64,000 bases of DNA from Sulfurovum sp. NBC37-1 (GTDB lineage Bacteria; Campylobacterota; Campylobacteria; Campylobacterales; Sulfurovaceae). The stretch lies in contig NC_009663.1 in assembly GCF_000010345.1 (NCBI RefSeq), positions 930,001 to 994,000 of the forward strand, in the 5' to 3' direction. A program made the position numbers and the translations under genes. Positions 1-64,000 of this stretch are shown piece after piece. The notes beneath the pieces were generated by a model. That model did no database searches. It was not told the origin of the DNA and saw only the letters and a list, made by a program, of their open reading frames with translations. Numbering within the stretch: the first letter of the stretch is position 1; each line of letters begins with the position of its first letter.

Positions 1-84
1 GGGGCAGTTCAATTTGACACAGCCTGTGGTCGCAAAAAGAATCGCTACATGGATACAGCAGGTAAAAAGCATATGTTTATTCAT
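1..84 (-). CDS. Putative lipoprotein, N-terminal 28 codons (runs off the window)
   Basis: On the minus strand an ATG at 84-82 opens a frame that reads to the window edge. The peptide begins MNKHMLFTCC, continues with a hydrophobic stretch and reaches ATTGC at about residue 22, which looks like a type II (lipoprotein) signal with a lipobox Cys. It lies 25 nt downstream of the recO stop on the same strand. There is no Shine-Dalgarno sequence, but TATAAT lies 6 nt before the ATG (96-91), so the mRNA may be leaderless. The function cannot be told from 28 residues, and a chance frame is possible. Confidence 0.5.
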   Translation of the reverse strand, partial: MNKHMLFTCCIHVAILFATTGCVKLNCP

Positions 85-109
85 GCAGTCATTATACTTT
101 CATATACTT

Positions 110-697
110 TTAGAGGCCTTTCATGACGACATCAAAGAGATGGTCCACCTCATGGTCTTCGAGGAAGAGGGTTTTTTTTGTCCGGAAGAAGTCCATTATT
201 TTGTCTGTAGGCAGTGAAGGACTGTAGATGCAGGCAGGATGTGCCGGTTTCAGTGCCTGTATGAGAGCGATCTCCTCTGCGATAGGCTGTTCGCAGATAT
301 AGCAGTTCTTTTCGGGAGAGAGTCTCCCTTCATACTCAAGCAGTTCGATGTAGCTTTCACAGACGATACGTTTGGGATTCTGCTTCTCCCATTTTCTCGC
401 GGCACTCAACAGAAGGTCGTAGTAAAAACTGTCGATCTCTTCCGCCTCTTTGAGATGCGGTTCGAAGAGCCTGATAAAATTGTGCCACATCAGCAGTCTG
501 TTTTTGTCGAAGAGCCAGGGAAAACCGATGTGCGAGAGTGAACGCAGACGTGGTAAGAAGCGGCCGTCTTCCCCCTCGACTTCGAAATCAACAAGGTTTC
601 CAAGCTGCAAAATGGAGTGTCTTGCCCCGAAAAAACGGTAATAGGTCCTGACATTCTGTGCAGTGAGGACCATGGCAATGGAATCCTCATTCTTCAC
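110..697 (-). CDS. recO: DNA repair/recombination protein RecO, short campylobacterote type
   Basis: RecO helps load RecA on SSB-coated single-stranded DNA. The 195-residue product has the length of the short epsilonproteobacterial RecO proteins. It has an OB-fold-like N-terminus (VLTAQNVRTYYRFFG) and a zinc-finger-like CYICEQ pair near residue 133. I assign it on overall resemblance, not on one diagnostic motif. The listed start is GTG at 697. The family N-terminus seems to reach further up (KGFILSVRKVKNED), and no ATG, GTG or TTG exists in frame there. An ATC at 727-725, preceded at 6 nt by AGAGG, is a possible non-canonical start. Confidence 0.62.
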   Translation of the reverse strand: MKNEDSIAMVLTAQNVRTYYRFFGARHSILQLGNLVDFEVEGEDGRFLPRLRSLSHIGFPWLFDKNRLLMWHNFIRLFEPHLKEAEEIDSFYYDLLLSAARKWEKQNPKRIVCESYIELLEYEGRLSPEKNCYICEQPIAEEIALIQALKPAHPACIYSPSLPTDKIMDFFRTKKTLFLEDHEVDHLFDVVMKGL

Positions 698-727
698 TTT
701 GCGAACACTCAGTATGAAACCTTTGAT

Positions 728-908
728 CTGATACCTCTGTTTTTTTCTTTTATTATAGTAAAAATCAAGTTAATGCAAACCCCTGTGTGAAGGGAGAAAG
801 CTAGCTTTTAATTTAAATCTAACGTATATTTAAGTATAATCATCACCATTTTGAACGCTTATAGTTGCGCTGTGAGCCGTTCTACTACACTATTTTTAAG
901 GTTGACAT
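728..908. promoter_or_regulatory. Divergent recO/gltB intergenic region with gltB promoter
   Basis: This gap separates the minus-strand recO from the plus-strand gltB. TATAAT at 835-840 is a good -10 candidate for gltB, with the ATG at 909 preceded by AAGGTTGACAT as ribosome site. A perfect 12-bp palindrome, AAAGCTAGCTTT (797-808), lies about 27 nt upstream of the -10 and could bind a dimeric regulator; that is inference only. Confidence 0.4.
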
Positions 909-3900
909 ATGAGAGATTTATTTACCTCCTTCAAGGACAATTGTGGATTCGGACTTCTCTGCTCCATCGACAATACGCCTACCCATCAAAACTTGGAAGA
1001 TGCCGTTACATCGTTGTCGCGTATGATGCACAGAGGTGCGATTGCAGCAGATGGTAAAACAGGTGATGGTTCGGGACTTCTTCTCTCTCTGCCAAGATCG
1101 TTCTTCGAGCATGTGGCTGCCAAAGACGGTATAGATCTGCCTGAGCAGTATGCCGTTGCCATGGTCTTTTCCCGTAACGAATCTGACTTCGATGTGATCG
1201 AGAAGATCTGTGCCAACAATGACCTCAAAGTGATCTATACTCGTACTGTACCTGTTGATACCAATGCACTGGGCGAGCAGGCACTTGTTACTCTTCCGGC
1301 GATTAAGCAGGTCTTTGTAGTGCCCAGAAGCGTGGTCGCAACAGAACGTTTTGAAGCGTTGATCTATCTTTCACGCAAAGGGATAGAGCATGCGCTCAAA
1401 GATGACAGGGACTTTTACATTCCTTCCTTCTCGACCAAGGTGGTTTCGTATAAAGGCCTTGTCATGCCTACGCACATCAAAGAGTTCTACAAAGACCTTG
1501 CCGACGAGCATTTCAAAATCTCTTTCTGTCTTTTCCACCAGCGTTTCTCTACCAATACACTGCCCGAGTGGAGACTGGCGCAACCGTTCCGTATGATCGC
1601 CCACAATGGTGAGATCAACTCCGTAACTGCCAACCGTTTCAATGTCAAAGCCAAAATGGCGGCAGTGAAGTCTGATGTCTTTACGGATGAAGAGATGGCA
1701 CGTTTGACAGATGTGATCCAGGACGGTATGAGCGACTCGGCAAGTCTGGACAATTTCATGGAATTCCTCAGGGTCAACGGTGTGGACTTCTTCAAGGCGG
1801 CACGTTCTCTCATTCCTGCACCGTGGCACAATGCGCCGTTGATGGATACAGACCTCAAAGGTTTTTACGAATATGCCAGTACCTGTTTCGAACCTTGGGA
1901 CGGACCGGCGGCAGTCAGTATGACCGACGGACGTTATATCGGCTGTGTACTTGACAGGAATGGACTCAGGCCTGCAAAATATGTTATCACCACAGACAAC
2001 AGACTTTTGATCTCATCGGAGTATGGTGTACTTCAGCTGCCTGAAGAGATGATCGCCCAGCGCGGCCGACTGCAGTCGGGCGAGATGATGGGTGTTGACC
2101 TCAAGTATGGAAAGGTCCTGACTACTACCGATATAGACAACTACCTCAAATCGATGTTCCCGTACAACAAGTGGATGGGCAAGAATATGAGTTATCTTCA
2201 GGAACATGTTCCCAATACACATGTGGAAGAGGTATCGACCGACCATACAGTGATGGAAGCCAAGCAGCGTTACTTCAACTATACGCTTGAGCTGATGAGA
2301 GAGGTCATCAAACCGATGATGACTGAAGGAAAAGAGACGACAGGTGCCATGGGCGACGATACACCTATCGCTGCCTTCTCTACCCAGCAGAGAAACTTCA
2401 CCGATTTCTTCAAACAGAAGTTCGCACAGGTGACCAACCCTCCGATTGACCCGATCAGGGAGAAAAGTGTGACCAGTCTGAATACCGGTTTCGGTGAGAT
2501 CAGAAATGTGCTTTCTGACGATGCGGAACATGCAAAACGTCTCAAGACCGTACTACCCATCATGTCGGCGGAAAAATTCGCGGTTCTCAAAGAGTTCGGT
2601 ACCGAAGGAAATGAGAAATATGACGTTGCCTATAAAATGGCGAGCTACAGTACGACCTATACGCACGACCTCAAAGAGAGCCTGAACGCATTGGTGGAAA
2701 AGATCGTTGCCGATGTCCGCGACAGGGGTATTCGAACAATAGTGCTTGATGACAGGGACCTCTCGGAAGAGACCAAGGTCCTGCCTATGCTGATGGTTGT
2801 AGGACGTCTCAATACTGTCCTGCTTGAAGAAAAACTCAGACACCTGAGCAGCATCGTTGCGGTCACTGGTGAAGTGTTCGATCCGCATTCGGCAGCCTGT
2901 ATGATCGGTTACGGCGTAGCGGCGATCTATCCGTACCTGCTGTACTATACCGTAGAGCAGCTGGCGGATGAAGATACTGATATGACGATCACACTCAAGC
3001 GCATCAGACGTGCCATGGGCGGAGGTTTGCTCAAGATCATGTCCAAAATGGGTATCTCGACCGTCTCTTCCTACCGTAACTCCAAGCTCTTCGATACGAT
3101 CGGTCTTGGTGACGAGATAGTATCGGAGTGTTTTAGCGGTACGCACGGACTGCTTAAAGGACTGGGGTATGAAGATATCGACGCCAGACTCAACAGTAAC
3201 CATGAACGCGCATTTACGGATGCCTTCAAAGGCAAAAGAAAAGCGCTCTATAAAGGCGGGTACTACAAGTATAAAAAAGGTGAAGAGTTCCATGACTTCT
3301 CCAGACCGACCATTGCTGCTATCCAGCAGTGTGCACTGAGCGGAAGCAAAGAGGATTACAAAAAGCTCGAAGAGCTGGTAGACAGAAGGGACAAGAAGTT
3401 CATCAGGGACTTCTTTGAGCTTAACTCGCCAAGAGAGCCCATCAGTATTGACGAGGTAGAACCTGCTTCCGAGATCCTCAAGCGTTTCTCTTCTGCGGCA
3501 ATGTCTATGGGGTCTATCTCTCCCGAAGCACATGAAGTGCTGGCAGAGGCGATGAATACCATCGGTGCGAAGTCCAACTCAGGGGAGGGTGGTGAAGACC
3601 CTGCACGTTACGGGACCATCAAGAATTCCAAGATCAAGCAGATCGCTTCAGGACGCTTCGGAGTAACACCGGAGTATCTGCGTTCGGCTGAAGAGCTGCA
3701 GATCAAAGTGGCACAGGGTGCAAAACCGGGTGAAGGCGGACAGCTTCCCGGAAGCAAGGTTTCTCCGCTTATTGCATCACTGAGATATACCAAGCCGGGT
3801 GTGACGCTGATTTCACCACCGCCTCACCACGATATCTACTCCATCGAGGATCTGGCCCAGCTCATTTTTGACCTCAAGCAGATCAATCCGAAAGCAAGGA

Positions 3901-5324
3901 TCGCGGTCAAGCTCGTATCGACTGCAGGTGTAGGAACGATCGCGGCGGGTGTAGCCAAAGCGTATGCGGACAAGATCATCATCTCCGGCGGGGACGGCGG
4001 AACGGGTGCGGCGCCTATCGGTTCCATCCGATTTGCGGGTAATCCGTGGGAGCTTGGACTCTATGAAGCGCACAATTCACTTAAAGCCAACAACCTCAGG
4101 GGCAATGTTACTGTCGAAACGGACGGAGGGCTCAAAACAGCGCTCGATGTCATTAAAGCAGCAATCTTCGGTGCTGAAGAGTATGCCTTTGGTACAGGTG
4201 CACTGGTTATCGTCGGATGTATCATGCTGCGTGTCTGTCACCTGAATACCTGTGGTGTAGGTGTTGCGACACAGAACCCTCACCTCAGAGAGCGTTTCAA
4301 AGGGAATGTACAGAAAGTGGTCAACTACTTTACGCTCCTTGCCGAAGAGGTACGTGAGATCCTTGCTTCTCTGGGTTACAGATCACTTGAGGAGATCGTC
4401 GGTAAAACAGAATTGCTCAAGATCATCGATGACGAGTATGCCAAGAAGTTCGATTTCGAACAGTTCCTGAAAAAAGTGGACGGTGTCGATACCTGTCAGG
4501 TGCCGTTCAATGAACCGTATGACAAGAACGAGTATGAAAAAGCGATCGTCGAAGAGCTGATGCCAACAATCGAAGATCCGTCCAAGCCGGTTGTCATCAA
4601 CAAAGAAGTCAGCAACCTGAACAGAAGTTTCGGTACAAGGATCTCCGGTGAGATCGCAGAGCGTCACGGCAACAAAGGGCTTCCTGACGATACTATCACG
4701 ATCAACCTTACAGGGGTCGTCGGGCAGTCTCTCGGTGCCTTCCTTTCCGAAGGTGTGACCATCAATGTCCAGGGGGCAGGAAACGATTATATCGGTAAGG
4801 GAATGAACGGCGGGCGCATTGTCATTACCTCTTCCAAATCGGGACCGAAGTTCGCACTGGGCGGGAACACCTGTCTTTACGGTGCGACTGGCGGTACACT
4901 CTATATCAGTGGACAGGTCGGTGAGCGTTTTGCCGTACGTAACTCCGGAGCGACCACTATCGTTGAAGGCACGGGAGACCATCCTTGTGAGTACATGACA
5001 GGCGGTACAGTTGTCATTCTCGGCAATACCGGAGTGAACTTCGGTGCGGGTATGACCGGCGGTAAAGCATTTGTCTATGATGAAGAGGGTACGTTCTACG
5101 AAAAGCTGAACCCTGAACTGGTAGAAGCACTGCGTATAGATACCGATGAGCTGGATTTTGAAATGTTTGGACTCAAAAGACTTCTGCAAGACTATATTGA
5201 AAAAACAGGCAGTGAGAAAGCACAGTATATCCTTGACAATGCCAGAGAGTGTGTACGTAAGTTCTGGCTTGTAGTACCGCGCGGTGCAAGACCGTCACTT
5301 GATGCCAACAAAAAAGGCGAGTAA
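909..5324 (+). CDS. gltB: Glutamate synthase large subunit (GOGAT alpha)
   Basis: Transfers the amide nitrogen of glutamine to 2-oxoglutarate, giving two glutamates. The 1471-residue length is usual for bacterial GltB. After an 11-residue propeptide the nucleophile Cys12 (NCGFGLL) starts the class II glutaminase domain (to about 420). A central linking domain follows, then the FMN/synthase barrel, where Cys1104, Cys1110 and Cys1115 (C-x5-C-x4-C) are the 3Fe-4S ligands. The C-terminal glycine-rich beta-helix is clear (repeated GxxGxxG between about 1250 and 1430). The small subunit gltD, which normally supplies electrons from NADPH, is not adjacent: the next gene is an IMPase-family protein, so GltD must be encoded elsewhere or another donor is used. 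Confidence 0.97.
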   Translation: MRDLFTSFKDNCGFGLLCSIDNTPTHQNLEDAVTSLSRMMHRGAIAADGKTGDGSGLLLSLPRSFFEHVAAKDGIDLPEQYAVAMVFSRNESDFDVIEKICANNDLKVIYTRTVPVDTNALGEQALVTLPAIKQVFVVPRSVVATERFEALIYLSRKGIEHALKDDRDFYIPSFSTKVVSYKGLVMPTHIKEFYKDLADEHFKISFCLFHQRFSTNTLPEWRLAQPFRMIAHNGEINSVTANRFNVKAKMAAVKSDVFTDEEMARLTDVIQDGMSDSASLDNFMEFLRVNGVDFFKAARSLIPAPWHNAPLMDTDLKGFYEYASTCFEPWDGPAAVSMTDGRYIGCVLDRNGLRPAKYVITTDNRLLISSEYGVLQLPEEMIAQRGRLQSGEMMGVDLKYGKVLTTTDIDNYLKSMFPYNKWMGKNMSYLQEHVPNTHVEEVSTDHTVMEAKQRYFNYTLELMREVIKPMMTEGKETTGAMGDDTPIAAFSTQQRNFTDFFKQKFAQVTNPPIDPIREKSVTSLNTGFGEIRNVLSDDAEHAKRLKTVLPIMSAEKFAVLKEFGTEGNEKYDVAYKMASYSTTYTHDLKESLNALVEKIVADVRDRGIRTIVLDDRDLSEETKVLPMLMVVGRLNTVLLEEKLRHLSSIVAVTGEVFDPHSAACMIGYGVAAIYPYLLYYTVEQLADEDTDMTITLKRIRRAMGGGLLKIMSKMGISTVSSYRNSKLFDTIGLGDEIVSECFSGTHGLLKGLGYEDIDARLNSNHERAFTDAFKGKRKALYKGGYYKYKKGEEFHDFSRPTIAAIQQCALSGSKEDYKKLEELVDRRDKKFIRDFFELNSPREPISIDEVEPASEILKRFSSAAMSMGSISPEAHEVLAEAMNTIGAKSNSGEGGEDPARYGTIKNSKIKQIASGRFGVTPEYLRSAEELQIKVAQGAKPGEGGQLPGSKVSPLIASLRYTKPGVTLISPPPHHDIYSIEDLAQLIFDLKQINPKARIAVKLVSTAGVGTIAAGVAKAYADKIIISGGDGGTGAAPIGSIRFAGNPWELGLYEAHNSLKANNLRGNVTVETDGGLKTALDVIKAAIFGAEEYAFGTGALVIVGCIMLRVCHLNTCGVGVATQNPHLRERFKGNVQKVVNYFTLLAEEVREILASLGYRSLEEIVGKTELLKIIDDEYAKKFDFEQFLKKVDGVDTCQVPFNEPYDKNEYEKAIVEELMPTIEDPSKPVVINKEVSNLNRSFGTRISGEIAERHGNKGLPDDTITINLTGVVGQSLGAFLSEGVTINVQGAGNDYIGKGMNGGRIVITSSKSGPKFALGGNTCLYGATGGTLYISGQVGERFAVRNSGATTIVEGTGDHPCEYMTGGTVVILGNTGVNFGAGMTGGKAFVYDEEGTFYEKLNPELVEALRIDTDELDFEMFGLKRLLQDYIEKTGSEKAQYILDNARECVRKFWLVVPRGARPSLDANKKGE

Positions 5325-5350
5325 AACACATTTTCATGATATGTTTTACT

Positions 5351-5372
5351 GTAGGGTGCGTACTCACGCACC
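5351..5372 (+). repeat. Short GTAGGGTG palindrome between gltB and IMPase gene
   Basis: Starts GTAGGGTGC; arms GGTGCGT (5355-5361) and ACGCACC (5366-5372) are perfect inverted repeats round an ACTC loop. The same head sequence and layout recur at 22845-22870 (minus) and 51361-51386. No T-tract follows, so it is a poor terminator and is better read as a small dispersed REP-like element. Confidence 0.6.
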
Positions 5373-5395
5373 GAACGGGTAGATAAAGGAACAAG

Positions 5396-6130
5396 ATGAA
5401 CCCATTTATCGAAGCATGCATCAAGGCTAACGAAGAGATCGCTTCGGCGCTTGAAAAGGGCTTTGATGCTTCCTGGTATGAAAAGACCGAAGTAGGTGCA
5501 GGTGGGGATGTCAGTTCAAAACTTGATCTCTTTGCGGAACAAATTTTTTTTAAATATCTTTCCCCTTTCGGGCATATCGAGTCTGAAGAGTCTGGGATCA
5601 TGGGAGAGGGTGATGTCAAGATTATCATCGATCCCATAGACGGCTCTTCCAATGCCCTTTCCCTTTTCCCCTATTACGGAACTTCTGTTGCCAGAGTGAA
5701 TGCAGCCGGTCTTCTCGATGCAGCGGTGGTCTGTAATCTTGCCAATGGTGATCTCTTTGTCAAATCAGGAAATGATGATGTATTGCAGGGACAACTTTTC
5801 AGTGCAGAATTTCACCCCCGTCATGTCTCTTCTGCTTCGGAGATAGGGCTTTTTGAAAAAGCCTATGCCCATCCCTTACTGGTTGCGGCACTGGATAAGC
5901 TGGGGTTTAAATTCAGGGCTCCGGGCGCCATAGCACTTTCACTGGCCTATGCACATACAGTCGAATACGTCCTTTTTGTCGGACCGTTCCGTATTTATGA
6001 TTTTGCGGCGGGACTGGCACTTTGTGAAGGCCTTGAAGTGATTGTTGAGGCGGATTATGTTATAGTATCGAAACAAAAAAACGTCGCAGACAAGATAGAA
6101 AAACTGGTCAAAGACCTGAGAGAGGAATAA
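5396..6130 (+). CDS. Inositol-monophosphatase-family phosphatase
   Basis: Mg-dependent sugar/nucleotide phosphomonoesterase of the IMPase/FBPase/CysQ superfamily. The metal-binding motif DPIDGSSN lies at about residues 79-86, preceded by ESEESG near 61-66 (the usual acidic pair) and followed by a C-terminal YDFAAGLAL block where the family carries its third Asp. At 244 residues it is close to family size. The substrate cannot be read: inositol phosphate, fructose bisphosphate and PAP are all possible. It is co-directional with gltB and sits 4 nt before accD, so it is probably co-transcribed with accD. AAGGA precedes the ATG. Confidence 0.85.
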   Translation: MNPFIEACIKANEEIASALEKGFDASWYEKTEVGAGGDVSSKLDLFAEQIFFKYLSPFGHIESEESGIMGEGDVKIIIDPIDGSSNALSLFPYYGTSVARVNAAGLLDAAVVCNLANGDLFVKSGNDDVLQGQLFSAEFHPRHVSSASEIGLFEKAYAHPLLVAALDKLGFKFRAPGAIALSLAYAHTVEYVLFVGPFRIYDFAAGLALCEGLEVIVEADYVIVSKQKNVADKIEKLVKDLREE

Positions 6131-6134
6131 TAGC

Positions 6135-7031
6135 ATGTTCAGTAACCTGTTTAAAAAAGATGAAGTAAAGAATGAAAGACCTAATCAGTGGATAAAGTGC
6201 CCAAAATGTAACTCGTTGATGTATTACAAAGAGGTTGAAGCCATACAGAATGTCTGCCCGAAATGTAACCACCATTTCCGTATCAGTGCGGACAAAAGGG
6301 TTTCGTTCATCGCCGATGAAGGAAGTTTTACAGAACATGATGCCAATCTCGCTCCAATTGATCCGTTGAAATTTTCCGACAAAAAATCATATAAAAAACG
6401 TATCGAAGAAGCGAAAGCGAAAACAGGAAAAACTTCATCGGTGGTAAGTGGAAGTTGTAAAATAGACAGCCAGGATGTGGAACTGGTCGTATTTGACTTT
6501 GCTTTCATGGGAGGAAGTCTCGGTTCGGTTGAAGGTGAGAAGATCGTCCGTGCTGTTGACAGAGCTATCGAAAAAGGATGTGGTGTGATCATCGTGAGTG
6601 CTTCAGGCGGTGCCAGAATGCAGGAGAGTACCTATGCTTTGCTTCAGATGAGTAAAACTTCTGCAGCACTTAAGAGACTCAGCGACAAAGGCCTTCCTTT
6701 CATCTCTGTACTGACAGACCCCACTATGGGTGGAGTTTCGGCTTCATTTGCGATGCTGGGTGATATTATTATGGCAGAACCGGGCGCACTGATTGGGTTT
6801 GCCGGACAGAGGGTTATCAAGCAGACAGTTGGTGTCGACCTTCCCGAAGGTTTCCAGCGTTCGGAATTCCTGCTTGAGCATGGTCTCATCGACATGGTCG
6901 TAGACCGCGGGAATATGAAGCAGACACTCTCTGACCTGCTGAAACTCTTTTCAAAAGAGAACAGTCCGGCTAAGTTGAAAGCTATGGACAGCGGAGAACA
7001 TGCGGAAGTCGCAGCTGTAGAAGAAGAGTAG
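6135..7031 (+). CDS. accD: Acetyl-CoA carboxylase carboxyltransferase subunit beta
   Basis: With AccA it moves the carboxyl group from biotin-BCCP to acetyl-CoA, the first step of fatty acid synthesis. The N-terminal zinc ribbon is explicit: Cys22, Cys25, Cys41 and Cys44 (CPKC ... CPKC). The crotonase-like carboxyltransferase core follows, with SASGGARMQE near 155 and a GGVSASFAMLGD oxyanion-hole region near 200. Length 298 is usual. GAGAGGAATA precedes the ATG, and the gene starts 4 nt after the upstream phosphatase stop. Confidence 0.97.
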   Translation: MFSNLFKKDEVKNERPNQWIKCPKCNSLMYYKEVEAIQNVCPKCNHHFRISADKRVSFIADEGSFTEHDANLAPIDPLKFSDKKSYKKRIEEAKAKTGKTSSVVSGSCKIDSQDVELVVFDFAFMGGSLGSVEGEKIVRAVDRAIEKGCGVIIVSASGGARMQESTYALLQMSKTSAALKRLSDKGLPFISVLTDPTMGGVSASFAMLGDIIMAEPGALIGFAGQRVIKQTVGVDLPEGFQRSEFLLEHGLIDMVVDRGNMKQTLSDLLKLFSKENSPAKLKAMDSGEHAEVAAVEEE

Positions 7032-7034
7032 TCT

Positions 7035-7059
7035 GCAGGGTGGATCGCATCCACCCTGC
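7035..7059. terminator. Strong hairpin between convergent accD and cupin genes
   Basis: Perfect 11-bp arms GCAGGGTGGAT (7035-7045) and ATCCACCCTGC (7049-7059) with a CGC loop, starting three bases after the accD stop. There is no U-tract on either strand, so rho-independent termination is uncertain. The GGGTGGAT core resembles the dispersed GTAGGGTG palindromes, so this may be another copy used as a 3' stabiliser. Confidence 0.5.
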
Positions 7060-7067
7060 GTAGTGCA

Positions 7068-7409
7068 TCAGAGTTTTAATACCCCTTTGACACGTGCAAC
7101 ACTGTCCCCCTTGTGTAGACTTAAACGCACGACAGATTCAGCAAGAGCCTTGAGCTCATGCATGACATTCCCTTCTAATGCAATGACATCTCCCTCATTC
7201 AGGATCACTTTTCTCTCTCCCACCCCAAACTCGATGGAACCCCTGAGTGTCATGACAGTAATGGGAAATTTGGTCTTGTGCTCTTTCATGATCTGACCCT
7301 CTTTGAACGCTATGCGTATCTCCTTGCCGAAATCACTCTCAAGCATGGGTGTGATGACCACACTTTCCTCTGAAAATTTCAGATCGTTGTAAAATGAAGC
7401 TGTTTGCAT
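7068..7409 (-). CDS. Small cupin-domain protein
   Basis: A 113-residue single-domain cupin. The second half of the barrel is visible as LRGSIEFGVGERKVILNEGD followed by a His (VMHELKA), matching cupin motif 1/2 spacing; the usual first-motif HxH is replaced by KEHKTK. Such proteins bind a metal or small ligand, and no substrate can be named. AAAGGATAAAT before the ATG is a good ribosome site. It converges with accD. Confidence 0.7.
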   Translation of the reverse strand: MQTASFYNDLKFSEESVVITPMLESDFGKEIRIAFKEGQIMKEHKTKFPITVMTLRGSIEFGVGERKVILNEGDVIALEGNVMHELKALAESVVRLSLHKGDSVARVKGVLKL

Positions 7410-7472
7410 ATTTATCCTTTATTTTGGGAGATTATATCTATACCCTCTAACGTATATGTTGATATCTGTCAA

Positions 7473-8045
7473 TTATTTTTTATCGAAATGATAGATAGAA
7501 TTTTTCTTGTTCGGTTTCTGGTCCGTCCATCCCAGATAGGAAGATTTTAAGTGCTTTCCGCCATTCGAAAACTCAAGAATGATTTGATGGACATGGTCTT
7601 CATTTGAGTTGCAGAGTTTTGTTTTCATATTGCAGTTAAATATCACTTTTTCTTTGGTGGTCTTGTTCAGGTCGAGAATGAATTGTGGTTGGTTCATCTT
7701 CGTGCAATAGTGTGTTGCCAAAACCTGTGTACAGTCAATGTTGTCATCACAATGATACATGGTCACCATCTGTTTCTCTGTGTTTGGCAGCAGGTCTTCC
7801 TGCAGAGTTGAACCAAAACCGATAAATTTATAAGCCACTGCTGTTTTATCTGTACCTACCAAAGGCAATACATATTTGTTTTTATATGCCGTTGTATTTG
7901 TCTGTTTCTCTTTGGGTGAGAGCTTCCATTCTCCGTGAAGGGCGCTTTTAAGGTATTCAAAGACATCTCCTGCTTCCATGTCGGTGGCAGTAGCAGAGCT
8001 GGAAAGTACAGTGAGTAATGAGAGGCAGAGTAGGGTTTTTTTCAT
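7473..8045 (-). CDS. Exported protein of unknown function
   Basis: 190 residues with a clear Sec signal peptide (MKKTLLCLSLLTVLSSSATA, cleavage near residue 20). The mature part has Cys residues (CDDNIDC, HYC, NCNMKTKLC) that could form disulfides in the periplasm. I recognise no family. AAGGAACACCT precedes the ATG. It is transcribed divergently from the haem-binding gene at 8148. Confidence 0.65.
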   Translation of the reverse strand: MKKTLLCLSLLTVLSSSATATDMEAGDVFEYLKSALHGEWKLSPKEKQTNTTAYKNKYVLPLVGTDKTAVAYKFIGFGSTLQEDLLPNTEKQMVTMYHCDDNIDCTQVLATHYCTKMNQPQFILDLNKTTKEKVIFNCNMKTKLCNSNEDHVHQIILEFSNGGKHLKSSYLGWTDQKPNKKNSIYHFDKK

Positions 8046-8147
8046 AGGTGTTCCTTATTGTTAATAATTGTGCCATTATATCATATTGAAATACAAAAAT
8101 TATTTTATAAACCTTCGTTTAAGTAAGCAAGATGTATTATTTTTCCT

Positions 8148-8582
8148 ATGAAAAAATTATTAATACTACTAATACTTGTTTTCGTAGGAATACAATTTGT
8201 TCCTATGAATGTACCCGCTGATTTGCCTGTGAAAGAAGGAGATGCTTTAGAGGCTCCCGAAAATGTACAGGCAATACTTAAACGTTCTTGTTTTGACTGC
8301 CACTCAAGTCATACGACATTCCCGTGGTACAGCAGTATCGCTCCTGTTTCATGGTTCACAAAAAAGCATGTCAAAAAGGGAAGAGAAAAGATGAACTTCT
8401 CTACTTGGAATTCGTATGACGATGAAAAAAAGCTCAAGTATCTTGAGAAGATACCAAAAGCGATCCAGGACAAGATGCCGATGAAAAGCTATCTGATCAT
8501 GCATAAAGAGGCAAAACTCAGTGATGCCGAGAAAGAAGCTTTAAAAGCGTGGACAACAGAAGCTGCCTTTGATCTTGAGTAG
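8148..8582 (+). CDS. Haem-binding (Haem_bd-type) periplasmic protein
   Basis: 144 residues: an N-terminal hydrophobic signal or anchor (residues 4-20), then one c-type haem motif C48-F-D-C51-H52. The following HTTFPWYSSIAPVSWF block and the later MNFSTW are typical of the small haem-binding family often annotated as cytochrome-like and found near respiratory genes. It is probably attached to the membrane facing the periplasm. The ATG has no Shine-Dalgarno site, and TATTAT lies 7 nt upstream. Electron partners cannot be told. Confidence 0.8.
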   Translation: MKKLLILLILVFVGIQFVPMNVPADLPVKEGDALEAPENVQAILKRSCFDCHSSHTTFPWYSSIAPVSWFTKKHVKKGREKMNFSTWNSYDDEKKLKYLEKIPKAIQDKMPMKSYLIMHKEAKLSDAEKEALKAWTTEAAFDLE

Positions 8583-8634
8583 TATACCTACTGCTTCGAT
8601 CCAACGGTTGCAATAACCGTACTCCAAAAAACAA

Positions 8635-8658
8635 TACCGGCAAGCTTTTCTGCCGGTA
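8635..8658 (-). terminator. Intrinsic terminator for hrpB (possibly bidirectional)
   Basis: Perfect 8-bp arms TACCGGCA (8635-8642) and TGCCGGTA (8651-8658). Read on the minus strand the hairpin is followed by TTGTTTTTT, a good U-tract, about 100 nt after the hrpB stop. It also lies 53 nt after the convergent haem-protein gene. Confidence 0.65.
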
Positions 8659-8761
8659 AAGGTTCTCTCCCAAAATTCAGAATGGTAAAATATATCCCGC
8701 CAATTTTTAAAATCTCTACAGTGTGATCTGATTTATATAGTGGTGTATCATAATCTGATAC

Positions 8762-11245
8762 TTACATATTTTTCTTTGTCTTTGAAGTCGCTTTGGCTTC
8801 AAGCGGATCGTCCGGCCAGTAGTGTTTTTTGTATCTTCCTCTCAACTCTTTTTTGACTTCATCATAGGTATTTTCCCAAAAACTTTTCAAGTCTCTTGTC
8901 ACCTGCATAGGACGTGAAGCAGGGGAGAGCAGGTGGAGCATCAGTTTGACTTTGCCTCCGAGTATAGCAGGGGTGTCGTGTGTGCCGAAAAGCTCCTGCA
9001 GGCGTACTGCAAGTACTGGTTGTTGAGGATCACTGTAGTCAATGCCTATCTGTGAACCACTGGCAACTTTATGTTTAGCCGGGACGAGGCGGTTGAGTTT
9101 TTGGAGCTCTTCGTAGCTGAGAAGTCCCAGAAGGATATTATGCAGATCGAGATTCCGGCAGGCTTTGAGTGTCGTTACATTTTGAAGGTAGGGTGCCAGC
9201 CACTTGTCCATTGTGTCAAGCAGGTTTTCATCGGAAAAATCAGGAAAATTTTCATCATGAAGATGCAGAAAATTTACTCTTTCTCTAAGGTTTTTTGCTT
9301 CCTTGTTCCAATGTAAAATATTTAAACCCAGTGCTTCGATTTCATCCAAAAGTACCTCAAGTACTTCAGGACTAGCGGTACTTTTCAGTTGTGTTTCTTT
9401 GAGTATGAGTTTGCCAAAGCATTCTACTTTGCGCACCTTTACCCGTGCCTCTGCCTCGTTCCAGGTAACCATCTCCTGTGTTTCTGTTCCCAGATGGGTT
9501 TCTATGTCTGCAAGACTCAGAGCTATGGCTTTGTAGATGGCAGCATCGGTACTTTTGGCATCCAGGTCTGAAATGGCCAGATACGGACTGTTAAAGAGAG
9601 TGTCATCGCTGTGCAGATATGCTCCTTTTCCGTTGGAAAGCAGGTAGGTACCTTTGTTTCTGTGGCGAAGCTGTGCGATTCGGTCAGGGTAGGCGAATGC
9701 AAGCAGGATGCCAAGCTGTTCCGTATGGAGTGTGGAGGTTTGGTTTTTTTCAATGCGTCTGGCATTTTCAAGCAAATATCGGCACTGTTTTATATCGACA
9801 TATTTAGATGAAACATTTGCTTTTTGGGCGACGTCGTGCAGGGTGATGACCCGTTCGCGTAGATCGGCAGAGGTGTAAGCGCTACTGTAGATATCTTTCT
9901 CCGAGACCAGCACTGCCAAAAGAGACGCTTCATAGGAGAGATCCATCTCTTTGGCTTTGAGCATCATATGGGCAAGTCTGGGGTGAAGTCCGTAGCTGCC
10001 CATGGCTTCCCCGTGGGAGGTGATGTGTCCGTTGCTATCGAGTGCCCCGAGTTGTTTGAGGAGTGCCCGGGCATGGTGTATGGCAGTGATAGGCGGGGTG
10101 TCCATCCAGGAAAGAGCATTTATGTCATCATTCCCCCATTGTGCCAGTTCCAGAACAAGCTGACTGAGGTCGGCAGAGAGTATTTCGGGTGTATCGTGTT
10201 TCTGTAGTATCCTGGACTTGTGCCACAGGTGGTAGGCCTTCCCGGCTGAAAGCCGTCCTGCCCGTCCTGCCCTTTGGATGGCAGCGTCTTTGGAAATGAA
10301 TTTGCTCTCAAGCTTGTTCATGCCTGAAAAGGGATTAAAGACAGAAACATTCTGAAGTCCGGAATCTATAACGATCTTAATACCCTCAATGGTCAGAGAA
10401 GTCTGTGCGATGTTGGTGGAGAGTACCACTTTCCCTGTGCCTTTGGGCGGTGCTTTTATGGCTCTGTCCTGTGCCTCTTTGCTGAGGTTCCCGTAGAGTG
10501 TAGAGATGTAGGTATTTTTAATCCTGCTTTCATTGAGCAGTTTTTCCACCGCTTTGATCTGTCGGACTCCCGGAAGAAAGACGAGGATGTTGCCTTCCTC
10601 CTCGGCAAGCAGTTTGAGCAGAAGTTTATGAATGTAGGAGGGTAGAGTTTTGAGTGTCGGTTGTGGTGTACCGGCATCCAGGTGTATGCGCTCCACAGGA
10701 AAAGCCCGTCCCTGACTTTCAATGACGGGTGCATTGTCCAAAAGTGTGGAGATCGCCGCTGTATTCAGCGTGGCGGACATAACGAGTATTTTCATATCTT
10801 CCCGCAACACGGACTGTGACTCCAGAGCCAAAGCCAAAGAGAGGTCAGCATGCAGGGAGCGTTCATGAAACTCGTCGAAGATGATCAGCGCCACACTTTC
10901 CAGTGCCGGGTCGTTTTGCAGTTTGCGTGTGAGTATTCCTTCTGTGACGATGAGTATCTTGGTTGCTCTGCTCTGCACCGACTCCATCTTTATCTGGTAT
11001 CCGATACGCTGTCCCACCTTTTCGCCCAGAAGCTCTGCCATGCGTGCCGCGGAAGAACGCACTGCCAGACGACGCGGCTCAAGCATGATGATCTTTTTGC
11101 CCTCCAGCCACGGTTCGTCCAGCAATGCCAACGGCAAAGCAGTGGTTTTGCCGGCTCCGGGAGGTGCCTGCAGTACCAGACGGTTATGGTGAATCAGTTT
11201 CTCTTTGACTTTGGGAAGGACGTGGGTGATGGGCAAAGTTTGCAT
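8762..11245 (-). CDS. hrpB: ATP-dependent helicase HrpB (DEAH-box family)
   Basis: 827 residues, the usual HrpB size. Walker A PPGAGKTT at about 28-35, DEFH box at 124-127, and the SAT motif (VMSATLN). The C-terminal RecA lobe carries STNIAQTSLTIEGI and QRAGRAGR, followed by the ratchet domain and the HrpB-specific C-terminus (SPASRPMQVTRDLKSFWENTY). An RNA/DNA helicase whose cellular role is not well defined in most bacteria. No Shine-Dalgarno site precedes the ATG; TATAAT (11257-11252) lies 6 nt upstream, so the mRNA may be leaderless. Confidence 0.95.
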   Translation of the reverse strand: MQTLPITHVLPKVKEKLIHHNRLVLQAPPGAGKTTALPLALLDEPWLEGKKIIMLEPRRLAVRSSAARMAELLGEKVGQRIGYQIKMESVQSRATKILIVTEGILTRKLQNDPALESVALIIFDEFHERSLHADLSLALALESQSVLREDMKILVMSATLNTAAISTLLDNAPVIESQGRAFPVERIHLDAGTPQPTLKTLPSYIHKLLLKLLAEEEGNILVFLPGVRQIKAVEKLLNESRIKNTYISTLYGNLSKEAQDRAIKAPPKGTGKVVLSTNIAQTSLTIEGIKIVIDSGLQNVSVFNPFSGMNKLESKFISKDAAIQRAGRAGRLSAGKAYHLWHKSRILQKHDTPEILSADLSQLVLELAQWGNDDINALSWMDTPPITAIHHARALLKQLGALDSNGHITSHGEAMGSYGLHPRLAHMMLKAKEMDLSYEASLLAVLVSEKDIYSSAYTSADLRERVITLHDVAQKANVSSKYVDIKQCRYLLENARRIEKNQTSTLHTEQLGILLAFAYPDRIAQLRHRNKGTYLLSNGKGAYLHSDDTLFNSPYLAISDLDAKSTDAAIYKAIALSLADIETHLGTETQEMVTWNEAEARVKVRKVECFGKLILKETQLKSTASPEVLEVLLDEIEALGLNILHWNKEAKNLRERVNFLHLHDENFPDFSDENLLDTMDKWLAPYLQNVTTLKACRNLDLHNILLGLLSYEELQKLNRLVPAKHKVASGSQIGIDYSDPQQPVLAVRLQELFGTHDTPAILGGKVKLMLHLLSPASRPMQVTRDLKSFWENTYDEVKKELRGRYKKHYWPDDPLEAKATSKTKKNM

Positions 11246-11313
11246 AGTAAGATTATACTGTTTTTAGGTTACGGGGGAGTCATAAAAGTCCCCATCAGAA
11301 GAAGTTTCCTTTG

Positions 11314-12030
11314 CTACTTCTTCTGTGACAGAATCCACTTCGCGATCCCATCAAGTTGTTTTGGAGTCAAGTCTTTATAGGCACGCATGGGTATGTGGTA
11401 GTTTGGCCATCTGCCTTTGCTGCCGTGGACAATGGCATCTTTGATCGTATTGAGATCGTTGATGGTATATTTGGCGGCGATCTGGCTGAAAAGCGGTCCT
11501 ACTTTACCGTTCCCGTCGATATGACACAGTTTGCAGTCTTTGAGGGTAAGTACCTGCTCATAAGGCTTCATTGCCGCAATACGGTTTTGCTCTTTCATCA
11601 TTGCAAGCAATTTTTTCTGATCGTAGGTGAGTAACGCATATCGGGCAATGGCACCGAGTTCTTCTTTGGTGACATTTCCTTTTTGCGAAGGCATCAATCC
11701 GTATTGTTGAAGTACCTCTTTAATGCAGTAGGATTTCTCTTTGCTCGGTGAAAGTACATAGGACTGTACAAATGCCACAAAGTTTGCCTCCTTCTCGGAA
11801 GTGGTTCCGCCTTTCATCCAGTCACGAAGATGGACGGTGACTGTATACATCGGAGGCGCTTTCTCGTCATCATTTATTTTGGGCGGTATGTCAAGGTTAT
11901 GACATGAGGCACATTTTTGTTTTATCAGTGCTTCTCCATCATAATGTTTATGTGTTTTCTTTGTCTCACCACATCCTGAAAAGAGCAATGCAGCTATAAG
12001 TAAAGTACTATGCCATCCTATTGATTTCAT
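11314..12030 (-). CDS. Dihaem c-type cytochrome lipoprotein
   Basis: 238 residues from the ATG at 12030, chosen because AAAGGATATGTA lies just before it; the ATG at 12051 is only 2 nt from a TATAAT. A lipobox LLFSGC places the lipidated Cys at residue 20. Two CxxCH sites follow: C40-A-S-C43-H44, and CKLCH in the C-terminal half with DGNGKVGPLFS and a later Met-rich loop typical of small class I cytochromes. A periplasmic electron carrier. It is 68 nt downstream of hrpB on the same strand. Confidence 0.85.
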   Translation of the reverse strand: MKSIGWHSTLLIAALLFSGCGETKKTHKHYDGEALIKQKCASCHNLDIPPKINDDEKAPPMYTVTVHLRDWMKGGTTSEKEANFVAFVQSYVLSPSKEKSYCIKEVLQQYGLMPSQKGNVTKEELGAIARYALLTYDQKKLLAMMKEQNRIAAMKPYEQVLTLKDCKLCHIDGNGKVGPLFSQIAAKYTINDLNTIKDAIVHGSKGRWPNYHIPMRAYKDLTPKQLDGIAKWILSQKK

Positions 12031-12120
12031 TACATATCCTTTATTTTTCATTGATTATATCAGATTATAATTAATATAATTTATACTCATACCTATGGCC
12101 ATCTTACCGAGATGATTTAG

Positions 12121-12386
12121 GGGCACCTCTAATAACCCTAAATACTCATAATGGGTTTTGCAAATGTGAGATTTTGCAAAAGGCTTTCAAGTCCTAGCCA
12201 AAGCTAAGACGAAGTAAGCATCTTGTGAAAGATTGCGTTTGCAAAGCCCACCCTGTGGGCATCACTAGCTTTCGCCTATGCGTCGTTACTCTTTTTTGAC
12301 TTAGCTACGGCTAGGCCTGTAAAAGAGTGCCTAGCCTAGACAAAAGCTAGAGATGTTATGAGCATCTAGGGTTATTAGAGGTGCCC
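12121..12386. mobile_element. MITE-like element with 31-bp terminal inverted repeats
   Basis: The ends are inverted copies: GGGCACCTCTAATAACCCTA at 12121-12140 is repeated in reverse complement at 12367-12386, and the match extends to 31 bp with two mismatches (12121-12151 against 12356-12386). The interior has no gene and is itself imperfectly self-complementary: the stretch round CTAGCCAAAGCTAAG (about 12190-12215) pairs with CTTAGCTACGGCTAG (about 12299-12316). No transposase is encoded. A 33-nt copy of the right end recurs at 51986-52018. The target-site duplication is unclear (flanks TTAG / ATAG). Confidence 0.75.
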
Positions 12387-12421
12387 ATAGATTATACCAA
12401 CAGTAGGCTATAATACTCTCC

Positions 12422-14170
12422 ATGAAACAGCAAACAGCACTCAACATCCTCAAGTCAGGCAAAAATGTATTTATGACCGGTTCGGCGGGAACGGGGAAGA
12501 CCTATCTTTTGAATGAATATACACAATACCTGAAAGAGCGAAGGGTATACCCGACTATTGTGGCGCCTACAGGCATTGCCGCTTCACATTTGGGCGGGCA
12601 GACGATTCACTCCTTTTTTGCATTGGGCATTCGTGAGAGCATCGATGAGGGGTATGTGGAATTTTTGCTGGACAAGAAATATCTCAAAAGCCGTTTTTCA
12701 AAGCTTGATGTTCTTATCATCGATGAAGTTTCGATGATCTCTCCGGAGCTTTTTTCTTCGATGGATCTGATACTACGAGGGTTCAAGGGGACGGATGTAC
12801 CGTTTGGCGGAGTGCAGGTTGTGATATCGGGAGATTTCTTTCAGCTGCCTCCTGTGAGCAAAGAACCAAAAGAGAAGCGTTTTGCCTGGCAGTCCCCTGT
12901 CTGGAAAGCACTGGACCTGCAGACCTGCTACCTTGAAGAGAAATTCAGGCAGGATGATGCACAACTCATACAGATACTCGATGATATCCGCTCGGGAACT
13001 ATCAGCAAAAATTCGGAAAAGATGCTTGATGCGCGTATTGAAAAAGCACTGCCTTCGCACTTTAATCCTACCAAACTCTACACGCACAATGTTGATGTCG
13101 ACCGTATTAACCTCTCTGAACTCGAAAAGCTTGAAGGCGAGGAAAAACTTTTTGTCTATGAATCAAAGGGGAGCCAAAAGAATATTGAAAAGATATTTAA
13201 GTCCTCTCTGGTGATGGAGGAGTTGACGTTGAAAAAAGGTGCAGTGGTTATTTTCATCAAGAACAATCCCGAGGCGGGGTATATCAACGGTACTACCGGT
13301 ACGGTGGAAAGCTTTTCTCCTATAGACAATATGCCTATTGTCCGTACTACTGAGGGCAAAAAGATCAAACTTGATCTAGAAGAGTGGTCACTGGAAAATG
13401 ACAGTGGCAAAGTACTTGCCACGGTTTCGCAGGTGCCGCTGCGTCTGGCATGGGCGATCACTGTTCATAAGTCACAGGGAATGACCCTCGATGCTGCCGA
13501 GATGGATTTGAGCAAGACTTTTGAAGCTGGGCAGGGGTATGTGGCACTTTCGCGTATCAAGAGCATTGAGGGTTTGAGGCTGATGGGTCTGAATCCTATG
13601 GCGCTGCGTGTAGACCCGCTCATTTTGCATGTGGACGGGCGCATTAAAGCGGCTTCACAGAAAGCGGAAGAACGTATAGAGAGTCTTTCGCCTGAAGTGC
13701 TGGAAAAAACGTTCGATGATCACATTACCCGCTTGGGCGGTATTGTCTCCAAAGAGAAGATTGCTGAAGAGAAGCAGAAGATCAAAGAAGGGAAACCTTC
13801 GCATTCCGCATACGTTACGCCTACGCACATCAAGACGAAAAATCTCATTAAAAAGTCAAATACCCTTATGAAATTGGCACAGAACAGAGGTTTGGGCAAA
13901 GGTACCATCGTGCAGCATCTGGGTCTGATAAAAGAGGAAGAGCCAGAGTTTGATCTGGAAAAATATAGACCAAAAGATGAGATATTTACACGGGTAGAAG
14001 ATGCAGCTCTGAAACTGAAAACCAAAAATCTGAAAGAGAATTTTTCCGATAATGGCAGACTGAAGCTCAAGCCTGTGTTTGATGCTCTGAATGGGGAAGT
14101 GTGTTATGATGATATACGGGTCTGTATGTTGTTTTTGGAAAGCAATTATCGTTATAATGCTCTGAAATAA
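12422..14170 (+). CDS. Pif1-like superfamily 1B DNA helicase
   Basis: 582 residues. Walker A GSAGTGKT at 20-27, then VAPTGIAASHLGGQTIHSFF (motif Ia, typical of Pif1/Dda), IDEVSM (motif II), GDFFQLPP (motif III) and a C-terminal TVHKSQGMTLDAAEMDL and GQGYVALSR (motifs V-VI). These proteins unwind 5'-3' and resolve G-quadruplexes or stalled forks. The C-terminal ~130 residues contain an HRDC/WYL-like helical tail (TNTLMKLAQNRGLGKGTIV), likely a helix-turn-helix found in bacterial Pif1 relatives. The gene starts 36 nt after the MITE; TATAAT lies 7 nt before the ATG and there is no Shine-Dalgarno site. Confidence 0.9.
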   Translation: MKQQTALNILKSGKNVFMTGSAGTGKTYLLNEYTQYLKERRVYPTIVAPTGIAASHLGGQTIHSFFALGIRESIDEGYVEFLLDKKYLKSRFSKLDVLIIDEVSMISPELFSSMDLILRGFKGTDVPFGGVQVVISGDFFQLPPVSKEPKEKRFAWQSPVWKALDLQTCYLEEKFRQDDAQLIQILDDIRSGTISKNSEKMLDARIEKALPSHFNPTKLYTHNVDVDRINLSELEKLEGEEKLFVYESKGSQKNIEKIFKSSLVMEELTLKKGAVVIFIKNNPEAGYINGTTGTVESFSPIDNMPIVRTTEGKKIKLDLEEWSLENDSGKVLATVSQVPLRLAWAITVHKSQGMTLDAAEMDLSKTFEAGQGYVALSRIKSIEGLRLMGLNPMALRVDPLILHVDGRIKAASQKAEERIESLSPEVLEKTFDDHITRLGGIVSKEKIAEEKQKIKEGKPSHSAYVTPTHIKTKNLIKKSNTLMKLAQNRGLGKGTIVQHLGLIKEEEPEFDLEKYRPKDEIFTRVEDAALKLKTKNLKENFSDNGRLKLKPVFDALNGEVCYDDIRVCMLFLESNYRYNALK

Positions 14171-14191
14171 TTTCTACAGGATGGGTTCAGC

Positions 14192-15538
14192 ATGGTAAAA
14201 CTTTTTAAACTGCATAAATTTTTTGGGCTTTTAGTCGGGCTGTTCCTTTTGGTGTTGGGGCTTACGGGCTTTTTTATCAACAACAGGCAGTGGAACTTTC
14301 TTTACACGACAACAGTTAGGAATGTACCCAACACGACATTGATGGAAGACAAAAAACTTTTTGAAGCGTACTGGATAGACAGTGAAGATACCGACCACAT
14401 CATTGTTGGCGGAAAACGCGGGATCTTTGAAACGTTTGATGAGGGTGAGACGTACAGTCAAATGACAGACCTGCAGTGTCTGGCCATTAAAACAGATGCC
14501 AATGCAAGCTACGCAGCCACCTCCGACGGTATTTATGTACTCAAAGACAATAAGTGGAGCCTGTACGCCCTCCAGGGTAATTATGTCAATGCATTGGCGG
14601 TCACCGATAAATATCTGCTTGCAAGTATCGATAAACACAGATTGCTGCTGATCAAAAGAGATGATGCTTCGGTGGTCAGCGATACTGTCGTCAAAATAGA
14701 TGCATCACAACTACAGGATGACATAACGCTCAAAAAACTGATCAAAGATCTGCATTTCGGACGAGGACTTTTGAACGGAAAGCTCTCTGCACTGCTCAAT
14801 GACTACGGGGCACTAGCTCTGATTTTCCTATCGCTTAGCGGTTATCTTATCTGGTGGTATATACACCTGAAGAAAAAAGCCGAAATGAGCAGGAAACTCA
14901 TAAAGTGGCACGCAAACAGTGTGGTTGTCCTGGCATTTATACCTTTGACCATCCTGGCAGTAACAGGAATATTTCTGAACCACTCAGGCGGATTGAAAAA
15001 GTTCATGACCGAAACGGTGGTGCCTCACAGTGTTTTACCGCCTGTCTACTCCTCTTTGACCTCCGATATCTGCTCTGTTGATTTTGACGGGACGACTTAC
15101 CGTATAGGAAACAGGTATGGTGTCTACAAAAGTACTGACCTTAAAAGCTGGAAACAGGAGACAAAAGGTTTCGCCTATCGTATGGCACGGATAGACGGTG
15201 TGCTGTATGTAAGTGTGAAAGACGGATCAAACCGTTTTTATGACGGAGTGTGGAAAACCCTGGAAGATGTTCCCTATACGTTCAAGGATGCGTATGACTA
15301 TGATGATGAGGTCAAGTTTTTTACTTACAAACATTACGAGGGAATGATGCCGGAATTTGAAGATGCCACGCTGTTTTCGACACTTCGGACCATACATGGA
15401 GGGGTATTTGTGGCTCCCTGGTGGAAATGGATCAATGATTTTGTCGCCATAGCACTGTTGATACTCGGATTTACCGGTATTTCAAGATGGATTCACAAAA
15501 AAAGACTGTTTTCAAAAAGAACGTCAAAGCAGGAATGA
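14192..15538 (+). CDS. PepSY-associated transmembrane protein
   Basis: 448 residues. An N-terminal helix preceded by KLHKFFGLLVGLFLLVLGLTGF is the usual PepSY_TM signature (H-x3-G); further helices lie near 205-225, 245-265 and at the C-terminus (IALLILGFTGISRWI). The periplasmic part contains repeats resembling photosystem-stability or sialidase-like blades (GGKRGIFETFDEGETYSQM; YGVYKSTDLKSWKQE). Proteins of this kind are often linked to iron-siderophore reduction or to cytochrome/flavin electron transfer; no specific role can be assigned. It overlaps the next gene by 4 nt (ATGA), so an operon is likely. Confidence 0.8.
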   Translation: MVKLFKLHKFFGLLVGLFLLVLGLTGFFINNRQWNFLYTTTVRNVPNTTLMEDKKLFEAYWIDSEDTDHIIVGGKRGIFETFDEGETYSQMTDLQCLAIKTDANASYAATSDGIYVLKDNKWSLYALQGNYVNALAVTDKYLLASIDKHRLLLIKRDDASVVSDTVVKIDASQLQDDITLKKLIKDLHFGRGLLNGKLSALLNDYGALALIFLSLSGYLIWWYIHLKKKAEMSRKLIKWHANSVVVLAFIPLTILAVTGIFLNHSGGLKKFMTETVVPHSVLPPVYSSLTSDICSVDFDGTTYRIGNRYGVYKSTDLKSWKQETKGFAYRMARIDGVLYVSVKDGSNRFYDGVWKTLEDVPYTFKDAYDYDDEVKFFTYKHYEGMMPEFEDATLFSTLRTIHGGVFVAPWWKWINDFVAIALLILGFTGISRWIHKKRLFSKRTSKQE

Positions 15539-16281
15539 TGGAACATAAAACAGATAAATGGCTCATATTTTTATACGGTGTCTTTGCTTACATTGTAGGT
15601 TTGACAGGACAGATATGGTTCATTCTTTACATCAGTGACTGGAATGTTGTGTCAAACAATGTTGATATGCCGCAGGAAATCTCTTTGGGAACGGCGCTGC
15701 TCATTGACATTGCACTGATCCTTCTTTTCGGCCTGCAGCATTCGGGAATGGCGCGCAGAGGGTTCAAGCGTATGGTCACACGAATGATCCCGAAAGTGAG
15801 TGAACGCAGTACCTACGTGCTGCTTTCGGGAGTGGTGTTCATTGTCATATGTCTGTACTATCAGCCCATCGACGGATATGTATGGAAAGTTGAAATTGGC
15901 TGGCTCAAATGGCTGCTGGAGGCAGGATTTGTTTTTGGCTGGGGTTTATCGGTCTATGCCAGTTTCATCATTAACCATTTCGAGCTTTTTGGTCTGCAGC
16001 AGGTCTATTTTTACCTGACAGGCAAAGAGGCAAAACCCATCACATTCAAAGAGAAGCATCTCTACAGATACCTCCGTCATCCCATTCAGCTGGGTGTCTT
16101 GATGGGCATGTGGTTCTCGCCTGCAATGAGCTATGGGCATCTGGTACTTTCCATTGGGTTCACGATTTATATTTTCATCGGCCTATACTTTGAAGAGAAA
16201 GATCTTGTTAAAGAACTTGGCGAGGCCTATGTGAACTATAAAAAACGGGTGCGTATGATGTGGCCTGTAAGAAGGAAGTAA
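15535..16281 (+). CDS. Isoprenylcysteine-methyltransferase-family membrane protein, MddA-like
   Basis: Multi-pass membrane methyltransferase (248 residues from the ATG at 15535, which has AGGA just before it and overlaps the PepSY gene stop). The pattern LQHSGMARRGFKR, then SERSTYVLLSG, HFELFGLQQV and the SAM-binding LYRYLRHPIQLGVLMGMW plus a C-terminal EEKDLVKELGEAYVNYKKRV matches the methanethiol S-methyltransferase (MddA) branch, which makes dimethyl sulfide from methanethiol. That substrate is inferred from resemblance; other ICMT-like roles are possible. Confidence 0.68.
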   Translation: MMEHKTDKWLIFLYGVFAYIVGLTGQIWFILYISDWNVVSNNVDMPQEISLGTALLIDIALILLFGLQHSGMARRGFKRMVTRMIPKVSERSTYVLLSGVVFIVICLYYQPIDGYVWKVEIGWLKWLLEAGFVFGWGLSVYASFIINHFELFGLQQVYFYLTGKEAKPITFKEKHLYRYLRHPIQLGVLMGMWFSPAMSYGHLVLSIGFTIYIFIGLYFEEKDLVKELGEAYVNYKKRVRMMWPVRRK

Positions 16282-16284
16282 ACG

Positions 16285-16872
16285 ATGAAAGAGTATTTGA
16301 AAGAGACACCGTTGGTGAACTACTCCGATGAGCGCATAAAAGCTTTGGCCACACAGTTGGCAGAAGGTGGTAAGAGTGATGACGAGGTGGCCAAGCGCTG
16401 TTTCGAATATGTACGAGACCAGATACGCCACAGTGGTGATGCAAAAGATGAGCTCACGACCTATCGTGCAAGTGATGTGTTGAAACATGGAACCGGATGG
16501 TGCTATGCCAAAGCGATCCTGCTTGCTGCACTGCTTCGGGCCAACGGCATTCCCACGGCTTTTTGCTATCAGCGTCTGTCCTGCAGCGAGTATGTGGAAG
16601 ATGTCTACTGCCTGCACGGGCTCAATGCTATTTACCTCAAAGATCACGGCTGGTACAGGGTGGATGCCAGAGGCAATAAGGAGGGCGTGAATGCAGTATT
16701 CAACCCTCCGCATGAACAGCTGGCTTTCGAGTTACAGGAAAACGAGTTTGACCTTCCCCAGCACCTGACCGATCCGCTCCCCGAAGTCGTGGAAGCTTTG
16801 AAAAAACATACCTGCTATGAAGAGATGATACACAATTTTCCCGATATCAAAGATAAAACAGTCAAGCAGTGA
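16285..16872 (+). CDS. Transglutaminase-like cysteine-protease-fold protein
   Basis: 195 residues, cytosolic (no signal). The catalytic triad of the transglutaminase-like fold is visible: Cys73 (GTGWCYAKA), His111 (LHGLNAIY) and Asp127 (YRVDARG). Family members act as proteases, amidases or crosslinkers, and the substrate cannot be read. It starts 3 nt after the MddA-like gene and is very likely in the same operon; GTAAGAAGGAAGTAA holds its ribosome site. Confidence 0.82.
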   Translation: MKEYLKETPLVNYSDERIKALATQLAEGGKSDDEVAKRCFEYVRDQIRHSGDAKDELTTYRASDVLKHGTGWCYAKAILLAALLRANGIPTAFCYQRLSCSEYVEDVYCLHGLNAIYLKDHGWYRVDARGNKEGVNAVFNPPHEQLAFELQENEFDLPQHLTDPLPEVVEALKKHTCYEEMIHNFPDIKDKTVKQ

Positions 16873-16935
16873 AGATAAAAAACACAGATTAATCTTTCTT
16901 GTGTACACTAGCAAAAAAAATATGAAGGATCATAG

Positions 16936-17337
16936 ATGAAAAAAATACTACTGCTTACAGCATTTTTAAGCGTGTCGCTCTTTGCACAGTTCAAGACAGT
17001 GGATGCGGATGAGTTCGCCAAACTTCAGGCAAAAGGATATCCTGTCATAGATATTCGTACTCCCGGTGAGTGGGAGCAGACAGGTATCATCAAGGGAGCA
17101 CACAAGATGATGTTCTTTACACCAAACGGACAGCCGGACCTTGCAGGCTGGTTCTTTGAGCTGGGGCATTTGGTCAAAGACAAAAAAGAGCCTATTCTCA
17201 TCTATTGTGCGCATGCCAACCGTACAAAGGTTCTGGGAGAAGGACTTGAACAGATGGGCTTTAAAAATGTCTACGAACTCAAAGGCGGTATAGAGAACGG
17301 CTGGATCAAAGCGGGGAAGAAGACGGTTAAACAGTAA
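16936..17337 (+). CDS. Exported rhodanese-like sulfurtransferase
   Basis: 133 residues with a signal peptide (MKKILLLTAFLSVSLFA) and one rhodanese domain: VIDIRTPGEWEQTG near 38-50, the active-site loop YCAHANRT with Cys91, and the closing GFKNVYELKGGIENGW. Periplasmic single-domain rhodaneses handle thiosulfate or persulfide sulfur, plausible in a sulfur-metabolising campylobacterote. AAGGATCATAG precedes the ATG. Confidence 0.9.
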   Translation: MKKILLLTAFLSVSLFAQFKTVDADEFAKLQAKGYPVIDIRTPGEWEQTGIIKGAHKMMFFTPNGQPDLAGWFFELGHLVKDKKEPILIYCAHANRTKVLGEGLEQMGFKNVYELKGGIENGWIKAGKKTVKQ

Positions 17338-17355
17338 GCGATTTTGTGGTGTGTT

Positions 17356-17712
17356 TTACAACCCAAGCTCATTCATGCAGGCTACACAGTAAAGTGATTC
17401 AGGCACAAGCTTGAGTCTTTCTATGGGTATATCTTCTTCACACTCTTTGCAGATGCCGTATTCGGGGGTATCGATCTTCAGGTAGGCATGCTTGAGTCTG
17501 TTCATGCGTTTTGTCGCCTCTTCATAGCGTTGAAAATGAATGCTCTGCTCCTGCTTGAAACTGATATGGGCGACCTTGTCTGATGTTCCCTCGCCTTTGG
17601 TCGGATAGATGGCAGCCCGGATCTCTTCGATCTCACTGCTGAGAGTTTGTATCTGTTCCTCGATGATCTGCTTGAATTGTTGTTTTTGTTCCGTTGTCAT
17701 GTATATTTCCAC
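17356..17712 (-). CDS. DksA/TraR-family zinc-finger protein
   Basis: 118 residues. A coiled-coil N-terminal half rich in Glu and Gln, followed by the C4 zinc finger CKECEEDIPIERLKLVPES and CVAC near the C-terminus. DksA-type proteins enter the RNA polymerase secondary channel and tune transcription with ppGpp. The coiled-coil tip carries Asp/Glu-Glu residues but is short, so TraR-like or general-stress homologues are alternatives. It converges with the rhodanese gene (18 nt between stops). Confidence 0.85.
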   Translation of the reverse strand: MEIYMTTEQKQQFKQIIEEQIQTLSSEIEEIRAAIYPTKGEGTSDKVAHISFKQEQSIHFQRYEEATKRMNRLKHAYLKIDTPEYGICKECEEDIPIERLKLVPESLYCVACMNELGL

Positions 17713-17740
17713 TTTAAAATGTTTGATTTAAGTGTCTCGC

Positions 17741-18373
17741 TTAGTCGATGAATTCCACTATCTCTTCAAAAGGCAGCCTCAACTGTTCACTCTGTTCGTT
17801 GACTCTGTAGCCAAATGCGGCCATCACGGCTACCTGATATTTGGAGCTGTCTATCTCAAGCAGTTTTTCCACATTTTCTTTCTCAAAACCTTCGATGGGA
17901 CAGGAGTCTATCTGTTCGTAAGCTGCTGCTGTCATCATGTTCGCCAGTGTGATGTAGGTCTGTCTCGCCGTCCAGCAGAAGGTCTTCTCATCGGTTGAAA
18001 GGGTATCGGCCAGGAAATTCCCATAGAGGTCGATATAGGCATCTATCTGTTCCTGTGGGAGAGGCCGTCTGGCAAAACGTTTTTCGGGTATGCCGCTTTG
18101 GGGCCTGACACTCTCGATGGCCGCCAGAATGACTACCAGGTCCGAACAGGTCGTGATCTGCGGCTGGTTCCAGCAAATAGGGCGCAGTTTTTCTTTCATC
18201 TCTTCATTCCTGATAACAAGGAACTTCCATGGTTCCATCCCGAAAGAGGAGGGGGAAGTACGCCCCGCTTCGAGAATATAGCGCATGGTCTCATCGGGTA
18301 TCTGCTTTGTTTCGTCAAAGAGTTTGCATGCATGGCGGAATTGCATCGCTTTGGTGAAATCATTATTGATCAT
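17741..18373 (-). CDS. Nitroreductase-family NAD(P)H oxidoreductase
   Basis: 210 residues of the FMN-dependent NfsB/FRase-I type: RHACKLFDETKQIPDETMRYILEAGRTSPSSFGMEPWKFLVI at the N-terminus carries the RxxxR/S-type FMN contacts and the PSSxxxxPW block; GFEKENVEKLLEIDSSKYQVAVMAAFGYR at the C-terminus is also typical. It reduces quinones, nitroaromatics or flavins. AAGGATACATC precedes the ATG. It lies 28 nt upstream of the DksA-like gene on the same strand and may be co-transcribed with it. Confidence 0.88.
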   Translation of the reverse strand: MINNDFTKAMQFRHACKLFDETKQIPDETMRYILEAGRTSPSSFGMEPWKFLVIRNEEMKEKLRPICWNQPQITTCSDLVVILAAIESVRPQSGIPEKRFARRPLPQEQIDAYIDLYGNFLADTLSTDEKTFCWTARQTYITLANMMTAAAYEQIDSCPIEGFEKENVEKLLEIDSSKYQVAVMAAFGYRVNEQSEQLRLPFEEIVEFID

Positions 18374-18479
18374 GATGTATCCTTATATGGTTTTGGATAG
18401 CATATAATAGTTTAGGTAAAAGTTGAATGGATATTGCCATGGAGGGAAAAAAGTTACACTAGAAGTATAGGAGAGTTTT

Positions 18480-19859
18480 TTATATAAAAGAAGGATGCCA
18501 GACTTTACTAAATGCTTTGACTGCATTTTTTATCTCTTCTAAAGCAAATCCGCCAAACCCCATACGCACTGCTTCAAAATCTCCACCGCTGCGTTCGTTG
18601 GCTAGGTAGATTTTGATTTTTGCTTTTTCGGCAAGCTGTTTGAACTTTTGGTAGTCAAAAGTGTTGGTTGGTTGGATGAGTATGGCAAGTCCTGCACCCT
18701 CGGCTATGATGTCACAGCTACTACCAAGGTATTTTAGAAGGGCATTTTTCATGGTTTGGTGCTTTTTTTTGTTAAGAATACGAATACGACTTATATGACG
18801 TTCCCAGTGACCTTCTGTCATGAAATGTGCCAAGGTAAGTTGGGTTGAGAGGCTCACTCTGGCAAAGTGGGCATCGTAGCTGTCTTTGTAGAGGTTGCGT
18901 ATCCATGAAGGTACGACCATGTAGCCTACACGTACGGCAGGAGAGAGTGCTTTGGCAAAGGTACCCAAATAGACTACATGGTCTGCTCTGTCTACGCCTT
19001 GCAAAGAGGGGATAGGGCGGTTGTGGTAGCTAAGTTCACTGTCATAGTCATCTTCGATGATGAGACCGTCTATGGACTGCATATGCTGTATGAGTTTGAG
19101 ACGATTTGCAATGGGCATAGTGGCACCTGTGGGGTACTGGTGCGTTGGGGTGATGTACACTATTTGGGCTTGACTCTGTTTAAGCTGTTCGATATCAAGA
19201 CCATTTTCATCTACCCCTATGGGGTGAATGTCATAACCATACGCAGCAAACACTTTGTGGGCGATGTGATACCCCGGTATCTCTTGAGCAAAATGCCTGT
19301 AGCGTTTTTGAATGAGCTTTGCCAAAAGCTCCATGGAGTCACCAAATCCATGGGTGATGATGATATGCTTTGCATCACACGCTACACCACGGGAATTTTG
19401 CAGGTATTTGGCTATGGCATCTCTAAGTACGTACTCTCCTTGCCCATCGGGATAGGCTCCAAAGTCAACATTTTGGTCAAGTACTTTAGCAGAGATACGT
19501 TTCCATAACTTGAGTGGAAAGTCTTCTGTATGAAGCTGTGCAGGGAAAAAGTCATAGAGGTAGGATTTGTTGGGTGCATCTGTTTTACTATGTGGAATTA
19601 CCTTGTCCTTTTTGTAGCTGTCAAAATAGAATTCACATACATAATACCCAGACTTGGGACGACTCTCTATATACCCTTCAGCATAGAGTTGTGAGTAGGC
19701 TGACTCTACCGTGGTTTTACTAAGGTTATAGAGTGTGACAACTTTACGTATGGAGGGGAGTTTTTCACCTATGGCGTAGTTGGAGATGATGTCTTCTTTT
19801 ATCGCTTCATAGAGTTGTATATGTAGTGGTTTCTTCTCTTTTTCATCGAGTATGTACAC
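18480..19859 (-). CDS. MocR/PdxR-type GntR regulator with aminotransferase domain
   Basis: 459 residues, GTG start with AAGGACAG upstream. Residues 1-75 form a GntR winged helix (PLHIQLYEAIKEDIISN ... YNLSKTTVESAYSQLYAEGYIESRPKSGYYV). The rest is a class I aminotransferase fold with the PLP lysine in TFAKALSPAVRVGYM. MocR proteins sense PLP-linked ligands and commonly control the gene transcribed divergently, here the flavin-fold gene at 19959 only 100 nt away. The gene is AT-rich and marks the start of the accessory belt. Confidence 0.92.
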   Translation of the reverse strand: MYILDEKEKKPLHIQLYEAIKEDIISNYAIGEKLPSIRKVVTLYNLSKTTVESAYSQLYAEGYIESRPKSGYYVCEFYFDSYKKDKVIPHSKTDAPNKSYLYDFFPAQLHTEDFPLKLWKRISAKVLDQNVDFGAYPDGQGEYVLRDAIAKYLQNSRGVACDAKHIIITHGFGDSMELLAKLIQKRYRHFAQEIPGYHIAHKVFAAYGYDIHPIGVDENGLDIEQLKQSQAQIVYITPTHQYPTGATMPIANRLKLIQHMQSIDGLIIEDDYDSELSYHNRPIPSLQGVDRADHVVYLGTFAKALSPAVRVGYMVVPSWIRNLYKDSYDAHFARVSLSTQLTLAHFMTEGHWERHISRIRILNKKKHQTMKNALLKYLGSSCDIIAEGAGLAILIQPTNTFDYQKFKQLAEKAKIKIYLANERSGGDFEAVRMGFGGFALEEIKNAVKAFSKVWHPSFI

Positions 19860-19958
19860 AAACTGTCCTTATAAAATATAAATATTTTGTATCTTTACAT
19901 AGGGTTAGATAGAGCATATAATACCACAAATTATCATAACTAAAATATAGGAAGACAG

Positions 19959-20570
19959 ATGAATCCACATTTTGAAATAAAAAACAAAGAAGTAATATAT
20001 GACGTATTGGATCAAGCAGCATACGGCACTTTGGCTTTGAGTGTAGATGATGTACCTTACGCTGTGCCTGTAAATTTTGTACGTATAGAGGATGACATTT
20101 ACTTTCATGGTGCATTAAAAAATAAAAAGATGAAGATGTTGTCTAAGAATCCTAAAGTCTCTTTTTCTGTCGTAGAGAACTATGCACTCATAGACTCAGA
20201 CTTCTCTACTACGGAAGGCTTAGCCTGTCCTGCGACACAGTTCTTTAAGTCAGTAAGTATGGACGGTGTCGTAACAGTGGTAATCAGTAGAGAAGAAAAA
20301 GCCAATGTCTTTACCTCACTCATGAAAAAACTACAACCCAAAGGTGGCTACAAACCTTTTAGTGACTCTGAGTACGACGCTGCCATCAAAGCGACAGCAG
20401 TAATGAAAATAGAAGTAACTCATATACGTTGCAAATTTAAATTTGGTCAGCATTTGAGTGAAGAGAGATTTGAAATGATAGTTTCTCATTTGCAAAAGCG
20501 TGGCACGCAGATAGACAAGAAAACGATAGAGGTGATGAAGGCTCAAAGAGGAGAAAAAAGTGGAATATAG
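19959..20570 (+). CDS. PPOX-class (pyridoxamine oxidase-like) flavin-fold protein, copy 1
   Basis: 203 residues of the split-barrel FMN fold: AAYGTLALSVDDVPYAVPVNFVRI and the family block GLACPATQFFKSV. It is closely similar over its full length to the protein at 37996 (shared VPVNFVRI, GLACPATQFF, GGYKPF, RFEMI-SHL). Its position opposite a MocR regulator suggests a role tied to pyridoxal or nitro/flavin substrates. AGGAAGACAG precedes the ATG, and the 3' end overlaps the next gene. Confidence 0.85.
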   Translation: MNPHFEIKNKEVIYDVLDQAAYGTLALSVDDVPYAVPVNFVRIEDDIYFHGALKNKKMKMLSKNPKVSFSVVENYALIDSDFSTTEGLACPATQFFKSVSMDGVVTVVISREEKANVFTSLMKKLQPKGGYKPFSDSEYDAAIKATAVMKIEVTHIRCKFKFGQHLSEERFEMIVSHLQKRGTQIDKKTIEVMKAQRGEKSGI

Positions 20571-21126
20571 AGTTGCAACCCTAGATGATATAGACGCAAC
20601 ACTCAAACTACATGCCAAGTATCAAGTAGATACTATAAACGAAGAAGACAAAAAAGATGGTTTCGTCACCACTGCATTTACAAAAGAAGAACTCACTCAG
20701 CTCATAGAACAAGAGCAGGGGCTATTCATAGCTAAAGAAGGAGAGGAAGTCTTAGCCTATGTCATGGCTGCTTCGTGGCAGTTTTGGTCTAAATGGGCGA
20801 TGTTCCAGTATATGATAAATGACTTGCCTCATTTGGAGTACAAAGGTATACAGTTAAATGTAGAAAATTCCTATCAGTATGGTCCTATCTGCATAGACAA
20901 ATCTATGAGAGGTACAGAGGTATTACCGAAAATATTTTATTTTGCATTAGCACACATGGCAAAACGTTACCCTATACTTGTGACCTTTGTAAACCAAATC
21001 AACCCACGCTCTTTTGAAGCACATCACCGTAAACTAGGACTTGATGTCATACAAGAGTTTGAATTTAATGGTAATAGGTATTGGGAGATGGGGTGTGAGA
21101 CAAATATAAATTTTGATAAACTATGA
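20560..21126 (+). CDS. GNAT-family N-acetyltransferase
   Basis: 188 residues, GTG start inside the end of the preceding gene, with GAGGAGAAAAAA as ribosome site. The GNAT core is recognisable (EYRVATLDDIDATLKLHAKYQV at the start; YGPICIDKSMRGTEVLPKIFYFAL as the acetyl-CoA loop region; PRSFEAHHRKLGLDVIQEF at the end). The target is unknown. It is co-transcribed with the flavin-fold gene by overlap. Confidence 0.82.
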   Translation: MEYRVATLDDIDATLKLHAKYQVDTINEEDKKDGFVTTAFTKEELTQLIEQEQGLFIAKEGEEVLAYVMAASWQFWSKWAMFQYMINDLPHLEYKGIQLNVENSYQYGPICIDKSMRGTEVLPKIFYFALAHMAKRYPILVTFVNQINPRSFEAHHRKLGLDVIQEFEFNGNRYWEMGCETNINFDKL

Positions 21127-21153
21127 GGAAAAATAAAATAAAGTGATAAAAAT

Positions 21154-22008
21154 TTGGAATTTCATACCTTTCCTAAAGTTCTATATAGTGTAGACAGTGT
21201 GACAGCACTATTGCATGTAGACAATAACTGTTTTTTGTATAAACGACTAGACAATGACGTAACAAATACAGATATTATGACAGTGGCACATGCTATTGTT
21301 TATGTGATAAATGGAAGGGTTGAAATAGAAGATGATGATGGCAACCTGACAGTAGCAGAAACTGGAGAAATAATTTTTATGCCTAGAGACAGTTATGTTG
21401 TTTCTGACTATTTAAAAAATTCTCAAGATTTAGAAGTATTTTTACTCTTTTTTGATCATGAAATAGCGCTCTCTTTTTTAGGAAACAAACCCTTAAAACA
21501 TCATACCGATGAAAGAGTTTGTACTTTAAAAAGTTCTAAAAATATTAACTATTTTATTGAAACACTTCAAAAAATGACATTTACCAACAAAAGTGATAAA
21601 GCATTTTTAACCCTGAAAATATTAGAATTTTTACATCTAGTTGTACAGGAGAATGAACATAAATTTATTGATACTTTATATGCATCCGAACAGTATAAAC
21701 AAAAACGCAATATCTCTTCACTCATGCTTGAACATTTTGAAAAAAATCTGACAGTTTCAGACTTTGCTTCACTTTCTGGCATGAGTCTTTCTACATTTAA
21801 TAAAGCGTTTAAAAAACAGCTTGGTACCACGCCAAAGCAGTGGCTTATAGAGAAAAAAATGAATCGAGCTCATGCATTGTTAAGCCAAGGAAAATCAGTT
21901 ACGCAAGTGGCATTTGATGTAGGCTACTTAAATGTTTCAAACTTTATAAAAGCCTATAAGTCTTTCTATGGACAAACGCCTAAAAGTATGCAAAAAAATA
22001 CAATATAA
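21154..22008 (+). CDS. AraC-family transcriptional regulator
   Basis: 284 residues from a TTG start; an in-frame stop at 21139 leaves no ATG or GTG, and the ribosome site is weak. The N-terminal cupin-like ligand domain (GRVEIEDDDGNLTVAETGEIIFMPRDSYV) is followed by two helix-turn-helix units: LTVSDFASLSGMSLSTFNKAFKKQLGTTPKQWL and KSVTQVAFDVGYLNVSNFIKAYKSFYGQTP. It is likely to control its own neighbourhood (NTF2-like and isochorismatase genes downstream). Confidence 0.88.
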   Translation: MEFHTFPKVLYSVDSVTALLHVDNNCFLYKRLDNDVTNTDIMTVAHAIVYVINGRVEIEDDDGNLTVAETGEIIFMPRDSYVVSDYLKNSQDLEVFLLFFDHEIALSFLGNKPLKHHTDERVCTLKSSKNINYFIETLQKMTFTNKSDKAFLTLKILEFLHLVVQENEHKFIDTLYASEQYKQKRNISSLMLEHFEKNLTVSDFASLSGMSLSTFNKAFKKQLGTTPKQWLIEKKMNRAHALLSQGKSVTQVAFDVGYLNVSNFIKAYKSFYGQTPKSMQKNTI

Positions 22009-22108
22009 CGAAAAATGACTACTTTTAACTTTTTACAGGTAGTTATATCTTTTCTTTTTTGACATAATGCATGATATTAAACTAAAAAGAACCTCTAAAG
22101 GAATCAAA

Positions 22109-22576
22109 ATGAAACGAATTGGATTATTGCTGATAATGGTGTCAGTAAGTATGTTACAGGCAAGTGAAACAAAAGTAGAAAATGTACTCAATGGCTATAT
22201 GAATGCATGGGCTGAACATAATATCAGTAAAATTGACAGCTATTATAATCAAAATGTCATTTGGTATGATTTACCATCTGATACTACAACTAAAGGTAAA
22301 AAAGAGGTTACAAAAGCCATTACTGATGCTTTTATGGCATATGTTCCTGATATGTATTGGGTCAAAACAGGTGATGTATTTGTGAGTGGCAATACTATTA
22401 CTTACGAGTGGACTTATGGAGGTACATTTAGTGGTTTATGGGGTAAAACCAAGATAACAAATAAAAAATTTAGCATCAAAGGTATCAGTACGACAACAGT
22501 AGATGAGAATGGTAAGATTATAGCCCAAAAAGATTACTATGATTTGTACGGGTTTCAGACGCAGCTAGGGTTGTAA
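22109..22576 (+). CDS. Exported SnoaL/NTF2-like protein
   Basis: 155 residues from the ATG at 22109 (AAAGGA 6 nt upstream). A signal peptide (MKRIGLLLIMVSVSMLQA) precedes an NTF2-like cone: VLNGYMNAWAEHNISKIDSYYNQNVIWYDLP and later WTYGGTFSGLWGKT. Such domains are polyketide-cyclase-like or ligand-binding. It is paired with an isochorismatase gene downstream, as is the unrelated-looking NTF2-like gene at 26037. Confidence 0.78.
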   Translation: MKRIGLLLIMVSVSMLQASETKVENVLNGYMNAWAEHNISKIDSYYNQNVIWYDLPSDTTTKGKKEVTKAITDAFMAYVPDMYWVKTGDVFVSGNTITYEWTYGGTFSGLWGKTKITNKKFSIKGISTTTVDENGKIIAQKDYYDLYGFQTQLGL

Positions 22577-22644
22577 TATATGATGTTATATGAATTTAAG
22601 TAGTAATCTACTACACTTTCACTAACAAAATAAAGGAGAGCATA

Positions 22645-22725
22645 ATGAAAATATTTTCATATACAACACAAATCACTCAAAGATTTTCTGCTCTTCTGCT
22701 CTCTTTTTTCCTGCTTAGCCTCTAA
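22645..22725 (+). CDS. Possible 26-residue peptide (leader-like small ORF 1)
   Basis: Frame MKIFSYTTQI... ending SFFLLSL, with a strong ribosome site AAAGGAGAGCATA. The stretch just upstream (ACACTTTCACTAACA) is shared, with one change and then similar spacing to AAAGGAG and ATGAAA, with the possible ORF at 36869. The C-terminal half is hydrophobic and could be a membrane peptide. The stop codon lies in a 7-bp hairpin. It may be a regulatory leader for the isochorismatase gene, but could be chance. Confidence 0.4.
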   Translation: MKIFSYTTQITQRFSALLLSFFLLSL

Positions 22726-22844
22726 GCAATTTACTTAAATTTTATAGATTCCTTGATTGGATGACCAGCTTAGATTGGCTGTGTATGCGATATGTTTCTG
22801 TATCTTTTTTATGGATTCATTTTTCTATTGCATATTAAATTATT

Positions 22845-22870
22845 GGTGTTGTAAGGGTACAACACCCTAC
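22845..22870 (-). repeat. Short GTAGGGTG palindrome, minus-strand copy
   Basis: Read on the minus strand it begins GTAGGGTG; the arms (plus-strand GGTGTTGTA at 22845-22853 and TACAACACC at 22858-22866) are perfect 9-bp inverted repeats round a CCCT loop (AGGG on plus). Length, head and loop equal those of the copy at 51361-51386, while the stem bases differ in a compensated way. Confidence 0.7.
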
Positions 22871-22887
22871 GAAAAAAAGAGAAAATT

Positions 22888-23454
22888 ATGACAAAAACCG
22901 CATTAATTATTGTAGATATGCAAAACGATTTTGTTTTGCCAAATGCTCCACACTGTATAGAAGGAGCTGTACCGATTATACCAAATATACAAAAAGTACT
23001 TTATACATTTAGAGAGAAGTTATTACCTGTATTCCATGTCTATAGAGAATATAGAGCAGATGGAAGTGATATTGAAAAAACGAGATTAGATGATTTTTTA
23101 GGTGGTACGAAATACTGTGTACCTCGTACCAAGGGCTGTGAGATTATAGATGGACTTTCTCCTATGGATGGAGAGTATCGTATCGTTAAAAATAGATTTA
23201 GTGGATTTATGAATACTGAATTAGATTTTATATTGAGACGTTTAAAGATTGAGAGGATTGTCGTTTGTGGCATTCAGTATCCAAACTGTATACGTGCAAC
23301 TATTTATGATGGTATTGCATTGGGCTATGATGTAACACTTGTTACAGATGCAACAGCAGCACAGACAGAGGAGATAGCACAAGCGAATATTATGGATATT
23401 AGAAATATTGGTGTTGAGTGTATTTCAACAGAATTATTGATAGAACAAGCATAG
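22888..23454 (+). CDS. Isochorismatase-family cysteine hydrolase
   Basis: 188 residues with a complete catalytic triad in the expected order: Asp10 (IIVDMQNDF), Lys101 (RIVKNRFSGF) and Cys134 (CGIQYPNCIRAT). Relatives include nicotinamidases, carbamoylases and pyrazinamidase-like enzymes; the substrate cannot be inferred. AAAGAGAAAATT precedes the ATG. The methyltransferase gene follows after 12 nt. Confidence 0.88.
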   Translation: MTKTALIIVDMQNDFVLPNAPHCIEGAVPIIPNIQKVLYTFREKLLPVFHVYREYRADGSDIEKTRLDDFLGGTKYCVPRTKGCEIIDGLSPMDGEYRIVKNRFSGFMNTELDFILRRLKIERIVVCGIQYPNCIRATIYDGIALGYDVTLVTDATAAQTEEIAQANIMDIRNIGVECISTELLIEQA

Positions 23455-23466
23455 AGAGAACAATAA

Positions 23467-24786
23467 ATGAAAAATATAGAACAAGTAATAAAAAATATTG
23501 AAAAAAGAGGTGAAGCCATAGGCTTTGAGCAGAAGTCAGATAGGAAAGTAGGAGTATTGTTGGCTACGCTTTGTACAAGTAAACCTCATGGAAGATTTTT
23601 GGAGTTGGGGACTGGGTGTGGATTGTCAACAGTATGGATAGCTGAAGGCATGGATGATATGAGTCAGTTAACGACTGTAGACAATGATACTAAAGTTATG
23701 GCTGTAGCCAAAGAGTATTTGGCAGAGGATGAGAGGATTACTTTTGTATGTAGTAGTGGTGAAAGTGTCATAGATGGTATAGAAAAAAACTCTATAGACT
23801 TTATATTTGCAGATACATGGCCTGGAAAGTACCATTATTTAGAAGAGGCATTGGCACTTTTGAAAGTGGGTGGTATGTATGTGATAGATGACATGTTGCC
23901 ACAAGATAATTGGCCAGAGGGACATGAAGAAAAAGCAGATGCATTGGTTCAGTGTTTACATCAAAGAGATGATTTTAATATAGTACAATTATCGTGGGCT
24001 ACAGGTGTGATAATAGCTACAAAAACAAAACAAAAAGAAACCAATCAATGGAACCCGGAAACCTACAATAAACACACCGCCTTTGTGTCACAGTTGGCGT
24101 TGCCTGTGGTGGATCTGCTTGATCCGAAACCGGGAGAGAAGATACTGGATGCCGGGTGCGGCGAAGGTGCATTGGCCGAGGAGATCGTGCGCAGGGGTGC
24201 GGAGGTCATCGGAGTGGATCTGAGTGCCGAGATGGTTGATGCGTGTAGGGATAGATGGATCGAAGCGCAGGTGTGTTCGGTGACCGACTTACCGTGGCAT
24301 GAGGCGTTCGATGCGGTTTTTTCCAACGCAACGCTTCACTGGGTTAAAGAGGCGAGAGATGCTGTGAACAGTATCGCCACAGTGTTGAGTCCGGGCGGGC
24401 GTTTCGTGTGTGAGTTTGGCGGAGAGGGAAATGTCTACCATGTCGTCCGTGCGATGGAAGCGAGTTTTGCCAAACATCCGGAGTTTGGGACGTTCGTCAA
24501 TCCGTGGTATTTCCCCAGCCCTGAGAAGTACCGGACATTGCTGGAGTCGGAAGGCTTTCGGGTGGAGTCTATCGAGCTGATCCCTCGACCGACCCCGATG
24601 GAAGATATCGGCAACTGGTTTGATGTCTTTGCCAAGGGGGTTTGTGCCGATCTGAGCGATGAACAGTTTGAAGTCTTCAAAAGGGAGTGTAAAGCCTATT
24701 TGGAAGACCATCTCAAGAGTGAGGCGGGATGGTTTGTTGATTATGTGCGGTTGAGGGTAAGGGCGGTTAAGTGTGTAGAGGTATAA
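23467..24786 (+). CDS. Two-domain SAM methyltransferase, apparent gene fusion
   Basis: 439 residues with two Rossmann methyltransferase domains. The first (1 to about 190) is O-methyltransferase-like, with motif I FLELGTGCGLS near 44-54 and FADTWPGKYHYLEEALALL. The second (about 197-439) is a trans-aconitate-methyltransferase-like domain starting WNPETYNKHTAFVSQLA, with LDAGCGEGALAEE near 227-239, FSNATLHWV and ESIELIPRPTP. Base composition changes sharply at about 24035-24060: AT-rich before, much richer in G+C after. The second part looks like a once separate gene whose start has been joined in frame. Both motif I copies look intact. Confidence 0.85.
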   Translation: MKNIEQVIKNIEKRGEAIGFEQKSDRKVGVLLATLCTSKPHGRFLELGTGCGLSTVWIAEGMDDMSQLTTVDNDTKVMAVAKEYLAEDERITFVCSSGESVIDGIEKNSIDFIFADTWPGKYHYLEEALALLKVGGMYVIDDMLPQDNWPEGHEEKADALVQCLHQRDDFNIVQLSWATGVIIATKTKQKETNQWNPETYNKHTAFVSQLALPVVDLLDPKPGEKILDAGCGEGALAEEIVRRGAEVIGVDLSAEMVDACRDRWIEAQVCSVTDLPWHEAFDAVFSNATLHWVKEARDAVNSIATVLSPGGRFVCEFGGEGNVYHVVRAMEASFAKHPEFGTFVNPWYFPSPEKYRTLLESEGFRVESIELIPRPTPMEDIGNWFDVFAKGVCADLSDEQFEVFKRECKAYLEDHLKSEAGWFVDYVRLRVRAVKCVEV

Positions 24787-24824
24787 TCTGATATTATAAT
24801 CTGAAGAAAAGAAAAGAAAATAAT

Positions 24825-25306
24825 ATGCAAAAAAATGTATTGATCATTGGTGGAAACAGAGGCATAGGCTTGGCATTGACCAAGCTTTTTTTAGAGCAGG
24901 GCGATAGAGTCATTGTGGTGGTTTGTGATTTTAAAGGCTCTGAATATGCCAGTGAAGTAGAGTGTGTGGTGTATGACCTCACAGATGTAGAAAATATCCC
25001 AAGTCTCATCGCTCAAATAGGTAGAGATAGATAAGCTCATGAACAATGCGTGAGTAAAGTACTCTCTGCTTTACAATGATTATCCATAAGATAAAATCAA
25101 CGCTATGCTAAAGCCCAACCTTGAAGTACCCATCAAACTCATAGAAAAGTGTGTCAAAGTGAGTGCTACGTGCGTGGTAAACAATGCTTCCATTACAGGG
25201 TAGATAGGACATCCCGATGTGTGGTGTGGTGCAACCAAAGCAGAACCCATCAATGTTTTGGCTATCTTCTTTGAGGGAAGATTGGATAAGGCTCTGGAGT
25301 TGTGAT
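24825..25306 (+). pseudogene. Decayed short-chain dehydrogenase/reductase (SDR)
   Basis: The 5' part (MQKNVLIIGGNRGIGLALTK, the GxxxGIG NAD-binding motif) reads open to 25034. One frame over the sequence continues as SDR: DKLMNNA (the NNAG motif), NAMLKPNLEVPIKLIEKCVK, VVNNASITG and IGHPDVWCGATKA (YxxxK position with Tyr changed to Cys). That second frame has three in-frame stops, TGA after NNA, TAA after DYP and TAG after ITG, and the gene breaks off after about 160 codons. One frameshift, three nonsense changes and a lost Tyr show a dead gene. Confidence 0.85.
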
Positions 25307-25391
25307 ATAATTCACTCATCTATCGGGTGATACAAAACTCTGAACGGTTTCTAATTTTCATTAATAGATTGTCTTTTAAATGGATTATTTA

Positions 25392-25952
25392 TTACCTGTG
25401 AGGTTTAGGTAAAAGTGTAAACATTTGTTGTATTATTCTGAGATAGGGTGTTTTATCCTGTGACGCTTTTGCTGCCATTATAGCACCTTCTACTGTTGCT
25501 ACCATCATTTTAGAAAGTGTTTGTTTTTTTTCTTCATCCATATCCATGCTTTTTAGTGCTAAAAAATAGTAATGTTCCAGATTATCATATGCTTCTAAAA
25601 GTGCTTTGGCTACATCTGCATCTACAGGACTCATTTCCTGTACTAGGTTATTGAGTGCACACCCATGTTTAAAATCAAATGATTCGGTCGTTAAAAGTTT
25701 CTCTTCCAAATAGGTGAGTGGATGTTCAACAGTAGCAACATCTTTATACTTTTGTTCAAGATTGTAGGCAATTTTTTCATGTATGACTGCAAGTAAAACT
25801 TCTTTTTTACTTTTAAAAAGATGATATAAAGAACCTTTATTTAATCCTGAATCACGGAGGATATCATCAATACTTGTGCCGTTAAATCCTTTTTCATAAA
25901 AAAGTTTGTATGCACTATTTATGATCTTTTGACGTGTTGAATTTTTTTTCAT
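25392..25952 (-). CDS. TetR-family repressor
   Basis: 186 residues. N-terminal helix-turn-helix STRQKIINSAYKLFYEKGFNGTSIDDILRDSGLNKGSLYHLFKSKKEVL is canonical TetR. It is divergent from the NTF2-like/isochorismatase/flavin-fold operon at 26037, and two matching palindromes lie between them (25977-26022), so it most likely represses itself and that operon. The ligand is unknown. Confidence 0.92.
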   Translation of the reverse strand: MKKNSTRQKIINSAYKLFYEKGFNGTSIDDILRDSGLNKGSLYHLFKSKKEVLLAVIHEKIAYNLEQKYKDVATVEHPLTYLEEKLLTTESFDFKHGCALNNLVQEMSPVDADVAKALLEAYDNLEHYYFLALKSMDMDEEKKQTLSKMMVATVEGAIMAAKASQDKTPYLRIIQQMFTLLPKPHR

Positions 25953-25976
25953 TTTATTATTATAGCAAAATACTGC

Positions 25977-26022
25977 TTGACTAATTAGTCAAAAATATAC
26001 TATAATTTGACTAGTTAGTCAA
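25977..26022. promoter_or_regulatory. Twin TetR-type operators
   Basis: TTGACTAATTAGTCAA (25977-25992) is a perfect 16-bp palindrome; TTGACTAGTTAGTCAA (26007-26022) matches it except at the centre. Their centres are 30 bp apart, about three helical turns, so two dimers could sit on the same face. A TATAAT-like sequence (TATAATTTGAC) runs between them. They lie between the divergent TetR gene and the 26037 operon. Confidence 0.8.
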
Positions 26023-26036
26023 AAAAAGGATTAGAA

Positions 26037-26498
26037 ATGAAAATTTATAATAAACCTATAACAGGATATGAAGCACTTTCTCTTCATGGGGAATATGAAG
26101 TATTATCAGCATTTTACAAAGCCTTTAATACACAAAATATAGATGCAATGCAATCAAACTGGAGTATACAAAATAGTGTGATGGATAATCCTCTTGGCGG
26201 CATTTTAAGAGGATGGAGCGAAATTTCTGAAGTGTACAAAAAGATTTTTTTTGGAGAAGTAGAAGTATATGTTGAATTTTATGATTATTCTCTATATAAA
26301 CAAGGTGAGCTTTTTTTTGTAGCAGGAAGAGAGCGTGGGCATATTATCAAAAATAGTGAAAAAATCAAGCTGGATATTCGTACCAGCAGAATTTATGCAA
26401 AAGAAGAGGGGCAATACAAACAGGTACATCATCATGGTTCTATTACAGATGTCATATTGCTCGATACATATCAAAAACTTGTGATGGAGGTATTATGA
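26037..26498 (+). CDS. SnoaL/NTF2-like protein
   Basis: 153 residues, no signal peptide. FYKAFNTQNIDAMQSNW and later NPLGGILRGWSEISEVYKKIFFG with the GRERGHI strand fit the NTF2-like fold of unknown-ligand SnoaL proteins. AAAAAAGGATTAGAA precedes the ATG. First gene of the TetR-controlled operon; it overlaps the next gene by 4 nt. Confidence 0.78.
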   Translation: MKIYNKPITGYEALSLHGEYEVLSAFYKAFNTQNIDAMQSNWSIQNSVMDNPLGGILRGWSEISEVYKKIFFGEVEVYVEFYDYSLYKQGELFFVAGRERGHIIKNSEKIKLDIRTSRIYAKEEGQYKQVHHHGSITDVILLDTYQKLVMEVL

Positions 26499-26797
26499 AA
26501 AAAGCACTTATTATAATAGATATGCAAAATGATTATTTTCCCAGTGGAAAGATGGTGTTGGATGGTATGAATGAAGCATTAAGTAATGCGCTTAGTCTCA
26601 TTAATTTGACAAAAGAAAAAAATTATGAAATCTTTTTTATACAACATGTATCACTTAGGGAGACTGCATCTTTTTTTCTTCATGAAGGTAATGGTGTAAA
26701 GTTGTATAAAGCATTTAATCTAGAAAATGGAACAATAATTCAAAAACATTATCCAAATAGTTTTAGAGAGACGACTTATGAAAAATATATTTCATAA
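26495..26797 (+). pseudogene. Isochorismatase-family hydrolase, C-terminally truncated
   Basis: 100 residues. The N-terminal half of the fold is well kept (MKKALIIIDMQNDYFPSGKM with catalytic Asp; IIQKHYPNSFRET with the catalytic Lys), but the protein stops at the point where relatives continue for another 80 residues with the active-site Cys. Compare the intact homologue at 22888, whose Cys is at residue 134. The end runs into the start of the next gene (overlap 20 nt), as if a deletion joined the two. Catalysis should be lost. Confidence 0.72.
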
Positions 26798-27347
26798 AGG
26801 GCATGAAAAAGCACGAGATAAATACAATACAAAAGCAAATGCAGATTATTGGTTAGAGACCTTAGATACGAGTAAACTCAATAGTGCTATGATGGAGTTT
26901 ATAGAAAATTGTAGCTATTTCTTTTTTGCAACAGCATCACCTGACGGACAACCAAATCTTAATTATAAAGGTGGAGAAAAAGGTTTTTTGCATGTGGTCA
27001 AGGAGAATAAATTGGTCTTTCCCAATTTTAAAGGGAATGGTATTTTGCATTCTCTTGGAGATTTAGAATTAAACAATAAGGTAAGCCTTTTAATTCCTGA
27101 TTTTAATCAAGATGTGAGATTAAAGATCATTGGTAAAGCAACGGTAGTTTATGAAAATGTTTATATAAGTGAATTTTGGGATTATTTTAGTGCATATAAG
27201 TTTGATAGTTTGATCATGATTGATATTGAATATGTGATTCCAAACTGTCCTAGCAACCTACATAGAGTAAGAGATTCGATTTTAAATTTTACTGAAGAAG
27301 ATAAAGATATAAGTCTTTTACCTAAACTTATGGGTAGACAACTCTAA
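26778..27347 (+). CDS. PPOX-class flavin-fold protein
   Basis: 189 residues: MMEFIENCSYFFFATASPDGQPNLNYKGGEKGFLHVV is the start of the pyridoxamine 5'-phosphate oxidase-like split barrel, and GNGILHSLGDLELNNKVSLLIPDF is typical of the alkylhydroperoxidase/phosphohydrolase-associated subgroup. It differs from the paralogous pair at 19959/37996. It overlaps the truncated isochorismatase and lies in the same TetR-controlled operon. Confidence 0.82.
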   Translation: MKNIFHKGHEKARDKYNTKANADYWLETLDTSKLNSAMMEFIENCSYFFFATASPDGQPNLNYKGGEKGFLHVVKENKLVFPNFKGNGILHSLGDLELNNKVSLLIPDFNQDVRLKIIGKATVVYENVYISEFWDYFSAYKFDSLIMIDIEYVIPNCPSNLHRVRDSILNFTEEDKDISLLPKLMGRQL

Positions 27348-27405
27348 GCAATATTATTATAGTATACTAAAATATTTTATATCAATAAACTTTTAGGATA
27401 CTGTA

Positions 27406-28020
27406 ATGCCCATTAATACTCTCTCGCTAAGAGAGAAAAAACAAGCTGCACTCAAACTCAAAATTCTCGATACCTTCGATGAAAAACTCAAAATAAAAGC
27501 CTTGGCAGATATATCGGTCAAGGAGATAGCCAAAGAACTTGAGATTTCAGAGATGACCTTTTTTAACTATTTTGGGAGTAAAAAAGAGGTGCTTATCTAC
27601 TTTATAGAGCTTTGGAGTTTGGAGATGCAGATGCATATAGAAGGGCTTGAACCTCAAAAAGCTCTCTACCGTATCTTTGAGCAGACAGCCAAAACCATAG
27701 AAAAAAATCCCAACCTTTTTATGGAGATAGTCGCTTCTATGGCACTGCAAGGGATGTCTAAAAAAGATATAAATATAAGCAGAGCTGAGAGAATACTTCG
27801 TTTTGGGAAAGATGTGCCGTATGAAGTGGGTGGATTTCCTGATATTATAATGCCATTAATAGAAAAACTCACAATACCAAAAGAGAAACATTTTTTTGTA
27901 TATACCTCGCTGTTTAATACTCTTTTTGCGACACCACTGCTTATGAAGTGTCCGAATTTTAAGGTATTGAATAATCACTATATTGAGCAGTTGGATTTTA
28001 TTTTAAAAGGCTCAAAATGA
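27406..28020 (+). CDS. TetR-family regulator
   Basis: 204 residues with an N-terminal HTH (ALADISVKEIAKELEISEMTFFNYFGSKKEVLIYF). The C-terminal ligand domain is not recognisable. A small perfect palindrome TAGTATACTA (27360-27369) lies upstream and could be its operator. The stop overlaps the start of the membrane protein gene, suggesting co-transcription with genes it may regulate. Confidence 0.88.
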   Translation: MPINTLSLREKKQAALKLKILDTFDEKLKIKALADISVKEIAKELEISEMTFFNYFGSKKEVLIYFIELWSLEMQMHIEGLEPQKALYRIFEQTAKTIEKNPNLFMEIVASMALQGMSKKDINISRAERILRFGKDVPYEVGGFPDIIMPLIEKLTIPKEKHFFVYTSLFNTLFATPLLMKCPNFKVLNNHYIEQLDFILKGSK

Positions 28021-28517
28021 ATATTTTAGCAAGCAAAAAAATCGTGATATTATCGATGACAGCTACTTTAATTATGGCATTTGTTGTAATGGTAATTGTT
28101 GATCCAATGATAGATGGTAAAGATGGTTTTGGCGTTATTGCTTTGCAACTATCATTTTTTATCAACAAGGCAAAAGAGATAGTATCTTCATGGGATGTAG
28201 AAGCCTTTAGGCACTTGATTGTATTTGACTACATTTATGCTTTTAGCTATATGATATTTTTTGCATCACTCATAAGTTGGCTTGAAAAAGAGAAAGCGCA
28301 GCCAACATCTATATTTCCTTATGTGGCGATTGGGGCAGGAGTTTTTGACTGGATTGAAAATAGCTTGGAGCTATGGTTTCTAAATGATGTTAATGCTTTT
28401 TCACCAACCCTGTTTTTTATCCATTCTATCTTTGCAACTTTGAAATGGTTGGCTTTGCCTGTCATTGTTTGGATGATTATTAGACTATTTCGCATAAAGA
28501 GAGAACAAAATGTATAA
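28017..28517 (+). CDS. Four-helix integral membrane protein, unknown
   Basis: 166 residues with four hydrophobic segments (about 10-30, 65-86, 98-116 and 133-155). A short WDVEAFRHLIVFDYIYAFSYM block precedes helix 2. I recognise no family with certainty. It overlaps the TetR gene by 4 nt and the following small gene by 8 nt. Confidence 0.7.
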   Translation: MNILASKKIVILSMTATLIMAFVVMVIVDPMIDGKDGFGVIALQLSFFINKAKEIVSSWDVEAFRHLIVFDYIYAFSYMIFFASLISWLEKEKAQPTSIFPYVAIGAGVFDWIENSLELWFLNDVNAFSPTLFFIHSIFATLKWLALPVIVWMIIRLFRIKREQNV

Positions 28518-28872
28518 CACCCCATACTGCAAAATCCAACATCTAAAAACTCAAGATGCCATCTTATGCGAATGGAAGCAGTTTTGTAAAGGTGATGATT
28601 ATCGTGAACCGTTGCGTTATGCCCAAGCAGAGATAGCCAAGCACAATATTAAAACTTGGATTACAGATACAACTTATGGATTTGAAAGTGATGAGGCAGA
28701 TATCAAGTGGCTGTTGAAAGAGTTTGTACCTACGATGGTAGAGAGCAGTATCGAAAAAATCATATTTATTATATCTCCTAAGAGTCCATTGATGGAGGAG
28801 ATACGAGGGCAAGAGATGGCTTTGAAGGAGTATTTTGAGGTAGATTTGGTGGAGTCCAAAGATGCACTTTAG
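28510..28872 (+). CDS. Conserved-looking small protein, STAS/SpoIIAA-like
   Basis: 120 residues, soluble. The layout (short beta-strand CEWKQFCKGDDYREPLRYAQAEI, KTWITDTTYGF, EKIIFIISP, MEEIRGQEMALKEYFEV) suggests an alpha/beta STAS-like fold as in small SpoIIAA-like proteins. That is a weak fold impression and no function is claimed. It overlaps both neighbours. Confidence 0.6.
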   Translation: MYNTPYCKIQHLKTQDAILCEWKQFCKGDDYREPLRYAQAEIAKHNIKTWITDTTYGFESDEADIKWLLKEFVPTMVESSIEKIIFIISPKSPLMEEIRGQEMALKEYFEVDLVESKDAL

Positions 28873-29368
28873 AAAAGCCCACAGCAATGATGTGAAGAGT
28901 ATCGTCACCCTTGTCAACAGGGCATATCGGGGAGAAGAAGGCTGGACTACCGAAACGGAACTTGTCTCAGGAAACAGGACAAACGAGGAAGAGGTTTTTG
29001 GCTATCTGAACGATGAAGATGCATATCTGTTTGTGCTTGAAAATGAGAGTATTGCAGCGGTGATTTGCGTAGAAAAAAGAGTAGAGAAAGCCTACATAGG
29101 TTTTTTTGCCGTCGATCCTGCGCTTCAGGGGTATGGAGTAGGTAAAACTATGCTGCAAGAAGCAGAGACGTATGCTCATGAGAGTTTGGAGGTCGATCAT
29201 TTTGTTATGGCAGTATTGGCTGAAAGAAAAGAGCTGATAGCATTTTATATTCGCAGAGGGTATGTCAGGATAGACAGGGTTATGAAGTATCCGGTTCATT
29301 TGAATGTCGATATGCCGAAACGGGATGGATTGTGTGCTGTATATTTGGAAAAATACTATAAGGAATAA
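28862..29368 (+). CDS. GNAT-family N-acetyltransferase
   Basis: 168 residues. FRKAHSNDVKSIVTLVNRAYRGEEGWTTE at the start and the acetyl-CoA loop FFAVDPALQGYGVGKTMLQEAE (Q/RxxGxG/A) are diagnostic; IAFYIRRGYVRIDRV closes the fold. Richer in G+C than its AT-rich neighbours. The ATG overlaps the preceding gene. The substrate is unknown. Confidence 0.88.
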   Translation: MHFRKAHSNDVKSIVTLVNRAYRGEEGWTTETELVSGNRTNEEEVFGYLNDEDAYLFVLENESIAAVICVEKRVEKAYIGFFAVDPALQGYGVGKTMLQEAETYAHESLEVDHFVMAVLAERKELIAFYIRRGYVRIDRVMKYPVHLNVDMPKRDGLCAVYLEKYYKE

Positions 29369-29743
29369 ATGATGAAGTGCAAAAAATATAATGAAATTTT
29401 TAAAGTGCAATTAGATGATTGTATATCAGACATTGACAGCACACTACCTGATGTTTTAGGTACCTATACCATTGTCAAATGGATGGAGATTGTGAGTGCA
29501 AAATTAATCAATCAAGAGTTAGATAACCAACGCTACATCTCTGTAGGTAAAGAGGTGAACATAGAACATCTTGCTATGGTCAAATTGGGAGAAGAGCTTG
29601 TGTTTATTTCTGAGATTCTAGAACAGAACAAAAAAGAGGTTCATTTTAGTATAAGAGCAATGTTTGGCGAAAAAGAAATAGCAAGAGCTTCTCATGTAAG
29701 GAGCATAGTGCCATTGAAGATTGTTGAAAGGATGATGAGGTGA
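29369..29743 (+). CDS. Hotdog-fold thioesterase (FlK-like)
   Basis: 124 residues. The strand/helix order VLGTYTIVKWMEIVSAKLINQ, SVGKEVNIEHLAMVKLGEELVFISEI and HFSIRAMFGEKEIARASHVRSIV matches small hotdog thioesterases of the fluoroacetyl-CoA thioesterase/YbgC-like group (the EHLA His). The substrate acyl-CoA is unknown. It starts directly at the end of the GNAT gene. Confidence 0.72.
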   Translation: MMKCKKYNEIFKVQLDDCISDIDSTLPDVLGTYTIVKWMEIVSAKLINQELDNQRYISVGKEVNIEHLAMVKLGEELVFISEILEQNKKEVHFSIRAMFGEKEIARASHVRSIVPLKIVERMMR

Positions 29744-29780
29744 GAGAATCATTCAAAATGAAAATCATAGAGCTACAATC

Positions 29781-30230
29781 ATGGGCTTAAAAGAAAAAAC
29801 ACACATAAACATCATAGAACTATTCACCAAACTACTGGGTGAGAAAATAAGAGATTTTACCCTGCCTCCGCCAAGCTTTGAAATGATGCAGTGTGAGATT
29901 ATAGACTTTAATGAAGCAGAAAAGTCTCTTATAACCAAATTACCTGTATTGGAGCAATGGCAAAATCCTTATGGGACGATGCAGGGTGGTATGATAAATG
30001 CTGCGATAGACAATGCTGTAGGACCGTTGAGTATGTTGGTAGCAGCTCCCAATATGACACGTACCATAGAGACAAAATTGATTAAAGCCATTACTATGGA
30101 TATAGGATTTATCTATGTAAAAGCAAAGCTTGCAGAAGAAAAAAAGAGGCGTTTGACATTTGAAGTGGAAGTGGTGGATGAGAACGGGGTGGTGTATGCC
30201 TCATCCAGGGTGGTGAACTTTATCCTTTAG
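29781..30230 (+). CDS. PaaI-type hotdog thioesterase
   Basis: 149 residues. NPYGTMQGGMINAAIDNAVGPLS is the PaaI/DUF4442 active-site helix region (N/HGG with Asp), followed by IETKLIKAITMDIGFIYVKAKLAEEKKRRLTFEVEVVD. Likely hydrolyses small or medium acyl-CoA thioesters. The 3' end overlaps the convergent TetR gene by 11 nt. Confidence 0.82.
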   Translation: MGLKEKTHINIIELFTKLLGEKIRDFTLPPPSFEMMQCEIIDFNEAEKSLITKLPVLEQWQNPYGTMQGGMINAAIDNAVGPLSMLVAAPNMTRTIETKLIKAITMDIGFIYVKAKLAEEKKRRLTFEVEVVDENGVVYASSRVVNFIL

Positions 30231-30882
30231 CTTCTACTTCCAGAAATTTATCTGAAAACGGCAGTGTTGAGAGCAGGGTGACCTTTTTGCTGAGTAGTCC
30301 GGCAAGGAGGCTTTTGTACATGGCATTGTAGAACTGCTCGCTGTTTGCCTCAACGTCCATGAACCCGTCAATAATGGTTGAAGCCAGTCCGTGCAGGGAA
30401 GACCAGACCACTACGGCCTGCGTGAAACTGTTTTCTTTTTTAATCAAGCCGTTCTCCTGTCCCTCTTCAATTGCCTTTTTAAGCGCACCAAATCCGCTGC
30501 AGTCATCTCCCAGTGTCATGATCTCTTCCCTGATATGGGCATATCTTTTCCCAAAGAGCAGTCGGTAAAGGCTGGGGTTTTCTCTGGCATAGTCAAGATA
30601 AGCCCTGCCGGCAAAATAAAAGCGTTCGGGTAACGGTTTTTCTTTTGCTGTGAGTATGGGGGCGATCGTTCTGTCGAATGCGTCAAAACCTGTTATGATC
30701 ATGGTTTCAATGAGTGCGTCTTTTGAGCTGAAGTGACGGTAGATCGCAGAGCGTGAAGTGTGGGTGGCATCGGAGAGTACCTTGAGGGTCAGTTTCTCTA
30801 TGTCATTCTCTCGAATAAAAGCAAAGGCGATCGTTAAGAATTCCTCTTTGAGGTTCCCATGGTGATAGTCGTTTTTTTTCAT
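30220..30882 (-). CDS. TetR-family repressor, WHG-type
   Basis: 220 residues from the ATG at 30882. The start MKKNDYHHGNLKEEFLTIAFAFI is the hallmark of TetR proteins with a C-terminal WHG domain; HTH residues LTLKVLSDATHTSRSAIYRHFSSKDALIETM. WSSLHGLASTIIDG carries the WHG-like ligand-domain motif. It is divergent from the RND export operon at 30978, with paired operators between, so it most likely represses that operon and itself. Confidence 0.92.
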   Translation of the reverse strand: MKKNDYHHGNLKEEFLTIAFAFIRENDIEKLTLKVLSDATHTSRSAIYRHFSSKDALIETMIITGFDAFDRTIAPILTAKEKPLPERFYFAGRAYLDYARENPSLYRLLFGKRYAHIREEIMTLGDDCSGFGALKKAIEEGQENGLIKKENSFTQAVVVWSSLHGLASTIIDGFMDVEANSEQFYNAMYKSLLAGLLSKKVTLLSTLPFSDKFLEVEAKG

Positions 30883-30903
30883 AATGACAGTATAGCAAAA
30901 AAT

Positions 30904-30956
30904 AAATGTGAACAATGTTTACATTTAAGAATGAGTATGTTAACATTGTTCACATT
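30904..30956. promoter_or_regulatory. Paired operators of the WHG-TetR / RND export divergon
   Basis: A 15-bp perfect inverted repeat, AATGTGAACAATGTT (30905-30919) and AACATTGTTCACATT (30942-30956). Each arm sits in its own near-palindrome (GTGAACAATGTTTAC; GTTAACATTGTTCAC), so there are two binding sites about 34 bp apart. They fill the gap between the TetR gene and the start of the export operon. Confidence 0.78.
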
Positions 30957-30977
30957 AAAACTGAAAAAGGAATGCTT

Positions 30978-31730
30978 ATGAAAAAGATGGTTATTGCAGG
31001 AATGGTTGGTATTTTAACTCTGCTGGAGGCAGAAAGTGCGATGACAGTGGCTAAAAAGTCCTATGAAAAGATGTCCGGGTACCAAAGCAGCATATCTGAA
31101 ACGAAGATGGTGCTTAAAAATGCCCGGGGTGTTGCCAACATACGCAAGATGCGTATCAAAAAGCTCGAAGGTAACAATGGAGACAGATCGCTTATTGTTT
31201 TTTTATATCCGACAGATATTAAAGATACCAAACTTTTAAGCTATGAACAAATAGGAACAGATGATAAACAATGGCTTTACCTTCCGGCACTAAAGCGTAT
31301 AAAACGGATCAGCTCACGTAACAAGTCCGGCTCATTTATGGCAAGTGAGTTCAGTTATGAAGATATTGCATCGCAAAACTACAGGAATTACAGTTACAAA
31401 GGTGAAGCAGAAAAAGTTACCCGAAACGGTAAAAAATATTTAAAAGTTAAACGCATCCCCAAAGATGCACACAGCGGCTACTCCCGGCAGATTGTCTATA
31501 TTGATCCGAAAACCTATCTGGCGATGTTCGGCGAATATTATGACAGGAACGGTAGATTGCTTAAAAAGGTTTCTTTTCTGAAATACAGAAAAATCAAGGG
31601 GATTGACCGCATTGTCAGGATGGAGATGAAAAATGTGCAGAATGGAAAAAGCACGCTGCTTGTCTGGGAGAGTGACAAAGTAAAAGCAGGATTGAATGAA
31701 GCTGATTTTTCAAAAAGAGTTCTGAAATGA
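30978..31730 (+). CDS. Outer membrane lipoprotein-sorting (LolA-like) exported protein
   Basis: 250 residues from the ATG at 30978 (AAAAAGGA upstream). Signal peptide MKKMVIAGMVGILTLLEAESA, then YEKMSGYQSSISETKMVLKNARG, IVFLYPTDIKDTKLLSYE, DDKQWLYLPALKRIKRISSRNKSGSFMASEFSYED and YSRQIVYIDPKTYL: the LolA-like half-barrel family found beside RND/MMPL permeases. Likely a periplasmic lipid or hydrophobic-ligand carrier working with the neighbouring permease. It ends in an ATGA overlap with the next gene. Confidence 0.88.
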   Translation: MKKMVIAGMVGILTLLEAESAMTVAKKSYEKMSGYQSSISETKMVLKNARGVANIRKMRIKKLEGNNGDRSLIVFLYPTDIKDTKLLSYEQIGTDDKQWLYLPALKRIKRISSRNKSGSFMASEFSYEDIASQNYRNYSYKGEAEKVTRNGKKYLKVKRIPKDAHSGYSRQIVYIDPKTYLAMFGEYYDRNGRLLKKVSFLKYRKIKGIDRIVRMEMKNVQNGKSTLLVWESDKVKAGLNEADFSKRVLK

Positions 31731-32899
31731 AAAAATCGGTTTTGCTTCTTTTCTTGATGTGTATAGGACTTGAGGCAGTTGAATTTAAAAGCAGTGTAGA
31801 TATGACCTATGCCAATTATGCCAATTCAGCTGGCGAAACGGATGTGAGCGGAAGTGTAGAACTTGGCTATGCGAACAGCTCCTTTGAAAGCAAAATAAAA
31901 CTGATATATCTTTACAGTGATCGCTATGAAGAGAAAAGATACATACACATCAACGAACTTTTTGCAGCGAAGAGCATGAGGAAATATCGATTTGAGATCG
32001 GGAAGCGGGTTCTCTACTGGGGAGAGCTGGAAGGGTACAATATCACTGATGTGTTCAATCAGAAAAACTACCTTTTTAATCCTTTTGACCAAAGTGCCAA
32101 ACTGGGGAGCTGGTCAGCAACACTTAGCCGATATTTTGGTGACGATGTATTTGAAGCAGGGGTAAAGTTCTATGAAGAAGATCTGGATCTATCGGATCAT
32201 AATACTCCCTACTATCCGCTGCCTCTGCCATATAATTCCCGATTGAATCTGGAGGATGGACGCTATACCCCTACGGTTTATGCGAGTTATGCTGTGGCGA
32301 GTGACAGAATCTTTGAGAGTGAGAGCAGGGTGATTCTGTGGCACGGATATGATAACAAACGCAATTTCATACCTCAGAGCCATGCTTCAAAGCTGGCACA
32401 GTATGCCTATCGGGTAAACAAAGCACTTTTTTTATCGCATATTGTCGTAAACGATATGATATGCAAACTGGAAGCAAGCTATACGCATGTTATCGACTAC
32501 AAACCGATGAGTGACTATTGGCAGTTTGGTATAGGTGCAGAGAAAAGTCTGTACGATATAGGTGGTGCAGATGTTACCTTTTATGCGGAGTATTACCGTT
32601 ATGGATATCGGGATGATGCAAAGGTCAAAAATGTGGATATATCGGAAATATACAATGATGACCTTTTCCTGGCGGCAAAACTTAATTTGAACGATACACG
32701 AAGCAGTGAATTCAGAGCAGGGATGCTTTATGACTTTAGTCATCGTGAGAAAGTATTTAAAGTCGAGGCCAAAACGAGACTGATGGATCGTTTTTTGCTG
32801 CATGGAGAATGGTTGCATTTTATTCCCGCAGAAAACACGCTGTTATCGGCTTTTGATGATCATACCAGAGTCCAATTCGGGCTCAGCTATACATTTTAG
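31727..32899 (+). CDS. Outer-membrane beta-barrel protein of the RND/LolA-like operon
   Basis: 390 residues with a short signal peptide (KSVLLLFLMCIGLEA), many alternating aromatic strands (SVDMTYANYANS, KIKLIYLYSD, FEAGVKFYEED, VEAKTRLMDRFLLHGEWLHF) and a C-terminal QFGLSYTF, the terminal-Phe signal of outer membrane barrels. It resembles the DUF1302-like proteins that accompany RND permease and LolA-like genes. Likely the outer-membrane part of the export route. Confidence 0.82.
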   Translation: MKKSVLLLFLMCIGLEAVEFKSSVDMTYANYANSAGETDVSGSVELGYANSSFESKIKLIYLYSDRYEEKRYIHINELFAAKSMRKYRFEIGKRVLYWGELEGYNITDVFNQKNYLFNPFDQSAKLGSWSATLSRYFGDDVFEAGVKFYEEDLDLSDHNTPYYPLPLPYNSRLNLEDGRYTPTVYASYAVASDRIFESESRVILWHGYDNKRNFIPQSHASKLAQYAYRVNKALFLSHIVVNDMICKLEASYTHVIDYKPMSDYWQFGIGAEKSLYDIGGADVTFYAEYYRYGYRDDAKVKNVDISEIYNDDLFLAAKLNLNDTRSSEFRAGMLYDFSHREKVFKVEAKTRLMDRFLLHGEWLHFIPAENTLLSAFDDHTRVQFGLSYTF

Positions 32900-32907
32900 G
32901 AATAACC

Positions 32908-35166
32908 ATGCAGAAATACATAGACTTTTTGGACACATACAAATATAGACTGATACTCTTTATAACCCTGATCACACTATTGCTCTCTTTCTCTTTGAGG
33001 CATATCGCCTATGAAGGGAATTACCGTATCTGGTTCGATGCAGACTCCAGGATCGTCACATCGTATGATGCTTTCAGAAATACCTTTGGCGGCGATGATA
33101 CCTTTGTCGTTGCTTTTGAGGACAGGCATGGGATATTCAGAGCCAAGGCAATCGAAACGGTGTTGGAACTAACCCGGCAGTTTCAAAAGATCAAAGGGGT
33201 TCAGAAGGTAGATTCTCTGACGAACTATCAGAATATCCGCAGTGAGGATGATGACATTATTGTCGAAGATTTTATAGATGAGCGTACGGATGACTTAAAA
33301 GCCAAAAGAGTACTGGCGCTGCATGATCCGCTGATCGTGAACCATCTGATCAGCAAAGACGGGGAAACGACCCTTATTGCCGTAAAACTTGCATCTTTGC
33401 AGGGGAGTGATGAAGCGGTCAATATTGAGGTCATGCAGAAGCTTCAAAGCATACTCAAAAAAACGGAAAAAGAGACCGGGTACCGTTTTTACCTTTCCGG
33501 TGTACCGGCCATTACTGCTTCTCTCGTTACGGTTTCCCAACATGATGCCCTGCTGCTGATGCCTTTGGCCGTAGTGATCGTTGTTATGATACTTTGGCTG
33601 CTTTTTAGGGATGTAATGGGAGTGCTTGTGCCTTCTGTTGTGATTGTCTTTACGTTCTTGATCGTTTTGAGTATGCAGATACTTTCAGGCTACAAACTGA
33701 ACAATTTTACCGTCAATATCCCCTCATTCATCTCTGCGATTGCCATTGCCGATGCTATGCATCTCTTTCTTGCATGGGGCTATTACCGACAGAAGGGTCT
33801 GATGAACAAAGAAGCGGTCACCGTCGCCTTGCAAAAGAACTTTCTGCCCATTGCTATGACCTCGTTTACGACAGCCACCGGCTTTGCGACACTGGGCTTG
33901 AGTGCCATAGAACCCATAGCCACCCTTGGGATCGCCATTACCAGTGGAGCATTCATCGCCTTTGTGCTGAGTGTGACGCTGGCACCGGCGATTTTACTGA
34001 CACGCAAAGAGAACCATACTGCCAAGCCGGTGCACTTCCTGGATATATCAAATATTACAGGATATGGTGCCTTTATCGCAAGACATGATAGAAAGATTAT
34101 CGTGATCTTTGTATTGCTGTTCCTGCTTGCCGGATACGGATTGCGCTATGTCAAAGTTGACAGTAACAGCATCAAGTATTTCTCTCCCGATACAGTTGTC
34201 AGGAGCGGCAGCGATTTCATAGAGAAGCACATTACGGGTCCCATGGTTTATGAGGTCGTACTTGACTCCGGACGCAAAGAGGGGATCAAAGATCCGAAAT
34301 TTCTTGAGAAGATCATAGATTTTGAAAAAGCTCTGAAACAGCAGTTCCCGGTAGTGCGTTTCAGTATTTCGCTCAAAGATATCATCGTCAGGATGCAAAA
34401 GACGTTGAACCCGAATACCGGCATGACGGTGCCTGATGATAAAAATCTTGTAGCACAATATTTGCTGCTGTATTCCATGAGTTTGCCTCAGGGAATGGAG
34501 ATAAACGATCAGGTTGATACCAACGAACGCTACCTCAGACTGACACTGAACCTGAATGTGCAGGATACGTCCAAAGATCTGGAAATGATAGCATGGATCA
34601 AAAAATGGTGGCGCACCCATACTTCCTATAGCGCAGATGTACAGGGACAGGCGGCTATTTTTGCCTATATGCAAAACAGTGTGACCGATACACTGGTTAT
34701 ATCCATCGTCTCCACTCTGCTCGTTGTGATGGTAGCGATGTTCCTTATCTTCAGAAATCTGAAAATGCTTCTATTGTTCATTCTCCCCAATGTAGCTCCA
34801 TTGATACTGGTTGCCGGGGTCATGGGATACCTGGGAATTCATATTGACATAGGCGTTGCCATCTCTGCTGCGGTCATTCTGGGGATCGCCGTAGACGATA
34901 CAATACATTTTTTCAGCAAATTCTTCGATGCGATCAAAGAGAAATCTTTTGAAGAGAGTATAGACTATGTCATGAGCCATAGCGGAAATGCGATGATATT
35001 GACAACACTGATCCTCTCACTGACCTTCGCAGTGTTTGGGGTGAGTCGTTTCATCCCAAACGTAAATTTTGCCATTGTAACGGTTATTGCACTCAACATT
35101 GCACTTGTACTTGATCTGCTGCTTTTACCGGCATTGTTGAATTTGGTGTATAAAAGCAGGTTTTAA
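32908..35166 (+). CDS. RND/MMPL-superfamily permease
   Basis: 752 residues with two repeats of one helix, a large periplasmic loop and five helices. The sterol-sensing-like block IAIADAMHLFLAWGYYRQKG and the second-half AVDDTIHFFSKFFDAIKE carry the family's charged relay residues in TM4 and TM10. It is smaller than AcrB-type pumps and belongs to the hydrophobe-transport MMPL/HpnN-like branch, which moves lipids or hopanoid-like molecules toward the outer membrane. Together with the LolA-like and barrel proteins it forms one operon under the divergent WHG-TetR. Confidence 0.9.
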   Translation: MQKYIDFLDTYKYRLILFITLITLLLSFSLRHIAYEGNYRIWFDADSRIVTSYDAFRNTFGGDDTFVVAFEDRHGIFRAKAIETVLELTRQFQKIKGVQKVDSLTNYQNIRSEDDDIIVEDFIDERTDDLKAKRVLALHDPLIVNHLISKDGETTLIAVKLASLQGSDEAVNIEVMQKLQSILKKTEKETGYRFYLSGVPAITASLVTVSQHDALLLMPLAVVIVVMILWLLFRDVMGVLVPSVVIVFTFLIVLSMQILSGYKLNNFTVNIPSFISAIAIADAMHLFLAWGYYRQKGLMNKEAVTVALQKNFLPIAMTSFTTATGFATLGLSAIEPIATLGIAITSGAFIAFVLSVTLAPAILLTRKENHTAKPVHFLDISNITGYGAFIARHDRKIIVIFVLLFLLAGYGLRYVKVDSNSIKYFSPDTVVRSGSDFIEKHITGPMVYEVVLDSGRKEGIKDPKFLEKIIDFEKALKQQFPVVRFSISLKDIIVRMQKTLNPNTGMTVPDDKNLVAQYLLLYSMSLPQGMEINDQVDTNERYLRLTLNLNVQDTSKDLEMIAWIKKWWRTHTSYSADVQGQAAIFAYMQNSVTDTLVISIVSTLLVVMVAMFLIFRNLKMLLLFILPNVAPLILVAGVMGYLGIHIDIGVAISAAVILGIAVDDTIHFFSKFFDAIKEKSFEESIDYVMSHSGNAMILTTLILSLTFAVFGVSRFIPNVNFAIVTVIALNIALVLDLLLLPALLNLVYKSRF

Positions 35167-35226
35167 TCACATATGTACTAATCTCTAAAAAAAGCTGATT
35201 ATTTTTTAAGAATAACAGAGGATAGT

Positions 35227-35805
35227 ATGAACAAACAACCCACACGCGAAAAACTTCTCGACATCACTTTCGATGAAGTTTATATCCACGGTTATTCCGC
35301 TACATCGGTCGATACCATCCTCAAAAAAGCGGGCATTCCCAAAGGGTCGATGTATCACTATTTCAAGGGTAAAAAAGCATTGGTACTCACGATGGTAGAG
35401 GAGCGGCTCTTTCCCAAAATGGACCTCTTCTTCAATTTTGAGAAAGAAGAGGAGGTGAGTGTAACAGATGCCCTGAGAAAGACCTTTGCTGCAATGAGCA
35501 GGAACAGACCGCTTGTTACTTACGGATGTCCGTTGTACCGACTGATGGTTGAACTTTCACCGGTTGACAGTGAGTTTGATGCAATGTTGAGCGCCAAAGT
35601 GACACAGATGCAAAAGAAGGCTGCGGCACTGTTACTCAGCGGTATAGAAAGCGGTGAGTTTAGCGATACCCTTGACCCTGAAGCTTTCGCTGCTTATTTG
35701 CTTAACAGCACCTGGGGCGTACTCTCACTCAGTCCGACACTCTCAAGCCCCAGAAAGTTCATTCAACACAGCAAATTCATCCTTGAAACACTGAAACAGT
35801 ACTAA
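35227..35805 (+). CDS. TetR-family regulator
   Basis: 192 residues. HTH TREKLLDITFDEVYIHGYSATSVDTILKKAGIPKGSMYHYFKGKKALVL is of the AcuR/QacR-like environmental group; the TYGCPLYRLMVELSPVDSEF block in the ligand domain resembles regulators of aldehyde, electrophile and acrylate responses (inferred). Palindromes just downstream (35808-35870) precede the CMD-like gene and are its likely targets. AACAGAGGATAGT precedes the ATG. Confidence 0.9.
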   Translation: MNKQPTREKLLDITFDEVYIHGYSATSVDTILKKAGIPKGSMYHYFKGKKALVLTMVEERLFPKMDLFFNFEKEEEVSVTDALRKTFAAMSRNRPLVTYGCPLYRLMVELSPVDSEFDAMLSAKVTQMQKKAAALLLSGIESGEFSDTLDPEAFAAYLLNSTWGVLSLSPTLSSPRKFIQHSKFILETLKQY

Positions 35806-35807
35806 AA

Positions 35808-35870
35808 TAGACCAATCAGTCTAATTTAAGCACATTTTCTCTACACTATAATTAGACCATTTAGTCTAAT
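35808..35870. promoter_or_regulatory. Twin operators between TetR gene and CMD-like gene
   Basis: TAGAC/GTCTA arms at 35808-35823 and ATTAGAC/GTCTAAT arms at 35851-35870. The second is a perfect 7-bp-arm palindrome that overlaps the -10-like TATAAT (35847-35852) for the 35889 gene, so binding would block the promoter. Only 3 nt separate the TetR stop from the first site. Confidence 0.75.
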
Positions 35871-35888
35871 ATTGAAAAAAGGATCGTT

Positions 35889-36410
35889 ATGTTCATGGTA
35901 AAACCCAATCTCGCACAAAAAGAGCGCCTTGATAATCTCTATAAGAAAGTCAAGGCAGTTTATGGAAATATCCCGCCGCAGATGGAATTTCTCGGCAATA
36001 TAGATGCAACGTATCTGGAAGATTTTTTTAAAGCAGTGCTTCGCATCGTAAAACATCCCAACATAGAATTTGACCTGTTTGGTTTCATTCGTCTGCATAT
36101 CGCATTTAGTGAGGGGTACGATTATTGTAAAATGTATAACACTAAACTGCTCCTCTCCCGTGGCTATGCACAGGCTGTGCTCGATGGTGTTGTAACAGAT
36201 ATGGCGAACATACCTCTGGATGAGAGACATAAGGCCCTGGGTAAGTATGCCATCAGGGCGATCTATGAGAGCAGGGCGTGTATGCAAAATGACCTTGATG
36301 CCCTCTACGCTATGGGTTGGAGTCAAAAAGATGTTTTTGATGCCATTGAACATGCCGGAACGATATTTAGAAATGGTCGTATATTGACAGCATATGCGGT
36401 AAAGGAGTAG
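35889..36410 (+). CDS. Carboxymuconolactone-decarboxylase-like (AhpD-fold) protein
   Basis: 173 residues, all-helical. EFDLFGFIRLHIAFSEGYDYCKMYNTKLLL resembles the core helix of AhpD-like proteins, but the CxxC redox pair is reduced to one Cys (YCKMYN), so peroxidase activity is doubtful. AAAAAAGGATCGTT precedes the ATG. It is the first gene behind the operator pair and overlaps the thioesterase gene. Confidence 0.65.
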   Translation: MFMVKPNLAQKERLDNLYKKVKAVYGNIPPQMEFLGNIDATYLEDFFKAVLRIVKHPNIEFDLFGFIRLHIAFSEGYDYCKMYNTKLLLSRGYAQAVLDGVVTDMANIPLDERHKALGKYAIRAIYESRACMQNDLDALYAMGWSQKDVFDAIEHAGTIFRNGRILTAYAVKE

Positions 36411-36820
36411 TGTTGAATATCACGGAAATACCTTTTGTCAAGCATCTTAAGGTGGAAGAGAAGGGCGGTCGGCTTTGCATGGAGAACGCTTCAGCGCTGC
36501 ATAATCACATCGGTACGATCCACGCAGGTGCGCTTTATACGTTGGCAGAGAGCCAGAGCGGCCTTGGTTTGCAGGATCTTTTTCCGGAACTCTCCGGTAT
36601 AGTCATTCCTCTGCTTCGCAGTGCTTCTGTCAGATATGTCAAACCTGTCAACACTGAAGTATGTGCATCCTCATATGCGGATGATGCGGACAAAGAACGT
36701 TTAGAGAGGCAGTTCAAGGCAAAGGGGAGGGGCAGCATTACCGTTAGTGTTGTATTGACAGATGCAGAAGATACGGAGTGTTTCAGGGGTACTTTTGACT
36801 GGTTTGTCACCAAGCGCTGA
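36410..36820 (+). CDS. Hotdog-fold (DUF4442/PaaI-like) thioesterase
   Basis: 136 residues. SALHNHIGTIHAGALYTLAESQSGLGL has the HN-x(n)-HAGAL(Y) active-site arrangement of DUF4442/PaaI thioesterases, with VKPVNTEVCASSYADD as the following strand. The start is GTG at 36410 or TTG at 36413; AAAGGAG at 36401-36407 favours TTG by spacing. Co-transcribed with the CMD-like gene. Confidence 0.82.
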   Translation: MLNITEIPFVKHLKVEEKGGRLCMENASALHNHIGTIHAGALYTLAESQSGLGLQDLFPELSGIVIPLLRSASVRYVKPVNTEVCASSYADDADKERLERQFKAKGRGSITVSVVLTDAEDTECFRGTFDWFVTKR

Positions 36821-36868
36821 TTAAGGAAAATTGCTTTACACTTTCACCAACACTACAAAGGAGCAGAA

Positions 36869-36931
36869 ATGAAATTATCAAAAATGTCACACTACACTAC
36901 TATAAGACTGCTCCAAAGAAGATGGCGCTAA
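36869..36931 (+). CDS. Possible 20-residue peptide (leader-like small ORF 2)
   Basis: Frame MKLSKMSHYT then TIRLLQRRWR, with AAAGGAGCAGAA as ribosome site. Upstream ACACTTTCACCAACA matches the 22645 small ORF's upstream stretch except for one base. The peptide is basic at its end. It may be a leader controlling the tautomerase operon or the like; chance is possible. Confidence 0.4.
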   Translation: MKLSKMSHYTTIRLLQRRWR

Positions 36932-37010
36932 GCCATTATCATTCCCTTCAGCTGATATCTTACCTATCAACGATACACAGATTTAATGCAGGTATGTCCA
37001 CATACCTTTC

Positions 37011-37176
37011 AACCCGGATTTTGCAATAGAGATCAGTAATCTCTCACAGATCATTGCCTCATGGACATTCACAAAGAATCATCGCTTAACCTACGGGTTA
37101 ACTTCAAATTCTTTGTAAACACCCATAAGACAAGCATCAGCAAAATATTTTGTGATTCTATTGCAAAATCCGGGTT
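37011..37176. mobile_element. 166-bp palindromic MITE-like element
   Basis: Terminal repeats are perfect over 20 bp: AACCCGGATTTTGCAATAGA (37011-37030) and its reverse complement (37157-37176). The interior adds nested inverted repeats: TTAACC/GGTTAA and CAAAGAAT/ATTCTTTG flank a central TACG, so the whole element could fold as one long hairpin. No gene, no transposase. Unrelated in sequence to the element at 12121. It lies just upstream of the tautomerase ribosome site (GAGG at 37226). Confidence 0.78.
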
Positions 37177-37237
37177 CAAAGCAGGAAGCAAGACCTTTCT
37201 GTTTATATATTTAATAATATTAATTGAGGTTTTAACA

Positions 37238-37627
37238 ATGTCACAGGTTAAAATATACGGGTTGGATTCTCATCTGAACCCTCAGAAAGTGCGGTTGTCC
37301 GAGGTGATACACCGCTGTGTGGTGGAAGCGTTGCAGTTTCCCAAAAATAAGCGGTTTCACCGTTTCTTCCCGATGAAAGCGGAAGATATGCTCTTCTCCG
37401 AGGACAGAAGCAGTGCCTATACCATCATAGAGATCACGATGATGGAGGGGCGAAGTAAAGAGGCGAAGAAGAAACTCATCGCGCTATTGTTCAAGCATAT
37501 TGAAGAGGAACTGGGTATTGCCGGAAATGATCTGGAGATCTTTATACAGGAAGCCCCGGCGTATCATTTCGGCTTCCGTGGGATGGGCGGTGATGAGATC
37601 GTACTAGATTACAAGGTGGAGGTGTAG
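37238..37627 (+). CDS. Tautomerase-superfamily protein
   Basis: 129 residues from the ATG at 37238 (GAGGTTTTAACA upstream). Residues about 45-129 match the 4-oxalocrotonate tautomerase-like fold (KAEDMLFSEDRSSAYTIIEITMMEGRSKEAKKKLIALLFKHIEEELGIAGNDLEIFIQEAP), here in a longer single chain. The usual Pro1 nucleophile is not N-terminal here (Ser2 follows Met), so classic tautomerase chemistry is doubtful. Confidence 0.75.
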   Translation: MSQVKIYGLDSHLNPQKVRLSEVIHRCVVEALQFPKNKRFHRFFPMKAEDMLFSEDRSSAYTIIEITMMEGRSKEAKKKLIALLFKHIEEELGIAGNDLEIFIQEAPAYHFGFRGMGGDEIVLDYKVEV

Positions 37628-37628
37628 G

Positions 37629-38012
37629 ATGATTGCATCACTGCCTTACAAGAAGATATTGAAGAACGCGGCCGCTGCTTTTTTCATTTACGGGACGTGG
37701 GCGTATGGTGCCAATGATACGGGTGCTGTAACGTCTGCGTTTACCCAGGGGAGTATGAGCTTTGCCATTACCGTCATTCTGGCGATGTACCTGGAGATCA
37801 TTCACCGTATTGCAGGAAATTTCATACAACTGACCGGGTATGTGCTGGCCTGGTTCGCGTTCATCGTAGGCACACAGGCGGCCGTGCATTATACGGTGGG
37901 CACAGAACACATCTTTTTGACCCTGCTGCCGGGTATGATCATTGGAAGTATTTATGTGGTAGGATATCTGTACCATTTGAAGGAGGGAGTAAAAGATGAA
38001 ACCGGTTTTTGA
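37629..38012 (+). CDS. Small integral membrane protein, unknown
   Basis: 127 residues with three to four hydrophobic segments (NAAAAFFIYGTWAYGA; SFAITVILAMYLEII; LTGYVLAWFAFIVG; LLPGMIIGSIYVVGYLYHL). No family recognised. It starts 1 nt after the tautomerase stop and overlaps the flavin-fold gene. Confidence 0.7.
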   Translation: MIASLPYKKILKNAAAAFFIYGTWAYGANDTGAVTSAFTQGSMSFAITVILAMYLEIIHRIAGNFIQLTGYVLAWFAFIVGTQAAVHYTVGTEHIFLTLLPGMIIGSIYVVGYLYHLKEGVKDETGF

Positions 38013-38601
38013 GATCACGGAGCGCAGCATTATCGATGCGCTGCTTGACAGGGCGGAGTATGGCGTGCTTGGACTTAGCGGTGATGGGAAGCCCTATACC
38101 GTCCCTGTCAATTTTGTGCGGATAGATGAAGCGCTCTTCTTTCATGGTTCGCGCAAAGGCAGAAAGATAGAAATGCTTACAAGTAATGCCGAGGTCTCAT
38201 TCAGCGTCGTCGAGAGCGCTTCGCTTATTCCCTCTTTTTTCAGTTCTACCGGAGGCCTTGCATGCCCGGCGACACAGTTTTTCAAGTCGGTGCACATTGA
38301 AGGTCAGGTTGAGATCATAGGAAACAGAGATGAGAAACGCAATATCTTTGTAAAGCTTATGGAAAAATTTCAGCCTGAAGGTGGATACAAACCTTTTGAA
38401 GATACAGAGTATGATAAAGTTCTGGATGCTACAGTTGTATTGAAGATTGTACCCCGACGCACGCGGGCAAAGTTTAAACTGGGGCAGCACCTACCGAAGG
38501 AGCGTTTCGAAATGATCATTTCTCATCTTGAAGAACGCGGTACGGAGATTGACAGTGAAACGGTCATGTTGATGAAACAGTTTAGAGAAAAGGAAAAGTG
38601 A
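37996..38601 (+). CDS. PPOX-class flavin-fold protein, copy 2
   Basis: 201 residues, clearly paralogous to the 19959 protein: shared VPVNFVRI, SFSVVE, GLACPATQFFKSV, GGYKPF and RFEMI-SHLEERGTEID blocks. Copy 1 sits opposite a MocR gene in the AT-rich belt, while this copy has the composition of core genes, so one is probably transferred or long diverged. GGAGGGAGTAAAAG precedes the ATG. Confidence 0.86.
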   Translation: MKPVFEITERSIIDALLDRAEYGVLGLSGDGKPYTVPVNFVRIDEALFFHGSRKGRKIEMLTSNAEVSFSVVESASLIPSFFSSTGGLACPATQFFKSVHIEGQVEIIGNRDEKRNIFVKLMEKFQPEGGYKPFEDTEYDKVLDATVVLKIVPRRTRAKFKLGQHLPKERFEMIISHLEERGTEIDSETVMLMKQFREKEK

Positions 38602-39282
38602 ATGAAGTTGGAAAACATCGTCCCCTGGGGACGCAGCAAAAAAGAATATATGGAGATGTTCAACCTTTCACAAAATGATGTTATGAACATGAAGATACTC
38701 GGATGCGGTGACGGCCCTTCGAGTTTCAATACCGAAGTGGACTATGACGACGGTACGGTTGTCTCCATTGATCCGCTCTATGCCTACAGCAAAAAAGAGA
38801 TCATGCAGCGCATAGATGAGGTGGCCGAAGATGTGATGGCGCAGGTGAAAGCAAATGCGGACAATTTCGTCTGGAAGAACATCCCCGATGTGGAATCACT
38901 GGAGCACATTCGCATCGAAGCGATGATGGAATTCCTGATGGATTATGAGGATGGGAAAGAGGAGGGCAGATACATCGAAGCGGAACTCCCCAACCTGCCT
39001 TTTGAAGACGGCAGCTTTGACCTGGCGCTCAGTTCACATTTTCTTTTTCTCTATAGCGATCACCTCGATGAGGCCTTTCATAAAGCAGCGATCGATGAGA
39101 TGCTAAGAGTGGCCGATGAAGTACGCATTTTCCCATTATTGACACTGACCAACGAGCGTTCGCCCTATGTGGACAGAATGATCAGGTTGCTGGAGCAGGA
39201 AGGCTTCAAGGCAGAAGTGGTCAAAACCGACTACGAGTTTCAAAAAGGTGCCAATGAGATGCTGAAGATCACGAAGCCGTAA
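38602..39282 (+). CDS. SAM-dependent methyltransferase-like protein
   Basis: 226 residues. The motif I region is MKILGCGDGPSSFNTEV (a G-x-G-D-G form instead of E/DxGxGxG), with PFEDGSFDLALSSHFLFLYSD as motif IV. Otherwise a class I Rossmann methyltransferase by layout. The substrate is unknown. It starts directly after the flavin-fold gene stop. Confidence 0.8.
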   Translation: MKLENIVPWGRSKKEYMEMFNLSQNDVMNMKILGCGDGPSSFNTEVDYDDGTVVSIDPLYAYSKKEIMQRIDEVAEDVMAQVKANADNFVWKNIPDVESLEHIRIEAMMEFLMDYEDGKEEGRYIEAELPNLPFEDGSFDLALSSHFLFLYSDHLDEAFHKAAIDEMLRVADEVRIFPLLTLTNERSPYVDRMIRLLEQEGFKAEVVKTDYEFQKGANEMLKITKP

Positions 39283-39293
39283 AGAGGCGATAG

Positions 39294-39824
39294 ATGTCTG
39301 TAGAACCTATGATCAATATACAGTATGTCAAAACGCCAGTTGGCGAACTGATAGTGGGAGAGTATGCTGGCAAACTCTGTCTTGCTGATTGGCGATACCG
39401 GAAACAAAGAGAACAGGTGGATACTCGGCTCAAACGAGCGCTGAACACAGTTTACGTCGAAGAGTCGGGTGATGTCATTGAAATAGCGGTTAAACAGCTT
39501 GGTGAGTATTTTGAGGGAGAGCGAAAAGTCTTTGATATTCCTCTACTGACGGTGGGTACCGATTTTCAAAGATCTGTCTGGGAAGCTTTACTGCGAATAC
39601 CTTACGGAAGTACTGTCTCCTATCTTAACCTTGCCAAAAGTATCGGCAATGAAAAAGCGGTGCGTGCCGTAGCGTCAGCTGTTGGCGCCAATGCCATCTC
39701 CATTTTGATACCCTGTCACCGCATTATCGGTTCTGACGGTACCCTGACCGGGTATGCCGGTGGCTTGGAGGTTAAGAAGAAGTTGTTAGAATTAGAACAG
39801 AGGAGTCCGATATGTATGCAGTAG
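39294..39824 (+). CDS. ogt: Methylated-DNA--protein-cysteine methyltransferase
   Basis: 176 residues. The C-terminal DNA-binding/active-site domain is complete: IPYGSTVSYLNLAKSIGNEKAVRAVASAVGAN, then LIPCHRIIGSDG with acceptor Cys141. It removes O6-alkyl groups from guanine by suicide transfer. An N-terminal short AGT-like domain is present, as in Ogt. AAAGAGGCGATAG precedes the ATG. It overlaps the EcsC gene. Confidence 0.95.
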   Translation: MSVEPMINIQYVKTPVGELIVGEYAGKLCLADWRYRKQREQVDTRLKRALNTVYVEESGDVIEIAVKQLGEYFEGERKVFDIPLLTVGTDFQRSVWEALLRIPYGSTVSYLNLAKSIGNEKAVRAVASAVGANAISILIPCHRIIGSDGTLTGYAGGLEVKKKLLELEQRSPICMQ

Positions 39825-40642
39825 AACCTTTTTCAGACAACGAACTCAGCAAGCAGGATCTGCAGGACCTTCAAAAAGCAAAGATGATCCTGGAAAACCC
39901 CGGTTTTGCCATGAAGGTGGCGGGATATCTGGGCAAGCCGATAGAGTTTGCCATAGATAAGATAGACTCCGAAACGCTCAACAGGGCGACATCCAAGGCC
40001 CTGGGAAAAGCTCTGGACGTAGCCATAGGGAGTTTAAACGAGGGGCAGCAGGGTACGTTACCCGAGAATTTAAAACACAAACTGATGGTTGGTGGAAGTG
40101 GTGCGGTGGGTGGTTTCTTCGGCCTGTCGGCACTGGCCATAGAACTGCCAGTCTCCACTACCATCATGCTGCGCAGTATTGCCGATGTGGCACAGTCGCA
40201 GCAGCACAATCTGAACGATATGGAAACCAGACTGGCCTGCCTTGAGGTTTTTTCTCTGGGAAGTACCAGAAACAGTGATGACGATGCCAGTGAAAGTGCC
40301 TATTTCGCAGCACGTGCCACACTGGCATTTGAAATGAGGGCGGCGCTGCAGAGCGTTTCACATATGAGCAGCAAAGCTATACAGGATGCCCTTGCCAAAG
40401 GACAGATGCCCATACTCATCAAATTCATCAATACCATCGCTTCGCGCTTTGGCATTGTGGTTTCCGAAAAACTGGCGGCACAAACCATTCCGCTTGTGGG
40501 TGCGGCAGGCGGTGCGGCGATCAACCTGATGTTTATCGACCACTTTCAGGATATGGCAGAGGGGCATTTCATCATCAAACGGCTGGAGAAGAAGTACGGC
40601 AGTGAGAAGATAGAAATGCTCTATAACAACCTTATCCTGTGA
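39812..40642 (+). CDS. EcsC-family protein
   Basis: 276 residues. GSGAVGGFFGLSALAIELPVSTTIMLRSIADVAQSQ and the long amphipathic/hydrophobic C-terminal region (FGIVVSEKLAAQTIPLVGAAGGAAINLMFIDHFQDMAEGHFIIKRLE) are the EcsC signature. The family was named for a protein of the ecs ABC locus; the biochemical role is not established. Probably membrane-associated. Confidence 0.85.
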   Translation: MYAVEPFSDNELSKQDLQDLQKAKMILENPGFAMKVAGYLGKPIEFAIDKIDSETLNRATSKALGKALDVAIGSLNEGQQGTLPENLKHKLMVGGSGAVGGFFGLSALAIELPVSTTIMLRSIADVAQSQQHNLNDMETRLACLEVFSLGSTRNSDDDASESAYFAARATLAFEMRAALQSVSHMSSKAIQDALAKGQMPILIKFINTIASRFGIVVSEKLAAQTIPLVGAAGGAAINLMFIDHFQDMAEGHFIIKRLEKKYGSEKIEMLYNNLIL

Positions 40643-40658
40643 AACGGAGCTTTGAGAG

Positions 40659-40991
40659 ATGTTGAAAAAAGTGAAAGATGCCGCACTGTCAAAAGGTGCC
40701 AAGGTCGCTATAAACGCTTACATAAAGGAGTACGGGAAGATGCTGAAACTCAATTTGGATTCCGAAAAGAAAAGTATAACTATGGAAGTACTTCTTGAAG
40801 GGGAGAAGGAACCACTTGCCGTTCATGTCGAGCGTTATGAGTTGACAAAGGAGAACGGCAAACATTTTCTGAAGATCTACGGCATCCATACTTCCAGAGC
40901 CTGGATCAATACAGTTGCTGCCTCTTACCTCGAAGGCAAATCTTTTGAAATCCCCGAAGAGTATGCGAAGATGCTGAAGGTGATCGTCTGA
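40659..40991 (+). CDS. Hypothetical protein beside EcsC
   Basis: 110 residues, soluble, with a repeated beta-type stretch (MLKLNLDSEKKSITMEVLLEGEKEPLAVHVERYEL). No family recognised. It starts 16 nt after the EcsC-family gene and is probably its partner by operon placement. Confidence 0.65.
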   Translation: MLKKVKDAALSKGAKVAINAYIKEYGKMLKLNLDSEKKSITMEVLLEGEKEPLAVHVERYELTKENGKHFLKIYGIHTSRAWINTVAASYLEGKSFEIPEEYAKMLKVIV

Positions 40992-41041
40992 TCGGTTCTT
41001 ATGTTATAATATAACAGATTCAATTCAAATAAGGAGTTCTT

Positions 41042-41795
41042 ATGAGTAAAATCAAAGGCTTACTGTTTGACATCGGAGGTGTTCTCTACACCGGAGAATA
41101 TGCCATCGAAGGTGCAGCTGAAACTATCGCTTCATTGCAATGGGACTACCCGATGCGTTTTCTGACCAACACTACACGCAGAACTCCTGAAACGATTTAC
41201 AACAAACTGCAAAAGATGGGCTTTGACATCGACCCCCAAATGCTTTTTACTGCTCTCAATGCTACCAAAGATTATGTTACTGAGCAGAACGGTACCGTCT
41301 ATACCGTACTGACCGATGAAGCGGAAGCATACTTTGAAGCGCTACGGTCAGACACCCCTGACTTTGTGGTAGTGGGGGGATGCCTATTTGAATTTCACGT
41401 TTGAGAGACTCAACGGTGCCTTCAGGGCTTTACAGGAAGGTGCCGAATTGATTGCTGCAGCTAAAAACCGTTACTTCAAGGACAGTGACGGCAAACTCTC
41501 CATGGATGCGGGAGGGTTCATCGCTGCGCTGGAGTTCGCTGCGGGTACGGAGGCAATACTCATAGGAAAGCCAAGCAGTGACTTTTCCCATCTGGCGGCC
41601 GCTTCGATGGGACTCAGACCCGACGAAGTACTGATGATAGGCGACGACATAGAGTCAGACGTCAAAGGTGCCCAGGATGCCGGAATGAAAGCCGCATTGG
41701 TCAAAACGGGAAAATTTCAGCCGGACGATCTGGAAAAAGGTATCAAAGCAGACTTTATTTTAGTAGATGTGAAGGAACTTCCTTCGGTGCTGTAG
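41042..41795 (+). pseudogene. HAD-like phosphatase (LHPP/HDHD2 type), frameshifted
   Basis: Two frames make one protein: 41042-41404 gives motif I GLLFDIGGVLYTGE and LTNTTRR; 41388-41795 gives GKPSSDFSHLAAASMGLRPDEVLMIGDDIESDVKGAQDAGMKAALVKTGKF (motif IV). The frame is lost at a six-G run (41374-41379): five Gs would give FVVVGDAYLNFTF and rejoin the frames. TIGR01458-type phosphohydrolase if restored. Could be a real frameshift, slippage-switched expression or a sequencing error. Promoter TATAAT and AAGGAG precede the ATG. Confidence 0.8.
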
Positions 41796-42732
41796 TAGTG
41801 TTAGAAGTTAAGATCTGGGGGGGGGTGGATTCACTTGGCAGTACACCGTAAATCCGTTTGAATTCCTGAGCAAAAAGGCCAAAATTACCAAAGCCGTATT
41901 TCATGGCGATTTCACTGATGGTCTTGGAACCGTCGTTTTTTACTATATCACGGTGTGCCAGGTTCAGTTTCAGCAGTTTGGTGAACTTTTTCGGGGTGTA
42001 TCCGAAGATTTTTTTGAAGCCCGTCTGCAAGGTTCTTTCGCTCATTCCAAATTTTTTAGCCAGATCTTCAATGGGTATGTTGTCTTCTGACAGTTTAATA
42101 ATGTAGTCACGTACATCGAAGATCAAGGCTTCTTTTTTCGACAGTTTTTTTGTGATCTTTTCCTGGGTATCAAGAGACAAAAATTTCAGGACTTCTATGA
42201 GTTTTGTGCGTATCTCACTGCTTTTGAACTCCGTGTTTTCTTCCAAAGAGAGTATCAAATCTTTCAGTACATCGTCCCTGTCAGCATATACCCTGCCAAG
42301 CATTTGGTGCAGATATGGGAAATGCATATCAACGAAATCTTTGCTCAGCGATATTACGCCTTTGCGTATGGGGTGGGAAAAGGCTATTTCAAATGCATCA
42401 CTGTCATCGAGTACCAGAATCTCGCCGGCATTGAGGATCTTCCCGTTCGCGGTCAAAGAACCCTCTTTGTCGATGATGAGTGTCAGTGTTATCGCTCCCG
42501 TGGGTGCATACCCGTTGTACATCATCCCGTCATGGTAGACAGCACTGGCTATCTGGAAGTCTTCATTCTGGCAGATGTTGTACGTACCTTTAAAGGGCTT
42601 CACACCAAAACGGTATCGGCAATAAAAGGACCAGTTCTTTCCGAACTCTTCCATTTCTCTAAAATTAGTAAAAGTGAACTTAAAGAAATCATTGTCATCG
42701 ACACTGAGTGATGGGTGTTTTTTGGTTGTCAT
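41755..42732 (-). CDS. AraC-family transcriptional regulator with poly-C 3' end
   Basis: 325 residues. N-terminal ligand domain; C-terminal double HTH: NIPIEDLAKKFGMSERTLQTGFKKIFGYTPKKF and KTISEIAMKYGFGNFGLFAQEFKRIYGVLPSES. The normal end of the domain is at about codon 300. A nine-base C run (plus-strand G run, 41817-41825) carries the frame on for a short tail overlapping the convergent HAD gene. With eight or ten Cs the protein would stop within six codons. Confidence 0.88.
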   Translation of the reverse strand: MTTKKHPSLSVDDNDFFKFTFTNFREMEEFGKNWSFYCRYRFGVKPFKGTYNICQNEDFQIASAVYHDGMMYNGYAPTGAITLTLIIDKEGSLTANGKILNAGEILVLDDSDAFEIAFSHPIRKGVISLSKDFVDMHFPYLHQMLGRVYADRDDVLKDLILSLEENTEFKSSEIRTKLIEVLKFLSLDTQEKITKKLSKKEALIFDVRDYIIKLSEDNIPIEDLAKKFGMSERTLQTGFKKIFGYTPKKFTKLLKLNLAHRDIVKNDGSKTISEIAMKYGFGNFGLFAQEFKRIYGVLPSESTPPQILTSNTTTAPKEVPSHLLK

Positions 42733-42899
42733 ACATGAATTCTAACATAGACAGATTAAACTTCATAATAATAAAGATAAACATTTTTCTTTTTTTCGCT
42801 TTTTGAATAGACAAAAAATATAAAATGAAAGATAATTATAATACGTTTTCTGCTTAGCTTGCAAAGTAAGTAGAACTCAAATATTTAATATGAGGAGAA

Positions 42900-45656
42900 A
42901 TGATGAGTTTTTTAAAGAGAAATTTTTTGTATATAATGCTTATTAGTATTATAACTGTAGTTATGACCGGATGTGGCGGCGGCGGAGGTGGAGGCGATGA
43001 TCATACGCCAATCCCACCAACCCTGAAAAGCATCGAGATCACTCCGTCTCAAGCGATGTTGAAAGTCGGCGAGACTCAGGCGTTTACCGTGAAAGGCACC
43101 TATAGTGACGGTAATGTGAAAGATATTACTGGAAATGTCAGTTTTAGCAGTAGTGACGAAAATATTGTGAAATTGGATGGTAATACTGCCAGAGCTGTCG
43201 GTGCGGGTCAAGCAACAATTACTGCAATAGCTGGACCTGGAATTACAGATACAACAACTGTTACCGTTACAGTGCCTAATGCAACAGTAACAGACGTGCA
43301 GCTTACGTTCAAGAATGGACAAACTGCTGTAGAAGTGCCTGTCGATGCCTATGGAGAGCTAAAAGTAAAAGTGGTTTACAGTGACGGCTCGACTTGGGAG
43401 CTGACTTCTTCTGAGATCGAAAATAGTATTGTGTTCAGCGTCAGCGATTCGAAAGTGGTCGATGTGCATAAAGATGGCTTCGTCAGCGCTATCGCATCGG
43501 GAGAGGCGACAATCACCGCGAACTTCGAGGAAACAGCGAGTAACATGGTCAGCGTGACGGTTAAGCCCGAGACGGTGACATTGGAGAGTATCACTCTTTC
43601 ACCATTAGACCACACAATGCCAGTAGGCGATCAGATCCAGTTTACTGCAACAGGACACTACAGCGATAATAGCGTAGAAGATATTACTTTGTCTGTCAAT
43701 TGGAATAGTAGCGATCCAAAAGTGGCAAGTATCGATGCAAAAGGACTCGTCACCGCCAATGCAGAAGGAACGGCGAACATCACCGCAACGCTCGATAGTA
43801 TAAGTGAAAGCCGAGGAGTTACTGTCAAAGCGGCTAACATAACGAGCATACAGTTGACTTTTGCCAATGGCCAGACCTCTGCCACGGTACCGGTAGGTAC
43901 GACCGGCACATTGGAAGCCATTGCAACCTACAGTGATGGTGAAAATGCTGATGTTACGAACCGTGTGTCTTACTTCGCGTACGACGATAAAGTAGTCGAT
44001 GTACAAAAGAATGGATCAGTTAGAGCAGTTGCCGCAGGCAGCAGTGAGATAAAAGCAAAGCTTGACGGTGTAGAAAGTAACGCTGTGAGCGTGAAAGCGG
44101 TGCCTGTCACATTACAAGGTATTGAGATTCAGGGAGAGGACGATACCCTCTTTACTGGAGAGCAGACACAGTTGACTGCTATGGGAAGCTTCAGTGACGG
44201 TATCGTTCGGGATATCACACAGGATGTTTCATGGAGGAGCGAGAATTTGGATGTGGCGACGGTAGATGACAAAGGAATCGTCACAGCCAACAATAAAGGT
44301 AGAGAAGGAGATGCGGTCATCAAGGCGGCATACGAATTAGTTGAGAGTAGTTTGACGATCCATGTGAAAAATCCCACCCAGGTGACATCGCTGAAGATCG
44401 TCGAGGATGACGGTTCCATTTCTACAAATGGTGAGTTTGTTGTAGGCGAAACCCTGAAGTTCAAGGCGCTTGCGGACTTTGATAACGGGGTGACTGGCAG
44501 AGATGTGACGCAGTACGTTACATGGACGGCCAGTCCTGTAGGAACTGTGAGTGTTGACCAGAATGGTCTCGTGACGGCACTGAAAGCGGGCGATGCCTTC
44601 GTGACAGCGGCCTACAAAGGTACCCATGGCAATGTGAGCGACACTATTAGGGGGACAGTTGTTGAAAAAACCGTCACCGAAGTTGTTGTCTTCAGTGATC
44701 CAGAACCTGCAAAGACGGAAGTGGGGCACTCCATCCGACTCGAGGCATGGGCGACGTTCAATGATGGAAGCAATCAGAATGTTTCCGATACCGTTAAATG
44801 GACAACAGACAATTCCGACACGTTTGTGAGAGTTGATAAAGACAATCCGAAGCTTGTTACACTTGAAGTGATTGCGGCGGCGAATGGTACGGTCACGGCA
44901 GAGCATAGCAGTGGAGTGCGTGGAAGTAAATCTTTTATCTTCGAAGGAAAGACGCCCGACCATATTGAAATTCAGGAGAGCTACTGTGGAGACGGAAACT
45001 GTCCGGTCATTACTGGTAAGACTGTCGATATACCGATTGTTGATGATGTAAATTATGATCCGGTGAGTGAGGGTGCCTACTACCCAACGGCATGGCTCGT
45101 GTACAGTGATGGAAGCAAAGAGTACATCAATACGGAAAGAGGCATTAACTGGTGGTCCGCGGATCAAGTGAGAGCGTATGTCAATACATTAAAAGGATCT
45201 TTCGTCTTTGGCCGAGGAGTCGGTAACGGTATTGAAATAAAAGTGACTTATAGTCGCGACAGAGACTATACTGCTTCGTTCTATGTAAACGTCAAAGAAG
45301 ATACTACGACGAAAACGCTTGAAGAAATCGGTATCGTAAATACGAAAGATCAGGGTTGGGGATGTACTCCGAACGATGCTGATTATGGGAAGAAACTTAC
45401 TGTAGCCGTAGAAGAGCATGGTAAGTGGCTACAGGCTTGCGGTAAATTCAATTACAGCGATGGCACTGTGAAGTGGGAAGACATCAATAATAATGTTGCC
45501 TGGTTCAGTAGTGATAGAGATGTGGCACGTGTCAGTACATACACTGGTGACTTGAAAGCAATCTCAGTAGGTAATGCGGTCATTACCGCACAGCTCACTG
45601 AGATAAAGGGTTCAATCGATGTGGTGGTTACCAATGATGCTAATGCTACCGAGTAA
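42900..45656 (+). CDS. Surface lipoprotein with about nine tandem Ig-like (BIG_2) domains
   Basis: 918 residues. Signal peptide to lipobox VVMTGC (Cys25), a Gly tract (seven Gly), then tandem bacterial Ig-like modules: each starts like LKSIEITPSQAMLKVGETQAFTVKGTYSDG and includes VSFSSSDE.. and ITAT/ANFE strands. Starts near residues 40, 125, 215, 300, 390, 480, 585, 680 and 790. Two domain types alternate in the first half (ITLSPLDH.. type and VQLTFKNGQTAVEVP.. type), so a two-domain unit was duplicated. The last two modules carry Cys pairs (ESYCGDGNC; GWGC..QAC). Likely an outer-surface adhesion or stalk protein. Two ATGs at 42900/42903, GAGGAG upstream. Confidence 0.88.
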   Translation: MMSFLKRNFLYIMLISIITVVMTGCGGGGGGGDDHTPIPPTLKSIEITPSQAMLKVGETQAFTVKGTYSDGNVKDITGNVSFSSSDENIVKLDGNTARAVGAGQATITAIAGPGITDTTTVTVTVPNATVTDVQLTFKNGQTAVEVPVDAYGELKVKVVYSDGSTWELTSSEIENSIVFSVSDSKVVDVHKDGFVSAIASGEATITANFEETASNMVSVTVKPETVTLESITLSPLDHTMPVGDQIQFTATGHYSDNSVEDITLSVNWNSSDPKVASIDAKGLVTANAEGTANITATLDSISESRGVTVKAANITSIQLTFANGQTSATVPVGTTGTLEAIATYSDGENADVTNRVSYFAYDDKVVDVQKNGSVRAVAAGSSEIKAKLDGVESNAVSVKAVPVTLQGIEIQGEDDTLFTGEQTQLTAMGSFSDGIVRDITQDVSWRSENLDVATVDDKGIVTANNKGREGDAVIKAAYELVESSLTIHVKNPTQVTSLKIVEDDGSISTNGEFVVGETLKFKALADFDNGVTGRDVTQYVTWTASPVGTVSVDQNGLVTALKAGDAFVTAAYKGTHGNVSDTIRGTVVEKTVTEVVVFSDPEPAKTEVGHSIRLEAWATFNDGSNQNVSDTVKWTTDNSDTFVRVDKDNPKLVTLEVIAAANGTVTAEHSSGVRGSKSFIFEGKTPDHIEIQESYCGDGNCPVITGKTVDIPIVDDVNYDPVSEGAYYPTAWLVYSDGSKEYINTERGINWWSADQVRAYVNTLKGSFVFGRGVGNGIEIKVTYSRDRDYTASFYVNVKEDTTTKTLEEIGIVNTKDQGWGCTPNDADYGKKLTVAVEEHGKWLQACGKFNYSDGTVKWEDINNNVAWFSSDRDVARVSTYTGDLKAISVGNAVITAQLTEIKGSIDVVVTNDANATE

Positions 45657-45721
45657 GATGCAATCGTGAAGAATAGTGCGGCACTCAACATTGGAGAGTA
45701 ACCGTTGTTAGACATTCAGAG

Positions 45722-45742
45722 ATGCTCCTATGATGGGAGCAT
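45722..45742 (+). terminator. Hairpin downstream of the Ig-like lipoprotein gene
   Basis: Arms ATGCTCC (45722-45728) and GGAGCAT (45736-45742), 7-bp stem, without a T-run. It lies 65 nt after the stop. It may be a weak terminator or a 3' stabiliser. Confidence 0.4.
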
Positions 45743-45788
45743 ATCGATATAGTTGGAATAAGCGTAAAAGTCGCTTTGTGGTAAAAAA

Positions 45789-45808
45789 CCTTCCATTAAA
45801 ATGGAAGG
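45789..45808 (-). terminator. Hairpin with U-tract on the minus strand
   Basis: Perfect 9-bp arms CCTTCCATT / AATGGAAGG with a two-base loop; on the minus strand it is followed by TTTTTT. No minus-strand gene ends near here, so its owner is unclear. It lies in the 45657-46063 gap, which also holds an inverted repeat CGCTCC/GGAGCG (45848-45862) and no convincing gene. Confidence 0.45.
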
Positions 45809-46063
45809 AAACCTATATCAGCTTCTAAACATATATATGTATCTATGCGCTCCATCGGAGCGTAAATTCCCCCGAAAATTCTTAGTAACGAAGACCTCGA
45901 GAAGATGGTCGATGCGGGTACCTCTCTTTTTTAGTATGGCGGCAATGACCACTTCTCTCTGCTTTGTTAGGTCTATACTGTAGCCAGGAATAATATTCCA
46001 CTTTTTTTATGATGGAAAGGAAACGTGCTATAATTGAACCATTCAAAATTCAGGAGTGTTAAT

Positions 46064-46723
46064 ATGCATCAGCAGATCAAACGTTTTTTCTTTCTCTTTT
46101 CGCTTCTTGTCGGTATCTCAAGCTTCTCGTACAGTGCTACATCTGAAGAGAACTTTGAGAATGTCAGTGTAGGGCAGCTTCCTCAAGCATGGAAACGCGC
46201 AGAGACCAATGCCGAGCATCCCGCAGCTGTCTGGGAAGTGACAAGATCGAATGACACGTCGCGCGGGAAACACATTTTATCTCTCTCTTCGTTCGAAGGG
46301 GGCTCTTTTCGCTATTTTAACCTTTGTTACACCGATGCTGTGTCATTCAGGGATGGCGAGATCTCCGTATGGTTCAAAGCAAACAGCGGGAATATAGACC
46401 AGGGCGGCGGTATTATGTGGAGGGTGCAGGACAAAGATACATACTATGTCGCAAGGTTCAATCCACTTGAAGACAATTTCAGATTTTACTCTGTGATTAA
46501 CGGTGATCGAAAGGAATTGTGTTCTGCTGATGTGCATCTTAAGAAGAGGTGGCACCTTATGAAGATCGTGCAGAAAGGCAGTCATTTTGAAGGCTTTTTA
46601 GACGGTAAAAAGTTATTGAATTGCGACAATGATATTATCAAAAAAAGCGGTGGTGTCGGTGTGTGGACCAAAGCGGATGCCGCTACTTCCTTTGATGACT
46701 TTACTGTAAAGGATAACAATTGA
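46064..46723 (+). CDS. Exported concanavalin/LamG-like protein heading the iron ABC operon
   Basis: 219 residues from the ATG at 46064 (AGGAG upstream). Signal peptide to SYSA, then ENFENVSVGQLPQAWKRAETN and FRDGEISVWFKANSGNIDQGGGIMWRVQDKDTYYVARFNPLEDNFRFYSVINGDRKELCSAD, typical of the DUF1080/3-keto-disaccharide hydrolase-like jelly roll. Ligand unknown. The stop overlaps the next ATG by 1 nt (TGATG), so it is translationally coupled to the iron-binding gene. Promoter TATAAT at 46029-46034. Confidence 0.78.
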   Translation: MHQQIKRFFFLFSLLVGISSFSYSATSEENFENVSVGQLPQAWKRAETNAEHPAAVWEVTRSNDTSRGKHILSLSSFEGGSFRYFNLCYTDAVSFRDGEISVWFKANSGNIDQGGGIMWRVQDKDTYYVARFNPLEDNFRFYSVINGDRKELCSADVHLKKRWHLMKIVQKGSHFEGFLDGKKLLNCDNDIIKKSGGVGVWTKADAATSFDDFTVKDNN

Positions 46724-47724
46724 TGAAATTTATACTTCTTTTGTTTGTATCTCTCATATTCACATCCTGTTCCAAACAAAACGATACGCAGAGTGTCACA
46801 GTATATGTCTCCGAAGACCAGGTATTCTCCGAACCGGTACTGGAGGCATTTGAAAAGAAAACAGGCATCAAGGTCAATGCCGTGTATGACAGTGAAGAGT
46901 CCAAAAGTACGGGGGTGATGAACCGGTTGATCGCGGAGAAGAACAATCCGCAGGCGGATGTCTACTGGGCGAATGAACCCATCAGGGCGGAAGTGCTTCG
47001 CAAAAAGGGGATACTCTCAGCATACGAGAGTCCCAATGCCAAGGGCATACCGGAAGAGTTCAAACAAAAAGAACACTACTGGGCAGGCTTTTCGGCAAGG
47101 GTACGGCTTTTCATCGTCAATAAAAATGCAACGGATGTTCCCACTTCGGTCTTCGACTATGCCAAACCTGAGTTCAAGGGGAAAGACGTCATAGCCAATC
47201 CTCTCTTTGGTACAACCACTTCGCATGTGGCGGCGCTTTTTACGATTTTGGGTGATGCAAAGACGAAAGCATTTTTGGAACAGATGAAGGCGAACGGGGT
47301 GGCCATTGCAACAAGCAACGGTGAAAGTGCGGACCTGGTTGCATCCGGGAAATACGATTTTTCTCTGGTGGACAGTGACGATGCCGTAAGCCGACTCAAA
47401 CAGCATGATCCGATTCGCATTGTTTACCCCGATCAGAGAGAGGGGGAAATGGGTTTGTTCGTTGTCCCCAATACAGCGATGCTCATTGCCCACACGAAAC
47501 ATCCTGAAGCTGCCAAAAAACTGATCGATTTTCTGCTCAGCCTTGAAACGGAAGAGATGCTGGCCTTTGCGGACTGTGCGCAGATACCGCTTCACAAGGG
47601 TGTCAAGATGCCTGCATCGCTCAAGCCGATCTCGGAACTGAAAGTGATGAAGGTCGATTATGCCAAAGTGGCAGATGAAATGGTAAGGATACAGCCTTAT
47701 CTCAAAGCCTGGCTGGCCAAATAG
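46723..47724 (+). CDS. fbpA: Iron(III)-binding periplasmic lipoprotein of ABC transporter
   Basis: 333 residues from the ATG at 46723. Lipobox FTSC at residue about 17 anchors it. VTVYVSEDQVFSEPVLEAFEKKTGIKVNAVYDSEESKSTGVMNRLIAEKNNPQADVYW is the FbpA/FutA-type start, and VDSDDAVSRLKQHDPIRIVYPDQREGEMGLFVVPNTAML the second half. Ferric-binding Tyr pairs are expected, not proven here; thiamine or spermidine-type relatives are less likely given the overall match. Gene order SBP-permease-ATPase supports a complete importer. Confidence 0.88.
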   Translation: MKFILLLFVSLIFTSCSKQNDTQSVTVYVSEDQVFSEPVLEAFEKKTGIKVNAVYDSEESKSTGVMNRLIAEKNNPQADVYWANEPIRAEVLRKKGILSAYESPNAKGIPEEFKQKEHYWAGFSARVRLFIVNKNATDVPTSVFDYAKPEFKGKDVIANPLFGTTTSHVAALFTILGDAKTKAFLEQMKANGVAIATSNGESADLVASGKYDFSLVDSDDAVSRLKQHDPIRIVYPDQREGEMGLFVVPNTAMLIAHTKHPEAAKKLIDFLLSLETEEMLAFADCAQIPLHKGVKMPASLKPISELKVMKVDYAKVADEMVRIQPYLKAWLAK

Positions 47725-47726
47725 TC

Positions 47727-49250
47727 ATGCAACGGCAGACATTCGCGTGGGGTGTGATCCTGCTGTTTGTGCTGATCGGTTTACTGCCGATCATCGTGAT
47801 GGTATGGAATGCCTTCAGCGGTATGGACCTGCAAACGCTTCGATCGCTCTTTTCCCAGAAAGAGGTGTACGGAAGTTTTGTCAACAGTCTACTCCTGAGC
47901 TTTGTCGTCGCCTTGATCACGACATTTTCAGGCATGCTTCTGGGGGTACTCTTTGCCAAGACCGATCTTGCCACTTCCCGATTCTTTTTGTCTCTTTTAA
48001 TCGTTCCCCTGTTGATCCCGCCTTATATCATAGCGCTGGGGTGGATAGATGTCATCGGCGTCAACAGCACATTCAGTAGCGTCCTTTTTGGTTTCGGGGG
48101 AACGGCTTGGGTGCTTTTTTCAGTTTATCTGCCTATCCCGACAGTGTTGACCATGGTTTTTCTGAAACAGGTCGCACCCGACCTTGAAGACGCGGCAAGG
48201 CTCTATACAGGGGACATCGGTGCGCTGAGATATATCTCCCTGCCGTTGATCATACCGGCACTGGTGCTCTCTTTTCTGCTGGTATTTATCTTGACCTTTG
48301 GTGAATACAGTGTGGCAAATGTACTGCGTTACAGTGTGTTCCCTTTGGAGAGTTTTGTACGTTTCAGTGCATTCTACGACTTCAAGGCGGCACTGATGAT
48401 GGCACTGCCGATGATCGTTGTTGCTGCAGGTGTTCTACTGGTCGAAAGGGTTTATCTGGACAAAAAACTGTTCAAACTCAAAGAGCTTGAACGGATCAAC
48501 ATCATATCACTTCCGAAAAAATATCAGATAGGATTCAGTATTTTTGTGGGACTTGTCATTTTGCTGATCGTTGTACTGCCACTGCTTTCACTGTTTTTGC
48601 GTATCACAGACTTTGAAGTACTTCTTGCTGCTTTTGCCAAGGCATGGATGCCGCTTCTGCACAGTTTTCTGTACAGCTTCACCGGAGCGGCTTTGTTGAC
48701 ACTGTTCGGGTTTCTCTCGGCTTACATCATTGCTTACAGAGTAGTGCCGTACTGGCGGTTTTACGATGCAAGTATCGTTTTTTTACTGACGCTTCCGGCA
48801 ACCGTGCTGGCCATTGGGTTGATACTGCTCTGGAACAGGCCGATGCTCGATGTCATTTACGCTTCTGCGCTGATCGTCATATTCGGCTACGTCGGAAAAT
48901 ATCTGGCCGTGGCGGCGAAAATGAGTGAACGCAAACTACTGCAGATACCGCCTTCCATGATGGAAGCGGCGCAGATCTCCGGGGCGAACTGGTTTGCCGT
49001 GTTACGCTACATCCTCCTGCCGCAGTCAAAAAAAACGCTCATTGCTGTTTTTGCGGTAAGTTTCATTTTCTGTTTTCGGGAAAGTACGATCACTATGCTG
49101 GTGTACCCTCCGGGCTATGAGACACTGCCGGTTTACATTGTGACACAGATGGCGAATGGTAAACCGGAAACGATTGCTTCTCTTAGTGCCATTATAGTGC
49201 TTTCCATCGTGGTACCGTTTTCCATTTTGAGCCGGAGAAGAACTGCATGA
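47727..49250 (+). CDS. fbpB: Iron(III) ABC transporter permease (fused two-domain)
   Basis: 507 residues, about twelve helices in two homologous halves, as in FbpB. Each half carries an EAA-type cytoplasmic loop (LEDAARLYTGDIGALRYISLPLIIPALV; MMEAAQISGANWFAVLRYILLPQSKK). It starts 3 nt after the SBP stop and overlaps the ATPase gene by 4 nt. Confidence 0.92.
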   Translation: MQRQTFAWGVILLFVLIGLLPIIVMVWNAFSGMDLQTLRSLFSQKEVYGSFVNSLLLSFVVALITTFSGMLLGVLFAKTDLATSRFFLSLLIVPLLIPPYIIALGWIDVIGVNSTFSSVLFGFGGTAWVLFSVYLPIPTVLTMVFLKQVAPDLEDAARLYTGDIGALRYISLPLIIPALVLSFLLVFILTFGEYSVANVLRYSVFPLESFVRFSAFYDFKAALMMALPMIVVAAGVLLVERVYLDKKLFKLKELERINIISLPKKYQIGFSIFVGLVILLIVVLPLLSLFLRITDFEVLLAAFAKAWMPLLHSFLYSFTGAALLTLFGFLSAYIIAYRVVPYWRFYDASIVFLLTLPATVLAIGLILLWNRPMLDVIYASALIVIFGYVGKYLAVAAKMSERKLLQIPPSMMEAAQISGANWFAVLRYILLPQSKKTLIAVFAVSFIFCFRESTITMLVYPPGYETLPVYIVTQMANGKPETIASLSAIIVLSIVVPFSILSRRRTA

Positions 49251-49906
49251 TAAAAATAAAAAACCTCTTATTTATGTATGAAGACAAAAACGTTCTAAAC
49301 GATTTAGACCTTCTTGTCAGACCGAAAGAACGGCTTGTCCTGTTGGGCAGTTCCGGTTCAGGGAAATCTACTCTGTTGAAACTCATAGCAGGATTTATTG
49401 CGCCTGATTCAGGAGAAATTGTAATTGATTTGAAGATCGTCAGTAAAGAGGGAAGCGTCATCGTACCGCCTCATCAGCGAGGTATCTCCATGGTTTTTCA
49501 GGACTTGGCACTGTGGCCCCATATGAGTGTTGGAGAAAATATAGCATTCGGCTTGAAAATGCATAAGGTGCCCATAAAAGAAAGAGGGGAAAAGGTCAAA
49601 GCTTTTCTGGCACTTGTTGGACTTCCCGGCTATGAAAATAAAAAGACAGAAGCCCTCTCGGGAGGAGAACAACAAAGGGTCGCTCTGGCACGCGCGCTTG
49701 TCCTCTCCCCAAAGGTTGTGCTGATGGATGAACCGCTTTCGAGCCTCGATGAAGATCTCAACAGACGTTTGCGAAAGGAGATCATTGATTTGCAGGAAAA
49801 ATTGGGGTTTACTCTGGTGTATGTAACGCACAACAGAGAAGAAGCCACTGAGATCGCCAGTAGAATCATAAAGATACAAGACGGGAAGATCATTGAACAG
49901 AGATAA
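49247..49906 (+). CDS. fbpC: Iron(III) ABC transporter ATP-binding protein
   Basis: 219 residues. Walker A GSSGSGKST (about residues 36-44), ABC signature LSGGEQQRVALARAL, Walker B VVLMDEPLSSLDED, H-loop VYVTHNREEA. It lacks the C-terminal regulatory extension of the longer FbpC proteins, which is common. ATGA overlap with the permease. Confidence 0.94.
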   Translation: MIKIKNLLFMYEDKNVLNDLDLLVRPKERLVLLGSSGSGKSTLLKLIAGFIAPDSGEIVIDLKIVSKEGSVIVPPHQRGISMVFQDLALWPHMSVGENIAFGLKMHKVPIKERGEKVKAFLALVGLPGYENKKTEALSGGEQQRVALARALVLSPKVVLMDEPLSSLDEDLNRRLRKEIIDLQEKLGFTLVYVTHNREEATEIASRIIKIQDGKIIEQR

Positions 49907-49980
49907 CTACGCTAAAATCTAAAATATTTTTACTTTGCGCTTGTGTAGGTATGCTATAATCGTTAAAAAAAGGATGGATT

Positions 49981-50505
49981 ATGAAACGAATTTTTATCTC
50001 TTTTATAGTCGCAGGTGTATTGGCAGTGGCCGGTAATTTTACGCTTACGAGCAGTGATGTCGGAGGTCAGCTCACCAAAGTGCAGGAGTTCAATGGTTTT
50101 GGCTGTAACGGGCAAAATGTATCGCCTGAACTGAGTTGGAATGGTGTGCCGAAGGGTACCAAGAGTTTTGCGATTACAGTGTATGATCCTGATGCCCCTA
50201 CAGGCAGCGGATGGTGGCACTGGATAGCGGTGAACATTCCGGCGAATGTTACGTCCATTCCTGCGGGAGCTTCCGGAAAGTCAATGCCAAAAGGGACGAT
50301 TGAAACTCTGAACGATTTTGGAAGTACGGGATTTGGCGGTGCATGTCCTCCAAAGGGTGATAAACACCGATATATCTTTACCGTGTATGCTTTGGATGTG
50401 AATAAACTGCCGGTAAAGGCAAGTACGAAACCGCCGGTTGTCGGGTATCAGATAAACGCGCATACGATCTCGAAAGCGAGTATCGTTTCATACTATCGGA
50501 GATAA
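49981..50505 (+). CDS. Exported YbhB/YbcL-family (Raf-kinase-inhibitor-like) protein
   Basis: 174 residues with a signal peptide (MKRIFISFIVAGVLAVAG). The family core is clear: GQNVSPELSWNGVPKGTKSFAITVYDPDAPTGSGWWHWIAVNIPANV, then GGACPPKGDKHRYIFTVYALDV. Phosphatidylethanolamine-binding-like fold, exact role unknown. AAAAAAAGGATGGATT precedes the ATG. Confidence 0.93.
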   Translation: MKRIFISFIVAGVLAVAGNFTLTSSDVGGQLTKVQEFNGFGCNGQNVSPELSWNGVPKGTKSFAITVYDPDAPTGSGWWHWIAVNIPANVTSIPAGASGKSMPKGTIETLNDFGSTGFGGACPPKGDKHRYIFTVYALDVNKLPVKASTKPPVVGYQINAHTISKASIVSYYRR

Positions 50506-50510
50506 TGTAG

Positions 50511-51968
50511 ATGCCGGGTGCCATATATCTACCTGAAGTACTCTATACTATTGCAGATCGTTTGGAAACCAAAGGTGCTGCTGTACTGCTTGTGGGCGGT
50601 GCGGTACGCGATATGGTCATGGGGCAGGATGTCAAGGATTATGACATCGAAGTGTATGGACTTACGACATTAGATGAACTCGAATCGGTCCTGTCTAAAT
50701 TTGGCAGTGTTTCTCAGGTAGGAAAGCATTTTGGCATCGTCAAACTGAGGATCGGTGATGTCGAGTATGATTTTTCTTTTCCGCGTACCGAGAGAAAGAC
50801 AGGCAGGGGACATACAGGCTTTGAAGTAGAAATAGATGGGATGCTTGATTTCAAAGAAGCAGCACACCGCAGGGATTTTACGATCAATGCCATCGGGTAT
50901 AATATTAAAACATATGAAATTCTTGATCCTTTTGGCGGCCTGAATGATATTCGGTACAAAATACTGCGCCATATCGATGACAGTACTTTCATTGAAGACC
51001 CGCTTCGTGTCTACCGCGCCATACAGTTCGCTGCACGTTTTGGTTTTGATGTGGCAGAGAATACAGCAGTACTTTGTAAACAAATGGTTGCATCAGGAGT
51101 ACTTGAAGAACTGCCCAAAGAGCGCATTTACGAAGAGTGGAAAAAACTGCTTCTCAAGGCGCCCAAGCCCTCCATGGGGTTTGGGCTGATGCGGGAGTGG
51201 GGTATCACCGAACACTGCTTTCTAGAACTGCATGCACTCATAGATGTACCGCAGGATACCAAATACCATCCTGAGGGGGATGTATGGACGCACACGATGC
51301 TGAGTATCGATGCTATGGCATCGATACTCAACAAGGAAGAGAAAGTAGAAAGTAGGTCGTGTAGGGTGCTGTCCCCTGACAGCACCACAGATAAACACCG
51401 GAATGAAAAAAGAGCATTGAAGCTTTTGTTCGCTGAATTGTGTCATGACTTTGGAAAACCGATGACTACAACGGTAGAAGAGGGGTGTATCAAGGCGATC
51501 GGACATGAAAAGGCAGGTATTGAACCCACAAGGTCATTTATGTATCGCCTGACAGAGGAGCATGATTTCATCGAGAGTATCCTACCTCTGGTGGAGCATC
51601 ATCTCAAACCATCACAGTTCTATAAACAGGGAGCCAAAGCATCTGCCATACGTAGATTGGCAACCAAAGTGAACATTGAAGATCTGGTGCTGGTGGCCAA
51701 AGCGGATTTTCTGGGCCGTACAACACCCGAAGCTAAAAAAGGTGTGTATGAAGCAGGAGAGTGGCTACTTGGGAAAGCAGAAGAGCTGAAGGTGAAAAAC
51801 AGGCCGATCGAACCTATTTTGCAGGGGAGGGATCTCATAGCTCTTGGAATGCAGCCTTCGCCAAGATTTGGAACTATTCTGGATGAGGTGTATGGATTGC
51901 AACTTGATGGAGTGATCTCAGACAGAGAAGGGGCTCTTGATCATGTCAAAAGGCATCATTGCCAATAA
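50511..51968 (+). CDS. CCA-adding enzyme / poly(A)-polymerase-family nucleotidyltransferase with HD domain
   Basis: 485 residues. The N-terminal nucleotidyltransferase has LLVGGAVRDMVMGQDVKDYDIEVYG (GG and DxD-type metal motif), then AAHRRDFTINAIGYNI and EDPLRVYRAIQFAARFGF. The HD domain has WTHTMLSIDAMAS and LCHDFGKP. It most likely matures tRNA 3' ends; poly(A) polymerase cannot be excluded. About 21 extra residues (from KVESRSCRVLSPDS to the HRNEK that precedes RALKLLFAELCHD) interrupt the usual link before the HD motif; they are coded by a GTAGGGTG palindrome and its flanks at 51340-51410. Confidence 0.9.
   Translation: MPGAIYLPEVLYTIADRLETKGAAVLLVGGAVRDMVMGQDVKDYDIEVYGLTTLDELESVLSKFGSVSQVGKHFGIVKLRIGDVEYDFSFPRTERKTGRGHTGFEVEIDGMLDFKEAAHRRDFTINAIGYNIKTYEILDPFGGLNDIRYKILRHIDDSTFIEDPLRVYRAIQFAARFGFDVAENTAVLCKQMVASGVLEELPKERIYEEWKKLLLKAPKPSMGFGLMREWGITEHCFLELHALIDVPQDTKYHPEGDVWTHTMLSIDAMASILNKEEKVESRSCRVLSPDSTTDKHRNEKRALKLLFAELCHDFGKPMTTTVEEGCIKAIGHEKAGIEPTRSFMYRLTEEHDFIESILPLVEHHLKPSQFYKQGAKASAIRRLATKVNIEDLVLVAKADFLGRTTPEAKKGVYEAGEWLLGKAEELKVKNRPIEPILQGRDLIALGMQPSPRFGTILDEVYGLQLDGVISDREGALDHVKRHHCQ
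51361..51386 (+). repeat. GTAGGGTG palindrome inside the CCA/poly(A)-polymerase gene
   Basis: Head GTAGGGTG, perfect 9-bp arms GGTGCTGTC (51365-51373) and GACAGCACC (51378-51386) with loop CCCT. Same length, head and loop as 22845-22870 on the minus strand. The frame is kept through it. Just upstream, 51301-51330 is another perfect inverted repeat (13-bp arms). Confidence 0.8.
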
Positions 51969-51985
51969 ATCATTTTTTGTTATAA

Positions 51986-52018
51986 TATGAGCATCTAGGG
52001 TTATTAGAGGTGCCCATA
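51986..52018. repeat. Solo terminal repeat of the 12121 MITE-like element
   Basis: 33 nt identical to 12357-12389 (the right end plus three flanking bases), TAGGGTTATTAGAGGTGCCC at its core. The other end is absent. It sits downstream of a TATAAT (51981-51986) in the leader of the histidine-kinase gene. Either a remnant after excision or deletion, or an independent copy of the end. Confidence 0.75.
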
Positions 52019-52047
52019 TATCATTAAGAGAAAAGGGACAGGGAAAT

Positions 52048-54072
52048 ATGAAGTGGTATGAGAGTATCAAGGTCAAACTGATCGGATTTTTTGTCGTCAT
52101 CAGTCTCTTTTTCCTTATTTTTATCATGGCAAGTTTTTCACTCTTTAAAGAGAGTATTCTTGAGAAAAATGCTGTTGAGAAAGCCAGGTTGAGTACGATC
52201 CATATAGTCGACCAAATGAACCGGACCAAAATAAAGATGGAGGAGGATGTTCTCATACTCGCTTCTGTCACAGCAGAAAAATATAGAAATAAAAAAACCA
52301 GTAATACACTGATACCTGCTCTTCTGATGAATGCCATGGGAGATAAGCATGTTCAGAGTGGCGGTGTATGGTTTGAGCCTTATATGCTCGATCCGTCAAA
52401 AAAGGACGGAGTTATCTTTTTTAACCGGGACAGGACAAAAAAACTCAGTTTGCTTGAAGACTATGTGACTTCAAATCCGCAAAATTACCGTCAGATGGAA
52501 TTCTATGTTTTAGGGAAACAGCTGAAAGAGGGTGAGACATTCTGGACAAAGGTTTACACTGATCCCATAACACATGTTCGGATGATCACCGTGGTTTCAC
52601 CTATCTATCATGACAAGACCTTTGTTGGAGTGGCCAGTATTGACATGGGAATAGGTCATTACATGGAAAATTTGAAGGAAATAAACAACAGTTATAGTAT
52701 GTTACTTGACAGAAAAGGTACCTTCGTTGCCAAATCTCCAAAAGTGAAAGAAAGAATTCATGAAAAGAATATCTATACAGGGAAAGATCCGAAACTGCTT
52801 CCCATTTTGGATGTGATCCAAAAAAATCTTCAGAAAAGAAAAGAAAAAATTGCTCGACAGTATGGAGATAAGGCAACCGAAATTTCCCAATGTTGTTCGG
52901 AGATCAGTCGGAATGATGCCGAAATGATCTTGGGAATCATGCAGGAACGATCCAAAAGTATGGAAACGAAAACCTATTTCCTTAAAAATGATGCTTTGCT
53001 CAATGCAGCCAGTGTAATAACGATCTTCTATTTTCCCGATACCGGTATGAGTCTGGTCGTAGGTATGTCGGAAGATGTAGTGCTTGAAGATTTCAATAAA
53101 GATTATAGTGTGCTTATCTGGATCACATTCCTGAGTACACTATTGGCTACATTTTTAGGATATCTACTGTTGAAAAAATATTTTGTCGATCCTTTGCAGA
53201 GTGTAAACAGACAGTTGGAGAACAGTATGCTCGAAGACGGCCATTACCGTTTTCTGAAATGTGATGACAAGGGTGAGATCGGACAGCTTGTCTACAATCT
53301 CAATTACAGAACACTGGCGCTGGAAGATGCCCAGCGCAGGGAAAGAGATGAAATTCAGAAACGCCTGACCAATGAAAAACTTCTGATACAACAGTCCAAA
53401 ATGGCGGCCATGGGGGAAATGATGGATGCCGTGGCGCACCAGTGGAAACAGCCGCTCAATGCGCTGAGCATGTACAGCGAGATCATCAAGAGTGATTTTG
53501 AGGAAGGCACGGTCGACCAGAGGTATGTGGATGAATTCAGTCAGAATATCCAGATACAGATAGACCATATGGTCGATACGCTCGATGAGTTCAGGTCATT
53601 CTTCCGTCCCAACAAGGAAAATGAGGATTTCAGGGTATCGGAGATCATAGATTCCGTGATGTTCCTGACCAAAGACGAGTTTATGAAGAACCGCATTACG
53701 ATAGATGTGGAAAAAGAGAGCGAAATAGAGCTGCACGGTTCAAAAAACGAGTTCAAACACCTGATCCTCAACATCATCAACAATGCAAAAGATGCTTTCA
53801 ACGACAACAACATTGAAGAAAAAAGAAATATTACCATCCGGCTGATCGATGATGAACAGGGCAGGAGAATAGAGATAGAAGACAATGCCGGCGGTATTCC
53901 TGAAGAGGTACTCCCCGATATCTTCAAAGCCAATGTCACGACGAAGGAAGAGGGGAAAGGTACGGGTATAGGGCTCTACATGAGTACACAGATCGCCGAG
54001 AAGTATGGAGCGAAACTCAATGTTGAGAACAGAAATAAAGGTGCCTGTTTTATAATCGGGTTTGAATCATAG
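52048..54072 (+). CDS. Membrane sensor histidine kinase with Cache-type domain
   Basis: 674 residues. TM1 near 10-30; a periplasmic double-Cache-like region (about 35-350) with WFEPYMLDPSKKDGVIFF and FYVLGKQLKEGETFWTKVYTDPITHVRMITVVSPI; TM2 near 358-378; then a coiled coil. The kinase core: VAHQWKQPLNALSMYSEI with phospho-acceptor His464; N-box NIINNAKDAF; DNAGGIPEEV; GKGTGIGL. No response-regulator gene adjoins it. GACAGGGAAAT precedes the ATG. Confidence 0.92.
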   Translation: MKWYESIKVKLIGFFVVISLFFLIFIMASFSLFKESILEKNAVEKARLSTIHIVDQMNRTKIKMEEDVLILASVTAEKYRNKKTSNTLIPALLMNAMGDKHVQSGGVWFEPYMLDPSKKDGVIFFNRDRTKKLSLLEDYVTSNPQNYRQMEFYVLGKQLKEGETFWTKVYTDPITHVRMITVVSPIYHDKTFVGVASIDMGIGHYMENLKEINNSYSMLLDRKGTFVAKSPKVKERIHEKNIYTGKDPKLLPILDVIQKNLQKRKEKIARQYGDKATEISQCCSEISRNDAEMILGIMQERSKSMETKTYFLKNDALLNAASVITIFYFPDTGMSLVVGMSEDVVLEDFNKDYSVLIWITFLSTLLATFLGYLLLKKYFVDPLQSVNRQLENSMLEDGHYRFLKCDDKGEIGQLVYNLNYRTLALEDAQRRERDEIQKRLTNEKLLIQQSKMAAMGEMMDAVAHQWKQPLNALSMYSEIIKSDFEEGTVDQRYVDEFSQNIQIQIDHMVDTLDEFRSFFRPNKENEDFRVSEIIDSVMFLTKDEFMKNRITIDVEKESEIELHGSKNEFKHLILNIINNAKDAFNDNNIEEKRNITIRLIDDEQGRRIEIEDNAGGIPEEVLPDIFKANVTTKEEGKGTGIGLYMSTQIAEKYGAKLNVENRNKGACFIIGFES

Positions 54073-54162
54073 ATCGTCTTCACTTTTTATGTGAGACAAG
54101 TGGGTACACTTTTTGTTTACGCTTGGCCTATATAATGATGAAAAAGAATGAAGGAGAATGAA

Positions 54163-54504
54163 ATGGGTACCTATACTGAAAAACTCAATGAGATAAAAGC
54201 ACTGGTCGAACGTCTGCAGAAAGAATCTCCCAAACAGACAGCAGCATTCAACCAGTTTATGATGAGTGTTGAAAAACCCGGTGCTTTGGGCTCAAAAGAC
54301 AAAGACCTTATTAATGTCGCCCTTTCTATAGCGGCGCAGTGCGAATGGTGTATTGCCCTGCATGTCAAAGGGGCACTGACCAACGGTGCGAGCAGGGAAG
54401 AGGTCATCGATGCGGCAATGCAGGCAGTACTTATGCACGGCGGGCCGGCACTGATGTATATGATCCCTGTGGAAAAAGCGCTGGATGAATTTATAGGAAA
54501 ATGA
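54163..54504 (+). CDS. Carboxymuconolactone decarboxylase-like (AhpD-type) protein
   Basis: 113 residues from the ATG at 54163 (AAGGAG at 54151-54156, 6 nt upstream). CEWCIALHVKGALTNGASREEVIDAAMQAVLMHGGPALMY is the AhpD-type CxxC-x3-H core. Likely a thiol-peroxidase or redox carrier. It converges with lipA (1 nt between stops). Confidence 0.9.
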   Translation: MGTYTEKLNEIKALVERLQKESPKQTAAFNQFMMSVEKPGALGSKDKDLINVALSIAAQCEWCIALHVKGALTNGASREEVIDAAMQAVLMHGGPALMYMIPVEKALDEFIGK

Positions 54505-54505
54505 T

Positions 54506-55366
54506 TTAAGATTTCAGGTATTCATCCGCCATATAGCTGCTTCGGGTATAGGGTGAACTTTTGATGAAGTCAAAGCCCATGGCCATACCGACATCATGGA
54601 AATGGTCAAAACGTTCCGGTGGTACGAACTCGACGACCTTTGTATGCTCATTTGAAGGTGAAAGGTACTGTCCTATGCTTAGCAGTCTGCAGTTATGATC
54701 CAGAAGGTCCTGCAGCAATGCATTGACCTCTTCTTCTTTCTCTCCGAGCCCAAGCATGATACCGCTTTTGGTCCTGATGTCGGGATTCAACTGGGCAAGT
54801 TTTTTGAGTACACGCAGGGAGCGTTCATATTTCGCCCCTTTGCGTATGTGGTAGAGGCGTGGTACCGTCTCGAGATTGTGCCCGATGATCTGGGCACCGC
54901 TTTGGGCGATGATCTGCAGTGCGGCTTCATTCTCCTGAAGGTCGGGGATGAGAAGTTCCACAATGATCGTCTCGTCGTACGTTTTGATAGCCCGGACCAC
55001 TTTGGCAAAATGTTCCGCACCGCCGTCGGAAAGGTCGTCACGTGTCGGACTGGTGATGACCACATGTCTCAAACCCATCGCTTCCACGGATTCTGCCACA
55101 TGTAACGGTTCATCCGGATCGGGCGGAAGCGGCATTTCTTTGGAGACGTTGCAGAACGTGCAGTGGCGGGTACACTCTTTGCCCAGTATCAGAAACGTTG
55201 CCTGTTTACGGGAAAAGCATTCACCGATGTTGGGACACATGGCTTCCTGACAGACGGTATGGAGCTTACCTTTGGCAATGATGGCTTCGACTTCACGCAG
55301 ACTGCTGAGTGTGATCTTCTTTCTGAGCCATTCGGGTTTGCTATAGGCTGCTTTTTGCGTGGACAT
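54506..55366 (-). CDS. lipA: Lipoyl synthase
   Basis: 286 residues from the ATG at 55366, which has AGGAGG just before it. Two Fe-S clusters: auxiliary C-x4-C-x5-C (CQEAMCPNIGEC) and radical-SAM CTRHCTFC. It inserts two sulfurs into the octanoyl chain of lipoyl domains. Overlaps the lipM-like gene by 26 nt, so the two are co-transcribed and pass octanoylated substrate to each other. Confidence 0.96.
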   Translation of the reverse strand: MSTQKAAYSKPEWLRKKITLSSLREVEAIIAKGKLHTVCQEAMCPNIGECFSRKQATFLILGKECTRHCTFCNVSKEMPLPPDPDEPLHVAESVEAMGLRHVVITSPTRDDLSDGGAEHFAKVVRAIKTYDETIIVELLIPDLQENEAALQIIAQSGAQIIGHNLETVPRLYHIRKGAKYERSLRVLKKLAQLNPDIRTKSGIMLGLGEKEEEVNALLQDLLDHNCRLLSIGQYLSPSNEHTKVVEFVPPERFDHFHDVGMAMGFDFIKSSPYTRSSYMADEYLKS

Positions 55367-56144
55367 TCCATGCCTCCTGGCTGTATTTTTTGTCAAAAAG
55401 TGTTTGTGCAAGCACCTGCTCTGCCTCGTTTAAAGGTTCTTTTTGGAGTGTGGCATCAAATGTGTCGCTGAAAGCCTTGATGATCTTTTCCTTTAATACC
55501 TCTTCAGTCATGCCTCTGTCGGTCTCTCTCAGTGTCGCTGCCTGTGAAAGGCCCGACTCTTTCAGGAAAAGCGTTTCAAAACGTTCCCGGTTGATCTCCA
55601 GCGGTATCGTTCCGTGCTGCAGCATGGCATGGTGGGTATGGCGCTGGGCGTTCCCGCCGATCTTTCTGCCGTCTGTCACGATGTCGTAGGCTTCTGTTCC
55701 CGCGAGACAGACGGTACTTTGTGTTTCGGGAAGATGCCTGTCAAGAGCAAAACCGGCATCGATCTCCAGGAGCTTATAGAGTCGGATGAGAAAAGCGCAC
55801 AGTTCCCGGTATGCCTCTCTGACACCTTTGTCCCGAACGTAAGTATGCGGAACGATCAGTGAATAGGAGATATCGCTGCCATGCACCAGAATGCCGCCTC
55901 CCGTTATACGTCTGACGCAGGGGATTCCTTCTGTACGAACCCTGTTCCAGTCAAGTGTCTCTTTGGGCTGTGAGAAACGGCCGAAACTCAGCGACGCTTC
56001 TTCCCATCGGTAGAGACGGAAGATGGGCAGGTCCTCTTCTTTGAAAGCGGTCAGCAGTGCTTCATCCACGGCCATATTCCACTGTGCCGAAGCCGCTGGG
56101 CTGTCGATAAATCTCCATAACTGTATTTTTACTTTATTAACCAT
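55341..56144 (-). CDS. lipM: Lipoate-ligase/octanoyltransferase-family protein, LipM-like
   Basis: 267 residues of the LplA/LipB/LipM fold: WRFIDSPAASAQWNMAVDEAL, RRITGGGILVHGSDISYSL. STVCLAGTEAYDIVTDGRKIGGNAQ carries Cys146 where LipM has its catalytic Cys, and Lys161. This favours octanoyl-ACP:protein octanoyltransferase over a lipoate ligase, but LplA-like ligase is not excluded. TATAAT lies 5 nt before the ATG and no Shine-Dalgarno site is seen. Divergent from acs. Confidence 0.75.
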   Translation of the reverse strand: MVNKVKIQLWRFIDSPAASAQWNMAVDEALLTAFKEEDLPIFRLYRWEEASLSFGRFSQPKETLDWNRVRTEGIPCVRRITGGGILVHGSDISYSLIVPHTYVRDKGVREAYRELCAFLIRLYKLLEIDAGFALDRHLPETQSTVCLAGTEAYDIVTDGRKIGGNAQRHTHHAMLQHGTIPLEINRERFETLFLKESGLSQAATLRETDRGMTEEVLKEKIIKAFSDTFDATLQKEPLNEAEQVLAQTLFDKKYSQEAWNVHAKSSL

Positions 56145-56184
56145 TTTGGATTATACTATAGAAAATTAAATAGGAGGAGAAGGG

Positions 56185-57936
56185 ATGGAAGAGAGACGTA
56201 TCAAAAAAAATCCTGCTGATTTTTTAGTTCAGCCCAATATGACAGACTATGAGGTGACCTACGACAGTTTTGACTGGGAGAGTATCGCCAAAGAGTTCGA
56301 AGGCTTGCCTGGAGGCGGCCTGAACATCGCCCATGAAGCGATAGACAAGCATGCCAACGGTGCGCTGGCCGAGAAAGCGGCCCTGATATGGCTGGGAGAG
56401 AACAGCGAGAAGCGTACCTATACTTTTGCGCAGATGAAACGGGAGAGTGCAAAGTTCGCCAATGTACTCAAATCACTCGGTTTTGAAAAAGGAGAACGTG
56501 TCTATACACTTTCGACGCGTCTTCCCGAACTCTATATTGGAACGATGGGGATACTCAAAAACGGTTCGGTGATGTGCCCGCTCTTCTCCCAGTTCGGTCC
56601 TGAACCGATACTGCAGCGGATGCAGCGCGGCGATGCCCGCGGGCTTCTGACGACACAGAGGCTGTATGAGAAAAAGATCGCTCCCCAGATGGACCAGCTT
56701 CCCGAACTGCGTACCATCCTGTTGATCGATGCCGAAGAGGACGTGAACGAGAAGGTGCTTTCCCTGCCGCGTCTGATGGAAAAAGCGTCGGACAGTTTCG
56801 AGATCGTGCATACGGAGCCGGAAGATATGTCACTGCTGCATTTTACCAGCGGAACGACGGGTATGCCCAAAGGGGTGATACATGTCCATAAGGCGATGTA
56901 CACGCACTGGGTGACGGGTGCCTACGTACTGGACCTTCATCCTGACGATATGTACTGGTGTACCGCCGATCCGGGTTGGGTGACGGGTACCTCCTACGGC
57001 ATCATCGCGCCCTGGCTGCACGGGGTGACCAATGTCGTGGATGAAGCGGAGTTCGATGCCGAACGCTGGTACGGTATTTTGCAGGAGCACAAGATCTCTG
57101 TCTGGTACACCGCACCCACGGCGATCCGCCGTCTTATGCGTCTCGATATCGAACCTCTTGAAAGCTATGATCTTTCACATTTGCGTCTGGTACAGAGTGT
57201 CGGCGAACCCCTCAACCCCGAAGCGGTCATTTGGGGTGTAGAGAAACTTAAAATGCCGATCCATGACAACTGGTGGCAGACGGAGACGGGCGGTATCATG
57301 ATCGCCAACTATCTCTGCCAGGATGTCAAACCGGGGTCCATGGGACGGCCGCTGCCGGGTATCGTTGCCGCGGTGGTGCGTCAGAACGGTGACGGAACGG
57401 TCACGGAGATCAGGGAACCCGGAAAAGACGGCGACCTGGCATTGAAACCGGGATGGCCTTCGATGTTCCGCGGCTATCTGCACAATGAAGAAAAATATAA
57501 AAAAAGCTTTGTGGACGGCTGGTATATTTCGGGTGACCTTGCCTACAGAGATGAAGACGGTTACTTCTGGTTCGTTGGACGCGCGGATGATATCATCAAG
57601 ACTTCAGGGCACATGGTCGGGCCGTTCGAGGTGGAAAGTGCGCTGATGGAGCATCCGGCAGTGGCGGAAGTCGGCGTTATCGGTAAGCCCGATCCGCTGA
57701 TAGGGCAGATGGTCAAAGCCTTTGTTTCCCTGAAAAGCGGTTATGAACCCACCGAAAAGCTCAAACGTGAACTGATAGGGTTCGGACGCAAAAAACTGGG
57801 TGCCGCGGTGGCGCCAAAAGAGATAGAGTTCCAGGAGAACCTGCCCAAGACCCGAAGTGGGAAGATCATGCGCCGTCTGTTGAAGGCCAGAGAGCTTGGA
57901 TTGCCAGAGGGTGATACCTCGACACTGGAAAAATAA
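56185..57936 (+). CDS. acsA: Acetyl-CoA synthetase (AMP-forming), AcsA-like
   Basis: 583 residues, the shorter AcsA-like form. [25 protein letters not shown] (AMP-binding P-loop), [37 protein letters not shown] and the C-terminal catalytic Lys in [18 protein letters not shown] (the Lys acetylation target of the family). It activates acetate, and its place in front of a 2-oxoacid dehydrogenase suggests feeding acetyl-CoA or handling acetate. Strong ribosome site AGGAGGAGAAGGG. Confidence 0.93.
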
Positions 57937-57945
57937 GGAGCGGAT

Positions 57946-59178
57946 ATGAGTATTTTTAAAATGCCGAGTCTCGGTGCCGATATGGAATCGGGCACTTTGA
58001 TGGAGTGGAAGGTCAAAGAGGGCGAGAAGGTAAAGAAAGGCCAGGTGATCGCAGAGGTAGAGTCCAACAAGGGCGTGATCGAGGTCGAAGTCTTCGAGGA
58101 CGGTGTTGTTGACAGGCTTCTGGTCGAACCGGGTACGACATGCGATGTCGGAACACCGATCGCCGTGATCGTCGGGGAGAATGAAACAGCGGAAGCACTG
58201 GAAAAAGAGCTGGGAACGCAGAGTGGGAAAGAGGCGGCCCCGAAAGTTTCGACAGAAACAGAGACGACAGAGAAAGCTTCCGAAGCGAAAAAACCCTCAA
58301 AGAAAGAGAGTGTCAAAGAAGCAAAAACGACAGTCACAAAGGAAAAACCGAAAAAATCCACCGACCATGAGATTAAGATATCCCCTGCAGCTCGCAAAAA
58401 AGCGGAGGAGCTTGGTGTGGACCTGGAAGCACTTGCCGCCAAAACGGAAGGCAAGATCGGTACGGACGAGGTGGAGGCGGCAGCCAAAACGGCCAAGCAG
58501 AAGCGGGGCGGTTCCGACAGCATGCGAAAAGCGATCGCTGCGGCAATGAGCCGTTCGAATGCGGAGATCCCCCACTATTATCTTTCCACATCGATCAATA
58601 TGACACCGGCACTCGATTGGCTGGCGGAGCAGAATGAAAAACGGAGTATCAAAGAGCGTATTCTGCCCGCTGCCCTGACCATCCGTGCGGTTGTCAAGGC
58701 ACTGCAGGCCGTACCGGAACTCAATGGTTTCTGGCAGAATGACACCTTGCAGATGAGTGAGGTGATCAATCCCGGTGTGGCCATCGCCAAGCGCAAAGGA
58801 GGGCTGGTAACACCGGCGCTACTCAATGCGCAGGAGATGGATCTTGATGGTACGATGAAAGCCTTTCATGACCTGATCACGCGGACGCGTTCTGGAAAGC
58901 TGCGCAGTTCCGAGATCACGCAGCAGACGATCGTCATCACCAATCTCGGTGATATTGGTGTGGAAGAGGTATTGGGAGTTATCTACCCGCCGCAGGTGGC
59001 ACTGGTAGGACTCGGGCGCATCGCTGACGCGCCATGGATTGAGGGTGATGCCCTGGCGGTGCGCAAGGTGATGCGGGCGACATTGGCTGGTGACCATCGT
59101 GCCACGGACGGACGTACCGGAGCGCTGTTCCTGAACAAACTGGATGAATTCTTACAAAAACCCGAGGAGTTGTTATGA
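57946..59178 (+). CDS. 2-oxoacid dehydrogenase E2 (dihydrolipoyl acyltransferase)
   Basis: 410 residues. Lipoyl domain with Lys42 ([12 protein letters not shown]), a long Lys/Glu/Thr-rich linker (about 85-140), the E3/E1-binding peripheral-subunit domain ([36 protein letters not shown]), then the catalytic core ending DHRATDG with active-site His384. [16 protein letters not shown] resembles acetoin/pyruvate-type E2. Starts 9 nt after acs and overlaps the ACP gene by 4 nt. Confidence 0.94.
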
Positions 59179-59423
59179 CGAAAGATGAGATTAAAAAGAA
59201 GATAATCGAGGAGATCTACGAGATCGCTCCGGAACACGAGGGGGAGACGATCCCCGAGAATGAGAATATTCAGCGATCGCTTGAGATAGACTCGTTCGAT
59301 TTCCTGAATTTGTTGACCGCACTTAACGATGAACTTGGTGTGGAAGTACCCGAGTCCGATTACGGAGAGGTCGATACGGTTGAGCATATGGCTGACTATT
59401 TTGTCAAGCATTTATCGAAGTAA
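59175..59423 (+). CDS. Acyl carrier protein in the dehydrogenase operon
   Basis: 82 residues: an acidic four-helix ACP with the phosphopantetheine-attachment Ser40 in IDSFDFLNLLTALND (form D-S-F instead of D-S-L). ATGA overlap with E2 on one side and 12 nt to E1-alpha on the other place it firmly within the operon. It is not the usual fabric of PDH operons. It could carry the octanoyl group used by the divergent LipM-like protein, or an acyl product of the complex. Distinct from the housekeeping AcpP expected elsewhere. Confidence 0.9.
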   Translation: MTKDEIKKKIIEEIYEIAPEHEGETIPENENIQRSLEIDSFDFLNLLTALNDELGVEVPESDYGEVDTVEHMADYFVKHLSK

Positions 59424-59435
59424 GGGAGCAGGAGT

Positions 59436-60401
59436 ATGAACAAACTGCTTGCGGAAGAGATCTATTATGATATGCTACTGGGACGTGCCTTCGAACTGGC
59501 AGCAAAAGAACATTATATGGCCGGAGATATCGCCGGTTTCCTGCATTTGGATATAGGGCAGGAGGGCTTCAGCGTTTCGGCGATGAAAGCCTTTGACAAA
59601 GGAGATGTTTTTACGACCTACCGTGAACATGTCATGGCGATCGCAAGGGGGATGGACCCCAAGGCTGTCATGGCTGAACTGTTTGGAAAGGCTGCTGGTG
59701 TGAGCCGGGGCCGGGGTGGATCGATGCATTTGTTCGATCCTTCTCATTTCTTTTACGGCGGTGATGCGATCGTGGGCGGGCAGATCCCCAATGCAGTGGG
59801 ATGTGCCTATGCCCGAAAATTCCTCGGACAGGAAGATGGTGTAATGGTCGTGTTCGGTGACGGTGCGACCAATGGCGGTGCCTTCTTTGAATCGCTTAAC
59901 AATGCCAGTGCCCAGAAGCTTCCTCTGCTCTTCCTGTGCGAGAACAACGGCTATGCGATCGGAACGAAGATCACCCGTGTCGCAGCCTTTGAAAAACAAG
60001 CCAAAAAAGCGGAACCTTATATGCAGACTATGGAAGTGGACGGCATGGATGCCATAGCTGTTTACGAAGCAGTCAAAGAAGCGCAACGACTGATCCAGGA
60101 TGGGCACGGCCCGATATTCCTTGAAGCGATGACCTGCCGTTACGAAGGACATTCCATGAGCGACCCCGGCACCTATCGCAGCAAAGAAGAGTTGGATATC
60201 TGCAAAGCGAAGGACCCCATAGAGCGGATGGAAGCAGTGCTTCAAACAAACTACGGACTGGACGCCGGACAGCTGGAGGCCTTGCAGAAGAAGGCACAGG
60301 CAGTAGTAGATGAGGCCGTTGCCTTTGCCGCTGATGCTCCCGAACCGGGGCTTGAAGAGCTTTATGCCGATATTTTCTGTAAAGGATGTGCAAATGTATA
60401 G
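59436..60401 (+). CDS. 2-oxoacid dehydrogenase E1 component, alpha subunit
   Basis: 321 residues. Thiamine diphosphate motif GDGATNGGAFFESLNNASAQKLPLLFLCENN starting at Gly141; YREHVMAIARGMDPKAVMAEL and GMHLFDPSHFFYGGDAIVGGQIPNAVGCA are typical of acetoin/pyruvate type alpha subunits; TCRYEGHSMSDPGTYR near the end. AAGGGAGCAGGAGT precedes the ATG. Confidence 0.94.
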   Translation: MNKLLAEEIYYDMLLGRAFELAAKEHYMAGDIAGFLHLDIGQEGFSVSAMKAFDKGDVFTTYREHVMAIARGMDPKAVMAELFGKAAGVSRGRGGSMHLFDPSHFFYGGDAIVGGQIPNAVGCAYARKFLGQEDGVMVVFGDGATNGGAFFESLNNASAQKLPLLFLCENNGYAIGTKITRVAAFEKQAKKAEPYMQTMEVDGMDAIAVYEAVKEAQRLIQDGHGPIFLEAMTCRYEGHSMSDPGTYRSKEELDICKAKDPIERMEAVLQTNYGLDAGQLEALQKKAQAVVDEAVAFAADAPEPGLEELYADIFCKGCANV

Positions 60402-60532
60402 TGTATCTGAAGTATGTAATGAAGTGATGTTTGAAGTCACGCCAGTGTGGCGGGCCTGCTGCCGAAGCAAACTCAGTGTTAACGTAACCCAGGGAACCGC
60501 TTTCCTGGGCGTTATATCAAAGGTGGGTGCAA
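60402..60532 (+). other. 131-nt gap with two hairpins between E1-alpha and E1-beta
   Basis: In an otherwise tightly packed operon this gap stands out. It carries the hairpins CGCCA-GTG-TGGCG (60440-60452) and a 9-bp stem CCCAGGGAA/TTTCCTGGG (60488-60496 and 60501-60509) ending 11 nt before the E1-beta ribosome site (AGGTGG). It may be a processed or translation-tuning element. The open frame across it from 60394 is taken as chance. Confidence 0.55.
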
Positions 60533-61510
60533 ATGTTGTATCGTGAAGCATTGAACAAAGCGATAGACGAGGCGATGGCGATCGATGAGACCGTGGTTGC
60601 CCTGGGTGAGGATGTTGGATTGTACGGAGGAAGCTACCGCGTGACGGAAGGCCTTGTCGCCAAATACGGGGAAAAGAGGCTGATTGATACACCCATCGCG
60701 GAACTCTCGATTGTGGGAAATGCCGTGGGTATGGCAATGGGCGGACTGCGGCCTATTGCAGAGATCATGACGGCGAACTTCGCTCTGCTTGCCTTTGACC
60801 AGATCATCAACCATATGGCGAAGTACCGCTATATGAGTGCCGGAAAGATCACACTGCCGATGGTGGTACGTTTTCCTCAGGGGGTCAGCCGTCAGCTGGC
60901 CGCGCAGCACTCCGAGAGTTACGAGCAGATGCTCAGTGCCGTGCCCGGCCTGATCGTCTTTGCAGCGGGAGACGTGAACTATGCCTACCATGCGCTGAAA
61001 TATGCCATTATGAGTGACGACCCCGTTGTTTTCATTGAACATGAACTTCTCTATAACAAAAAAGGTGAAGTGGATCTCAATACGAAGATCGATCCTTTCA
61101 AGGCACGTGTTATCAAAGAGGGCAAAGATGTGACCATCGTCAGCTATCTGAAAATGGTCGATGATGTGATGGAAGCAGTGCCGGAGATAGAAAAGCAGAT
61201 AGGCAAGAGCTGTGAAGTGATCGATCTGTGTTCACTCAACCCGGTCGATTACAAAACCCTTGAAGCATCGCTGAAAAAGACGGGCGCGATCGTTGTTGTG
61301 GAAGAAGACCACAAAACAGGCGGCTATGGAGCACAGATAGTGAGCTGGGCGGCTGAAGAGATGTTCTACAGTCTCGATGCGGCACCGCTGAGGATTGCGG
61401 GGGAAGATGTACCGATCCCCTACAACCGAAAACTTGAACTTGCGTCCATTCCTACCCCCGATTCTATTACCGAGAAGATCGTTGAGTGGGGGAAGAACAA
61501 TGGGTTATAA
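60533..61510 (+). CDS. 2-oxoacid dehydrogenase E1 component, beta subunit
   Basis: 325 residues from the ATG at 60533 (AGGTGG 6 nt upstream). MLYREALNKAIDEAMAIDETVVALGEDVGLYGGSYRVTEGL, ... FPQGVSRQLAAQHSESYEQM and the C-terminal PYDYNRK-like VPIPYNRKLE identify the beta subunit of acetoin/pyruvate-type E1. No E3 (lipoamide dehydrogenase) gene follows. Confidence 0.94.
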   Translation: MLYREALNKAIDEAMAIDETVVALGEDVGLYGGSYRVTEGLVAKYGEKRLIDTPIAELSIVGNAVGMAMGGLRPIAEIMTANFALLAFDQIINHMAKYRYMSAGKITLPMVVRFPQGVSRQLAAQHSESYEQMLSAVPGLIVFAAGDVNYAYHALKYAIMSDDPVVFIEHELLYNKKGEVDLNTKIDPFKARVIKEGKDVTIVSYLKMVDDVMEAVPEIEKQIGKSCEVIDLCSLNPVDYKTLEASLKKTGAIVVVEEDHKTGGYGAQIVSWAAEEMFYSLDAAPLRIAGEDVPIPYNRKLELASIPTPDSITEKIVEWGKNNGL

Positions 61511-61522
61511 TCTGAGAGATAA

Positions 61523-61541
61523 CCCCGATGTAAGTATCGGG
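61523..61541 (+). terminator. Weak hairpin after E1-beta
   Basis: CCCGAT (61524-61529) and ATCGGG (61536-61541) form a 6-bp stem just after the operon end; no T-run. It may mark the 3' end. The gap to 61653 otherwise shows nothing clear. Confidence 0.3.
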
Positions 61542-61653
61542 AGTATTGATTAGCTTATTATAGAATAAGTATTTAGTGAGATAATGAGTGTTATATTATC
61601 AGTATCATCTGAGCACTTTTCTCTAGTACTTAGTTGCTACAGAAAAATACCTT

Positions 61654-63588
61654 CTACAACTTGGAAGTATTTGTATCTCTATCATAGATTATTGCATCAA
61701 TAGGCCTTTTATGCACTGACGCATCAAGTGTATTAAACAGGTCATTGATACCGCGCGCATATGTTTGTTTCATTTGCTGCTTGAATGCGTTTTCATTTCG
61801 CTTAATTTCACTCCTCAGCTTTGCTTCAAAGGCATTCCTCGTTAGCACTTCATCAACACTGCCTACCGCAAAATCAATACCAACCCACGTAAGTGTTCCA
61901 GCTGCGGCACCGCAGGCCAGTGCCCATGGGCCAGATGGAGCACATACAGCAAGACCTGTAGTAGCTCCAGAGAGGAATCCTCCAGACTTGATAGCTGTTT
62001 TTGCCCCTGTTTTTGCAATGACTTTAACTCCTGACTTGGCTAATAGTTTTGCTACTATGGTCTTAGTCAATACCAATGTTACTCCAACTTCACCAACTTT
62101 GTAGGCCATTGCCGTTTTAACCAAAGAGTTTTTTGCTTTCAAAAATGATTTTTCAATTGCGGCGTTAATATTCTGAAGACGCTGCATATCTCCTTCAGAG
62201 AGCTTAATTCCTTCAGGAAGTGTTATGGAGCTTGCAATACTGTCTCTGGACTGAACTATCCGTTTTTGAGTATAGGCATTTATTTTCTGCTGAAGGTCAT
62301 AAATCTGTTTATCAAATTTTCCGTTTTGAAACAAAACCCGCTGAAGCTCATCGCTGCTTTTTTGAGCATAGCTTTTTGTATTGTTCAACAATGGGTATGA
62401 TACATCATCCTGCCATATATATTTTCTTATGTAATACTTGTATTTTTCCCAGCCATCCGATATTTTTTTTGCAGCGACCTGGTACATATCTACATAGTCA
62501 CGGTACCATACATATTGTCGGTCAGCGTATTGGGGTATATTTGCATAGACACTTTGAAACACATGGTTGACTTCGGTATCGATGTAGCTATTAACAGCTT
62601 CTATACTTTTGTTTCGTTCCTCTTGTGTTAATGTATCAATCTCTTTCAACACATCTGATACATAAGTAGTGTTGGTCTCCACAGTTTCATTTTTATCTAC
62701 CCTTTCATCTGGCATGAATGTTATGGAGATAACCGCAAATGCAACAATAACACCAAAGAAGCCAAGCGAAAACCTGTCTATCTTGTATTGATTTATTTTT
62801 GAAAAAACGTTTACAAAGGGTATAGTGCTGCTGAGGATAAGCCTTGAAAATATCCAAAGGTAAAAAGTCTGCATCACTAAGAATCCCAGCCAGACAAGTA
62901 TTGCGTAAACGGTACCTCCAAGAGATGAGGATGCTTTGAACATTGCCCACCATGCAAATCCATTCCTGACAGCATCATATGTCTGTAGTAACCTCAGGCT
63001 TTCACATGAGACTGGAGTAATACTCTGCTTAGCACCATCTATGGTTGCGACAAGAGAGCCGTGTAAAAATTCTGGAGGCATTGAATACAGCATTATTGCA
63101 ACCGCAACAGGAACCATTATGACTATATTCACGATGACAGCAGTTTTTCTGGCAACCAGATGAGTTATACCTTCATAAGTATGTTTCGAGAAATATCTTA
63201 TAAACAGCCAGTAGAGTGTCAATAATAAACCAATATCCAAAAACATCACAATGAGTACTTTCCCATTTAGATGCAGGATACTTAAAAGCAGCATTATCCC
63301 TGCGATTAGTGCACTGAAAAGAGAGCTTATCAGAACAAACCAGGTTTTATTCAGCCACCGATGAAATATGGAACTGTCCCTAAACACCTGGTCTGCAAAA
63401 CCTTTTCGGTAAAGTAATCTACCTTCTGAAAATGTCATAGTCAAAAAGAAAGAAACTATTGTTAAAACGATAACAAATAACCAGCAACTTGTATTTGCAT
63501 ATCGCCATACAGACAATGCAGCAAGCAAGATCAATGTTTTAAACATAACAGCTACTACATGGTTCATTTGATTTTCATTTGTCGACAT
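61654..63588 (-). CDS. Large multi-pass membrane protein, unknown
   Basis: 644 residues from the ATG at 63588. The N-terminal ~300 residues have about eight hydrophobic helices; a 200-residue soluble, Gln/Lys-rich, coiled-coil-like middle follows (ETNTTYVSDVLKEIDTLTQEERNKSIEAVNSYIDTEVNHVFQSV). Then come an Ala/Gly-rich hydrophobic segment (GATTGLAVCAPSGPWALACG) and a charged helix at the C-terminus. No family recognised. TATAAT lies 6 nt before the ATG, with no ribosome site. The design, anchor plus rod plus glycine-zipper-like hairpin, suggests a membrane machine or pore-type effector; this is a guess. Confidence 0.7.
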   Translation of the reverse strand: MSTNENQMNHVVAVMFKTLILLAALSVWRYANTSCWLFVIVLTIVSFFLTMTFSEGRLLYRKGFADQVFRDSSIFHRWLNKTWFVLISSLFSALIAGIMLLLSILHLNGKVLIVMFLDIGLLLTLYWLFIRYFSKHTYEGITHLVARKTAVIVNIVIMVPVAVAIMLYSMPPEFLHGSLVATIDGAKQSITPVSCESLRLLQTYDAVRNGFAWWAMFKASSSLGGTVYAILVWLGFLVMQTFYLWIFSRLILSSTIPFVNVFSKINQYKIDRFSLGFFGVIVAFAVISITFMPDERVDKNETVETNTTYVSDVLKEIDTLTQEERNKSIEAVNSYIDTEVNHVFQSVYANIPQYADRQYVWYRDYVDMYQVAAKKISDGWEKYKYYIRKYIWQDDVSYPLLNNTKSYAQKSSDELQRVLFQNGKFDKQIYDLQQKINAYTQKRIVQSRDSIASSITLPEGIKLSEGDMQRLQNINAAIEKSFLKAKNSLVKTAMAYKVGEVGVTLVLTKTIVAKLLAKSGVKVIAKTGAKTAIKSGGFLSGATTGLAVCAPSGPWALACGAAAGTLTWVGIDFAVGSVDEVLTRNAFEAKLRSEIKRNENAFKQQMKQTYARGINDLFNTLDASVHKRPIDAIIYDRDTNTSKL

Positions 63589-63612
63589 ATTGACATTATA
63601 ACAACAAAGCAT

Positions 63613-63734
63613 AAAATGATAAATTCTATGGTTTTTATGATTTTTATGATTTTATAGTACATACTACCATATCATCAACAGAGGAGAGGAATAAGGAGGG
63701 GAAGTTAAAGAACCAGGCGAACTGGCCGAGATCT
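63613..63734. other. Short intergenic region before the DASS transporter gene
   Basis: AT-rich, with a few direct ATCATAAAA-type repeats just upstream of the 63588 start (about 63620-63650). No gene seen. Confidence 0.4.
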
Positions 63735-64000
63735 TTAGAGGACGTTTATCCAGAAGAAATTGGCAATAGTAACGATGAGAATGATCCCCATAATATTGAA
63801 GATAAAGCCGTAGGCTGCCATTGTTTTTATCTTGATGACACCTGAGCTCATTGCAATGGCATTGGGCGGTGTGGCAATGGGCAGCATGAAAGCATACGAA
63901 GCACAGATGGTAGCAACAAGCATGATGAGCGTAGCGTTGACCTCGGTCTGTTCAGCCACTTTATAGATAATGGGCAACATAATGGAGATCAGTGCCGTGT
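63735..64000 (-). CDS. DASS-type (SLC13) anion transporter, C-terminal part
   Basis: The visible C-terminal 88 residues start off the window. ATICASYAFMLPIATPPNAIAMSSGVIKIKTMAAYGFIFNIMGIILI is the family's second re-entrant/SNT-like signature with the PPNAIA motif of divalent-anion:Na+ symporters (dicarboxylate, sulfate or citrate carriers). Two terminal helices follow. The 5' end is not in this window. Confidence 0.88.
   Translation of the reverse strand, partial: TALISIMLPIIYKVAEQTEVNATLIMLVATICASYAFMLPIATPPNAIAMSSGVIKIKTMAAYGFIFNIMGIILIVTIANFFWINVL

Follow-up and report, generated by a model that had tools for sequence, protein, structure and literature searches.

In a GTAG REP, by definition, the letters GTAG immediately precede an imperfect palindrome, whose stem is 5-13 bp and whose loop is 2-20 nt long (PMC3733652, Table 1). 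The 2013 report that gives this definition already listed Sulfurovum NBC37-1 among the organisms with GTAG repeats, and it described intragenic REPs in other species (PMC3733652). The orthologous recB genes of Xanthomonas campestris and X. oryzae, for example, hold a REP at nearly the same position, though not the same REP. The same source treats the palindromic elements of Rickettsia, where RPE-1 is a longer palindromic insertion, and the short elements RPE-4 and RPE-6 belong to the CGTC super-family and have no link to a transposase (PMC3733652). The target-gene list of its Additional file 3 aside, that report appears to mention neither a copy in cca shared across species nor repeats recurring in one loop.

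A GTAG REP in the HD Domain of a CCA-Type Enzyme

The window analysed here is a stretch of 64,000 nucleotides, bases 930001-994000 of the single 2,562,277-base contig of Sulfurovum sp. NBC37-1. On its forward strand (50511..51968) lies a gene of the CCA-adding/poly(A)-polymerase type (cca), whose product of 485 amino acids contains a PolyA_pol head, an RNA-binding domain and an HD domain. Indeed, PF01743, PF12627 and PF01966 all exceed their cut-offs in this protein, the HD motif is intact (H312-D313; surrounding codons at 51444..51455, forward strand), and alignment A1 shows no variation at the HD-type residues H261, H312, D313, H332 and H364. The protein is a member of the CCA-adding enzyme and poly(A) polymerase superfamily with an HD domain. 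A fold search retrieved solved CCA-adding and related tRNA enzymes, which confirms the enzyme family only; among the NCBIfam equivalogs, which would tell CCA, CC and A specificity apart, none reaches its cut-off with this protein.

The element occupies positions 51361..51386 of the forward strand and consists of GTAG (51361-51364) followed by the hairpin GGTGCTGTC-CCCT-GACAGCACC (51365-51386), whose perfect 9-bp stem, 4-nt loop and preceding tag agree with the published definition; its predicted RNA energy is -15.0 kcal/mol. It is a single copy, not an inverted pair, and codes for residues 284-292 (CRVLSPDST). The preliminary description had seen a palindrome in frame inside this gene before the HD motif, and this holds: the hairpin is read in frame and the ORF of 485 codons stays intact despite it. 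The insert is smaller than the 21 or so residues then proposed, as the palindrome codes for 9. The EEK thought to be repeated on both sides occurs only on the left, the right side reading NEK, and D/E/N-EK is usual before the next helix in REP-free relatives; for this reason, a target-site duplication made of EEK and NEK was ruled out.

The left flank of the REP (51339..51360, forward strand) contains GAAAGTA twice in tandem and GTAGGTCG, the 8 bases with which a second GTAG REP family starts. At 51301-51330, 30 nt upstream of the REP, a perfect 13-bp inverted repeat, TGAGTATCGATGC(TATG)GCATCGATACTCA, codes for SIDAMASIL; all other short-loop hairpins of the window are shorter. In the related genome G060, 11 of its 13 pairs are kept (one as G-U), and there are two both-side changes, at third codon positions.

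The REP Family and Its Transposases in the NBC37-1 Genome

The palindrome is dispersed in the genome, as had been presumed. A pattern search allowing up to 3 mismatches found 43 forward and 38 reverse places, against 0 and 0 for the reversed-pattern control. Together with a scan of the stretches around the matches, rather than of the whole genome, this gave 76 copies at 43 sites. The number of separate hairpins is slightly below 76, because in a few cases a near-symmetrical palindrome was counted on both strands. Adjacent pairs are inverted in 30 of 31 cases, and the 9-bp stem is perfect in 36 of the 76 copies. The family includes the subtypes CTGTC..GACAG, CTGTG..CACAG and TTGT..ACAA and is found in 47 of 78 genomes of the genus. 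Within the window, the only other copy, of the TTGTA subtype, lies on the reverse strand at 22845..22870, where ORFs were screened at a length of at least 100 aa.

Two genes for REP-associated tyrosine transposases (RAYTs), at genome positions 2370498-2370989 and 2335855-2336370, score 142.9 and 150.8 with REP_Tyr_transpos (NCBIfam NF047646, cut-off 80), contain an HUH motif (HIH and HLH) and are both flanked on each side by REP copies. At genome position 2370986 (L110), the stop codon of the former is the TAG of a REP's GTAG. Since RAYTs reside among the REP copies, the system corresponds to GTAG REP systems as defined in the literature (PMC3733652, PMC2817692), a definition that also comprises many dispersed copies, frequent inverted dimers and a RAYT gene associated with REPs in the genome, all of them found here. 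As far as GTAG REPs and REPtrons with RAYT are described in these sources, the likeness extends to tag, hairpin, tens of copies, inverted pairs, RAYT genes among the copies and occasional in-frame residence in genes, with no difference in kind. Given the GTAG tag and the two accompanying RAYTs, the cca element is therefore a GTAG REP and not a Rickettsia palindromic element, to which it had been likened at first. The comparison remains apt for behaviour, as in both cases a palindromic repeat is read in frame within protein genes and apparently tolerated. Membership is ruled out: unlike RPE-4 and RPE-6 as described in PMC3733652, which are CGTC-tagged and lack a transposase link, the Sulfurovum element is tagged by GTAG and has RAYTs.

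The preliminary description had proposed to look for the palindrome inside other genes, where it does reside. In addition to cca, in-frame REPs are present in NBC37-1 in genes for a FAD-binding oxidoreductase and an ArsP_1 permease, in priA and in murD. The REP in the flavoprotein oxidoreductase gene (FAD_binding_2; L162 and L113) lies at genome position 155100, and a single REP lies in the permease gene at 800761 (L092). The genes priA (2228945-2229021, L120) and murD (2290806-2290879, L108) contain inverted REP pairs, both common to G060; in priA the pair has the same place in the two genomes, yet the subtypes differ. In the oxidoreductase gene, G060 has no REP, and the stretch is 18 nt shorter with several local changes, which makes it the only apparent empty site, and an approximate one.

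A Copy Shared with a Second Sulfurovum Species

The cca orthologue of G060 (L125; 74% protein identity) carries the same REP at the same position and in the same frame, KVESRSRRVLSPDSTTDKYRNKK against KVESRSCRVLSPDSTTDKHRNEK. This coincidence in a second Sulfurovum species indicates, on comparison of the two genes, that the insertion is older than the split of the two species. About half of the 43 REP sites locate a REP locus in G060 by their flanks, most of them with a REP at the matching position; thus, sharing is not peculiar to cca.

The gene itself appears as a mosaic. NBC37-1 and G060 share 63% identity before about position 51266 and 88% after it. In the tree of the N-terminal half NBC37-1 groups with L126 and L031, and G060 with L144, L132 and L130, while in that of the C-terminal half the two group together, with modest support in both. 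Based on the different tree neighbours of the two halves and on the step in identity, the HD half was probably inherited together with its REP, one lineage having exchanged the catalytic half. At about 88% identity in the REP-bearing half, the unchanged REP stem does not separate constraint from recency. No empty cca site at the DNA level was found among the orthologues, as both species that are closest in the REP-bearing half carry the REP, and the next-closest orthologues have about 70-74% protein identity. Aligning homologues, which had been proposed as a way to the insert borders, mapped the variable linker to residues 275-297; the exact borders in cca, as well as the insertion event, are inferred only, because the nearest REP-free orthologues are too diverged.

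A Hypervariable Linker before the HD Motif

The REP lies in a linker between two helices of the HD domain (residues about 273-300; 51327..51410, forward strand), with indel columns at 275-297. Among 39 full-length orthologues of the Sulfurovum group, the linker ranges from 19 to 41 residues, the longest being those of NBC37-1 and G060, which contradicts the earlier statement that proteins of the family pass directly from one helix to the next. The NBC37-1 linker exceeds the genus minimum (57 nt) by 66 nt, of which the REP accounts for 26 nt, or 9 of the 22 residues by which it exceeds the shortest; the other excess residues are ordinary linker or old repeat. Across the 39 orthologues, length differences within the protein cluster at residues 275-297 and 325, with smaller indels elsewhere, the largest at 411. 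Residue 325 (51483..51488, forward strand) is a second insertion-prone point, a beta-turn at which relatives have 0-43 extra residues and NBC37-1 none. Inserts at this point, after the HD motif, include the peptide IPHSSFLIPHS, suggestive of 7-bp repeats of the ATTCCTC type.

In at least six other species, the linker matches a second GTAG REP, GTAGGTCGGGGTGTCC..CACCCCGAC, at 18-23 of 24 positions, in the orientation and frame of the NBC37-1 REP and with p of about 0.001 each against shuffled codons, values that are calculated per species and ignore shared ancestry. Three more species may carry decayed copies of this family in the linker. The family is dispersed in 38 of 78 genomes of the genus, and the cca loci of G032, G064 and G069 contain three of its listed copies. 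In about thirteen other orthologues the linker DNA has a 7-base period, with units such as GGGAGCA, GGAATGA and AAATTAA, and base matching in the linker peaks at shifts of 7 and 14, neither of which is a multiple of 3. GGGAGCA arrays are present in 20 of 78 genus genomes, and G031 and G093 have copies at their cca loci. Collectively, the linker sequences suggest independent invasions of at least three kinds. The situation is similar to that of recB in Xanthomonas as described in PMC3733652, but differs from it in that the Sulfurovum loop is used by at least eight species and hosts two REP families and a tandem-repeat class.

An AlphaFold2 model was built for the window protein from a 7-sequence alignment with six related loci. 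Its mean pLDDT is 89, and values below 50 occur only at residues 1-3 and 281-292, the latter stretch lying between helices 258-283 and 291-311, whose bodies reach 96-98. This low-confidence stretch coincides with the loop encoded by the REP (284-292), which is thus predicted to be disordered, although the low pLDDT could partly reflect an alignment that is gapped at this very loop. In the same model, residue 325 forms the turn of a small beta hairpin.

Origin and Fate of the Insertion

Taken as a whole, the explanation that we hold with considerable confidence is that a GTAG REP was placed, most likely by a RAYT, in the common ancestor of NBC37-1 and G060 and persists at an apparently insertion-tolerant site of the HD domain as a tolerated passenger, a specific function being unlikely. 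The non-autonomous REP would have entered the exposed inter-helix loop in that ancestor, most likely placed by a RAYT, a Y1/HUH single-strand transposase, upon recognition of the GTAG hairpin. As the frame stayed open and the loop accepts extra residues, the copy would have been kept as a disordered peptide of 9 residues, most likely without a specific role for the enzyme; its survival is most likely due to the exposure of the loop and to the fact that no stop was introduced. Elsewhere in Sulfurovum, the same loop is occupied by 7-bp tandem repeats or by REPs of the second GTAG family.

The inserted peptide could instead be used, with linker length or sequence tuning the activity of the HD domain or tRNA binding, hence the repeated remodelling. 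A variable site lies close to the HD motif on either side, and the REP stem is identical between NBC37-1 and G060, as a role of this kind would have it. We nevertheless regard it as improbable, as the inserts, of 0 to 22 extra residues, have wholly different sequences and origins in the different species, which argues for tolerance and not for a shared function, and the loop is predicted to be disordered. Still harder to credit is an action of the hairpin in the mRNA, by ribosome pausing at the domain boundary or through mRNA stability, rather than in the protein: the predicted energy of the hairpin, its place immediately ahead of the HD half and the 13-bp hairpin upstream are in keeping with it, but a comparable hairpin is missing from the linker of most orthologues, and the 7-bp repeats that take the same place elsewhere are not palindromic.

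Somewhat less remote, though unlikely, is a history in which the linker of NBC37-1 and G060 first held a REP of the GTAGGTCG family, as the linkers of other species still do, and the present REP either took its place or was inserted into it. These 8 bases stand ahead of the REP and are read in the frame that they have in L132 and L143, the two families share orientation and frame in the linker, and the differing subtypes at the shared priA site point in the same direction. The case rests on 8 bases, however, three of which (TCG) may be usual upstream context of the cca REP family, and the 3' half of the older REP is unrecognisable in the NBC37-1 linker. Such a replacement is compatible with the passenger reading.

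A wider reading, which we advance tentatively and consider doubtful, is that this one loop of a housekeeping tRNA enzyme is a genus-wide landing pad for repeats, in which REPs of one family can be swapped in place for those of another, as in cca and priA, and continually feed new protein linker sequence. If true, unrelated repeats, namely 7-bp tandem repeats and REPs of two GTAG families, would have invaded the same loop repeatedly. Beyond the 2013 report go the shared cca copy, the variation of the linker with other repeats and the coincidence of the low-confidence loop with the REP-encoded one. The cca case represents a REP that has outlasted a species split while remaining part of a coding sequence, and the orthologues provide a natural series in which one enzyme loop has taken up different repeats. 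A single enzyme allows a direct test of whether peptides encoded by REPs are more than passengers.
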